Assembly (NCBI RefSeq): GCF_001411555.2 | Contig: NC_049905.1 | Coordinates: 620,001 to 684,000 of the forward strand | Origin: Juglans regia | Lineage: Eukaryota; Streptophyta; Magnoliopsida; Fagales; Juglandaceae | Reading direction: 5' to 3' | Length of the DNA: 64,000 bases | Part shown: positions 1-64,000 of the stretch, piece after piece | Numbering within the stretch: position 1 is the first letter of the stretch | Layout of the letters: each line of letters opens with the position of its first letter | Notes under the pieces: generated by a model | What the model was told of the DNA's origin: nothing | Databases searched by the model: none | What the model saw: the letters and a program-made list of their open reading frames with translations, nothing else | Translations under genes and position numbers: made by a program

Positions 1-1298
1 TCATTCTTTCTCTAGATCCTCGACAACATAAAAGTTAGTTGCTCGCTTCTTAGAAACAGAAAAATGGTTTGAAATACTCTTGAATGACGCATGAGTGTGT
101 AGGATGCTAGATCAGCAACGTCCCAAAGACATGCAAAATGGGATGAGCGTGGTAATAATAGGAAATCAAAACAAGTAAAAGATACGAAACCAATATTTTC
201 TTAGTCAAATTTCTGAAATTCCTTGATGATTGACCTTGGTATGATATGATGGATGACTGCTAGAAATTGCTCAAAATGCATGGTTTCATTTGCACTTGTC
301 AAAAGAGCTCGAGTATTAGGATTTACATAACTATTACAAAATGATGGTAAAAATCTTCTAATTATTAAATACTTACTCATGTCAATGAAGAATATGACTT
401 TTAATATTAAACATAAGAATCCATGTCATGGGAATGCAGTGCCCACCCCACCATGTGGAGGCTCCATCTCCATGGTCCTCTCTCTTGAAACCCATAATTT
501 ATATGCTGCAACCACTTTTGTTACCACCAAGAGGAAACCACTCCTCCTCCTACTCTCTCCTGTACACATCACTGACCTGTAATAAAGCATAAAAAGATGA
601 TGATAAAGTGATTGAGTTCTGTGGTGTAAATTATAACGTGGGTCCGAGAGTTTGAGTCAGAGTGTTTGGAGAGAGAGAGAGAGAACTGAGAAAGCAAAAA
701 TGCAAGAACTTTTTGCAAATTTCCCACATCAAAAGACACAAATCTCTATCTCTTTCTTGCATAATTAGACATTATAATATCATATAATCCTCATCATAAT
801 AACAATTATTTTGAAGGGTGCAAAAGGGAGGTGAGCATATGCTTCGCTGCTCATGTGGGACATCATCAAAATAAACTATCCCAAAATGATGTGCTGATTT
901 TTAAGATGGAGGAACATTGACTTCCCCACAACAAACACATGAATGATGAGCCAATTTCAACCAAATCCCATGGCGCGTGTGTCTACCTCTCTACCAAATG
1001 AAAATGGGTCCTACGCCTGGGCCAACAACACTCCCCACACACTCAAATTCAGCTAGGAAGAAAGATGGATTTTGATTGATTATGTATCCACGGCTTGGGA
1101 AAGAAAGCAAGAAAGAAAAAACAAAAAAAAAAAATTCAGAAGTTTTAAATTCAGACTGTCAGAGATTAGGGGTAAGTGAACGTGCATTATTTCGAGCACA
1201 GATCTGGTCCTGCTGGATCCTCTCAAAGCACCACACCCACCCAACTCCTCCCCCACAAAACACACACTCCCTTTACTCACTGCCGCTTCTACAAGGTC
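1..1298. other. Intergenic DNA and proximal promoter upstream of the CCCH gene
   Basis: No gene is recognisable. The stretch is AT-rich with a short GA run near 669-684 and an A-rich tract near 1119-1132. Short open frames here have no recognisable similarity. The last few hundred bases presumably hold the promoter of the CCCH/RRM gene; pyrimidine- and CA-rich DNA around 1222-1285 precedes its TATA-like box. Confidence 0.6.
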
Positions 1299-1306
1299 TT
1301 TATATA
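1299..1306 (+). promoter_or_regulatory. Probable TATA box of the CCCH/RRM gene
   Basis: A tttatatatt motif sits about 820 bases before the coding start and is followed by a purine-rich GAGAGA leader, the usual look of a plant transcription start about 30 bases downstream. Placement is by motif only. Confidence 0.45.
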
Positions 1307-1515
1307 TTCAAAGGAGAGAGAAGGATATAGAGAGCGAGTCTAAAGAAAGAGAAGAAGATCTAAAAGGAGAGCTTTCAGGTTCACTGCCCACTTTGCCCAG
1401 AACCTAAAAAAGCAGCAGGAGTGAAGCAAGCAAATTAATGGTTCCTCGGGCTCCTGCTACTGTTAGCTAGCCTCTGCAGCCGGTCTGAAACAAAGGCGGT
1501 GGTCTGGCTTTTGTA

Positions 1516-1917
1516 GTAAGTTTTGACTCTTGTTATTGTTGTTATGTTTGACGGGAAGGAGAATAGTAACAAGGATAGAAGACCTTCTTTCATGGGTAAG
1601 CCGTATTCTCATACTCCAGAGCTGGTTTTTAATTTTGATTTGGAAAAGAAGAGAGAAAAGGAAATTTTTAACCACTTATTTCATTTCTTGCTCCTTTTGT
1701 TTCTGAAACTTTTTTTTTTTTTTTTATAGAGAAATTCAACCACCACGTCTTTTTTTCTTTTTTCTTTTCCCTTTTCTCTCTGTCCTTTTAACGAAGGCAA
1801 CTCTCAGCATCGTCTTCTGTTTTCCCTTTAATCAAACCACACGGGAATGCTCATTTTTACACTCAACTTTCTTTTCTTTTCCTTTCTCTTTACCATCCTT
1901 TTGTTGGTATTTTGCAG
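1516..1917 (+). other. Probable intron in the 5' UTR of the CCCH/RRM gene
   Basis: A consensus donor (gtaagt at 1516) is followed by very T-rich DNA and a tttgcag acceptor ending at 1917. The downstream leader then runs to the coding start at 2122. Leader introns are common in plant RNA-binding protein genes. The call is inference from splice signals and base composition. Confidence 0.5.
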
Positions 1918-2121
1918 GAATAAGAGAAAGATGAACACTTTGCTACTATTCATCACAAGTTGTTAGGTAGTGTTTGTGTGTAGTTGAGAAGGAAGGTTTA
2001 CTTGTACAGACAGAGAGAGAACACTTAACTTTCACAGACCAAAGGAACAAAAAAGAACTGAACTTGACGGTTGGTTGGTTTGGTGTGTGAAATTGTAGTA
2101 CCAACCTTTTTTTTTTCAACC

Positions 2122-5007
2122 ATGGATGGTTATGAAGCAACAAGAATTGTCTTCTCACGAATCCAAAACTTGGACCCTGAAAATGCATCCAAGATCATGG
2201 GTCTACTACTTATTCAAGACCATGGTGAAAAGGAAATGATTAGGTTAGCATTTGGTCCAGAAGCTCTTGTCCACTCTGTAATTCTCAAAGCCCGGAAAGA
2301 CCTGGGACTGACCTCGAACTCTCCGTCCGCTCCTTCTACTCCATCATCTCCATCCCCTTTCCTCTCAAGCAACCCACTTTGTGTCTCCAGACAGAGTTCC
2401 TCTCCTACCAGGCTGCGAGGTGGGCTTAATCTTCCTCCTCCTTTAACTATTCCAAACACTTCTTCTGCTAATTCAGCTTCTTGGGTCACTTTGTCTGAGC
2501 TTCAAAACGCAGATGATTTGATTAGTCCCATCAATTTAGCCCTCGGGTCGTCCTCTTCCTCTTCGATGAACACGTCTACTTGCTCTTTACCCTTCTATGG
2601 AAGTGGAGCCTCCGATATCATCGATGACTTTCATCGTCAAGACCATCTTTCTTTCCTCAACGATGGCTCCTCAACTCTAGGCCCCAAAAACCAAGACTTG
2701 TTTTACACTCAGTCAGACTTATCTTCCAGTCCAACTGGTGCTGGTGGCGACCCTATGCTTTTTCCTTCATATGGTAGTTGGGGTGGATCTGTACACCGCA
2801 GAAGCTTCTCGGTTAGTGATGTCTGCTTGGGCTCTGAGGACCCCAATTCCGGGTTTGGCTGGAAACCTTGTCTGTACTTCGCTAGAGGGTTCTGCAAGAA
2901 TGGCACTAGCTGCAGGTTCCTACACGGAGGGCCTGGAGATTCAGTGGATGGTTCTGCAATGGTAGGTTCACCAAGCAAGATCGACATGATGGATGAATGC
3001 CATGAAATTCTCAGATCTAAATCTGCTCGGCAACAAAGATTGGCTGCAGCCTCTCAGCTCATGGCCTCAGCTTCTTTTCCGTACTCTCCGAAATGCATGA
3101 GTATGCTTTTACAGCAGCAGCAAACTGATACTAATAGGTATAAAACTTTAGATTGTATTATGCAAAATCTTGGGGTTTTTTTCTCCCCCTTGTTTTGAAT
3201 GTTTTGAGTACATGTAGGGCGGCAGCGGCTCTGATGATGGGCGAGGATATGCACAAGTTTGGGCGATCCCGGCTCGAAAGAAACGATTTTTCAATTAATG
3301 GTGGGGCTGGAATGGTTAACCCGGCAGCGAGGCAGATTTATTTGACTTTCCCTGCTGATAGCACTTTCCGAGAGGAAGATGTCTCAAATTATTTCAGGTT
3401 CTATTGGTTTTGTTGTTCTGTGACGTTCAAAGCTTGTGGAATGGATTGGTGTCGTGACTGAATTGTTTTGATTTTGTTGTTAAAGCATTTATGGGCCGGT
3501 GCAAGATGTGAGAATCCCATACCAGCAGAAGAGAATGTTCGGATTTGTTACTTTTGTTTACCCGGAGACTGTGAAGCTCATTCTTGCCAAAGGGAATCCT
3601 CATTTTGTTTGTGATGCTCGTGTGCTTGTTAAGCCCTACAAGGAGAAAGGCAAAGCCACGGACAAGTACGGGCACACTCACCCTGTTTAATCTTCTCCGC
3701 GCATCATTGCTTAAATTAGATGTTTAGATGTACTGTGCTAATGCAGTAACGCTACCTGCTAGTTGCAGGAAAACACAGCAGCAACAAGTGGAGAGGGGAG
3801 AGTTCTCACCATCGGGAACTCCTACTGGAGTTGATACCAGAGACCCGTATGATCTTCAGCTCGGTAAGCAAGCTATTATCTTTGTTTTACACGAGTAATA
3901 TATATGTGGCTAATTTTCAACTGACGAGTTTCTCAATTTGATTAAACACTGGAAGGAGCGAGAATGTTTTACACTGCACAAGACATGCTGTGGAGGAGGA
4001 AATTAGAGGAGCAAGCTGATTTGCAGCAAGCCATTGAACTTCAAAGTAGAAGGTTAATGGGTTTGCAGCTTCTTGACATCAAGAAGCATAACCACCACCC
4101 TGCGCTCTCCACTGGCAGCCCTGTTCCATCCCCAACTCGTTCTCCAAATCTGTATAATCAAAAATCTATTTTTCCTTCATTCAACTGCAGCCAAGAAGTC
4201 GTAGAAGGTATGCTGCTATCATATTGCTAAACTTTTCATTTTGTTTTTTAAAAAAAGAATGGAGTTTTCAGGGTTGCAATTGCTCGATTGCAGAGAAATC
4301 TTCTAGTGATGCGCCAGCGGTTTCTGCTGGTGTTTGTGCTGACCAGGCGCAGTTGCAGCTGATGGCATTCACCACTGTTGCAGGCAAAGAATCGACTGAC
4401 AACAGTGAGAAAGCCAATAGAGTTGGCACTAGGAAGCAAAGCCCTCCTCGTGAGGAGAGGGATTTGCAAGAATGGTATGTAACTTTCCTAATTCAGACTG
4501 GGATTAGTAAAGCACCCTTTTTTTCCATAGATTTTTTATCAACTTCGTATTTTTTACCTTGCCAAGGTTTTTTAAGTACTTTCCCATGTGGGTGCTCCAA
4601 ATTCAGCTTTTTGAAGGATTGTTTATCTCACAATTGAGTGCAGTTTGGAGCACAACCTCCCCGATAACCCATTTGCATCTCCAACTAAAGCGGCTGCAGA
4701 CTTCATGTATGCCTTTGGCAATGGGTCTAGCGAGGCCAATGACCCAGATGCCTCAGCAGCTGCATCTACTAACAAATTGGCTACTTCATCAGTACTCCCA
4801 TCTACATTGGATATTGCAGCCTTAAAATCTTTCAACTGTCAATTGCCAAGGTACTCCCATTCAGTGCCATCAATTACTATTATTACACAATCCTGGTTAA
4901 TGTATCTTTGATACTTGTAATTTACAATGGGTTTTCATTTTAGGTTCTCCTCTGGCCATGGAGCCATTGGGATGTATGCTGGCACTGGTGGGCCTATTGG
5001 AATTTAG
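2122..5007 (+). CDS. Zinc finger CCCH domain protein with RRM (C3H46/C3H53-like)
   Basis: The gene is complete with eight coding exons, all GT-AG and in frame: 2122-3137, 3218-3397, 3486-3665, 3769-3863, 3956-4207, 4294-4474, 4644-4850 and 4944-5007, giving about 724 residues. The start at 2122 (MDGYEATR) was chosen because it begins the family's conserved N-terminal helical region. An upstream in-frame ATG at 2071 would add 17 unconserved residues. A single C-x7-C-x5-C-x3-H finger uses C250, C258, C264 and H268. An RRM follows at about residues 378-452, with IYLTFP as RNP2 and KRMFGFVTF as RNP1; it is split over exons 2 and 3. The remainder is low-complexity Ser/Pro and Gln-rich sequence. 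This architecture defines a plant group of putative cytoplasmic or nuclear RNA-binding proteins of largely unknown targets. I see no damage. The 3' UTR appears to hold a further intron at 5023-5170. Confidence 0.9.
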
Positions 5008-5783
5008 CTTCCTAATGATAAGGTAAATTTACTTTGGATTCTTTTTATGTTCAAACTGCATAGTTTATTCGTTTTCTTCAGAATGCAAACAGTTTGTGAT
5101 TATGTGATCTGAATGGAGTTGGTTTGCTTTGTTTTTCTTTTGTTTTGGCTGTTTTTGCTCATGTTTACAGGAAGATCGAGAAGCATAACCAAACAAAGTC
5201 TGTAGAGGGTCAGCATCACCTGCACTCACCGCCATCATCATCATCAACACCATCAATACTATTATACTACTTACTACCATACAAAATGCATACGTAAAAA
5301 GGCAGTGAAGGAAGTGGATCATCCATTCCTTTCTTTGTTGTACTATTTTCATCTCTCATTTCTGTAGTTGAAACTGAACCACAGGTAAAAAAAGAAGAAG
5401 AAAGAAACATAGAAAGAATCATCACACTGTCCATGTGTAGTAGTAGCTTCTGGCACTGTAATTTCTCTTCCTTTCCATTGTTTCCCTAGAAGAAACAAGA
5501 GCCCATATTTAGTCTTGGTCTCATAGTCTGTGTTTTTAGGGTGTAATCAAACATTTGTACAGCTGAAGCAAAGGAGCCACAGAGAGAAGAAAAGTGAGAG
5601 AGGAAAAGCAGAATATAACTACAAGCCTCATTGGTGGCGCCATAAAGGGTAAATTAGAGTTGAAAGGGCTGAAGACAATGACTGAAAGGTAAACAGTCAA
5701 GCCTGGTAACATGCACAGCTGGAAATGCATTTCTCTCATCTGTAGTATTAGTTGTTATACACAATATCAACTCCTCAAGTTGC

Positions 5784-5824
<41 letters not shown>

Positions 5825-6410
5825 AAAGGAAACCAGAAAGAAAAAGTGAGTTTTTTTTAGGCTAATTGGTCTTACTCCATCTCCCTCGCTCTATAATTTC
5901 AAGAAGAATTTGTCTCTTTGTTAATGTTTTTCTTTGTTTTTGGTATTTCTCTTTTCATTATTAGTGGGGTCTATCTTTAATTTTAGCCATTACTGGAGGG
6001 AAAGATGAGAAAGGAAGGGCCACAAGGCACAATGTCACATGGGGGTGGGCTGACACTCTATGGGTCCTACTTATTTATAGGATGCCAGTTTGTATGTGGG
6101 TCCTACCCACCAACACTCACCCCCATGTGAGTATATATATATATATATATTGGTTGTAGGCTTTTACTTTCTGTGCTTGACAGCAAAGGACAGGCACAGA
6201 TCTGAAAGTTGATGTAGATGCTCACACGTATGACAAAAGTGCACGGATTTTCAAGAATCTTTTGCGACGTGGGACAAAGTTTTTTACAGTGTGATTTTCC
6301 TTCGTTCATGTTATCATGTCTTTTCTGTTTAGTTTAACAATGGCACTGGAAGTCATGGGTTCGTTTTTGCAAAAAGGTTTAACTGTGGATTGGGGTAAAA
6401 AGGGTTAGGA
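5008..6410. other. 3' UTR of the CCCH gene, then intergenic DNA
   Basis: The first 500 bases look like 3' UTR, with a probable GT-AG intron at 5023-5170 and no open frame of interest. A GA microsatellite lies at 5790-5819 and a TA run at about 6126-6150. No gene is recognisable. Confidence 0.6.
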
Positions 6411-6565
6411 GCCGTTTGGATTTGAAGATAATTTTAGATGAGTTAAGATGAATTATAAATAGTAATGAGATAAGTTGTGAATAATAATAAGATTTGTGAG
6501 TTAAAATTATTGAATAGTAATAAATAATAATGAGATGAATTGAGATAAATTTCGAATTCAAACGT
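6411..6565. mobile_element. MITE of a family present four times in the window (copy 1)
   Basis: The ends are inverted copies of each other: gccgtttggatttg on the left and aattcaaacgt on the right. Next to them are repeated GATGAGTTGAGATGAAT-like words and an AT-rich centre. The same end sequence recurs at 40446-40649, 40711-40951 and 45845-46059. No coding capacity. I could not fix a target duplication, so the superfamily is unassigned. Confidence 0.6.
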
Positions 6566-6951
6566 CTTTTTAAATGTTGGTGTTATTTGATGACACTAAG
6601 TCTAGAGGGCCGTAATGGAAAGACCAAACGGGTTTCCTCGATGGTGACCGTCTGTCAGAGGAAGAGATCAGACTTCAGAGTGTTGCTAAGTCGGTCGGCA
6701 TGAACTAGAGAACAGCATTTCTATACCATTGCCATACTTTTGCCGATTCACCGCGCAATCAACGTAGAATTTAGAAAACTTTAGTGACATCACATAATTG
6801 AATCAATTGTAATTTGTTAGGGGATGAAGAACTTATGATACTATAAAAGATTAGTAACATACATTAAAAAAAGACTTAAAAAAGGAAAAAGAAAAAACCC
6901 TTAGCCTGATGTGAAATTTTGACAACGGATTGTTAATTATGACGTCTTCTT

Positions 6952-7674
6952 TAGGGGTGTAAACTCAAACCGGAAAACCGGACTGGACCGAACCGGACCG
7001 GTTTTATCGGTTTTGAACCGGTCCGGTCCGGAACCGGTTTTTAAAACGTAAAAACCGGCCGGTTCCGGTCCGGTTCCGGTTCCGGAATTTTTTGGACCGG
7101 ACCGAACCGGACCGGACCGGTTGATTAAAAAAAATAAAAAATAATATTTTTATATATAAGTTTTATACAAAATATTTTATATATATTAAATATTAATATA
7201 TATAAGTTTTATATATAATGTATAATTATAAATTTTTATGTGAAATTTTATATATAACATATATATTCATATATGAAATAATTTCTTATTATAATTTATA
7301 AATTATTACATAAAATGTTAATACTAAATCATTAAAAGTTTATAACTAATACTAATGTATAACTTATAACTATACCAATAGTCTAATATTAATACTATTA
7401 TATAGTCTAATATATTAATAAAAGTATAAAACAGTTTTTTTAAAATCAAATTTTTTTTTTTATAAATAAATTTTTAATGACAAATTGTGAAATTTATATT
7501 TTTAAAAAACTGGAAAACCGGACCGAACCGGACCGGAAACCGGTAAAACCGGAAGTACCGGTTTAAGAGGGTAACCGGTGCGTAATCGGTTTTGAAAAAT
7601 ATAAAACCGGTACATACCGGTTCGGTCCTAAATTTTATCCAAAACCGGACCGGACCGGACCGGTTACACCCCTA
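6952..7674. mobile_element. Non-autonomous hAT-type element with 8-bp target duplication
   Basis: The element is bounded by an exact 8-bp direct repeat, GTCTTCTT, at 6944-6951 and 7675-7682. Its ends are inverted: TAGGGGTGTAA on the left and the reverse complement of that on the right. Both are hallmarks of the hAT superfamily. About 150 bases at each end are dense arrays of CCGGACCGG/AACCGG words, probably subterminal transposase-binding repeats; the middle is almost pure AT. There is no transposase, so it would depend on enzyme supplied in trans. Confidence 0.85.
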
Positions 7675-7682
7675 GTCTTCTT

Positions 7683-9094
7683 ATATCTGAAAGAAAATGG
7701 GATTAAATTGGAGAATTAAAAATGGTAGGATTTTTGTGAGGAGAGCCTATATATATATATATGATATAAAAAAAAAACTATATTATTACACAATTGTCAT
7801 ACAACAATTTAATAAAATGTTAATTTTAACTTGAGTGTTTTTTTTTTGTTATGAGTTTAAAAAAACTAAATTTATTTACGAGTTGTGAAAAATGTTTGTG
7901 TAATAATTGAAGTCTTGAATATGGTTTCGGTTGCCGTTTTAATTAAAGTATTGGAATGAAATATTTTAATATTGGTATCGTTTTGGAATAGTCTATATAT
8001 AATAAATTAATTATATATGTATAAATTATATTTTAAAATAACATTAATGCAAGTCTTAAAAAGTTAAAATACATATTTATAAAACTCAATAATATTTCTA
8101 AGTTCTCAATCCAACTATTTAAAAAAATAATTACTTATCTTCATCACGAAAATGGAGGTAGGGATTTGATTTTCAGTCTTTGAGAAAAAGGGATTAAAAA
8201 AATTAAGAAAATAATCTTCTGATGTGAGAATTGGAGTGAAAATTATAAAAAAGTCAGAATTTTTACATTAATTTCAAAAAAAATATCTATTGGTACATAG
8301 AAACCGGCCGGTACACCGTAAACTGGGTGGTATTGACCGAAATGTACCGGTATGATTGGTATTTGACCCAATACAAAACACATGTATTTTTTATACCAAT
8401 CACTACCCGATACGCTAAATACTGGCCGGTATGGTATGCAATTTAAAACTTTGATAGTAATTATAAACATATTTGTGTCTATGAAGGAAACTAGCCAAGT
8501 ATATTTTGGAACCTGACTTGAAAGTTGAAAGCCCATTCATGTGGGTCCATCAAGGTCCGGACCAAAGGCTTTTAGAGAAACTTTTGGGCCTCTCTTTAGT
8601 CTTTCAGAGTTGTGAAGAAGAAGAAGAAGCCCATTTGTGTGTTTTCAGTGATCCAAATAGACAACTAGATATTGTGGGTGAGCTGCAATAAAATACCCAA
8701 AAAAAATATACAACTATTATTTTGTAAGAATAAGTTGAAGACATTAACTTTTGTAGTAACAAAATTAGGGTATTACAAATGGACGGTGACTTCATAGGTT
8801 TTTAATTTTCACGAAAAAGTTCGATCTCTCTTTGTAGGTTATAAAAGAGAAGGAGAAGTTGCTGATATAATCACCATGAGCGTATGTGTTGTAGAACGAT
8901 TTAATATGAGAGGAAGAAAAATTCTATTTTTAAGTCAGTGTGAGAGCATACTGGATACAGTACTTATATGGTATAATTTGATTTAAAAAATATATATTAA
9001 TTTTAAAATTTAAATTTTATAAATCAAATTTTACTACTTAAGTGCTGCGAATGTGTGCTCTATATACTATCTTGAGAATAGAACAAATTAGATA
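7683..9094. other. Intergenic AT-rich DNA with a degenerate CCGG/GTACCGG repeat
   Basis: No gene is recognisable. Around 8280-8452 there are repeated and inverted GGCCGGTA/ACCGGTATG words within AT-rich DNA, like the termini of an old DNA transposon, but no target duplication could be fixed. TA runs occur at about 7750-7764. Confidence 0.5.
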
Positions 9095-9102
9095 TTAATT
9101 AT

Positions 9103-9675
9103 TAGGGCTGTATAGGAACTGAGAAAACCTGTTGGTATTGACTCAGACCGGCCGCCGGAGTATGGAACTAGTCGAAACCGATAAAGAACCGGTCGGCCAG
9201 CGGCAGGAATTAAGCAAAACTGACGTCGGCCGGTTCAATAGTTTTGGCCGGTTCGTTGTCGGTTCGACCCAGGGAAAAACCGCTGAACCAGCCGACGTCA
9301 GCTATGTTTTTTTTTTTTTTTTTTTCAAATATATGTATATGAAACGACGTCGTTTTGGGAATGCATGTTGTAAAAAAAATATAAATGCAACGGCACCTTA
9401 AGCCAAACAACGCTGTTTTGAATTAGGGTAAAAGACCTCTGACGAGCCCTTCTTCCTCATTCTTCCTTTGAAGATTTTCCCTCATTCTTAGATTCTCCCG
9501 CAGCCACCCCCCAACCTATCTCTCCAATGCGACGATACCATTTCAGTCTCCGATGCAGCGATGTCATCTCTTCTTCGATGCAGTGATGCCATCTCCCTCT
9601 TCCTCTCATCTCCCTTTCAAGCTCTCAAAGCCTGTGTCTCAGGTCTCTCATCTCTCTCTCGTCTCTCTCTCTCTC

Positions 9676-9772
<97 letters not shown>

Positions 9773-9998
9773 GATAGTTTATGTTTATTGTTGAATATGT
9801 ATTGTTGTGTTGAGAAATTTGTATGACTCATGGGAACCGATGTTCATGCCGATGAACCAACAGCAATCGACCGAAACTAAGCCGATCGGTTTTACCACTC
9901 TCCACGACTAGTTTTGGTCGGTATATTGCCCTGAAATCCTTCGATTCAGTTTAGGTTTTGGATCGAAACGAAATCGATATTGTCGATTTTCACCCCTA
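9103..9998. mobile_element. Older non-autonomous hAT-type element
   Basis: The left end TAGGGCTGTATAGG and the right end (read inverted) TAGGGGTGAAAAT fit hAT termini. The flanks TTAATTAT (9095-9102) and TGAATTAT (9999-10006) match at 7 of 8 positions, consistent with a decayed 8-bp target duplication. Subterminal CCGGTCGG-like words repeat the design of the element at 6952. The interior holds an AT/GC-mixed segment and a long CT microsatellite, but no transposase. Confidence 0.65.
9677..9770. repeat. (CT)n microsatellite, about 47 units
   Basis: An uninterrupted dinucleotide run inside the hAT-type element, preceded by imperfect CT-rich DNA from about 9640. Likely highly length-polymorphic. 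The open frames across it (Ser/Leu or Arg/Glu repeats) are artefacts of the repeat. Confidence 0.97.
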
Positions 9999-10046
9999 TG
10001 AATTATATTCTTTATGAGCCATAAAGATCATGACCCGATCGGCTGA

Positions 10047-10052
<6 letters not shown>

Positions 10053-10089
<37 letters not shown>
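10053..10089. repeat. (AT)n microsatellite
   Basis: About 18 AT units lie just beyond the hAT-type element and before a tandem MITE pair. Confidence 0.95.
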
Positions 10090-10090
<1 letters not shown>

Positions 10091-10110
10091 CAACCTTGTT
10101 ATTTTATATA

Positions 10111-10472
10111 GAGAAATAGTTCTACGGCTACAAAGAGATCTCACAATAATAAATTTACAAACTGATGTGATTTCATATGACACGTTATTAGATCTACTAA
10201 TAAAATTAATTTTATAATTTAATGTACCACATTAAACCACGTTAGTTTGTAGACTTATTTTTATGAGATTTCTTGCTAAAACATTTGTTTTCTACATGAG
10301 AAGTGCTACAACTATAAAAAAATATCACAAAACTAAATTCACAAATTGTCATGATTTATATGATACATTAAATCTACTTTATAATAAAAATATCTTTACA
10401 ATTTAACATATCACATTAATCTACGTCAAATTTATAACTTTGTAAGATATTTTTGTGCCCAAAACATTTCTC
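10111..10472. mobile_element. Two tandem copies of one MITE
   Basis: The segments 10111-10288 and 10298-10472 are diverged copies of the same roughly 178-base unit. Each opens with gagaaatagt/gagaagtgct, then ctaca and an AT-rich body, and closes with an inverted version (gagatttcttgctaaaacat; aaaacatttctc). Each unit could fold as a long hairpin. No coding capacity. Confidence 0.6.
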
Positions 10473-10480
10473 ATTCATTC

Positions 10481-10488
10481 TATATATA
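10481..10488 (+). promoter_or_regulatory. Probable TATA box of the former Ca2+-ATPase gene
   Basis: A tatatata motif lies about 212 bases before the old start codon and is followed by a CT-rich leader. The promoter of the relic may therefore still be present. Motif evidence only. Confidence 0.4.
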
Positions 10489-10699
10489 CATGCATGCCTC
10501 TCAGTCCGTAACTGTCCGTTGCCTCGCAATCTCTCTCGGCTCTCTCATTCCCGCCATTAACGGTCCAGTTTAAATCTTTCCTTGCATTAGCGCGAAACCC
10601 TAAACTTACTTCTACTCCAGTATCTTTTTCTTTGGTATCTTCGTTATCAGATTGTGGCGAAAGTGAATGATCGAGTTAACTAGTGTTTGAAAAGAATTG

Positions 10700-13600
10700 A
10701 TGGAGAAGTATCTGAGAGAGAACTTCAACGTGGAACCCAAGATGCCTTCCGCTGAGGCCCTTAGGAAATGGAGATCGGAGGTCTCCATAGTCAAGAATCG
10801 TCGGCGAAGGTTCCGCATGGTGGCCTTGCCAAGCGGGACGAAGTGGAAAGAAAGCATAGGAAACTCCAGGTTTTGATGATCATGATGACCTCCCTCTTTT
10901 CTCTCTAGGACAAAAAAGAATTTGAAGGTCTTGTTGAAACTGAATAATCATTTTATTTGAACTTCCTTTAGTCGTATTAAAATGCAAAATCAGTCAAAGA
11001 TTATAAATGGCGTATGTAGCTAGATTGTTATTCGCTACGTATTGTCATCCGTTTGGTTGATGAGAAAGTGCAAGTTGATAAAAACGAAAGAAAATATTCT
11101 TGATCAGTTGTCTTATATGCTGTTGTCTTGGTGTTTAATGCTTTAAATCTTCACACTCGGGCAAATCTTTGCTATGGGCTCATGACATGAGTCATGGAAA
11201 ATAGTTGATTTTGATCGACAAGTAGTCTATGGGCTCACATAATGTTGTTACACCCGATCGATCGACCATTGTTCGCGAATTATTTTTGGGTTTTCGCTTT
11301 TAATTTTCCTTGTCATTTTTATGTTTTTCTTGGATGTCAACGTGCTCATTCTTTTCAGAGAGAGAGAGAGAGAAATTTGATTATTCTTGAAACAAGAAAG
11401 ATTGACGTCTGCACTAGCATATTGCAAAGAGAAAAAGTGTAAAAAGTATTAGCAAAGTTCAATTCTCCTAATAAGATTTTAATCCATGAATGATAATATT
11501 CGTACATGCAAAGCATTTAACAACAAATAAATATGGAGTAATGTTACATTTAGTGATGAAGTACGTAAGTACTGTACAATCGCTTTAAAAAGAGTGAGTT
11601 TCATTATTAAAAAATTAATTTTTTTTATATAAATCTCGTATATATTTACTTTTTTTAAAATGATTGCCCAATATTTATACACTCACAAGTGTAACTATCG
11701 TTTTTAATAAAGATGACATGTGAGAGCCCTTTTATTTTGTTTTTAAACATGTGCATGTTCTCGTACATTACTGATATTTAGTCCGATATTGTATCATTTA
11801 TATGCTCTAATTAACGAAATCTAAATCATGAGATTGTGTGGCCAACTTCCATCATCAATATCCGATGCCAGTGGAATCCCGGCGGCCGCTTGAGGTAGCT
11901 GCCAAAGTGATGGTGTTTGACAGTTTGTAATTACTTCGGCTAGCTGTCTCTCGGGGTGGGTTTATAGCCACTGTTGTATACTCTTCCCTGCGAAAGCTAG
12001 CTACCGAATTGTATGGAGCAGTGCTTATTCCACTTAAAGTTAACGAAACAATAGTAAATTAGTGCCAAAAGCATCACATGATATATAGCTTAAAATCTTC
12101 AGCGTAATCCACAATGCTGCATGATTTACATTGATTTGCTATAGCCCTGTTATACGCTAATTATGTTCTTACTACTTGTGGCCAGGAAAAGTTTCGGATA
12201 GCTAGATACGTGAATCAAGCAACATCGCAGTTCTTTGGCGGCATGGGCGGTGTTACATGTAATAAATTATCCCAACTTCTGATAAATCCAAATTTCTACT
12301 CCTTTTCTCAAATCATGTTTTTCTCCGTCATGCAGCTGGGAAGCAAACTCATTACAAGCTCTACAAAGAGGTTAAGGATGCTGGTTTTGGCATTGAACCT
12401 GATAAACTAGCATCCATCGTTGAATCCCATCATACCAATGATTTGGAGCATCATGGAGGAATACATGGATTAGCACGAGAACTCTCTGTGTCTTTGGATG
12501 ATGGTGTTTGTTCTAGCGACATACCTCTCAGGCAAAACATCTATGGTTTAAACCGATATGTGGAGAAACCTTCTAAAGGTTTTTGGATGTTTGTTTGGGA
12601 AGCCCTACAAGACTTGACTTTAACTACCCTCATGGTTTGTGCAGCCATTTCTGTAGGTGTTGGCATTTCAACTGAAGGGTGGCCAAATGGTATGCACGAT
12701 GGGTTAGGAATATTACTGTGCATATTCCTGGTAGTGATAGTAACAGCAGTTAGTGATTATAAGCAGTCTTTGCAATTTAAGGACCTGGAAAAAGAGAAAA
12801 AAAATATAATTGTTCAAGTCACCAGAGATGGATCCAGACAGAAGGTTTCTATCTATGATATTGTGGCTGGAGATGTTGTTCATTTATCTGTTGGAGATCA
12901 AGTCCCCGCTGATGGTGTTTTCATATCGGGCTACAGCTTGTCAATCGATGAATCAAGTTTGTCAGGTGAGAGTGAGCCAATGAATGTACACCAAGGCACG
13001 CCTTTTCTTCTTTCAGGCACCAAAGTGCAAGATGGGTATGGTAAAATGTTGGTGACATCAGTTGGTATGAGGACTGAATGGGGAAGATTAATGGTTACTC
13101 TAAGTGATGAAGGGGGAGAAGATGAAACACCACTCCAGGTAAAGCTTTATGGAGTAGAAACCATTATTGGGAAGATAGGCCTGGCGTTTGCAGTGCTGAC
13201 CTTTTTAGCTCTGACAGCAATGCTTTTAGTGGAAAAGTCACTTCACAATAAGATCATGGACTGGTCTGCTAGTGATGCACTCGAAATTTTAAATTACTTT
13301 ACTATTGCAGTCACTATACTAGTTGTTGCAGTTCCGGAGGGACTACCTCTTGCAGTGACACTAGTCTTGCCTTTGCGCTGAAGAAACTGATGTCTGATAA
13401 AGCACTTGTGAGGCATCTCTCTGCATGTGAGACAATGGGATGTGCTGGTTGTATTTGCACAGATAAAACAGGAACATTGACAACGAATGATATGGTGGTG
13501 AAAAAGGTATGGATATGTCAAAAATCTATTGAAATATATAATAGAAACAATGAGGATGTGCTAAAGACCTCAGTATCGGAGAGTGTGCTTGACGTCCTTC

Positions 13601-15941
13601 TGCAGTCGATATTTCAGAATACTAGCTCAGAGGTAGTCGAAGGGAAAGACTCAAAGAAAAATATCATAGGCACTCCAACAGAGACGGCACTAATGGACTT
13701 TGGCTTGCTTCTGGGAGGTGATTTTAATACTTATCGAATGAATTACATGATAAGCAGGGTTGAGCCTTTCAATACAGTCAAAAAGAAGATGTCTGTTCTT
13801 GTGGCTCTTCCTGCCCCTTGCCAGTTTCGAGCATTCTGCAAAGGTGCATCAGAAGTAGTTTTAGAAATGTGTGACAAGATTGTTAATGCTGCTGATGGGG
13901 AAGCCATACTACTCTCTACAGAACGTCGAAAGGACATCACAGACAGATGTCATAAATGGTTTTTCTGGTGAGGCTCTAAGAACTCTATGCTTGGCCTTCT
14001 AGGATATAGAAGGCGCTTCCAACATGGATAGTATACCTGATAATGGTTATACCTTCATAGCTGTTATTGGAATTAACGATCCTGTGCGTCCTGGGGTAAA
14101 GGAAGCGGTTAAGACTTGTTTAGCTGCTGGTATTACCGTGAGGATGGTCACAGGTGACAATATTCATACTGCTAAAGCCATAGCTAAAGAATGTGGTATC
14201 TTGACAGAAGATGGACTGGCAATAGAAGGCCCAGATTTCCGAAATAAGAGCCCAGAGGAGATGAAGGAGTTAATCCCAAAACTACAGGTTCCACAACTGC
14301 TTAATGAACTTTTCTTGAATGCTAAGGGGCAGAATCTTCTGAAATTGCTCATATTATTAAATGTGTAGGTAATGGCTCGATCACTGCCTTTGGATAAGCA
14401 CACCCTAGTAACCCAGTTAAGAAATGTATTTGAAGAAGTCGTCGCAGTGACTGGTGATGGGACGAATGATGCTCCCGCATTGAATGAGGCAGACATTGGA
14501 ATTGCTATGGGTATAGCAGGAACAGAGGTTTGTTAGAGACCTGAGTGTACCGTTATAAAGTCTGCATGCTGTTCACTATTTTTCTTTACCAGTTACTAGT
14601 CATTATTGTTAGCTACGAGTCTTCTCCTATGTGTTGCAGGTAGCAAAAGAAAATGCCGATGTTATCATAATGGATGACAACTTCACCACCATAGTGAATG
14701 TTGCCAGATGGGGTCGTGCAGTGTATATCAACATTCAAAAGTTTGTACAATTCCAACTATCAGTTAATGTTGTTGCTCTCATGCTCAACTAACAGTTAAA
14801 TCTGTGCATGCATCTCGGGTGCGTTGACCAGTGGTGCTAATCTTTAAGAAGCTGATTTATCAGTTTTCTTATAATGCAGATGGCTAATAATCTAGTGAAT
14901 TAACTTTCAGGTTCTTCTCCTCTAACATCCGTACAAATGCTTTGGGTGAACTTGATCATGGACACTCTTGGTGCATTGGCGCTGGCTACAGAACCTCCAT
15001 ATGATGCGCTGATGAAAAGACCCCCAATTGGGAGGAATGTAAATTTCATTACATGGACCATGTGGAGAAATATTATATGTCAGAGCATCTACCAAATCCT
15101 CGTTCTCTTGATTCTCAAATTTGATGGGAAGCGGCTTCTGAAGCTCAGTGGCTCAGATGCTAACTCCATTCTCAACACATTCATATTCAACTCCTTTGTG
15201 TTTTGCCAGGTATCGTAGATTTGTTTGTTTTCAGTTTCTAACGAAGCACATGCACTGCACTCTCTGCAGTTCATATCATCCTGTTCTGTGTTTAAATTTG
15301 AGAATATCATCTTGTTTTTGGAATTCTGTTATAGCTATATTAGTTTGCCTTTAGCTTGTCTTTACAACTTCAGATTCTCACTACTCATGCGGCTGAAGAG
15401 ACCACAAGACTTGTGAACTGCAGCATTTATTATTCGTAGCTCACTTATTTTTATTAACCATGTAGTGAATATGATTTTAGATCGATATTTAATTCTGCTT
15501 TCAACCATTAGTATTGCCTTAATCACAGAGTAGTATTTGAACTCACATATATATATATATATATTATATATATGTTTTCTGATCAAACAATGACCTGTGT
15601 TCTTTTTGTTTGCTTCTGAATCTGTACAATAGGTATTCAACGAGATAAACAGCCGTGACATGGAGCAGATCAATGTTTTCCGTGGCATCTTCAAGAGTTG
15701 GGTTTTCTTGATTGTCATGGTATCTACTATAGGTTTCCAAATCATAATAGTCGAAGTTTTAGGCACTTTTGCTGATACAGTGCCACTTAGCTGGGAATTG
15801 TGGTTAGCCAGCATCTTAATTGGAGCTGCAAGTTTAATTGTCGCTGTTATTATAAAGAGCATTCCTGTGGGAACAAGCGAGCACACTGTGCAGCATTATG
15901 ATTGTTATCAACCGCTATCTTTTGGTCCAGAGCTGGCATGA
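10700..15941 (+). pseudogene. Autoinhibited P2B-type Ca2+-ATPase relic (ACA4/ACA11-like)
   Basis: The product would be a calmodulin-regulated Ca2+ pump of the vacuolar/endomembrane ACA4/ACA11 type. Exons still visible are 10700-10869, 12186-12258, 12336-14287, 14369-14527, 14640-14818, 14911-15209 and 15633-15941. Conserved features include the basic N-terminal autoinhibitory segment (VKNRRRRFRM), the PEGLPLA membrane motif near 13336, the DKTGT phosphorylation site (Asp codon at 13462), TGDN, and the GDGTNDAPA hinge near 14453. Several lesions break the frame. One base is missing near 10829 in exon 1 and another after 13363. A frameshift sits at about 13944, an in-frame TAG at 14000-14002, and a TAA at 14790-14792 with scrambled codons up to the splice donor. 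A full-length pump cannot be read. Neighbouring genes are intact, so gene decay is more likely than poor sequence, but reads should be checked. Confidence 0.87.
11538..11697. mobile_element. MITE inside intron 1 of the Ca2+-ATPase relic
   Basis: The ends are roughly inverted: gtaatgttacatttagtgatg on the left against a right end containing actcacaagtgtaac. The centre is AT-rich with inverted attaaaaaattaa/ttttttta words. No coding capacity and no clear target duplication. Confidence 0.45.
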
Positions 15942-18274
15942 AGGATCTATTGTTTTGTGAATATTTCTCGATAGTATAGGCTTCATATGACAGGTCAATG
16001 GTGATGGCTTCCTGAGATATTAAGTTGCTGAATCAATAATCATCTCTTGATTTTCTTGCATAAACCAGAGTTAGATTCTTCAACAGCCTCACCTTGTCAT
16101 TTCCAACTGTTTGTCCATAAATTGTATATGTACATCCAATTCATAAGTATGGAGAGGGAAACTCCAGTGTGATTTTTTTTTTTTTTTTTTTTACAATTTT
16201 TTTTCACCTTTGGTTAATTTTCGTTATATCAAATTCATTCAATTTTTGGCTGGAAATTAAGTTGTGGATTGAATAACATGATGCCTATGTTCAGTTTTTT
16301 CTTGAAATTCTCTTGTATAGCCTTTGCTTAGTTATCAAAATGCTATATATTCAACTACAGTTATGTATCCCTACTTTGGTCCCAAAATACTATTGTGATA
16401 ATGTGACATTATTCTTTAATCCTTGAATTTGTTATTTTGAAAAATAGGATTTGACCTAATGGTTAATGGGGAAACTCACACGGGACTGTATAATCATAAA
16501 TCTTTTCCTTTTGCCCCCCCAAAAAAACTGGATCCTTTGGAAGAAACTAAAGCCTCATGTTGCTGTTGACAAGCGAGAAGTAATTCTTAAGTTATATTTT
16601 ATCAATTAGAGGAAATCGTTGGACTCCTCTTTAAAGGGAAGTGTAAATGGTAATTTAATTTCTATAGGATGCTAGTTGACCTGGAACTTCACTGGCATCC
16701 TGTGGATTTCCTACCACAATATTCATGAAATTAACATTGTACAAACATATTCTAAGATTCTTATAAAAATGAGCAGTTGCAGTATCATCTTTTATTATAG
16801 AATCTAGACTAGATGGAGCTCTACAAAGAGGCAGCTTGAACATGGTATGCTAAGCACACTAGGCATTCATATTCCATTGACCACTGGAGGGTGATGCTTC
16901 ATGAGGCAATCTTTGCTCATTGACCCCATTGTTGTGTTCTGAGGAAAGTGGGGAGAGTTAGAATTGATTTTGTTCTTTAGATTTCCATCATCAATTATTA
17001 TGTTTTGAAGATTGAAGATAATTCACCCTTTTTTGGTGTCTCATTTTCCAACTGTGCGTGCAAGTATGACCAGAAATGCAACATCAGAAAACTAGAAATG
17101 TCTTTGTGCAATACACCTATACCTTTTAAGGTACGTATACTTCTTGGTTATTTTTAGATTGAGATTCTGGTGTTTACATACAAAATGCAGCAAATTTAAT
17201 GTTCATGTTGATGGATGAGTACATTCCATAGGATGAGAACTTCCTGCACCAGATCTAATTTCCTTCTGTAGGAATTATTAGCATCAGAATATAAAACATT
17301 ATCAGCAGCATGAATGACATATATTTTCTTTGATTTAACAACTTCCTTAGATTCGCACCCATGACTTAAATGCTTCTTTAACGTAGCAACGCTGTCATTT
17401 CATGTAGCCGCCTTTTTTTTTTTTTTTTTTATTAAAAAAAAAAGAGTCAGAAGCCACCCACATAGCAACCCCGTCCCAAATTTTATTAATAAGCCCTCAT
17501 TTGTGGCGGAGGAATACCGTGGTTACAAACCGAGGCCTGGGAGCTACAATTATAAAATAAACCAACAAGAAATAAACCGTCATTTCATGTAGCCTAGCTA
17601 TAGGTAGGCCATTCTATTGTGAATATTCCCCGGCAAAGGTTCTCATTGCTCTTTGGCAAACCGGTGCCTTACTTTGTGCCGTGGTAAGAATGCTTTTCCA
17701 AATGTCGCTGGTTGATTGAGTTATCTAAAAAATATGGGAGCAAGTATCCCAAACCAGTGCCCACATGTATATATCATAGCTTTTTCACTTAAAGACACAG
17801 TACAGTGACTGAACATTATAATCGTGCAATATTGTGTGAACAACTAACAGTACTTCTCCTCCCCAACATCACGCCTTGGGCGATTCCCTTCTTGGGTTTT
17901 TTATATGTTTATTTTTAAGTTTGCTTTTGTTTTGCTCTTGAATCTATGCTGTTGTGGCATTTAGCTAGCCTATTGTTTGCTTTTGTGTTGCACTTAATCT
18001 TGTCTTTTGGGATTGGCTTTGTTGGAGGAAATAATTGGGGTTTTATAAATTAACTCAATATTTACAATGGCAACTAATATTACACTCAAAAAAGCTGATT
18101 GTTGAAGGAACTTTTACGAGCCCCAGGAGAGTCCATGTTACACTTACAATATAAGAGAAGGCACAAAAAGTATAATATCTATAGTATATACAACTTCTCT
18201 GCTTTTGTGGCCGAGGCATATTCCCAACATGCCTTGAGGAGAAAAAAAATTAAATACTGTAAGGCTATATACTG
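15942..18274. other. 3' flank of the Ca2+-ATPase relic and intergenic DNA
   Basis: The first 250 bases look like the old 3' UTR (AATTGTATATG-type tail signals near 16120). A poly(T) run lies at about 16172-16192. Apart from the retroposed insert at 17410-17578, nothing else is recognisable. The strand-symmetric small open frames have no similarity I know. Confidence 0.55.
17410..17578 (-). mobile_element. Short retroposed insert (LINE 3'-end type) with 16-bp target duplication
   Basis: An exact 16-base direct repeat, GTCATTTCATGTAGCC, flanks the insert at 17394-17409 and 17579-17594. Read on the minus strand the insert ends in an A-rich tail (poly-T plus poly-A block at 17412-17443). That combination is the signature of target-primed reverse transcription. 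At 169 bases it is a strongly 5'-truncated copy. It has no coding part, so the parent family is not certain. Confidence 0.8.
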
Positions 18275-20378
<2,104 letters not shown>

Positions 20379-22415
20379 TTTGTTTTTTCCAGAAGAAATA
20401 GGGGAAGCAAGTTGGAAAGGAGTTAAATCCTGTAGTACCTTAGGGTTTTTCCTGAAGAAAAGCAGATCAAGGAGAGGTGTGGGAGAGCCAAGGAAATGAA
20501 GGGCTGAGGCGAGAATTTAAAGGGAAAGTTTTGGTTGGCCAAGTCAACCTATCTTGTTCAGTACGTTGCGAGAATCCGTATGAAGACTGCCAACTTGAGT
20601 GGAAGAGTTTTAGGATTTTCTTTTAGTTCTCCTTTTTAAGCTCTTTTGTTTAACAGAGAAACCGTCACACAAATGCAAGTTGGAGAAAAAAGTTACAAGC
20701 AATAAAGATTTGCTCAGATCTTTGAACTTTTTCTAACAGTTTCAACCACAATCAAACCTTTCCATCAAGACAACCACGTCTCGAGTATTTTTTTTTCACT
20801 CACCAAGTTAAGGATACTTTTCCCTTATTTAGAAAAAGCAGTCCCTGGCCCCTTGACAGAGGTCGTATATTTATGCGCCCATACCCGTGTCTTACTCACA
20901 TGAATGATGATTGTGTTCTTCCTAAATCCATTGCTGTCGGAATGTTAACATAGCGTATCTACTTTCAGATCGGATGACAGAGACTAGGGGACTGATCTTG
21001 ATTCATTTCAGAGGGAAAGAGATGGACCAGTGGGGTATCAAGGGTCCCGATGACACGTGAAATTCAAATGGATGATGTGTGCTTTGTGGGGGAGGGAAGG
21101 GCGATGATTGGTTATGCTGAGATCCTTTTGGGGGCCACAGTAATCGGCTAAGACAAGAGTGAACGTGGGATGCAACAGAAGGAAGCACTGAAAGACTTCT
21201 CTTGTGCCTATCTGCTGCAATAGCTAAATTTGATCGATGCCGCCTTAGTTTCCATTAATCTGACAATTTTGAAGGATTCTCTTGTTTGTATGCTTTTTAT
21301 GTGCAATTTCCACTGAGCTGATGGCCCATCATGATCAGTGGTAAGGTGCTCGCTGATCTTCGATCTACGCTCCATGTTTAGGTTGATCAACGTCGTCTAA
21401 ACCCTTTAAGTATTCGTGATTGGCCTCCCAGCGGATACGAGGGTTGACCACTCTCTCCCCTTATCCATGTAAATATATTACTGATCATCTGGTGCAGATG
21501 TTGCAGATTCTGATCATCTTGTTTACATGTTTTTATGTTCGATTAAATTACTCTAGTGCAACCATCGCTTTTACCACTTTCTGTTGCAAGTTGTGTATGA
21601 GCAACCAATGAATAATCTGCAACTCCAAGAGTGAACATCACCCCTTAAATCATTCTGTCACCTCCTATATGGCTTGCCTCAATGCTTGCATAATTCTTCT
21701 GTTCTTGAAAGTAATTAAGCTCTGTCTTATATATATATATATATTTGCATGTGGTCCTCCTTTGACAGTACTAGTACTGTTTCTTTTCTGTACATTATCG
21801 CCTTCTGCAATATTCTTATCGCATTAGTATTTCATGATTGCCAAAAATGGACGATATACAATATTCTGTATATCATATGGATGGTGGCCTGGGTACTGGA
21901 TATCCTATGCCCTAATTCCCGAGTATACTATCTATAGATTAGAATGAGAAAAATATTGTATTTCCCACTTTGGGCAGGTTAATTAATTAGCTGATTAGAG
22001 GACTTGGTGGTATATTATATTTGAAGTCTCTCTTTTAGGGATTAGGGTTTAGAACTAATATTGTCATTGATCTGACTCAAATGGTGCACGCATGATTGCA
22101 TCCTCTGAAAGAGAGATCAGATCCTCCTTTTGGTTGCTAGAAATTAATAGTAGGCGATCGAAGAAGACAGTACTAGTTCACAGTTATACATACATATATA
22201 TAAATATAATATATTTCTAGTGGATGATCCATTGGATTGAAACAACATAATTCTGGTATAAAGACAGATAACATGATTGAGAACCGCATTGTGGAAGCCA
22301 TGGCCGGTGACCACATCATGATTAATCTCATACAAGTAATCTTTTTCTAGGATTATAAAAACTTTTTAAGATTGTCATACTTTGATGTAGATATTGCACT
22401 CACTTTTCCTCCGGC

Positions 22416-22459
<44 letters not shown>

Positions 22460-23482
22460 GAACTTAATTCCAAGTGTGAACTCTGGTAATAACTTTTCTG
22501 GTGGAAATCCTAGCTAGTTTTGATTACACGCTTTCTAGAAGGAGACTCATGACCACTATATATAATTAATAAAGAAAGCAAGGCCATATTAGTAGAGTAT
22601 CAATCATCATGTGGGAGCTAGCACACAAAGACGACACGTACTATATATATATATATATATAGGAGTCGTCCCTCAGCCCCATCGCGGGCCTCTCATGTCC
22701 ATCCGATGCTTCATTTGTGGAATGCAAAATCACTTTAGCAATGATAAATGTTTGAATTTAATCACCAAACATGTGTCATTTTAGGTGTTTAAGCTAGCTA
22801 GGGGCGGCGAGACTACCACTGTGCATGCATGAGAGGGCCAGGGGATTCCATCCATTGCATTGCATGCAGTACTTTCCATGATTGGTACTATTAATGCTCC
22901 AGTAAAATCAACCATATATTAACAAAAAACAACACGTAGATATATATAAGATCATGCCATGTCATCACCGTCTCGAGGGTTCGATTGGGCGGTCGAAAGA
23001 TTACGAACTGGCAAATGAAAAAACAGCAAGTGGGGTGAAGTACTACACACGTGGCCCAAGATGTTTGGTTAGGGCATTCCTGTCCTTGTCACCATGCCAC
23101 TAATTAGACTAAAGAAATGAGGTTAGAGGGCGGGGTTGGTAGGGCACAATTGATTTAGAATGCTAGCTAAAAACTTATGATCATCATCATCAGATAGAGA
23201 TCATAAATGATCATTCTTATCGTGTTCCCCATCCCACTTTGATTCCACTCTAATCAATGTCTGCTTGATCGAGTATCCCATTCCCAGCCATGAGGTAAAA
23301 TCCAAAAGCTAGAGTCCTACAGCTAGCTAGCTAGCTAGCTCCCTCATTTCTTTTGTCGTTACATTTTTTATCATCCACCTTTCCCTTGAGGTAAAAGAGA
23401 ATGCCTATCTCTTATATACATATGCGCATGCTGCTTGGAAAAGATCAGATCGATCAGCTCGAAACAAAAATCATGTCGACAT

Positions 23483-23515
<33 letters not shown>

Positions 23516-24666
23516 TATATAGTTTGATAATTTTTTATTTTGAAAAAAACGATTGTTTGTTTGAGACTTTGAAGCTGCAACTTGCATGAAATGTACGCCA
23601 GATCAATCGATTGCAATTAATTTAATGATTAATCCATTATATATGTAAAATAGTACTGATTCTGTTTGCCAAGAAATACCCAACTTAATTGATCTCTCAA
23701 CTGGATTAGTACTATCCATCCTAATATTTTGCATTATGGTGGTGAGTTTTTCTACTTAATTTTTATGTTTCAATTGATTTGATGTAAAAGTTTCCAGGAA
23801 GAAAAAGGAAAGTTTTCAAGGAAATAGTTCCACTGCAGACAAATTTTGCATTATTTTTGCTCAGGATCTTGGATATTATATAATCGATGGATGGATAGAT
23901 CAGATCTTGATCTCCAAACGTATATATAAGGGCTTTTAGCTAATATATATATTCTTCGATCTTTTTCCCTTTGTATGTATTGTGATCAATATTCTCTCTC
24001 TATCTCTCTCTCTATATATATATATATCGATCATATATATATAAACTCTGCGTACACTTAATTTGTCTCGGCCTGCAAATGCATGAATTCGCTGATATAC
24101 ACTACATTTAATTTTAGTTATCCCTCTGGCTCTGCTCGTATAATTAGTTTATGATCTCACATGAATGCATGCTAGCTGTCACAGCTTCCGTACTTCAAAG
24201 TTCGATTTCTGTCTCCTAAGAAAAGTTAATCACGTTTTTCATGCTTACGTACTGCCTTGTCCCATGACTGATCTAAATATATATATATATATATATTATA
24301 TTATATAGTACTATCCAAATAAAAATAAAAATCTTGAGATATGCCTAAGTACTGATCAATACCCATTGATTGATTGCGATATTAATTTGCAGGAAATGAA
24401 GTAGTACTAATTGTATTATTGTACAATATTCTTCTAGTTATGAATTCTCCTTTTAAGCAAAATGTTTCTCTTTATGCCCCGATTAGCATGCATGCACGCA
24501 CCGCGTTACCATGCATGCATGCATTCATGTGCAGCTCGATCGACTATATATAGGGTGATCAACTTTTTCCAATAATGGTGTAATATTTATCAGCTGCAGG
24601 ACATATATAATATTTGTGGTTGATCTAGCTAGGCGCTAGCTAAGTGCACAAAATGTATGAAATATA

Positions 24667-24667
<1 letters not shown>

Positions 24668-24725
<58 letters not shown>
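24668..24725. repeat. Compound (TA)n-(GA)n microsatellite
   Basis: A TA run passes directly into a GA run with no interruption. A similar CT-then-TA compound lies at 22415-22459. Confidence 0.95.
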
Positions 24726-24727
<2 letters not shown>

Positions 24728-25874
24728 AACATGCATGTTAAAATTAGCCTGAAAAATATGATCTGCTTCGAAGTACGTAGCGGCCTTTTCATCCCATGTG
24801 CTAATTAAGGGCTTATTCCTTTTCTTTTTCTTCTACGTAATACTGCATGCACGAGTACTACATGCACCTACATGCAACTAATTAGCCAAAATGCCGATTC
24901 TCTTTTCTTGCCAATTAAGTATAAACGTCTATGTATGCATGAGTACTACTTAATTACGGCATCTTCTGAGAGCTCATGATCATATATATGGTGATGGCCG
25001 TGAGATTGATTGAGGGTTTAAGATAAAATTATATATACACGCGCGATCCAGGGCATGAATTCTTATCTTTGTGAGGCTTTGGTAAATGTGGTTTGTGCAT
25101 GCATGGCTGCTTTTGATCAAAGGCTAGCTGAAAGCTGCATATATATATAGATCGATGCAAGTACAGCAATCTGGCCTAATTAAGTCGATAGCTAGAATGC
25201 TGTGCGCATGGATCATTAGGGAGGATTTGTGCGTACTTGCTTCTAGAAGCTAGATCATCATGATGATCAACTTGTACGTTCATGATCAATTAATTGATTC
25301 GGATGCATTTAACACTTAATTATCCGTGCATAGTAATATAACAATATTCTTGGCAAAGAAACTCATGACATGGTTTGGATCATTCAATTAAGTTGGAATT
25401 GATCCAACCTGTTAAATTAATCAATTAACATGATCACGTGCATATATAAATCAAACAAGCTGATCATGTTCATTTTCAACTCAAATTGGATCATTAATCC
25501 TCCTAGTGATCGATATTCAAATTAATGCATGAAAGAGAAAAATTGAAAAGTTGACTAGCTAAGCTAGTTGATGACCATATATATAAGTTTTTTTCGTGCT
25601 TTAATTTAATTAATTGATTATATATATATAGTCACGTGGACTAATAATGGACTTATATATATATGTATATATATATATATATATATATAGCAGATCATGC
25701 ATGACGCAAACTGGAAGTTAATTTTCCAATTGACTGATCATGATCATCAAAACCAACCCATGAAAAATGGGGGCCCATGCAACCACACTACTTACATATA
25801 ATGTAGTTCAAAATAATTTCAATGTCATTTTCTTAGACTTCATGAAAAGAAAACATTAACGTGTTTTCCAAACA

Positions 25875-25877
<3 letters not shown>

Positions 25878-25918
<41 letters not shown>
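25878..25918. repeat. (TA)n microsatellite
   Basis: About 20 uninterrupted TA units in intergenic DNA. Confidence 0.95.
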
Positions 25919-25922
<4 letters not shown>

Positions 25923-26604
25923 AGAAACGACCAATTCCTACAAGTCTCAACTTAAAGAAAATGTAGGGCGCAGAATGTTCTTGAAGAATAATTTCTATAT
26001 TATGTTCATTAATGGTTGACTCCCATGCATTGACCCATCAAAATCTCTCTCTCTCTCTCTCTCTGTGAAGTCAATTTTGTGGTTTATGTCTTTTGCTTGT
26101 CGGCTGAGTATCAGTTCTTTTCTTCGAGAAAAACCATCATGTGCTGCATTTGGATTGGTTAGGTCTAAGTCCAATATCGACCAATATTGTTGAAAGCTGA
26201 GGGAATACTTTGATATATATATATATATAGTTTAATATGTAGTGGTAGACATTTGATCATTCGCTTACATGTAAGATAGTGGTGCAGTCTATAAATGATG
26301 AATATTAATTGTGGGGATCGATCATGCATTGCTCGCGGCTTTTGAAAATCTAAAGTTTCCATTGCTAGAGCGCTACTGTATACATTAATTAATATTGGTG
26401 AAGGGACAAAACATTCGTAACTTTTTCAATAGTATAGATGGAATGTACAAAGAGTCAAGTCATCTTGTTCAATCCTCTAAGTAAAAAAGGTAGCTCTTCT
26501 GCCAACGCACGTTGTTAATTTAGATCGTGTCGGCCACTGGCTAGTGCAGCCCTCACAAACCTCTATATATGTACGAAATGGTCAACTAAAGATGAAAATA
26601 ATAT

Positions 26605-27488
26605 GGAAAAGCTTCCAGCCGGTCGGGTAAATCCAGTTTTCACACCGATCAATAAAATTTCGCCACATAAGATATACAATAAATCTCTATTTACACTCAC
26701 ATATACTAGATTCTTTCCTTATTTTCCATCTCTTCCCCTCTTCCCTCTCTCCCTCCCCCACCCCGCAGCAACTTCCCCCCGCTCTCTCTAAAATACCTTC
26801 TCTTTCTCTCTCTAAAATACATTCTCCTCACTCTCCTCTGCATGCCGAGCAACTGAACAAGTGAATTCACCATAACTGTGGAAAATGAAATACTTTTGAT
26901 ATTTCTAATAAACTTTCCAGTGATATACATTCCTGAGCATTTACCTCTTCTAGCTTTGGTGGAAATTCTATAATTTCTTCAAGTTGCTTGCAATTATGCA
27001 ATATAAGACTCCTCAATTTAACAAATGTTTTGATGCTTGCTGGAATGCTTACAATATCACTGCCTGATAGATCTAATGGTCCCAGATTGGGAAAGAAATG
27101 AAATGGCCCAAATAAACTTGAATTTGATAGGCTAGAGTTTTTAAAATTCAATTGCAACGACGACAAAAATGCTAATAAGAAAGAATTGTGGCGAAGAGAT
27201 ATGACTGAATTTGTTGGAGGCAACAATGAGAATAATTCTGCACTCGATGAAGCTTCATTTTCCCTTGCAGAGGAGATCGACAATCTTTTGGTTGCTCGAC
27301 TTGCAGATGAGAGCAAAGAGAGTGTATTTTAGATAGAGAGAAGAAGAAGAAGGGAAAGAGATGAAAAATAAGGAAGGAATCTGATGCATTTGAGTGTAGA
27401 TGGAGATTTGTTGTATGTCTTACGTGGCAAAATTCTATTGGCCAGTGTGAAAACTGGATTTTCACCTGACTGGCTAGGAGCTTTTCCC
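26605..27488. mobile_element. Mutator-like (Pack-MULE-type) element carrying an R-gene fragment
   Basis: Long inverted arms bound the element. The left arm runs from GGAAAAGCTTCCAGCC (26605) to about 26855; the right arm is its diverged reverse complement, about 27290-27488. The arms share ATCCAGTTTTCACAC and then a CT-rich stretch ending near a CGAGCAAC word. Flanks AAATAATAT (26596-26604) and AAATAACAT (27489-27497) match at 8 of 9 positions, as expected for the 9-bp duplication of Mutator-like elements. There is no transposase. The roughly 430-base interior is a piece of a TIR-NBS-LRR gene on the minus strand. Confidence 0.78.
26915..27240 (-). pseudogene. Captured TIR-NBS-LRR leucine-rich-repeat fragment
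   Basis: The minus-strand frame reads as LRR sequence of N-like resistance proteins: PNLGPLDLSGSDIVSIPASI, then LRSLILHNCKQLEEIIEFP, then EEVNAQECISLESL. These are the LxxLxLxxC repeats and the GC/EC-ISLE motif typical of plant TNL receptors. There is no TIR or NB-ARC domain, and the frame runs out of LRR similarity near 26915. It lies wholly between the inverted arms of the Mutator-like element, so it is most simply a captured exon piece rather than a resident gene. An open frame starting at 27316 (about 149 codons) extends through it, so a chimeric transcript could still be translated. Confidence 0.75.
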
Positions 27489-27630
27489 AAATAACATATG
27501 AAAAATTAGAATATCTAAAAATAAGACAAAATGAATGGCTATTGCACCTTCGAATGGCCGGCTAGCTAGGGATTCCCGGCCTGCAATGGCATGCATGCAT
27601 GCATGGTAACACTTGAAATAACGACACCTC

Positions 27631-27876
27631 TGTTGATTTTTTTATGAGCACAAAGTGTAACTTGAGAATAGAAACAAATGTAGGAAAAACGAAAACCTTT
27701 CATGAATAAATTGATGAATTTACAATGAGTGAACTAGTGCTTATATACACTTGAAAAAATAATAGAAAAAATAATTGAAATAACGGAATTACAAATTCTG
27801 ATTTGCCTTATCTACTTTTAGCCTTTCCTCCTTTGATTTTAATTCCATTTTGTCAATATGGGAGGTTTTACCCCAA
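27631..27876 (-). repeat. 3' LTR of the copia element
   Basis: It aligns through most of its length with 32256-32476; both copies share gaatttacaatgagtgaact and an ATTCCATTTTGTCAATATG block. This copy has about 18 extra bases near its outer end that the other LTR lacks. Confidence 0.85.
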
Positions 27877-30800
27877 CCCCCCCCCCCCCCCCTCAAGATG
27901 AACATGGATGTTTAGAATGTTCATCTTGCTAAGAGTATGATGAAAAAGCAATGACTCGAGAGGCTTGGTGAAGATGTCTGCTAATTGTAATCTCGAAGGA
28001 ATGTAAAAAAGCTTGATGATGTTTTGCTGCAGCTTTTCCCTAACAAGATGACAATCTATTTGTATGTGCTTTGTTCTCTTATGTTGAACTGGATTAATGG
28101 TAATAGAGAGAGCTGATTTGCTATCAGTGTAGAGCATTGTTGGCTGAGGATGATCAACACTGAGATCTTGTAGAGCATAGAGCAGCCACTACACCTCACA
28201 TGTAGTTGCTGCAAGGGCCTTGTATTCTGCTTCTGCAGATGATCGACTAATTGTAGCTTGTTTATTAGATTTTCATGAGATTAATGAATCTCCTAGAAAG
28301 ATAGCAAAGCCTGTAACACTTCTTCAAGTGTCTATACAACTTGCCACTCACTATCTGAAAAAGCTTTAAGTTTCAAGCCTGAAGAGGAGAAGAACAACCC
28401 TTGGCCTGGTGTTGATTTTAAGTACCTAAGCACTCGAACAACAGCTTGATGATGAGAGACAGCTAGTTTGGCAATAAATTGGCTAAGAACTTGAACAACA
28501 TAGGCAAGATCAAGCCTTGTGATTGTTAAATATAGTAATATGCTAACTAGCCTTTTGTAGCCTCATAAAGATAGGGATCATTTGCAGTGAGCTTGAGGTT
28601 GGATTCCATTGGAAATGCAACTGGCTTGGAACTAATGAGACCCATATCTTGAAGTATGTCTAAAGCATACTTTCTTTGACAGAGTGAAATTCTAGACTTT
28701 GATCTAGCTACTTCCAATCCAAGGAAGTACTTAAGTTGCCCCAAGTCTTTAATAGTGAACTTGTTATGCAAAAAGGTCTTGAGTTTTTGAATTTCAAACA
28801 AATTATCACTAACTAGTAGAACATCATCTATATAAACTAGTAATGTTATGAAGGAAGTAGTAGTTTTCTTGATAAATAGTGAGCAATCAAAATTGCCTTG
28901 AGTGAAGCCATAATCGAGAAAGGTATGAGAAAGCTTTGCAAACCATTGTCGAGAGGCCTGCTTCAGGCCATAAAAACTCTTTAAAAGTTTGCAAACTGTG
29001 TTGGACTGTGTAATACTCAATCCAGAGGCACTTTCATATAAACTTCTTCATATAATTCACCATGTAAAAATACATTGTTTTCATCTAATTGGTGAATGTG
29101 CCAACTTCTAATTGCAACAACAGCCAATAATAGTCGAATGGAAGGGATTTTTACCACTAAAGAGAAAGTATCAAAAAAGTCTAAACTTTCTTGTTGAGTG
29201 TAGCTTTTAGCTACCAATCTTGCTTTGTATCTTTCTATAGTTCTATCAGCATTGTATTTAACTCAAGAAAACCATTTTGCAACCTATGGTTTGTTTATTT
29301 TTAGGCAAAGTAACAAGTTCCCAGGTTTTGTTTAACTCTAAAACATCAAGTTCATTTTTCATAGCAGCTTGTCATTCAAGTAATTTTGCAGCTTATTTGT
29401 ATGTTTTGGGTTCTTGAGAAGTAGAAATATATAGAAGCTAAAAAGGCTTTGTGTGGTACTGAAAGTCTACTAGCAGAAAGAAATGAAGATATATCATAGA
29501 AATTACCTGTGTTAGAGGAGCAACCAGTAGAAGTAGATGGATTGTTTGCATATTAAAACAATGAGGCAGTACCACAATAATAATCCTGCAAAAATTTTGG
29601 TGGTTGTTTAATTTTGGTTGATTTTCTGATATGTGAATTAGGTGAAGTAGTTTGATGATGATAAATGTTTATGTGAGATGAAACTGGTTCATTGGAGGTT
29701 ACTGAAGGTATATTCAGATTAGAAGAGATAAAAAATATTTGTATGAGATGAAATTGGTTCATTGGAGGTTGCTGAAGGTATATTCAGATCAGAATAGATA
29801 GGATCATGTTGAAACTCTGAATGAGGAAACAAAAATGTAGGTGCTTCAGAGTTAAGTGGGAGAGCTTTGAATGGAAAATTGGCTTCATGAAACACAACAT
29901 TTTTGAAGATGAAAATTATGTTTGTGTTCAAGTCCATGAGTTTGTAACCTTTGACATCAGAGGGATATTCTAAAAATAGACATTTAGTCGCCCTTGGATC
30001 AAACTTTTGTCTGTGATTAGTAAGTGTAGATGCAAAACATAAGCAGTCAAAAACTTTTAAATGAGAAAGATTAGGTGGTTTGTGAAATAACATTTCAAAA
30101 GGTGTTTTGTTTTGAAGAAGAGGGGTTGGAATTCGATATATAATATGTGCTGCAGTCAACACACAGTCACTCCAAAAAGTTAGAGGTAAGTTTGCTTGAA
30201 ACATTAGCTTTAGTTGTGTTTAATAAGTGTTGAAGTTTTCTTTCGACAACTCCATTTTGTTGTGGAGTTTCTACACAACTCATTTGATGCAAAATGCTAT
30301 TTTCATTAAAGAATTTTGTAAGAATGAATTTTAAACCATTGTCTATTCTTATGGTTTTGACAGAAGTGTCAAATTGTGTTGTAACCATTTAACAAAAGTT
30401 TGGTAGTAAAAATGAAACTTCAGATTTTGTTCTAAGCATGAAAGTGCATCTTGTAAAATCATCTACTATAGTTAAGAAAAACTTAAAACCACAATATGAA
30501 ACAGTAGCAAAAAGACTCCATATATCACAATGAATCAATTCAAACTCTCTATTCGAAATATGATGTGATATAGGGAAAGAAAGCTTTTTTCTGCTTTGCT
30601 AGTGGATAGATTTCACAGACATTTGTACAATCAAATGTTATTGAATTGTCTATTTGTCTAAGAAAAAGTATTCTAGAATTTGAGACATGACTTAATCTGT
30701 AGTGCCAAAGGTTTAACTGGTTTTGAGTAGTAGCTGAAGCAAAACATGGTGGATAATTAAACTGATATTGATGGCAGGAATGAGCTTTCGAGGAAGGTTG

Positions 30801-31218
30801 AGATAGATGATAAAGTCTTTGTTTCTCAAACGCAATCCCAATCATTTTCTTCATTGATTGGTCTTGTAAAATGCAATAAGAGCCAAAAAAAATATAGACA
30901 AAATTAGAGTCTTTGGTTAGTTTAGAAACAGATAAAAGATTGAATGAGAAACTAGGGACACAAAAAATTGTTTAAATGTAATGTGCTATAGATACTCATT
31001 GTCCAAGTGTATGATGCTGGAACAGTTTGGCCATTAGAAAGATTAATAAAACTTGTAATTGGTGTAGGTGTAGAGGAATATATAAGAGGTGAACAGATCA
31101 TATGATCTGTTGCACCAGTATCTAGGATCCAAGAAAAATTAGAATTTAACTTGGTATAAGCATAATTGCATTGGGTAAAAGTGTTACCAGAAAATTGAGG
31201 GGTAGTGACTAAATTCAC
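27868..31218 (-). pseudogene. copia pol remnant (protease, integrase, RT, RNase H)
   Basis: Pieces occur in order. Protease: SWILDTGATDHM near 31110. Integrase zinc-binding start: LWHYRLSHVSNSRI near 30700. Integrase core end: ETPQQNGVVERK near 30260, then [20 protein letters not shown] near 30160. RT: FYGLKQASRQW and YIDDVLLVSD at about 28980-28800. RNase H: LYTDSKSALSI and HIQIDCHLVREK at 28137-27868. The pieces lie in different frames separated by stops, so the enzyme is dead. Confidence 0.88.
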
Positions 31219-31524
31219 AGCTGTTGTAGATGAATTGGTATTCTGAGTGGATGAATTTGAGTTGGCAAGTGATAGAAGCTTATTAAACTATTCAGCAGTT
31301 AAAGAAAACCTTTGGTTCTCATTACTATTTTGAATATAGACCTCTTTAGTTGAAATGGGTGCATGTGTAGAGGGAGAATTTCTTTTTCCCTTAGGTCCAG
31401 TCCATCCAAAGGGATAGCCATGCAATTGGAAATATTTGTCAATTGTATGACCATTGTAGCCACAATGAGTACAATGCAGTGAGGATTTCTTTGACTTCTC
31501 TTTGGAGAACTTGGTCTGAATATG

Positions 31525-32184
31525 CTAATGAGGTTGAGTAAATTGCTTTGCTAACAAAGCATGTGTTTTAGTGCTTGCAGAATTGGTAAGTTGCCTATGA
31601 CTTTCTTCTTGAAGCAGTAAAGAAAACACTTTAGCCATGCTAGGCAATGAAACAACAAGCAATAATTGAATCCTTACTGAAGCATAGGAATCATTTAAGC
31701 CAACAAGAAACTTCAAGACATAATCTAACTGTTGTCGAAGTAGCAAAAAATTGAACAACTCACAAGTGCAAGAAGCCATTTTTCCGCAGGTACACATTGG
31801 GAATGGTCTATAATTGACATATTCATCCCAAAGAGTCTTAAATGTACTAAAATACTTTGTAATTGATGATGAACCATGCTTTATACAACTTAGAGATTTT
31901 TCAAGATGAAAAACTTTTGGGCCATCACTTCTCAAATATCTAGTTTTTAACTCATTCCAGAGATCTACAACAGATGCAACATAAAGCAAGTTATTTCTTA
32001 TGTCTTTAGAAATGGAATTCATGAGCCAAGAAAGTACCAAGTTGTTGGCATGCAACCAAGCAATGTGATTAACACGCTGATCAGTAGAAGGAGCAATGAT
32101 CGAACCATCAATAAAAGGTACCTTGTTCTTGATAGTCAAGGCTATGGTGATTGATTGACTCCAAACAATGTAGTTGTCTCCCAC
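31525..32184 (-). pseudogene. copia gag remnant
   Basis: A 219-codon open piece has the WSQSITIALTIKNKVPFIDG opening and a WNELKTRY motif typical of plant copia gag (UBN2-type). It is cut before the expected zinc knuckle, which appears to continue in other frames to about 31400. Nonfunctional as read. Confidence 0.85.
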
Positions 32185-32255
32185 AAAAATTTATGAGACA
32201 AGAAAAGTACCAGAATTGTCACTTGGATGTAGATAAAAAGGAGTAGAAGAATCAT

Positions 32256-32476
32256 CTGAGGCATTTATGAGAATAGAAACAAAGGAATGAGAAAATGAAA
32301 ACCTTTCATGAATAATCTAATGAATTTACAATGAGTGAACTAGTGTTTATATACACTTGAAGAAATAACTGAAATAATAGAATTAATTACAAATTCTGAT
32401 TTGCCTTCTCTACTTTTAGCTTTTCCTCATTTGATTTTAATTCCATTTTGTCAATATGAGAGGCTATACTCCAACA
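32256..32476 (-). repeat. 5' LTR of the copia element
   Basis: It matches the 27631-27876 LTR and begins TGTTGGAGTATAGCC on the minus strand. The inner boundary is approximate because the primer-binding site is not clearly recognisable. Confidence 0.75.
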
Positions 32477-32481
32477 ACCTC

Positions 32482-35081
32482 CCTGAGGGATGTACACATG
32501 CAAGAGGGCACACACACACATAGAAACTGATCAGAAGCTTTCGATATTTTCAGACCTCACAATACTCATCATGACAATACCCTGATCACGAGCTTTCAGG
32601 ATAAAGGAACCATGCATGCACAGTACTCATCATGAGCCTTGTAATTACTAATAACTTGAATTGAACGTCGTCGATCGGAGGATAATTTTAATTAACAATA
32701 TCCCATCGGAGTCACCTCTTTCCTTGTGTATATATAACCAAACCGTCGTGAGATCAATGCACGAGTCTTCAAACTATTAATTATGTTTCGGGGTCTAATC
32801 TAGCTAGAATTTAATTCTCGATCTGATCATTAATTTCCCAGTGACAATAAGTTTATGTATACATCTCTAAAGTACTATATCTTTAATGAAACGATATTAA
32901 TTATCATTAAGACCTAAGATTATTCTCGATTCTATAATTAATAGTTATAGATCTAGCATTAATTATTGTTTCTAAAAATTCATACAAACGTACGAAGTTA
33001 CAAACTACGTATTCAGGCCGGACATCATGCTTTACGCGTCTAGATTTTTTTAATTGGCATAAATTCCGGAGAATATTACTGTTTAATTTGGAAAGGGTGT
33101 GTAAGATAAGATGCGAAACAGCTACCTCGACCAGCAACTTTTAATGCGCCTTTGTTCTTGGCAAGCCGAGTCCGTCTTCTTTCTTCTTCTAATTTTTTTT
33201 TTTTCCTCCTTGAGTAGTGTGTTTTTGTGCTTGCATGTCAACTTGTTAATATTGGTGTGTAATATCCAAACCGAGGACAGCCCATAAGAAAGTCTCCCCA
33301 GGTATTGGACACAGCCCATTTTTGTTCGAGTCTTGAGTCTTGACAGTGGATTTGAGCTAATTGGGAAACTTTTGTGGGCATTAGTAGATGTCTCAGGCCC
33401 CAATTATTGAGTTTTTTTTTTCATGGCATTTGTAATCGAATTCTTTTTACATTAACAGTTTAATTGTTAGACTTGAGTTTTGAATTGAAAGATCAGGTTA
33501 AAGGGTTTCCAAGTTCTTGATGTATATTGGAATTGTTGGATATAATATTAAATCAATAATGATTTTGGGATAATGAGTGATTTTACATGACATCAGAGTA
33601 AATATTTTAGCTCACCCATTGAAAGTGAGTCTAGCCCATACATAACGAAGAATGTTAAGATCATGATCTTAAAATTGTCTAATTTAAATTTTTAAGGCCA
33701 GTTGATGATTTTACAATAATACCATCTAGAAAAAAAAAAACTCAAGATTATCTCTATGAGTACTGTATTGTTATATTAAGAAATGGAAGCTAGGGATCTC
33801 AGTGTCCTCTCCTCAATAACGAGGGTCTACGTGCCCATGAATTTACAGGGTTGAGGTCAAATATTGCTATATGCTTTGCTGATATTGGAGGAATGAGGAT
33901 ATGGGGTGGGCTGTATAGTTTTCACTTTCAGATGCGTACATCTTTAGGCTAAACGAAGACTGAGCTTGTAACTTTCAGTTTCTTTCCTTCAGTTGACATG
34001 CGCTTTCTGATCTTAGAAATTACATTGTCTAATTATACTAACAATTGCTTATACATGTCATGACTCTTAACATTTTCTTCAGTTGTAATTTGGGGCCCTT
34101 TTGGGGCCAATAACCCAGTTCCTATTTCTTATTCTTATATTATTATATATGTTCCTCATTAACTTCTCATGCCGTGACTTCTGTGACAGAGTTTAGGTGA
34201 TGTGTGTCCAAAAGTTTGGCGTTTGTCAATGTGCTGCATCAATTAGTAGTATGCAGTATTAAGGCTGTGTACTGAGTACTGCAGTCTGCAGCCAATGAAT
34301 TAGGTCCTGACATCTTTAGAATATGAATTGGCATGTGACTCAGATTCGTGGTTTTCAGTATCCATTATAAATCTGACGCATTTGACATGACAATGGTTTG
34401 ACAAATCTAGAGTTGGAAGAAAGGAAACAATTTGAATTTGCGTTCAAGGTTGGTGTTTCTTGATAAAATTTTGTGCAGAGTGCGTGTAGTATTTAGTAGT
34501 AAGCATTACTTTGGGAGAAGAATGAACTCAGAACAAATGAGAGGTGTGGTCCCTAAAGGCATGAGCTTGTAAAAGGTTTGAATCTAACCTCCTAATATTT
34601 CACTCAATGGGATCAGTATACCTTGGCAGTTCTTGGGGAGATGGGGTTGGTTGGGCACAAGCTGGTGCCATTTTAAGTAACTGGCAATTTGCCAAAAATA
34701 AGTTTTGATCTATGAAACATTCTACTTCAAGCATGTCCTTCACATCACTAACATGGTAGGGTTATTTTTCATAGATATAAACTTTTTCAGGGTTGTTTCT
34801 CGAGTATACTAAACAGTATTCTGGACACAAAATCATGGAGTCTCGTCTCTGCATATTCTGCATAAAACTTCTACTCTGCATACTGTTGCCTATGCCAGTT
34901 GTGAAAAGAGAGACGCATTTGAATAAAATGTGTTGCATTAATGTGAGCAACTGATTTAATGAAGAGGATAAAATAGTTTCCCATTGTTGTCCTACTCAAA
35001 CTACTTGCAATTACATACTATTTTCCTCCTCTCCTACCTGACACACTAGCCAAATTCTCTTCTTGTATGCAACCTCTGAAA
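32482..35081. other. Intergenic DNA
   Basis: No gene is recognisable. A CA run lies at about 32508-32520, with AT-rich DNA elsewhere. The last 150 bases before 35082 should contain the 3' UTR of the minus-strand IQD gene. A segment near 33525-33640 faintly resembles a retrotransposon LTR/primer-binding region but lacks a partner. Confidence 0.5.
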
Positions 35082-37188
35082 TCATCTGAAGCCACCATGT
35101 CGGTCCCAAACCTGCAATGAGCACCCTGAGTCAAAGCTGAGATCTCTAATCGTTCGACTTGATTTTATAGGACCTGGAACGCCTTTCAAGCTTGGAGATC
35201 TTTGCTGGCAACTGCTAGTCTTGCAAATCCTACCACCGCTTGACACTTCAGTATTAATGGAGGATATGAAAGACAGCTTATTCTTACATGGTGAATAGCT
35301 TTCAGAACATGTATCAAAACTCCTTGGCCTTAACTTTGGCGAGCTCATTGATCTTGCTTTAGCTTTCGCAGATTCAGTAGCAGCCATGTAAGTTGGAACA
35401 ACAGGAGAGCTTGAAAATGAATTATGATCTCCTAATGAACACTGCCTCCTATGAAATGATCTTCTGGGAACAATTATCGGAGACTCCAATCCTTCCAAGT
35501 TATTCCGTCCCTGAACATTTCTTAGCTTAGGTTGTCTTCTTCCGTAATCCTCTTGTTGTCTTGGATTTGAAGTTGGAACTGGGTCCAAATCTTCAAGTTC
35601 TCTGCTTTTAACAACTTGGGTATCCACCCATTGATCCAACCAGTACCTCCATCTTCCATTTACCTTGCTTCGTTCTGTTTCCGCTGACTTCTGAAACATT
35701 TTTCAGCTGAAAATTCAGTTACTATAATCTAAGCTTGTGAAATATATAACGTGAAGATCACAAAAGCAAAGGAGCTTACTCGGTGGCTAAATGCATAATC
35801 CTTTATCCGTTCCCTCTTAATCATAGCTTCCTTCTTACTTGAGAACAATGCTTCTTCCTCTTCCTTTGACAGTACGCTGTCATCCCACCTTCTTTGACTG
35901 TTTGAATCTATCTGAAAACCATTTATTTTTCGCCAGCCAAATTAGGTCAGTCTGAATATGCAAAGGAAAGAAGTAATTTATTAATGCTAGAAAATAAAAT
36001 AGTCAAGGATACATGCAGAAAAAGAATGTTTCCATAACGAGAGGAATGGTATATGGATTTTGCAGATCAGTTGTTCACGTTAAAATGAGTCATTGAGTTC
36101 TGCACTCTATACCTTTATTATCTTGTCTTTCCAATCCTGCAGTTGTTTAGTTCCGTCATGATCCCAAGTGCCTTCGGCCATTTCGAATCTTCGTGTGCAA
36201 ACCTGTGACTGAATATTTACCATGGACTGCAAGCACTTGAGGGTAGTTAGAGCTTGGCGCCTTACAGCTCTGCCTCGAATGATAGCTTGAAGCCTCACTA
36301 TTCCCTTCAATGCCCGCAAAGCTTTCCTTGCCTGCAAATCTCTCCCACATAAGTTCATCAAAATCCTGGAAATCCATGAGAATTGAAGAAGAAAAGAAAA
36401 ACAGATCTAAGTTGTGTTCATTTTCTTTCCCGTAATTATGAGTTAAAAAATTGGTGGAGTGACTTAAATTGTGTTCTAGAATCTAGATACCAAAATACTG
36501 ACTTTTACCTTCTGTTAACAGGATTTTCTTTTTTTATTATCATTCTTCTAACAGCAAATCTATAGAGTTTCCAAGACTAGTTCTATGAAATTCAGAGAGA
36601 GAACCTCGAAATATGACCAGTGAATTAGTTAGCAGAAAAGGAGATATGAGGCAAATAAAAAGTTTGTTAAAACTCACAAGGTAGCCCCGAAAGGCAGTCT
36701 GAATTTTGGTGGCAGAAATTTCATGGATCTCCTTCTTATACTGATAGTGGGATGAAGGGGCGTCAGCTCGAAGTTTAATTACTGAAAGCTCTTTTGTTTC
36801 ATATTCAAATTGATGGTCAGATTGAGAGGCGCCTGTCAACCGGACAACCTCAGCAGCAGCAGCTTGAGCAGCTGCAACAGCTGCTTCAGCAGCAGCAGCA
36901 GAGGCAAGAGCCACGGCGAGGGCATGCTTGCTTTGCTCTTCCTCTGCCTCACACAGACTCCTTTCTTTCAAGGAAGTTGGTGCAGTGAGCGAGGGTAACC
37001 TTTTGGTCTTAAACCTTCCAAATATCCATTTCCTTTTCTTCTCCTGATAATATTTATCTCAAATGAGGAACCGAATCGAAGACCAAAACTATCAAAGAAG
37101 CAAATCATTTTACCTTTTCTGGTCTTGACTGCGTTTCTCTGATAAAGAACCTCTTCACTATATTGAACCAGCTCTTCTTCCTAGCCAT
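35082..37188 (-). CDS. IQ67-domain (IQD) calmodulin-binding protein
   Basis: IQD proteins are plant scaffolds that bind calmodulin and associate with microtubules, the plasma membrane or the nucleus. Five exons on the minus strand: 37188-37114, 37043-36678, 36331-36113, 35911-35780 and 35690-35082. They join in frame with GT-AG ends to give about 466 residues. The start MARKKSWFNIVKRFF is the usual IQD N-terminus. An Ala-rich helical stretch lies at about residues 65-85. The IQ67 region spans about residues 133-200, with IQTAFRGYLARKALRALKG, then LQAIIRGRAVRRQA, then LQSMVNIQSQV. It is interrupted at the conserved phase-0 intron between FRGYL and ARKAL. A WLDQWV motif and Ser/Arg-rich tail follow (SPKLRPRS near residue 405), as in the IQD11-14 subgroup. 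No damage seen. The exact orthologue is not assigned. Confidence 0.92.
36583..36621. repeat. 39-base exact direct repeat, copy in IQD intron 2
   Basis: The sequence from ctatgaaattcagaga to atatgaccagt is identical to 37440-37478, 857 bases away and upstream of the IQD start codon. It lies inside the 36332-36677 intron. Confidence 0.9.
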
Positions 37189-38609
37189 TGAAGAATCAAT
37201 TCATCACATTGATCCGAGAAGGTTCTGTAACTACGCTGGTAGAGTGGTTTCTGGTAGTAAATAAATGCATCAGTTAGGAAAAAAGGTTAAAAACTATGCA
37301 AACACTATTGGCTAGTAATGGAGTAGATTAGTCACTGAACTATTTACAACAAACTGAACCATTGTTCCTGTAATTCAGCAGATCAAGCAAGAATCACAGC
37401 TTCAGAAAGTGAGAGTTCCTGGAAACTTGGATACTACTACTATGAAATTCAGAGAGAGAACCTCGAAATATGACCAGTTATTGTTTTTATTTTCTGATAC
37501 AAATTCCCAGTAAAGGACACGCTATGGAGGAAATATCCAGAGTTTTTATAATATCACACACCCAAGGTTTTGTTAAATATATAAGTTGAAAACAACTAAT
37601 ATTGGCATTTGATGTATGTGTTTTGTGCATCTATCCAATCATTCATATTTCGCATGATGGTTTTCTCTGTTCAATTGTGGGCCTTTAAATAAGCGATTCT
37701 TGGGAAAAGGCATAGGCGCTTTGTAGTCATGGAGGCAACCTTTTAAAGACAAATGAGAACTCTTCCCAGCCTCATGGGCCCTCTCCTTTTTTCCATGCTT
37801 CCATTTTCTCTACTGTAACAGACATGTTCATGTGCTGTGGGGAGTGAAATCACGGAACTGTCCTTAGTTGTTTTTGCTCTGAGGGTATAGCATGTTTTGG
37901 CAACCCATCATATATATGGATATTCTCTCTTGCTCCTTGTCAAGTTTGCTTTTTTGGGGTGCCACCATTTCAATTCCTCCCAATCCTTAACCTGCACTTG
38001 ATTCATCTATGTTGATCATTCTGTATGTTTCAAGTAGTGAATACCCAAAAAAAAGGTGACCGGTTGTAATTAACTAGCGTATACTATCAATACCAATTTG
38101 CCAAGATGATCATCTTTGACTTTGCCTTTCACTTTTACTACCTTAGTTGTTATTTTCCATTAGCAGCATATTCAAAAGAATGCTTACCTCTGTAAAGAAA
38201 CATAATACAGGCTGTTCCTAATATCTCTTTAAGTACAGGTAGACTATTCCACACACATGGAGTGGCAGAGAGAGAGAGCTATAATTGAGGGAAAGTGGGG
38301 GGAGTCACAGTGTGCAAGAGATAGGGGATTGTGGAGAAGAAAACAAAGCAGCCTTTTGTTGTGAGAAGTGAAGACAGCTGTGAAAGGGCCCTAAAGAGAT
38401 GAGTTGTCATAATACATTCTCATCTTTTGAAAAAGGGATGAAAATAATTCTCTCTTGCAGTAGTCTTGTGGGTGTCTACTAGGCTAAGGAATGGAGTTTT
38501 ATGGGAAGTGGGAGCTTCCTCCTGTTGTATAGACCACAAGCACAAGTTTAGTATTCCTCTTAAAAAAAACACTCTTTTACCTTCTTGAAAACAGAACTCA
38601 ACATTAATG
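37189..38609. other. Upstream region of the IQD gene and intergenic DNA
   Basis: Presumptive IQD 5' UTR and promoter (minus strand) occupy the first several hundred bases. The rest has no recognisable gene. The DNA around 38260-38420 is purine-rich with short GA runs. Confidence 0.5.
37440..37478. repeat. 39-base exact direct repeat, copy upstream of IQD
   Basis: Identical to 36583-36621. This copy lies about 250 bases upstream of the IQD start codon, in probable leader or promoter DNA. Confidence 0.9.
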
Positions 38610-39154
38610 ATTATTTACAGGGCTGTTCACCGACCCGACCCGGAAAACAACAAATTCCGACCCGACTCGAAATTGTTTCACACCGATTAACCGTTAGCCG
38701 ATTACCCGTTATCTTTACCCGTTAACCGATTACCCGAATTTATTTCTTTTTTCTTTTTTTATTTTTTCTTTTGGGGGAGATTTCTCTCACAAACCCAGAT
38801 CCAAATCACAATCAGACCCACACGATAATCATCTTAAAATCGAAATCAGATGGAACCGGATGCCAAATATGATGATAGCAGAGAAAAAAAGAGAGCTCAT
38901 TGACTAGATCCAGAAGAAAAACCCAGAAAAAAAAAATAAGAAAGACTCTGATACAAATGAAAGAAACAGGGAATATGGTTATTGTACCATGATTCTCCTG
39001 TTCTTGGGCTTGATTTCCCGGATGGTGGTTTCTTAATTCTCGATCGCCAGCTTGAATATAAGAGACCTATGTTTCGTTCTTGAAAATTTCCTTCCCAAAA
39101 TGCGTGTAAAAACATAAAGGAACAGAACTAATTTCAGAAAGCAAACCCGACTGT

Positions 39155-39157
<3 letters not shown>

Positions 39158-39195
<38 letters not shown>
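39158..39195. repeat. (GA)n microsatellite
   Basis: About 19 GA units inside the hAT-type element. Confidence 0.95.
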
Positions 39196-39200
<5 letters not shown>

Positions 39201-39401
39201 GTAGATGACGAGATGGTGTTTAAAAAGTAGAGAGAGAGCGACTCACGGGAACTTTTTGAAACAAATGATTTATTTTTTCTTTGATCCTGAAACAGATGAT
39301 TAATATAAGAATTATGAAAGGTATTTAAGAGAGAGAGAGAGAGCTCAATATAAAAATATTCTTGAATGGTCAAATGCCATATTATAATAATAAAAAATCT
39401 T

Positions 39402-39584
39402 CACAACCTCCTAACACTCCACATTATTTTTAATTTTTATTATTTTTTTCTTTTATTAAATATTTATTATATGAATAATGAATAAAAAATTTGAAATAAT
39501 TTAAAAAGAATAAACTCAAAAAAAAATTAAAAAAAAAATTAAAAATTTTAAAAAGTGTGGAGTGTGGAGTGTGGTGGAGGTTGT
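39402..39584. mobile_element. MITE nested in the hAT-type element
   Basis: The left end cacaacctcctaacactcca and the right end (tgtggagtgtggtggaggttgt) are inverted copies around a very AT-rich centre. The unit could fold as a hairpin and has no coding capacity. Confidence 0.6.
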
Positions 39585-40164
39585 ATAGCAATGCTCTTAT
39601 AATATTGTTAAAAGGACACTAACCGAAGCATTAATTCTGGGCTTCAAAATACTTTTTTATTCGGACTCCACAGAACCACACGTACGTTCGGGGCTGAAAT
39701 TGAAATCGGTTAAAAGCGGGTAACGGGTAATACCCGTTTCCGATTTTAACAGCAAACGGGTCTGGTTTTCGGGTCGTTTTAATTCGGAAAAAATGGGTCG
39801 GGTCGGGTATTGGTCTTTTTGTACAGTCCTAATTATTTATAGAAATCTTGCACATTTCATGCTCTTTTTATGGAAGTGTTTGAGCGGCATAATAGAGAGT
39901 GAATGCTGTAAATACTGGGATAGAGCAAAAGAAAAGAAAATGCATGTTGTTTTTGCTGTAATTCCATCTTTTACAACCCAACTGTAGAAACTGGAGGTTT
40001 GGTCATTCGGTAATGGACTATAATTGGACTTCAGTCATTTGGTAATGGGCTAGAAATGAAGTTAAAGTCCATCAGATTCAAATAGCCCATCAGATCATCC
40101 TAGGCCCAAAGAATCCATTGTTTCAGGCCCCAGGAGCTACAAATGGCGTTGACCCATCAAAGCT

Positions 40165-40201
40165 TATTGGGCTTAAACTTAAATAAAGTTTAAGCCCAAT
40201 A
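40165..40201. repeat. Perfect short hairpin
   Basis: The arms TATTGGGCTTAAACTT (40165-40180) and its exact reverse complement (40186-40201) are separated by five bases. No T-run or gene end follows that would make it a terminator-like structure, and plant Pol II does not use such signals. It may be a MITE remnant or part of a small foldback. Confidence 0.85.
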
Positions 40202-40445
40202 GAATATATATATTATATATATAAGTCCTTTGAAAAAAAAAATGATTCCATCTAAAAAAGCTTGTTTTTATATGATGTCTCAAGTTTTTCTTGAATTTGT
40301 ACAAAATTTTACACTATCTAAGTTAAATTTGTATATAATATTTACTCATCAAAAATTACAACTAAAATTAAAGAAAAAAGAAAGGAAAATAAAAAAATTT
40401 ATTGAGATTTCCTTTTATTTACAACGAAATACATTATCGTTCGGC

Positions 40446-40649
40446 TCTGTTTGGATTGAGAAACCATCTTAACTCATCTTATTTCGTTATTACAGCTTTA
40501 TCAAATTTCTATACAAAATGTAATAAATAATTTAATTTTTTTAAATTTTTAAATAATAATAATATTAAAAAATAATATACTAACAATATTTTATTTATCT
40601 TTTAATTTTTATTTAAAATCATTTCATCTTATCTCACTATTCAAATAGG
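40446..40649. mobile_element. MITE, copy 2 of the four-copy family
   Basis: It opens ctctgtttggattgagaaac and closes with inverted cactattcaaatagga. Internal AACTCATCTTA and CATCTTATCTCA words are the inverse of those in copies 1, 3 and 4. Confidence 0.55.
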
Positions 40650-40710
40650 AGCGAAGCAGAAGCCTATTTTATCTATAATTGAAAATAGGGTGGAAAGAAA
40701 AGTTAAGGAG

Positions 40711-40951
40711 TCGTTTGGATTCAGAGATGAGTTGAGATGGTTTGTGAATAGTAAAATAAAATATTTTTAAAATATTATTATTATTTTGAGATTTGAAAAA
40801 ATTGAATTGTTTATTATATTTTGTATGAGAATTTGAAAATTTGTTTTTGAATTTGAAAATTCTGAATTGTTTATTATATTTTATGTAAAAATTTTAAAAA
40901 ATTATAATGATAAAGATGAGACGAGTTAAGATGATTTGTGAATTCCAACGA
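40711..40951. mobile_element. MITE, copy 3 of the four-copy family
   Basis: It opens tcgtttggattcagagatga and closes with inverted gtgaattccaacga. GATGAGTTGAGATGG on the left pairs with GACGAGTTAAGATGA on the right. The centre is AT-rich and holds a diverged internal duplication (gaattgtttattatattttat near 40804 and 40864). Confidence 0.6.
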
Positions 40952-41327
40952 AGCATCGAAAATGGTAAAGACAAAGAAAAATACGTGTGAAAATGGTAAT
41001 AAGCTTTCATTTTTATTTTTTTGGAAAGAAAGTGGCAGTGGCAAAATTGCAATATCACCGATCCAGACGAACAGTAACAATAACATACCCGTAGGCTGTA
41101 GCTGCAGATCAAACCGCTTTCGCAAGCCACGAAGCCACTATTGAAAACATAAGAACTCGAACGCCTCTTTTTCTCCGGTGATATCTTCTCTTCCACTTCT
41201 GAAGCAAAATCCGAATCTTTTCTTGATCGTTCGGGATTTTTTTTCGTTCTCGTTTCTCGTTCGTTTTTTGTCTCTGTCTCTTTCCTCGAACAGAAAGAGA
41301 GATTTGAGAAGAGGCTTTTTGGGTGTA

Positions 41328-43446
41328 ATGGGCAACTGGAGAAATCGCTCCTCACGTAGAATTTTCCGTCATCATCGATCTCCATGGTCGCCCCCTAGAG
41401 AATACGACCATTACATTCCTCCTGGTAACTCTATTACCTTTTTTTTTTTTTTTTTTTCTTTTACTTTGTTTAAGTGTTTATCGTTTTAGTAAATTGGGTT
41501 TTGTTACTTTTGTAGAATGACGCTGTCATGGTTTTCTTATGTGCTTTATCTGAGATCTTCGTTTGATTACTATTTTTATCAATTCTTTGATCCTATTTGT
41601 GGATTGGGTTTTTTGCTTTTGTAGAATCGTTGGAATTGTTGTTTTTCTTGACCCTTTTTGGCCTCGTTTCTCAGTTCCATAACTGGTTTCTTATAATTCC
41701 TCGACTTTTTGGTAAACTATTCTATATAAAATTGTGGTATGTTCTCTATTGATTAGTAATTAACTGTATAAAAGATAATGACTGTTGCATTCTTGTAATA
41801 TTAGAAAGAGGAAGCCACAAAGTCTATTCTTATGTACTGATCCTACATTTGCAGATTTAGTGCCACTGGAAGTTATTTGCTTTACACACGCGTGAGCGCG
41901 CGCGCACACACATCCTCCCAGTACGTATATATTAACAGGCTTTCCTTTTTTCTCACTGCGACTATTTTTTTTTTTTAAATTCTGAACCAGTCAAAAGATT
42001 TTATGCGTTGGAAGAGATAGAACTTTACTTGTAAAGATTATGTGCTTTACTCTGAATCTCTTAGCTCCTGCCATTTATTTTTGTCTATTCAATTATCGGC
42101 ATTAGAGATTTTAATGGGAAGGTTATGTAATTCTCGTGATTTTATGGATGTTGAACATGGCCTATCGGGCTCCATTGCTGGTCCTTTTCCTTGTGAAGAT
42201 AGCTGTTGTAGTTCATGGGGTTTCTATTTTCATACAAACTATCTTTCTTTGGTGTGTGTGGAGAATTCTTATCAGCAGCAATAATGGATTCGAATGGACT
42301 CTTAAACTGATTTTATATTTTTCTTCTTTTTTGTTTTTCTCTCCTGTAGAATGGAAAGATGGTGTGCCACTATGGGAAAAGAAATTCTGCACCTTGATTG
42401 GATCGATACCATGGGGGAAGATATTAGACACCAAGAATTTTATGTACTGCCATAATAATGTAGTCAGTTGGGATGATTCTGCTGGTGAAGAAGCATTTCA
42501 AAATGCAAAGAAACGTTTTTGGGCTAAGATCAATGGCCTCTGCTGTGATATCTCTCTGCCTGATCCAGATATTTACATTGAGGAGATAGATTGGAAACCT
42601 AACATTGATCCTGAACTGATTAAGGAATTGGATCAATATTGCTTTGTTCCCGATGAGGAAGAACTGAATACACAGGTGAGGCATACAAATAGAAACTCAA
42701 AAACAGCAGTGCCTGTTCCTTCAGAAGGCCATAATACGAACCAAGAATATGACAATCCTTGGGAATCTGACAATATGCAGGACAGTGGAGTTTTGGAAAA
42801 TAGAGCACAGGGATGGAACCAATGGGAGAACAAAAAAAATGATCGGAAAACTTTGAATAATGATGATAATCCTTGGGAGCACAGCTCCACTCAGGGCAAT
42901 GGAGGTATGATGGACAATGCATGGAGAAACTGTGGGGATAAGTCATGGGGTTATAATCAGGTAGGAAACCATGTCAGTCTCTCAAGCGATCGGAATAATA
43001 CCGACAATACTTGGGAGCATGGCTGTCAGGGTGTTGTCTCCATGAATGATAAGGGGCGGGCTCATTTTGGGAAGAAAGCTTGGGGCTGGAACCAACAGGA
43101 GGCACAGAATTTGGATAATGCAAACAATCCGTGGGAAAGCAGATATAATCGGAGCAGTGAATTAAAAGATCGAGGATGGAAAGATAATGTGGTAAATGCC
43201 TGGGGTTGGAAACAGTGGGACAGTAGTAATAATGAGATTAAACACCAGGAATTAGGAAGAACTGGTGGAGGTTGGGGAACGTGGAATGAGGGTTGCAGGA
43301 AGAGAGAAGGTTCTCATCTGTATGTGCAGGGTATCAAAAGCTCTAGATTTGGAGGCGATGGTAATCAAAGAAGGCATTGCTGGAGGGGGCAAACGAAGAA
43401 AAGAGTCAGTTTTGGCCGTGAGTATGGGCTTCCGTCTTTTTATTAG
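41328..43446 (+). CDS. Unassigned plant protein rich in WG/GW and NPWE-like motifs
   Basis: Two coding exons, 41328-41424 and 42350-43446, join in frame (GT-AG, phase 1) to give about 397 residues. The start MGNWRNRSSRRIF follows a TC-rich leader. Residues about 33-125 are a compact, non-repetitive region (KDGVPLWEKKFC, WGKIL, NVVSWDDSAGEEAF, FWAKINGLC, IDWKPNIDPELI) that looks like a folded domain. From about residue 150 the protein is low-complexity and hydrophilic, with NPWE/NTWE repeats and GWNQW, SWGYNQ, AWGWNQ, AWGWKQW and GGWGTW motifs, ending in a basic tail. I do not recognise a named family. Multiple spaced WG/GW pairs in disordered sequence resemble the Argonaute-binding (AGO-hook) platforms of plant silencing proteins, but this is a hypothesis, not an assignment. 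A further small exon within the 925-base intron cannot be excluded. Confidence 0.75.
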
Positions 43447-46400
43447 TAGAATTCTCAACTACTGATTTATTGTTATAAATATCAGAAATCTGTCCATTGA
43501 GTTGGGAGAAGCAGATTCTTTCAATAGCAGGTTTTTTGTGTTGTTTCATACCCTTATTAAGCAAGGATTAGTTATGTGCTTATTGAATGCAATTCATTTG
43601 ACAGTAGAAGGGATAAAATATGAAACAATCCGAGCTGTATAAGAGCTGTGGGATTTAATTTGCAATTTCCTTTAGAAGAGAAGTACATACAGATATTTTG
43701 GGCCCTTTTTGTCTCCGACATAAGTAAGATCTATATATGAATATTTTAGATTATGGCTCTTTTCAGTTGCCTGAGTTGTGTGAGTTTTTGTCGAGCTCAG
43801 ACAATGGTTCATTCTATCCTATGACATGGGAACTAGTTGAGATATTCAAGAAGATATTCCAATTCCATGCAGCCTTATTACAAGCATTATGTTTCTTGGT
43901 TAGTGATATCTACAATACCAAAGCCACCTGCCTACTTTGTCTTCCTCCATGAAGAAGCTCAAATTTTTCAGGAAATGATACCTCTTTTCCTCTTCCACCT
44001 ACAAGATGATCTCTGGTCGCTCCATACCTTTTGCTACAGTTTCAAGGAATGTTAAATTTTCCCAATAGAAGTCTTTTCTATTAGGTACGTCAACAAATAG
44101 CTAGCCATACATATATTTTTCGGTTTTATTTTCCATGTTTTAAGGACCCTATGTCCTCTTCTTAGCACCCAAGACAATTAGAAGTTTATTGGATCAAAAA
44201 AATTACTAGTTTTGGGTACCATTTGAAGAACCTCAATGTGAATTTCACCATTTGCAGTCAACCAATTCACCCACCGGTCTATTAAAATGGTGGGCAGTCA
44301 AGTATAGCTATAAGGGGGTGGATGCTGTGGATTCAAGTCCCATCTTTTATGAACATGGGAAAAAGAGAAACAAAAATGGTAGGCGTCCGTGCCCTTGCAA
44401 CTCTCTTGCTAGATGAATTATAGGTTTCTATCACCACAGTTCAGTGGGTGTCTCAATTCAAAGCAGCAATGCATGGTAATAGGTTAGAGATATAAATCGA
44501 TCGACTAGGATAGTGGCCTTCTATATATGCAAATACATGTATCTGTTACATCAAGTTATTTTCTGAAGGAACGTATCTGCTCAAGAACAGAAGTTTGAGA
44601 CCCAAAGATTCAGATAAACGTCCAACAAAACTTGCACAATTATAGATCACTCAAGCAAAGTGGATATATATCTTAGGCAGCGAGACCAGCGTACTAGATA
44701 TGGTTTACTTGAAAGCTCAAAATGTATGCAATGTCCATCGGCGTAATATTCTGCCATCTTGAAATCAAACTCCTACTTTGGCTTGACAGAAGGCACACAG
44801 AGGAAACAGCAGAATAAATTAAAGAGGCTGCAAAGTGGACAAAGAACAAGATTGTTCAAGTATAAGAAATATGGTGACCAATAACTAGGACGAAGGTAAT
44901 TTTCTACTAATAATAACCTTACCATTCGTGAACACAGGAACGCTTTGTTTGGTGATCTTTATCATCTAAGGCTATATTTCCCTTCTTTGGTGAAAATGGA
45001 GTACTCTCTGCTGGGCAGTTTTGGTGCATAATTCAACAAGTCCAAGGAATCCAGGAATTACTTATCCAAACGATAAAACATTTATCCTGGAAGAAGTCAA
45101 GAAGAAAAGGGATGCCCAGAACAACGGATATATTTATTCTGCGAGCGCACGTTCACGCGGCAGTGTATCTGTCTGTGTGTGTGTGTGTGAGAGAGAGAGA
45201 GATGGTAAAGACCTGTTTGTGACGGGAGCTTGCCACTTTCTTCCTGTGCCACTGAATTCTGTTGTCCATCCTTGGCCATTGTCGAGCAGAAGAACAGTAC
45301 TTATTCTGCTTGTCAAAGATGTATTTTGTATTTGTACACCCTGAGCTTCTGCTTGTCACTTCTATATGCATATATATATATATATATATATATACATACA
45401 CATGCAAATGGGTGAAGGAATTTCAATGTGGGATTTTCCTTATGTTGGCTTTGTTTACGCCTCTTTTCTCATGTTACGTACCCCACCAGCTAGAATTATA
45501 ATCTAAAGTTAAGAATCTATTGTGTGTGTATATATATATATCTATATGTATAGATCTTTAGCACACAATACTGAGAACCATGTCCTGTCTCATGGCCCCC
45601 AATCACGTTGTCTATCAACCCTTCGAAATTATGAGAAAAACTAGTTGTATATAATCTTACGCAATAACTCATCTTCTTTCTTACGTTAGCATGTTGTTAG
45701 TGTATATATAGCTTTTCTTTATCATGATAGCTCTGATCAGTTGCATATGAATAATGCTAATATTATCTTTTTACAAATTTAATTACAGGTGACATTTTCC
45801 TGAATATGTGTCATGTTGTTATACATTCCAGTTAATCGGTTGACGGCCTCGTTTATTTTTGTAGATGAGATGAGTTGAAATTAAAGTTAAAAATTAAATA
45901 AAATATTATTGAAATATATATTTTTAATATTATTTTTATTTTGGAATTTAAAAAAGTTGAGTTATTTATTTTATTTTGTATGAGAACTTAAAAAAATTAT
46001 AATGATTAAATGAGATAAAATAAGATGAATTGAGAGGAATTGTGAAAACAAACGAGGTCTTATAATTTAACTGGTATGTCCTCTATTTGTAGCGACAAAA
46101 AGGAGGGTGAGTCAGAAGGTTGTAACTTCTATAATCATTCTTAGACGGCAGAATCAAAATGTGCTCGACAGTTTCTAAGAATGGAATATAGAATGTGAAA
46201 CTCCACTTAAAGATTAAAATAGGCATATCTCCGGCATAAGCATTGCGCTTGGACTCTCGAATATATACCTTAACCTGTCAGCATTAATTAATATCGTGAG
46301 AAGAATATAATTTTTTGAAGTGAAAAGAGAGAACCCAAAATTTGATGAGATTCTCCAAACACTACTCCTTGATACATGACAAGCAAAACGGGCAGACAAA

Positions 46401-47065
46401 AAGAAGAAAAATCCCATGATTTTAATTAACATGAGTATACTGTGGTTTGAGCTCAGTGTTCTCGAATTTTGGCAGTAGTTCTGTTGTATAAATAGTTTAG
46501 GCGCCCGTAAATACATTGGAGAAAACAACCACCTTATATGAAATCTAAACTTCAAGAGATATTTGAGAACATAATACATCATATTGAACCCTGCAGTAAG
46601 TAGGGTGGATGTTCTCTGGATTCCACCTCTCTAATGTGAATGCATAAGAAGTCAGTGCAGATTCAAGACATCAAAACACCAAATTTACCTCAAATGTGAG
46701 GGCCTCTGAAAATATATATTAACACTGTCAACATTCTAAATTCCATACACGAATATCCGACAGTGATTTCTGCCTGTGCTGTGCTCAAGCAGCCAAATAA
46801 AGGCTTGACCATGAATTCTAACCTTTCTATACATTTACTATTCTTCAAGTACTTGAAAAGTCTACTAAATTGTCAAGCTGTAAATAATTAGTTCTGAATT
46901 ATGACTGTATTATCGTGCTTGGATGGTGATCAGGATAAACCAGGGGAACCAAACATAACCCGACTTGCTCATTTCTTCTCTCCTGATGAGTTCCTTGACG
47001 TGAGTAGACAAGAGCAACAAACCATCCAAAACAAGTAGAAGCAATCAGTCTTGCTACGGGATATA
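43447..47065. other. Intergenic DNA
   Basis: The 3' flank of the WG/GW gene is followed by DNA with no recognisable gene. It contains a GT-then-GA compound microsatellite (about 45173-45202), a TA run at 45367-45393 and a MITE at 45845-46059. The last few hundred bases before 47066 probably include the 3' UTR of the minus-strand glycosyltransferase gene. Confidence 0.5.
45845..46059. mobile_element. MITE, copy 4 of the four-copy family
   Basis: It opens ggcctcgtttatttttgtag and closes with inverted gtgaaaacaaacgaggtc. The subterminal word GATGAGATGAGTTGAAAT pairs with GATGAATTGAGAGG-like DNA. The centre is AT-rich. No coding capacity. Confidence 0.6.
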
Positions 47066-50000
47066 TCACACTTCTACGATGAGGGGGTCATCATCCATTC
47101 CTGGCGGGGACAATGGTGGAACAGCTGCTTCATAACATGAAGCAGATTCAATTTTCAAGACCTTCCTAACAGTAGCCTGATACTCTCTGCCTCTACCAAT
47201 CCTAACAGTAGCTTGATACTCTCTGCCTCTACCAATCCTTCTTGATGGAAAGGATTCAGAGGCAGCAGCTCTAGACGAGTTACTACTCCCAATGGATGAA
47301 AGAAATTTCCCCTTTGAAAGATTCGTTGGGGCAGATGCAATAATAGAGCTGAAGATACCGGAGTCCCGCAAGCCTTGTATTATGGCCTGAAATGTTAAAA
47401 AGAAAAATAAGAAATAAACCAATAAGGGAACCCTGCAGCAAGAAATAAAAGGACAAATTTATACTAATAGTAACATTAGTAGATTAATAGAAAGTGCGAC
47501 TACAAAGAGCTTTGTCATTTGGAGGGAACTCTTTTTCTTATCTATTATGGGATGCGATGACCTTCCAACTCAGATTTATAATGAATGGCATTGTCTTATA
47601 TCTGTTTGTTTTTCTCTTTCTTTTCTTCTTTCTTCCTTTTAATCTTAAATTCATTCCTCCCGTCTCTTTCATTGAAGAATTGTGCTTACCATGGGAGCAT
47701 ATATGCGAGTTAATATACCCTTCCTCAGCAGTTTCATTTTTATATCTTTGTCACCCCACACAATGTGTTCCCGGTACCTAGTAGTAGAATAGAAAAGCCA
47801 AAAATAATATATTAAGTAGTGTGAAGCAAGGAGGAAAAAAATTATAAGACCCAAAATCAATGATTTGAATACAAAGAATTCACGATGGGCTCAAAATGAA
47901 AACATTACATGAGGGAAAGAAAAAAATTATTTTCTCCATTCAAAATTTACCAGTTTAGCATTTCCGCCTCTGTTGCTGTTGAAGCAATTATAAATGCCTG
48001 CAATGTATTATTTTTATTAGTACACTGAAGGCATCATCAGAAGGGAACACAATCCAGAAAAGAAAGATAAAATAAACTACTGGCTGCCGGGATTCTAATA
48101 CAAATTAACCACTTTGGTATTGATTTGAGCTATAAAAGATCAAAATAAGCCTAAAATCTCCGGTATGCAGGCTCATGCTCAACATTCATATGGCAGCTGA
48201 CTAACATCATGACTAATAATCCATAAATGCTTTCACCCAATGGCAGCATCGAAAACATCCTTTTTAGGATTTCATGATCAACTAATAACTATGCATAATA
48301 GTAATCACTAATTCCCAGGTCAACCCAACAATCCACCCTAGACTGCTTTTCATTAAAACTAGAAAATAAAAACAGGCCATGTCATCATTTCCTTGAGGAG
48401 GATTATCATTCATTTAGATCTCATTGGCTGGTTACATGATCAGTCCCCTTTTCCTTTACAACTTCTGTTAGGCTTCAAGAATTTCACACCAACTAAATTT
48501 TGTCTGTTGTTCTTCCCTTAAGTACTTGCAAAGCAGAACTACGACTGCTTGACATTGCACATGGACAAACTATCTAGTTCTTCCTTAAAATGCTTACTGT
48601 GTTCCATAATCTTGTACTTGCTGCATATTATGCTCGGATAACAGTACATGCCACAGAAGAAAAACAAGACAAATCACTGGACTCACAGATCTGTCAAATT
48701 CCAACATAAAGCATCTTTTGACATCCTCCTTTGTAGGCTTGCAGCCACATCGATCACGCCTAGAGGTCAAGTCTGAAAACTTGGCATATGTGTAGTGTAG
48801 AACAGCAGCCTCCTCCAATTTAATTTCTCTAGCAGCAATTATACCAATGAAATTTGACATCAGTAAGCCAATTATAAAGACACTTTTTCCCACACTACGA
48901 AATTAATTAACATACTTCGGGAATTTCATATAATTGTGCCATCTGTGCGCACCATTGGGACGAAGATGATCTTGAATCCGAGCAGCTGATTTCCCATTTC
49001 CATAAGTCAAAAAGTAGTTTGGATTACCACGAGTCGATTCTTTGTACATGCCAAAATATGCATCCTTTGGAAGATGGTCATAATTCCTCTTGAACATTGA
49101 CACCTGTGTGCATACAAGAAGGCATGCATCAAGTACCATACAGGCATTCTCAAAGATATACCAACATAATGACACACCATTTTCTGTGGAGTATATTAAT
49201 CTTTCATTTGTTGACCATGGAATCGTGTTAATTGGAAAGGTGTTTCGAAATTTGCTATGCTGAGACACCTACATAGTTAAATAGCAAGCAACTAAATTGG
49301 TGGAGACCAAACTTGGGTTAAGTCGTAGAATATTTCTTAATTATTGTTTTATCTGCCTAATACTGATATATTAATCAAATATTGAATGTTTTAAGAATCA
49401 TCATCTCTAACCAAGCCTGGTCCCAAGTTACTTGAAATCATGCAAACAGATCCTGACCTTCAAATACCTATGATTTGCATGCATTTTAACCATCTTATAC
49501 AGTTCAATCTGATACAGAATACCGTGCCCTTGAACTCCACAGAAAATATTTTACGATACAAGAGAACTACTTTTGAAGAAATGATACAACTAACAACCTT
49601 TAATGCCAACGGGCCAGTCGGAAAAAAGGGGTTGCCAGTCCTCAGTAAACTAGGTCAACTTTCCAAAAGTTGTAATGTTCTAACATTCATCCATAAATAG
49701 TCCAGTAAAAATGGATTGTGTTATCCATTTTCAGATGGTATATTATTGATATCACTCCTGTGTGCTTGGGTTATGTCTAATCCTCGTCAATAAAATCTTT
49801 ATTTACTGGTAAAAAATTATATTATTAATATCACTGGCTTTGAAGCATTCTGAATGTCATATAATCCACAAATTTATGAGCTCATCACGATGATGAACAT
49901 GAAACCAGAAGATATCTGAGTCTAATTCTTGAAGGGGACAAAAAAATAAAAAAAACCCACTAGGAATCTAAAATGTTTAAGATGGTAACAATGATAACAA

Positions 50001-53000
50001 TGAATTACCTCTGTAAAAGGTTCCTTAATATCCTCTCGTTCAACACTGCTTTCCTAAATGATACAAATACCACAATTAGTTATAACAAAAGCAAAAAATA
50101 TCATGCTACAGTAGAAGATTGTATGGAAGAAATGACAACAGTAGCATGTTCAACCATCTTTAACAAGCTCTCTTAATGCATACTGCCACTTGTATACAAA
50201 TCTAAAAAAGCTAAACAATTTCACTCACATAATTAGGAAAGATAACCATATCCACATTTTTAGGCACATCAAGCAGCAGATGCCTCAAGGAATACTCCCG
50301 AGCACCAGCTGGGTGTAGTAACTCATCAGTGTCTAGATGGATTATCCAGTCCATACCAGCATCCTGATGTTTTAATGAGCATGGAAGTACATTAATATTA
50401 TTATTTTTTTGATAAGTTATGTTAATATTATTTTCCAAATGTTAAAATAAAAGCAGAGGTATGAGATACATGAGAATACTATCTTCCATACCCGTGCCAT
50501 TACAATTGCCATCTCCATATTGAGAGATTGCTTCACAAACAGCTCATAATTGCATGGCTTGTAAAAGAAGCTTGAAAGCCATGTCTCATTCCAAATCCGG
50601 CTGATGGTACAATACACAATGTATTAATGATAAATCATCAAAACAAAAAAAATATCTTATAAAGAGATGAAATTAGAAATATGTCCAATACTAGTTTGGA
50701 GAAGCTACACCTACCAAATGCTGGGAGTTAGTTAGATATGGCAATTATGTTCAAATGCTTCTAACAGGGCCTCAGGAGGCGTTTTGGTGATGTGGGATAG
50801 AAAGGCCGTGGAGAAATTGGAATTTATTGGTGAGTATATTGTGGCATGTTCCTTTAGGTATGTTGATGATAATTATCTATGGGCTTTTGTTGGTATTTAT
50901 GGACCGAATTTAGACAGCAGCAAAAGAATGTTATGGGAAGAACTTGCCAGAATTCATAGTTGGTGGAACTTACCATGGTGCATAGGTGGTGACTTTAATG
51001 TCACAAGGTTTCCTATTGAACGATCTAGAGACAGCAGATTACGACCAGCAATGATAGAATTTTTGGAGTGTATTTTTTACTTGGAATTGATGGATATTCC
51101 TCTCATGGGTGGTGCCTATATGTGGTCCAATAATCATACGTGGTCTAGATTGGACAGATTTCTAGTATCACCAAAGTGGGAAACTCAATATTCGGAGCTT
51201 TATCAAAAGAGGCTGTCTCGCCTATGCTCGGATCATTTCCCATTATTACTAGATCGTGGAGGTATTCAGGGAGGGCGTCGGTATTTTAAGTTCGAAAACA
51301 TGTGGCTGAACATTGAAGGTTTTGTGAAAAGGTTTAGGCAATGGTGGGATTCTTATCAGATTGATAGCACCCCTAGTTTCATTTTTGCGGTTAAATTGAA
51401 AGCTCTAAGAAATGATTTAAAGTTATGGAACACTCAATCTTTTGGGGATGTAGGAGACCGTAAAAAGACCATGCTAGAGGAGCTTCAGGAGGTAGTGAGG
51501 ACTTAGGAGGGGAGGGCTCTTTCTATGGAGGAAGCGAAGCATCTCTGAAGGCTGAGCTAAAGGCCGAATTAGAAAGGGTTGTGTTACTGAAGGAGATCTT
51601 TTGGCATAAAAAATCAAGAGCTTTAAAATTGAAAGGAGGGGACCGCATCACAAAGTTCTTTCACAGAGTGGCCAACTCCCATAGGAGAACTAATACCATT
51701 GAGATGCTGAAAATAGACGGAGTGGACTGTATGAAGCCTCCTATAATTAGGGAGCATATTGTGGGATTCTTTGAACACTTACTTTCTGAATAGGTGGGAT
51801 GGCGGCCAAAAGTCGATGGACTAGCCTTTGAGTCCATTGATCCACAACAGGTTTTGTGGCTGGAGTGGTGTTTTGAGGAACTAGAGGTCCACAGCGTGGT
51901 AAGGATAATGGTTAAAGATAAAGCACCTGGCCCAGATGGCTCTTCCATGAGATTTTTTCAATCTTGTTGGGATGTGGTGAAGGTTGATTTAATGAAAGTG
52001 TTCCAAAAATTCTTTTTAGTTCAGAAATTTGAGAAAATCTTCAACGCCATATTTATTGCACTCATTCATAAGAAGATTGGGGCCTCAAAGGTGAAGGATT
52101 ACGGGCCCATTAGTTTTTAGGATTGCAGGTAAGAAAGATGCCTCGGTGGATAATTGCATGGAGTCATTTGGGGAACTAGTCCAATGGAACATTAATTTCA
52201 CTAGAGCTGCCCAATATTGGGAAGTTGGCAGCTTTGAGGAGTTTTTTGCTCTTCTATACACCATGAGGCAGAGAACCCAAAGAGCACATAAGATGTGGTG
52301 GATACCCACAGGTAAAGGTAAATTCTTGGTCTGTTCTTTCTATAAGATGCTTACACAACCACAATTCCCTTGGAGAAAGATATGGAGAAACAAGACGCCT
52401 CCCAAAGCGGCATTTTTTGTATGGACAACAACATTAGGTAAGATCTTGACGACAAATAATCTATGGAGACATAAGGTGATCATAGAAGATTGGTGTTGTA
52501 TGTGTAGGGAAAATGGTGAAAATGTAGATCATTTATTGTTACATTGTGAGGTGGCTGGAATGTTATGGAATGAAGTGTTTAATCGAATGGAGTTAGCTTG
52601 GGTGATGCTTGCCACAGTGACAGAGCTCATAGCCAGATGGATAAATCTACAAGGTTTCCCACAAATCTTAGCGGTGTGGAAAATAGTCCCGATTTATATC
52701 GTGCAGTGCCTATGGAATGAGCAAAATGACCAGACATTTGAAGACAAGGAGCGCTCACTAGAAGAACTTAGATTATTTTTTGTTAGCACTCTTTTTCTTT
52801 GGGCCACAACTATAGATTGTTGTGGCCTCGATTTCCATAATTTTCTTGTTTCTATTACTTCTCTCTAAGTAGGTGTGACCTTTTTTATACATTCTTGTGT
52901 ACTTGGACTATGCCTATTCATATCAATATAATCGTTTACTTATAAAAAAAATGTTCAAGCAAGAAAAAATCCAGAAAGAAAGAGAGAAGGAAAAACAGAT

Positions 53001-55119
53001 ATATATGTATGCACACACATGCACATATACTGAATAAAATAAAAGACAGTTAATATTGATAAAATTAGAAGAAATTACATACATCTCTCTTTCCCCTCCA
53101 AAGTTTTCAAATCTCTGAAGAGGTCAGAAGGCAAGTGGACAATAATCTATATTATTTTCTTCTTTGGAGAGTAATAATCTAGATTATTTTTATACGTAAC
53201 AAAGATTTTACTAAACATGCAAAAGGTGCAATCTAAGTACACAAGATATATACAAGAGAGCCACCTATCTAGAAACAGGAAAAGATACGATAAAATCAAG
53301 GAAATTAAGCCCACTAAAATCTATAGAAGCTGTCCAGAGTAGGAGAGTTGAAGAAGAAACTCTTGAGCTCCTTCATCATCCGTTCAGGTCCTCAAAACCT
53401 CAATCATTCCTTTCCCTCCATACACACCATATGAGGAAAGTAGGGACCATTTTCAGTATGGTGAATGGATGAATTTCAAATCAAACATATTTTTTTTGAG
53501 TCAAACATATTTGATGCAACCATAAAAGTGACAGTCAACATACCTCTTAGCCTGTTGTTCTTCCAGCTCTTTCGTTCTATATATCACTTTGACTCCCTAA
53601 GAAAACAAGAAAAAAATCATGCTTCAAGAGTTTCGGATATTAAACATCAAAAAAATAAAAGTAGCACAACTCCATTTAAAAAATAAGCTGAGTTAAACAA
53701 AACTCAACCAGTCAGTGTAGCAGATATGCATTGACTTACAGGGATAGATTCCAGAACTTTAGACACGTCGGGAGATGCAGCCTTTCCTTCCACAAAAAGA
53801 AGAAAGGCTGAGACTCCAATAACCTTGTGGTAAAACATCCATGGCAAAATCTGCTCCAAGCCAGCTGATGTACTCGTCGTAATACATATCTACACATTCA
53901 GAAGCAAAGCTGCACGAGGTTATAAACAATGATTTAATTCAGTATACATGTAGTATAGAAAAGCTATAGACATAGCCCTCAACTAAAAGCCATTGTCCAA
54001 TTAGCCGAATTACATGATTGAACCCACAATAGTACTTTAAGTACATCGACATCTGGCTCAAATTCCAATTTCCCAAAAGCAAAATCCAAGATCAGATCAA
54101 TTCAATAATCCACAACATAAATATAACAGAACTCTTTATTTCCTACCATCACACAAACCAAACCGTTCATTAATTAACGTATGAGTAACCATATTAACCC
54201 AAAACCCCAAAAATAGTTAACAAATAAAGCCCCGGTTTAGAAAACCCAAGTTCAAAATTTTGCCAAGAACCAACCTTCTCGGTAACAGGTCAGAATGTCG
54301 CAAAGGAAATGCCACTCAACTAAGTATGATAAACAAACTACCGCACTTGAGCTAACTTCCGGCGACCACGAGAAGATAAAGCACAAGCTTCAGCACTTTG
54401 AGCCCATTTAACCTCAATGTTTTCCTCAGCGACCAAGTAAATGGTTTAATATCAGCCACACCACGAATACATAACCTTAGATTAAAATAATCACTAGAAT
54501 GTAGTCCAAAGTAAGCAAAACCCAGATTCAGATCACTCCCAGAATATGAAATGTCATTAAGAATTAAAATTTGCCTCGGAAATCCGAACAAGAAAAAAAA
54601 AAAATTAACGAAACAGATCAGCCTCAAAAATCAGAATATCGTCTAGAGTCAAACTTTTGGTCCGGGATTAGACCAGGAGTCAAACTCTCGGGGCACAACA
54701 CTAAAATCCAAGCCATAATGCGCAAAACCCAGAAACACATCAACCTAGAAAGCGAAGAATTTTCAAAAGAACCAAACCTTAGGCCTCAGATTGGACCCGT
54801 AGTCGAACTTCCAGCCGTGATAGTAAGGGAACGAAGGGGAAGCGCCGCGACCGAGGCTGACGCAGTCGGAGGGAGAAGAGTGGTGGGCAGTGGGGGAGAG
54901 AGGGGAGGGGTCCATCCCGGGGAACAGGTGTTGGGACCCAGGTGGGGACCAGCGGGTGGTGGGGTCGGTGATCCCACCACGCCATTGGAGGACAAAGGCC
55001 AAGGTGGCGAGCGTGAGAGGTAGCAGAGTGAGAAGGAGGAGGACCTTGGAGGTGAAGGAGCTCGAAGGGGAAGATTGGTTGGGACGGAGCACGACCTGGA
55101 GGTGCTGGTGGTTGGGCAT
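47066..55119 (-). CDS. Glycosyltransferase family 92 (DUF23) protein
   Basis: A probable type II Golgi membrane glycosyltransferase of the plant GT92 group. Eleven exons on the minus strand: 55119-54778, 53889-53740, 53596-53544, 50600-50492, 50363-50229, 50053-50009, 49103-48916, 48828-48687, 47997-47951, 47777-47690 and 47386-47066. They join in frame to about 539 residues. One membrane segment is at residues 26-45, followed by a Pro/Ser-rich stem. The catalytic domain begins [17 protein letters not shown] and keeps the DxD motif in [10 protein letters not shown] (Asp229, Asp231). Later motifs are [24 protein letters not shown] and DRCGCKPT. The third intron is about 2.9 kb because LINE sequences have entered it. 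A 12-residue tandem duplication lies in the last exon. The acceptor sugar is unknown. Confidence 0.9.
47165..47236 (-). repeat. In-frame 36-base tandem duplication in the GT92 last exon
   Basis: The units 47165-47200 and 47201-47236 differ at one base and encode [12 protein letters not shown] twice in a row. The length is a multiple of three, so the frame is kept. Confidence 0.95.
49757..49817 (+). mobile_element. Very short 5'-truncated LINE insertion
   Basis: This insert of about 61 bases consists only of a LINE 3' end (gtgtgcttgggttatgtcta, then aataaaatctttatttact and an A tail). It resembles the end of the LINE at 50755-52950. It is flanked by an 18-base direct repeat with one mismatch (TATATTATTGATATCACT at 49739-49756 and 49818-49835). 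It lies in the intron between GT92 exons 6 and 7, antisense to that gene. Confidence 0.8.
50755..52950 (+). mobile_element. Truncated L1-type LINE in GT92 intron 3
   Basis: The element is antisense to its host gene. Its order is an endonuclease-like region at 50784-51506 ([34 protein letters not shown]), the start of the RT region ([10 protein letters not shown] near 51912), then a jump to zinc-finger-RVT sequence at 52146-52868 ([15 protein letters not shown], CxxC..H...HC). The RT catalytic palm is missing and stops interrupt the frames, so it is dead. The 3' end is ATTCTTGTGTACTTGGACTA-like DNA with a short A tail. ATGTTCAA at 50747-50754 and 52951-52958 is the likely target duplication. 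Confidence 0.88.
53190..53462 (-). mobile_element. LINE 3'-end fragment in GT92 intron 3
   Basis: On the minus strand it ends with CTTGTGTACTTAGATTGCA and then an AT-rich tail, like the other L1 copies here. At 53400-53460 it contains a diverged version of the zf-RVT-proximal DNA seen at 56970-57030 (accatatgaggaaagtaggg compared with acgcatatggggaccatctt). It has no coding capacity, and its target duplication is not clear. Confidence 0.6.
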
Positions 55120-56349
55120 GTCGACAAAAACAGAGACACAGACTGGGTAGAGTATGAGAGACCTGAAGAGTGAAGAGGTAGTCTGAACGTTGAAAGCGAA
55201 AAGCTTGAAGTTCTTCTTCCACGGAGAAATTACATCATAGATTATAAAACTTCAGTTCATTTTTCAATTTAACGATGAATAAAGGTTTGATTCATCAAAT
55301 TTTGTCGCTTAAAGATATAAACAAATGGTTTTGATAATTAAAATAAATAATGATAATTTAAATATATGTGCTTTCGAGCGTTATGAGATGATACGAGGTT
55401 TTTCTTTTCCAAATTTGGTTTTAAAAAAATAATCATTACAAAAACCAGACCTCAACCATCAAAACAAACCTAATCTAACCTTTGTTGTTTGCATCTTTTG
55501 CTGAATCTTTCTGTATTTGGAAAGATACCGTGAACATTTAAAGCTTTTGAAGGAAATAAGAATCGTCGACCAAAATTCCTCTGTTGTTTTTTTTTTTTTC
55601 CGACTTTATTTATTTATTTTTATATAATTTGAGCAGTGTCTTTTGCCTAATATAATAAACATAGAGACTTACAAATTGAATTTTTTAAAAGTGAAGTTAA
55701 TTTCATCATCTCAATATATATACTGAAAAATTATTTTTTGAAAAATGAGATATTATCAAGAGTATGAACATAAGGACCCTGTGGTTGTCCTTAAATCACA
55801 GAATAAAAAATATTAATTTGTTAAAATAAATATTATGTCGATTTTAAAATATTTTCCCAAAACATAATTTAAAAAAAAAACGTAGTTGGAGGACACTGCG
55901 CAGTATGGTATCTTAAGTTTCCATAATTAACGATGCAAGCAAAAAAAGAAAAGGGAAAAAAAAGAGAAGTCTCTCTCTTTCTTTCTCTCTATTATCCCAG
56001 AATAAAATAAGGAAACCTAAACCTAACCGGAGAAAGCCACAAAATTTTCATTCTCTCTCTCTCCTTCTCTTCGTTTCTGACTGGAATGCTTCAGCTTGTG
56101 GGCCAAAGAAGGGAGGGTTCCTTCGTTAAATGCTCTCTCCCCTTCAATACTTCTCAGTCTCCTCTCTTCTTTTCATGTCTTCAATCGACGCCTCTCTCTC
56201 CTCTGCTCCTTCAGGGTCTCAACATAAAACCCTATTAGAATCTTTTACCTCTGATTTGTTTTCCTCTCCTATACTAAACTTCTTTTCACTGAGATCGCGC
56301 TTTTGTTTCCCGGTTCTGTGTTCGGATATTTTCTCTACTGCGCAGCACA
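55120..56349. promoter_or_regulatory. Divergent promoter region between GT92 and UBP24
   Basis: The GT92 gene reads leftward from 55119 and UBP24 reads rightward from 56350, so about 1.23 kb carries both leaders and promoters. GC-rich coding-side DNA ends near 55220, an AT-rich core runs from about 55240 to 55960, and a CT-rich leader with GA/CT runs (55969-56070) precedes UBP24. No clear TATA box was identified for either gene. Confidence 0.65.
56086..56238 (+). other. Upstream open reading frame 1 in the UBP24 leader
   Basis: A 50-codon frame (MLQLVGQRRE...) ends at TAG 56236-56238. It matters only if transcription starts upstream of 56086, which the CT-rich leader composition suggests. 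Confidence 0.45.
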
Positions 56350-56357
56350 ATGAGTGA
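56130..56357 (+). other. Upstream open reading frame 2 overlapping the UBP24 start
   Basis: A 75-codon frame (MLSPLQYFSVSS...) ends at TGA 56355-56357, overlapping the UBP24 start codon (56350-56352) in another frame. If it lies in the leader, it would tend to repress main-frame initiation. The peptide has no recognisable similarity. Confidence 0.5.
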
Positions 56358-59300
56358 TTCTAAGGTATATTTTTCTTCTCTGGGTATCCATCTTTCAATT
56401 ATTTTCCCTAAAAATGTGGAATTTAATGTGTTTTTGCGGTGTTTGTTTATGGATGCTCTTACTTTCGTTGGGTTTATTTCAAAGAGAGATTTAGATTTTG
56501 GGTGGTTGCATTTATGACGTGTGGTTGGAAGGAAAGTTGAACTTTTTCCATGCTTGAATTGTCTCTCAGCTTATGCATGATAGGGAAGTTGATAGGTGTC
56601 TGTGTTTTTGCTCCTTTTTTTTGTAAATAGCAATTTACAAGTTTCTATTGTGGTTTTGTTCCCCAAGATCTGGAATTTTCAAATTTCTTGTTTGTTGGTT
56701 AGTTTGATGGTGAGATGTAAATGTTCTCAAGTTATCGGTTTTCTGTTTCTGAATTGATGTTTTTTTTATAAGTAAATAAGTATTATTAATCAACAAATAG
56801 GTATGGCCCAGTACATTAATACAGAAAGTATGCTTTATCTAAGTAGGTGCAATAGAGACAAGAAAATCATGTAGATTCATGCCATTAAAATCAACAGCAA
56901 TGGCCCAAGTACAGAGTTGTAATTGAAAAAGCTTTTAGTTCCTCCAACGATCTCTCCTTGTCTTCAAATGTCCATTCATTCCGCTCTTGCCACAAACACC
57001 ACATGACGCATATGGGGACCATCTTCCACATCTTTAATCTGTTGAATGCCTCTTAGATTTGTCCAGCTAGCCAAAGCTACCACCACTGTCTCGGGCATAA
57101 CCCAAGCCAAGTCTAGTCTACAAAACACTTCATTCCATAACACCCAAGCTGTCTCACAATGTAAAAGGAGATGGCTCGCCCCCTTTTCTACACATTCAAC
57201 ACCAATCTGCGATGATCATCCTCTGTTTCCTCAAATTGTCTGTTGTGAGGATCTTACCCAAGGAAGCTGTCCACATGAAAAAGGCTGCTTTGGGTGGTGC
57301 CTTATGTCTCCATAGCCTTCTCCATGGAAACTGAATATTGGGCTTTTGTGTGAGGGACTTGTAGTAAGAGCGAACCGAGAAAGAACCTTTACCTGCTGGT
57401 GTCGACCACAACATATCTTTCTGCTGGTTGCTCGGTTCTATAGAGTATAAGAGGCTGAAAAATTCTTCAAAGCTGCTGATTTTCCAATATCACTCTACTA
57501 TCATCACCATGACTTCAACCACTGAAACATCTTTGGCACTTGCAAACCTTAGAAGTGAAGGAAATACATCCTGTAGAGCACTGTTACAACACCAGATATC
57601 ACTCTAGAATTTAATTTTGGAACCGTCACCCACAAGAAATCTTGTGTCTCTAGTGAATACCTCCCGTCCTCTTCTTATGTGTTTCCACAACCCCACTTCG
57701 TAAGCCCCTCTCACTTCTTTAGTACACCATCCTCCCCATAATCCTCCATATTTGCTCTCAATCACCAGTTTACATAAGGCTTCTGGTTCCTTATTGTATC
57801 TCTACAACCATTTGCCAAGTAGCGTCCGATTAAAAATTCTCATATTTCTAATACCCAAACCACCATTGGAGATTGGGTGACATACCATCTCCCACTTGAC
57901 GAGGTGAAGTTTGAATTCCTCCCCCACTCCACTCCACTCCACAAGAAGTCACGTTGAAGTTTCTTAATTAGAACCGCCACACTTGCAGTGATAGGGAATA
58001 GAGACAAAAATTAGGTAGGTAATTTAGATAATGTATTCTTAATCAAGGTAATCCTACCGCCTTTTGACAGGTACATTCTCTTCCATACTGCTAGTCTCCG
58101 CTCAACTTTCTCAATCATTGTCTCCCATAACATAGACGCTCTCGAGGCAGCCCCTAATGGGAGTCCAAGATAAGTCATAGGGAGAGAGGCAATCTTACAC
58201 ACCAGAGTGTTGGCCAACCGTCTTATGTGATAAACATCTCCAATTGGCACCATCTTTGATTTGTCTAAGTTCACCTTCAACCCGGACACCGCTTCAAAAC
58301 AAAGGAGAAGAGCCTTCAGTGCTCGAACTTTGTTCAGATCTGCCTTACAAAATATAAGGGGATATGCCGCTTCTGAATTGAAGTTTTATGGGTATGATGG
58401 CACGGATGGCTTTCAGATGATATGCCGTGGATATTTATTAATTAGCGTCAACAATGCACGTTCAATCAATTGATATCTGGTGTTTATTTATCCTGCTTGG
58501 TTATGAGTTAGATATGTATGCTGTATAGCTGGTGTTTCAATGTAATTTTAGTGTATTATACATCATTTTTCGTTGGAACTCCTTTGGTTCATTATTTCAA
58601 TTAATTTTTATGCATTTAGAATGAGGGATTAGTGGTTACGGTAAGTAGGTCTTGAATGCACATTTTGTTTATGGAATCATCAACTGTCACATATTTTCCA
58701 TGCTTTGTTTACCCTGCAATGTTGCTGTGGTTCACTGGTTTTGACTCCTATTGAAGCTGGCAGGATGTGTAGTTAGATGTATAATTCTTGGTTACTTGCT
58801 GATTTCTTGTGACTTGTGAAGCTATTATGATTATTAACTATGCTTTACCTTTGGTTTTCTTGGTGGTTTTTGCGCACTCTAGAAGTTAGTAGTATTTGGG
58901 TCATTTACTGAAGATGAAACCAGGTCCTTGCTGCTAAAGAAGTCGTCTAAGAATGCTGAAAAGTCGGTGGAGAAGAAAGAATTGCAATTTGGTTCAGTGA
59001 ATTTTGTGACTGTAAAAGTTTCGGGTGGCCTTCATGGTGAATCGAGCATAGAGTTGGATTCTCCGAAAGGATCGAATAGTGTGCTTTCCTCGAATACGAT
59101 TAAGAAGGATGATGAAGTGCAGAGTGTTAAAATAGTAAATACACATTTACCGGGAGTGCTTAGAACTCCAAAAGAAAATGGAAGCCTCGATGGTTCCACC
59201 CATGGTTCTCATATTAATGGTGCAGAAGAAGTGAACCAAGATAATATCGGTTCATCCTCGTTGCTTATATCCCAGAATCAATATGGTCCCTCACTTCCCA

Positions 59301-62300
59301 TTTCGAGTTTGAAATTGCAGAACACAGAGCAGAATGGAGGTTCCATGGATTCATCCTTGTTTGCCGCCAAGGATGACTTCAGGAAGGCATCTAATGGGCC
59401 TGTTATGTCTTGCAGAAACCTTTTACCCAGAGGCTTAATAAACCCAGGGAATTTATGCTTTCTTAATGCAACCCTGCAGGCGCTCCTATCCTGTTCTCCT
59501 TTTGTTCAGTTTCTGCAGGAATTGAGAACTCGCAACATTCCCAAGGTCTATTTTCACTACACATTGTGTTTGTATTGATTTTTTTTGTTGCTATAGCTGT
59601 ATATTTGATGTCAATATAATCAAAATGTAGTCTCCACTCCTAATATGTGTCCATTTTGTACCTCTATTCTTAGGTTGGCTATCCGACATTAACTGCATTT
59701 GCAGAATTCATTGCCGAATTTGACATGCCAAATGGTTCAAGCTTAGAGAAAGATATAGCTACTCTTGAGAGTGGGAGGCCTTTTAGGCCTGCCATGTTTG
59801 AGGATATTCTTAAAAAATTTACTCCTGATGTACCAAGTAGCATCTCAGGCAGACCAAGGTATGTGCATGTTCTATGTCAATACTTGTTCCTTTACTGGGC
59901 TTGATGCACTGTGTATAGAGGCTGGACTGGAAAAAATTCTGTATCAGTGCTTGGCATGGCAGTTTGGATAAGATATAACAATCCCATAAATATATGGACA
60001 CACTATCAGTTACTTATCAATTTAGCAAAATGTTGTATGCATCCTGTGTACTTCGCCTAATCTTTTGCATTATTTAATGGAATTTTCAATCACCTATAAA
60101 AAAAATTAGCTAAAAGTTGCCGCCCATATTAAGTTCACTACTGACAAGTTATTGCTGCCGAGCACTAATCTTGTGGCCAGTGACCAATAATCGGCAACTT
60201 GAAACTGATTGTCAACCACCAGAGAGTAATATATATATATTTACACATATTTATGTATGTATGCATGTATATGTATGTTCTCAGAAAAGTAAAAGAAATT
60301 ATAGGTATTGCCATATAAAATTTCCCCTCACTGGGGCAAGAAACTTTTATCAATGTATGTTTTAAAAGAGGGATATAAGGGATAGTGACTGATATGACAG
60401 TAAGGACACTGATATGACAGTAAGGACAAGAATGTGCATGACAAGATAAACCTATTCTGGATTTCTTTGTGCCTGCCAAGGAAAATAAGAACATGCATGT
60501 ATTTCTTTTATTTCACTTGAGCATCTTTAGATGTTGAACAGCTTTTCAAGATTTTGCTTCTGAGAGTAGCTTATTGCTTCTGTTTGGAAGGTTTCATTTA
60601 TTCGCATGGTCACTGTGAATGGTTTATAGCTATTATTGTTGATATTTTTCACTGGAGGATGGCAGATTAGAATGTGCTATTGGTATGTAATCTTAATTTT
60701 TGTTCAATTAATTTAGCAGTAATTATATGAATTGAGGGAAAAAGGAAAGAAGCAGCCCATAAGATATAAGGTCATATGAATGGAAGTGGAAATTGCATAG
60801 TAAATCTAGCTTGCTTGGCATGTTTATGCCCGATATTGGTTGCTGTTATCTTTGATTATAGTGAACGTTGATGCTTGTGATTAATTTAAGTTGGTCTCTG
60901 GTGTTGTCATTTTCAGGCAGGAAGATGCTCAGGAATTCCTAAGCTCCATCATGGATCAAATGCATGATGAGTTACTTAAACTTGAAGGGCAGTCTTCAAG
61001 CATAAATGGAAACAAATTATCTCTGGTTTCATCTGCAGAAAGCGATGAATGGGAGACAGTTGGCCGAAAGAACAAATCAGCAGTGACAAGAACTCAAAGT
61101 TTTGTCCCTTCAGAACTAAGTGATATATTTGGAGGGCAGTTGAGAAGTCTGGTGAAGGCAAGAGGTAGGGCAGTTATCTCATTTATGCAACTTCAGTTTT
61201 TCTTTTGGGATTTTAAGTTTTTTCTATTTTCTGCTGGTCTGGGATATGCTGGTTAATCTTCTCCTTCTTTACTGCTTACAAATGATATAAGGACTCTCTC
61301 CTTTTTCACTCTTTTTTTTTTGTACGTTAGAAAGGCGACACTAAAGACAAATTATGTGAAATCACAAAAATCATTTTACAAAGCATGTCTCGTCTCTTGA
61401 AACCATTTATGGGAATTGACCTCCAAAGCAGTGCAATATTTAGCATGCCAGAGAACTTTTCTGTAAAATTATGTAAAATTTTTAAACACGTGCATCTATC
61501 ACATCCAATGGCTTGTTGTTAGATAAGCTGGTAGTTTTGCTTCACAGATTCTAGATAGTTAAGATATCACATTTTCAAGGATTTGTTCATAGTTTCTGGA
61601 CTCTACTGTTGTTTTTATCCATTTTTACAGCTTGTTATACGCATTAAATATGAAGTCTGGAGGGGACGATAGATTGCTTTGGATTCATATTAGGAATAAG
61701 AATTTTTCTGTCAGATCATTGTATAAGGTTATGTCGATCCATCCTCCTATTGATTTTCCTTGTAGTGTATTTGGAGAAGCAAAGTGCCTCTCTGGCTGGT
61801 TGGCTTCTCATGAGAAAACTCTGACTATTGATAAGCTGAGAAAGCGCGGTATTATTATAATTGATTGGTGCTTTATTCATTTATTTATTTTTATGCAAAA
61901 GAAATGGAGAATTGACCACCTTCTTCTTCACTGTGATGTGATTAAGATTTTTGTTAGGCTTGGTATTGATTGGGTGATGCCTAGGAGGGTGGTGAATCTT
62001 TTGGCTTGTTGGAGAGGTATTCAGGGCAATCATCAAATTGTGGCTGTTTGAAGATGGTGCCATTATGTCTTATGTGGTGTATTTGGAATGAGAGGAATGG
62101 TTGCTGTCTTGACAATAGAGAACGTTCGGTGGGAGGGGTTAGAGATTTTTTGTTTCATACGATGTTACTTTAGGCTTCAGCTATTGTATTAGATGGGACT
62201 AGTTTTAATGACTTTTATGCAGTTTTTCTCAACTCTTAGCTTATAATTAGGTGTTATTTCTCTTGTATACTTCTTGTATCCTTGGGTTATGCCTAATTAT

Positions 62301-63828
62301 GTGGATTAATAAATTCTTCTTACTTAGATAAAAAAAAAAAAAAAAGAAGTTGCTTTCAGCATATAATTATGGAAAATACATCTATTGATGTGCTTTACCA
62401 GCAGAAATGCACACCATCTTTTTCATCTATGGTACCTGACTTTCCTTTGGAACTTGTATTAAAATATCTTGCTCTTTGAGTCTTTTGTTTTTTATGCATG
62501 CTTATTTGATTGGTGTGGAGCAGGAAATAAAGCTTCTGCCACTGTTCAACCATTTCTATTGCTGCACCTCGATATTCATCCTGAAGCTGTTCGTACTATT
62601 GAGGATGCACTTTGTTTATTTTCTGCACCAGAATCTCTTGAGGGGTACCGAACGTCAACGACTGGGAAGGTAACTTCCTTTCTTTCTTTGGTCTTTGTGG
62701 TCAGCTTTTGGTTCTTGGTACATTTTTTTATGAAATATTAAATTCTGTTGGGTGGTTAATGAATCTGCAAGATCAGTAACCTCACAAGTGAGGAAGAAGG
62801 GGAATAAGCCTAGTTCTAGAATGATAGGCTCTTCTCTCCCTCTCCTCTCCCTCTCAGCAACACACATTTACACACGTGCAACAGTTGCTTTTAGTGTATG
62901 TTTATCTGTGATCTTGTCTTGATATTTAATCACGTATATATGTCATATGCTTCATGCTGCTGATGTTGTAATACTATAATTTTGATACAGGCTGGTGTTG
63001 TGACTGCCAGCAAATCATTTAAGATACAAACTCTTTCAAAGATAATGATATTGCACCTTAAGCGTTTTGGTTATGGAAAGCAAGGAAGCACCAAGTTGCT
63101 TAAGCCCGTGCACTTTCCTCTTGAATTGGTGTTGAGCCGTGAACTGCTTGTTTCTTCATCTAATGAGGTGATGCTTATACTGTTATCATTAAACAAATAT
63201 TTTCCCTCGTCATCCTTTGTTTTTGGAGGATGATATTATTGCCTTCTGCATTATGTCAATTTATTGTTCATGTGCTCTTACTTCTGATGGGCATAAGGGG
63301 GGTCGGAGGTTGCAATTTTTATTCATTTTTTCTTGTGCATCCAGAGAGCTTCCAATTTCACATTCAAAAGGACATTTTTTCTAAGATATCATTTTTTAAT
63401 AATTAATTTTTCTAAGATATCATGCCAACAAAATCCTGATATTTGCATGTAATAATAACAAAAGAAAATATTACTTGTCAAAAAAAATAAAAGACAAGCA
63501 TCATATTAACATGTAGTATTATTTCTTAATATCTCAATCAAGTATTCAACTTAAGAAATCTAGTTCGACTGCCAAAGGAAGCAAGAAGCCAAGAATGTAG
63601 ATATAAATGGTTTCTTTATTTATTTGCTTTGTACAGGGTCGAAAATATGAACTTGTTGCTACAATAACTCATCATGGGAGGGAGCCCTCGAAGGGGCACT
63701 ATACAGCTGATACTCGTTATCCCAATGGTCAGTGGCTACGGTTTGATGATGCATCAGTCACTGCCATTGGTGCAAATAAGGTGTTGCATGAACAGGCATA
63801 TGTCCTCTTCTACAAACAAGTAGAGTGA
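56350..63828 (+). CDS. UBP24: Ubiquitin carboxyl-terminal hydrolase 24-like (UBP24)
   Basis: A deubiquitinating cysteine protease of the USP family, releasing ubiquitin from proteins. Seven exons: 56350-56364, 58883-59545, 59674-59858, 60917-61164, 62524-62669, 62991-63167 and 63637-63828. All are GT-AG and in frame, giving about 541 residues (Arabidopsis UBP24 is of similar length). Exon 1 encodes only MSDSK, which joins to [17 protein letters not shown], the family's N-terminus. The Cys box [16 protein letters not shown] carries the nucleophile Cys197. The His box reads SKGHYTAD with His499, followed by WLRFDDASV (Asp515/516). As in UBP24, the usual Thr of GNTCF is Leu. Also seen are [19 protein letters not shown] and [12 protein letters not shown]. 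Introns 1 and 4 contain LINE relics. No damage to the coding frame. Confidence 0.93.
56758..58370 (-). mobile_element. 5'-truncated L1-type LINE in UBP24 intron 1
   Basis: An exact 11-base direct repeat, TTCTGAATTGA, flanks it (56747-56757 and 58371-58381). On the minus strand it carries the end of the RT domain ([45 protein letters not shown]), then zinc-finger-RVT sequence ([19 protein letters not shown]). It ends in an A tail (poly-T at 56760-56768). Stops interrupt it, so it is inactive. It is antisense to UBP24. Confidence 0.9.
60388..60427. repeat. Perfect 20-base tandem duplication in UBP24 intron 3
   Basis: The unit ACTGATATGACAGTAAGGAC occurs twice with no gap and no mismatch. Confidence 0.95.
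61630..62345 (+). mobile_element. LINE 3' relic in UBP24 intron 4
   Basis: The same strand as UBP24 reads [37 protein letters not shown] and [13 protein letters not shown], which is the zinc-finger-RVT region of L1-type LINEs. It ends with a gtatccttgggttatgccta end motif and a 15-17 base A tail at 62332-62345. Frames are broken. I could not identify a target duplication, so the 5' boundary is approximate. Confidence 0.8.
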
Positions 63829-64000
63829 GGTAACCGAGGAGTTTAGTCGATGGCTGATCCCTTTTGAGAGCCCTGTCTCGTTCTACAAGTTGGGGAGAAT
63901 ATTTGACACGTCACAACTTATAAGCAAGTCAGGCCCTAATGGAGGAAGGCTCTCTGTGGTGAAGGTTGGTGGGTGCTTTGGATGTTTCCTCTCTGAGGAT
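63829..64000 (+). other. 3' flank of UBP24 to the window edge
   Basis: Presumably 3' UTR. One frame stays open from just after the UBP24 stop to the window edge (about 58 codons, beginning [10 protein letters not shown]). That could be chance or the start of another element. It cannot be settled from this window. Confidence 0.4.

Follow-up and report, generated by a model that had tools for sequence, protein, structure and literature searches.

Introduction

The locus described here raises the question of whether a short piece of DNA, in which long inverted arms enclose a segment resembling the LRR of a disease-resistance receptor, is a transposable element carrying part of a host gene, and whether the captured part still has a role. 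The window, that is, the whole 64,000-nucleotide stretch of Juglans regia DNA that was analysed, had been the subject of a preliminary description, in which the element was read as a Pack-MULE whose passenger might give rise to a decoy protein or to RNAs acting against the parental genes.

Structure and surroundings of the element

The element occupies positions 26605-27488 of the window (884 bp) and its arms, which make up about half of this length, are seen directly in the DNA. The outer arm block at 26605-26751 aligned with the reverse complement of 27336-27487 with 81.6% identity over 152 columns, gaps included (124 of 147 positions identical with gaps excluded), and the alignment score was 157, compared with a maximum of 32 among 200 random segment pairs from the window. 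An inner block of 49 bp, in which 26805-26853 pairs with 27291-27339 at 84%, brings the left arm to 249 bp and the right arm to 198 bp, in agreement with the 200-250 bases previously proposed. The surplus of the left arm consists of about 53 CT-rich bases, and a 21-bp direct repeat has one copy in this CT-rich stretch and the other where the inner block begins.

The arms are bordered by the sequences AAATAATAT and AAATAACAT, which are alike at eight of nine positions and flush with the ends if the element stops at 27488. Such a match between flanks was obtained in 0.065% of 20,000 draws of random site pairs from the 21-34 kb region (a chance of 0.00065), and in 0.26% (0.0026) when one base of slop was allowed at each end. 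The near-matching 9-bp flanks of the preliminary description are confirmed. With the joined flanks as query, no empty-site-like sequence was found in the window; the matches were the locus itself, 39 columns of the other LTR of a neighbouring copia element (the query extended into the near LTR) and 20 bases at 24505-24524 within CATG-type repeats (E 1.4e-4).

Pack-MULEs are recognized by terminal inverted repeats (TIRs) of at least 100 bp and at least 80% identity, a target-site duplication (TSD) of 9-11 bp at the ends, a captured fragment of a non-transposon host gene and the lack of a transposase. Here, the arms lie above both TIR limits, the 9-bp duplication is flush with the ends and has one mismatch, and the interior holds a resistance-gene-type LRR. 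No match to a transposase family was found in the two minus-strand element frames scanned, the other frames being read as translations only; both the Pack-MULE-type structure and the absence of transposase claimed earlier are thus upheld within this scope. Comparison of the arm sequences with the 64,000-nt window revealed no further copies and, with a single copy known in the window, a repeated MULE TIR family to which these arms would belong is putative and unproven.

The gene content of the window is that of a plant. The element is flanked on one side by a cytokinin-dehydrogenase gene (minus strand, pieces within 18275-20516) and on the other by a gene with a DUF4005 domain (minus strand, 35082-35702), which we take to be IQD-like; a further frame of the latter gene at 36540-37058 gave no Pfam match. 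The copia element starts 174 bp to the right of the element, and its LTRs of about 220 bp (27663-27885 and 32268-32483) show 89% ungapped identity, corresponding to a K2P distance of 0.116. Other repeats were also observed in the window: a segment of about 70 bp duplicated in tandem (88-89% identity between the units) at 29657-29800, within the copia element; a 46-bp direct repeat of 96% identity at 36576-36621 and 37433-37478, in and near the DUF4005 gene; and two related segments in inverted orientation at 52214-52856 and 56851-57490 (69% identity over 654 columns), the first in a zf-RVT frame, which are probably two LINE-type remnants lying in opposite orientation. Rfam gave no match at gathering scores, ARAGORN with the bacterial code found no tRNA, and none of the 13 stretches that fitted a viral-contig pattern was confirmed. 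The coordinates of the features are collected in Table 1.

Table 1. Features of the element and the adjacent retrotransposon, in window coordinates
Feature	Position	Strand	Remarks
Left 9-bp target-site duplication, AAATAATAT	26596-26604		8/9 match to right flank
Left terminal inverted repeat	26605-26853	+	Outer part 26605-26751, inner part 26805-26853, CT-rich extra between
Interior between arms	26854-27290		Limits given by the end of arm similarity
Open frame, 153 codons	26867-27328, stop 26867-26869	-	From ORF list; spans inner right arm and LRR; without ATG
LRR fragment	about 26900-27184	-	Span of Pfam LRR_13, Roq1 and 7crb matches
Right terminal inverted repeat	27291-27488	-	From arm alignment
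Right 9-bp target-site duplication, AAATAACAT	27489-27497		8/9 match to left flank
Broken copia LTR retrotransposon	27663-32483	-	gag, pre-integrase, SH3-like and RT matches in separate frames

Identity of the captured fragment

The similarity of the interior to LRRs is directly observed, and its identification as an LRR is firm on the basis of sequence comparison. In a search against PDB sequences the LRR frame matched 7crb, a chain named 'NAD+ hydrolase' in the search output and which we take to be RPP1, at E 5.8e-10, and Roq1 at E 8.3e-9, these whole-sequence values being sums over several weak repeats. Taken one by one, even the best stretches, at chain residues 977-1034 and 956-1047, had i-E values of only 0.021 and 0.024, and stretch 723-785 of 7crb scored 16.5 bits, close to the best value of 18.1. 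The non-NLR LRR protein 4fcg also matched the frame in this search (E 8.5e-7), and weaker matches were obtained with a chain named ADR2 (6.3e-4), At5g04720 (0.084) and NRC3 (0.1). LRR_13 (RPS4B-like) was the best Pfam match, with E 2.6e-6 and 27.7 bits, below the curated cut-off of 30.1.

The best PDB matches are TNL receptors, as expected from the TIR-NBS-LRR-like interior of the preliminary description, and a TIR-NBS-LRR (TNL) gene is the likely donor; this class assignment is less secure, since the E-values sum over repeats and the single stretches are weak. If the best stretches are right, they suggest that the fragment derives from near the end of the donor LRR region, presumably just ahead of the C-terminal domain. 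None of the 103 candidate protein homologues reached E <= 0.001 in a comparison in which proteins longer than 1.75 times the query, full-length TNLs included, were ineligible. TIR and NB-ARC domains were absent from the 21 ORFs scanned among the 40 listed for the window, and, as regards a functional TNL, the locus offers LRR matches only, in a frame without ATG.

Open frame and age of the element

The LRR match falls in the second part of a frame that is open throughout positions 26870-27328, a length attained by 5 of 1000 dinucleotide-shuffled versions of the element, and whose first 12 codons or so are given by the right arm (similarity limit 27291). The 149-codon frame previously reported to run from the right arm through the LRR was confirmed as an open frame, of 153 codons; its start was not, as the listed one is a TTG and direct inspection reveals no methionine codon anywhere in the frame. 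The minus-strand ATGs located before the LRR core, at 27389 (44 codons) and 27258 (28 codons), are both in other frames. A script that accepted every GT-AG pair with a separation of 60 bases or more in a bounded stretch returned 10 joins reaching the LRR frame, four from the ATG at 27389 and six from that at 27258, all of them bare matches.

The arms differ by a K2P distance of 0.186 (196 sites, 27 transitions, 4 transversions, 3 gaps), and within the outer block the differences comprise 22 transitions and 1 transversion. Over both blocks, the skew towards transitions (27:4) is significantly stronger than in the adjacent copia LTRs (11:12; Fisher p 0.0026). Such transition-rich differences may fit past cytosine methylation, a reading which is only suggestive; by context, the changed share of cytosines in the arms was 5/11 for CG, 3/12 for CHG and 19/65 for CHH, with four unclassified sites omitted and no significance test applied.

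Survival of the frame, both open and free of indels, was simulated under neutrality with an indel rate drawn from the three gaps, so that the figures are rough: at the divergence of the arms, the whole frame survived with a probability of 0.012 and the 98 LRR codons with one of 0.064, and at a quarter of the arm age these values rose to 0.32 and 0.50, respectively. The copia element served as a yardstick: of its 153-, 120- and 112-codon placements, 7%, 16% and 19%, respectively, were open in some frame, as an upper bound, and the 7% for 153 codons speaks somewhat against pure neutrality. By both the simulation and the copia yardstick, the frame is better preserved than a plain neutral guess would have it, which points either to constraint of some kind or to a capture that took place later than the arm divergence implies. 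The two arms of a MULE need not start out identical, so that such a later capture would account for the well-kept frame as well as selection would. The open frame was rejected as proof of function, given that its survival ranges from 0.012 to 0.50 according to the stretch and the assumed capture age, and that the copia element, the LTRs of which are less diverged than the arms, still has three pieces that are open over 153 codons or more (221, 166 and 166).

Predicted hairpin

RNA folding predicted 175 arm-to-arm pairs on the plus strand and 177 on the minus strand, with minimum free energies of -325.6 and -331.5 kcal/mol, respectively, and z -14.4 for the minus-strand fold against 20 shuffles. 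In the predicted fold the LRR piece is single-copy, not inverted and enclosed by the arms, and a hairpin alone would therefore yield small RNAs from the arms; a read-through transcript would send the arms into silencing first. A strand preference of the hairpin was dismissed, since 12 (plus strand) and 15 (minus strand) of the arm transitions are compatible with G-U pairing, without clear bias.

Discussion

We consider it very probable that the locus holds an old non-autonomous Mutator-like element of the Pack-MULE type, with a captured resistance-gene LRR, which moved in trans and has since decayed, the LRR being a passenger. According to this hypothesis, the captured segment would measure roughly 300-360 bp and would come from the LRR-coding part of a resistance gene, most probably one of the TIR-NBS-LRR class. 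The element would have been inserted into an AT-rich intergenic site between the cytokinin-dehydrogenase and the presumed IQD-like genes. A MULE transposase, probably supplied in trans, would have acted on the long arms, and transposition would have generated the 9-bp duplication. After insertion the element would have decayed, leaving the LRR piece as a passenger that presumably has no present function. The points against this explanation are the mismatched base in the duplication, the single G by which the right end exceeds the left one, the lack of a second arm copy in the window, a TNL class drawn from summed weak repeats when the non-NLR protein 4fcg matches as well, and an open frame kept better than expected.

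The same lack of a second copy, together with the large share of the element taken up by the arms and the absence of a match to a transposase or TIR family, would also suit a foldback or other inverted-repeat element rather than a MULE. We regard such an origin as quite unlikely, because the ends are of the GGGAAAA type, a form common among MULEs, and because a 9-bp duplication fits MULEs, compared with the 8 nt of hAT and 5 nt of CACTA elements stated in the available text of PMC8903248. It has also to be asked whether the Pack-MULE-type element is transcribed, so that small RNAs from its hairpin would bring about silencing of sequences related to the arms and, as the silencing spreads, of the parental TNL genes as well. 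This would agree with the arm-to-arm folding of both strands, with the transition skew that may reflect past methylation, and with the review PMC13317346, the available part of which describes captured sequences in maize, including Pack-MULEs, as possible siRNA reservoirs against donor genes. For rice, the accessible portion of PMC4858842 reports that the TIRs and interiors of such elements carry 24-nt small RNAs and that their methylation changes. We nevertheless judge silencing of this kind unlikely at this locus: the methylation reading is only suggestive, and the LRR piece, of which there is one copy, predicted to lie in the loop between the paired arms, would not itself enter the hairpin's siRNAs, which leaves the control of TNL genes by antisense or small RNAs, put forward earlier, unsupported.

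The decoy protein of the preliminary description fares no better. Translation of the LRR frame into a small LRR protein with a decoy or adaptor role would draw on its 153 open codons, reached by few shuffles, on an openness exceeding the neutral-decay prediction at the arm divergence, and on the ten joins that lead into it. We rejected it as highly improbable, because an ATG is lacking from the frame, the joins are no more than GT-AG matches and hence hypothetical, and the LRR domain is present only in part. A joint reading deserves hardly any credence: a promoter in the right arm and a spliced leader, starting at the ATG at 27389 with 29 residues that are hydrophobic in appearance, would give a short chimeric LRR protein, or else small RNAs would act against parental TNLs, with the frame kept by selection.

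The Pack-MULE interpretation describes a gene-fragment capture that is real yet ordinary for plants, and decoy or regulatory roles are guesses. It adds one more case of a DNA transposon that bears a copy of part of a plant immune-receptor gene. On its own it leaves current views as they are, and it would gain weight if RNAs produced from it, either a transcript or small RNAs, proved to act on parental TNL genes.

In the literature searched, which may not cover all in print, no Pack-MULE with a TNL LRR piece was described. The closest known systems are the Pack-MULEs of rice, tomato, Arabidopsis and maize, which share with this element long TIRs, a 9-11 bp TSD, a host-gene fragment and a size of about 0.9 kb (PMC3310237, available text). 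In the accessible part of that work, the limits for a tomato MULE library were arms of at least 100 bp, 80% identity and a 9-11 bp duplication, and a 944-bp tomato Pack-MULE with the TSD TTTTAAATT and 87% TIR identity is tabulated; the arms described here, in contrast, are near the lower identity limit and belong to an element known singly, with a putative TIR family. More than 3000 Pack-MULEs have been annotated in rice, and two TSD mismatches were tolerated, according to the available text of PMC8903248. The Pack-CACTA and Pack-hAT elements treated in the same text resemble the present one in carrying gene fragments captured between TIRs, and differ from it in having TSDs of 5 and 8 nt, respectively, instead of 9. 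Mobile copies of resistance-gene segments have also been produced by LTR elements, for instance the soybean element mentioned in the accessible portion of PMC3544724; these belong to another transposon class, whereas the LRR piece of this element lies between inverted arms and not between LTRs.
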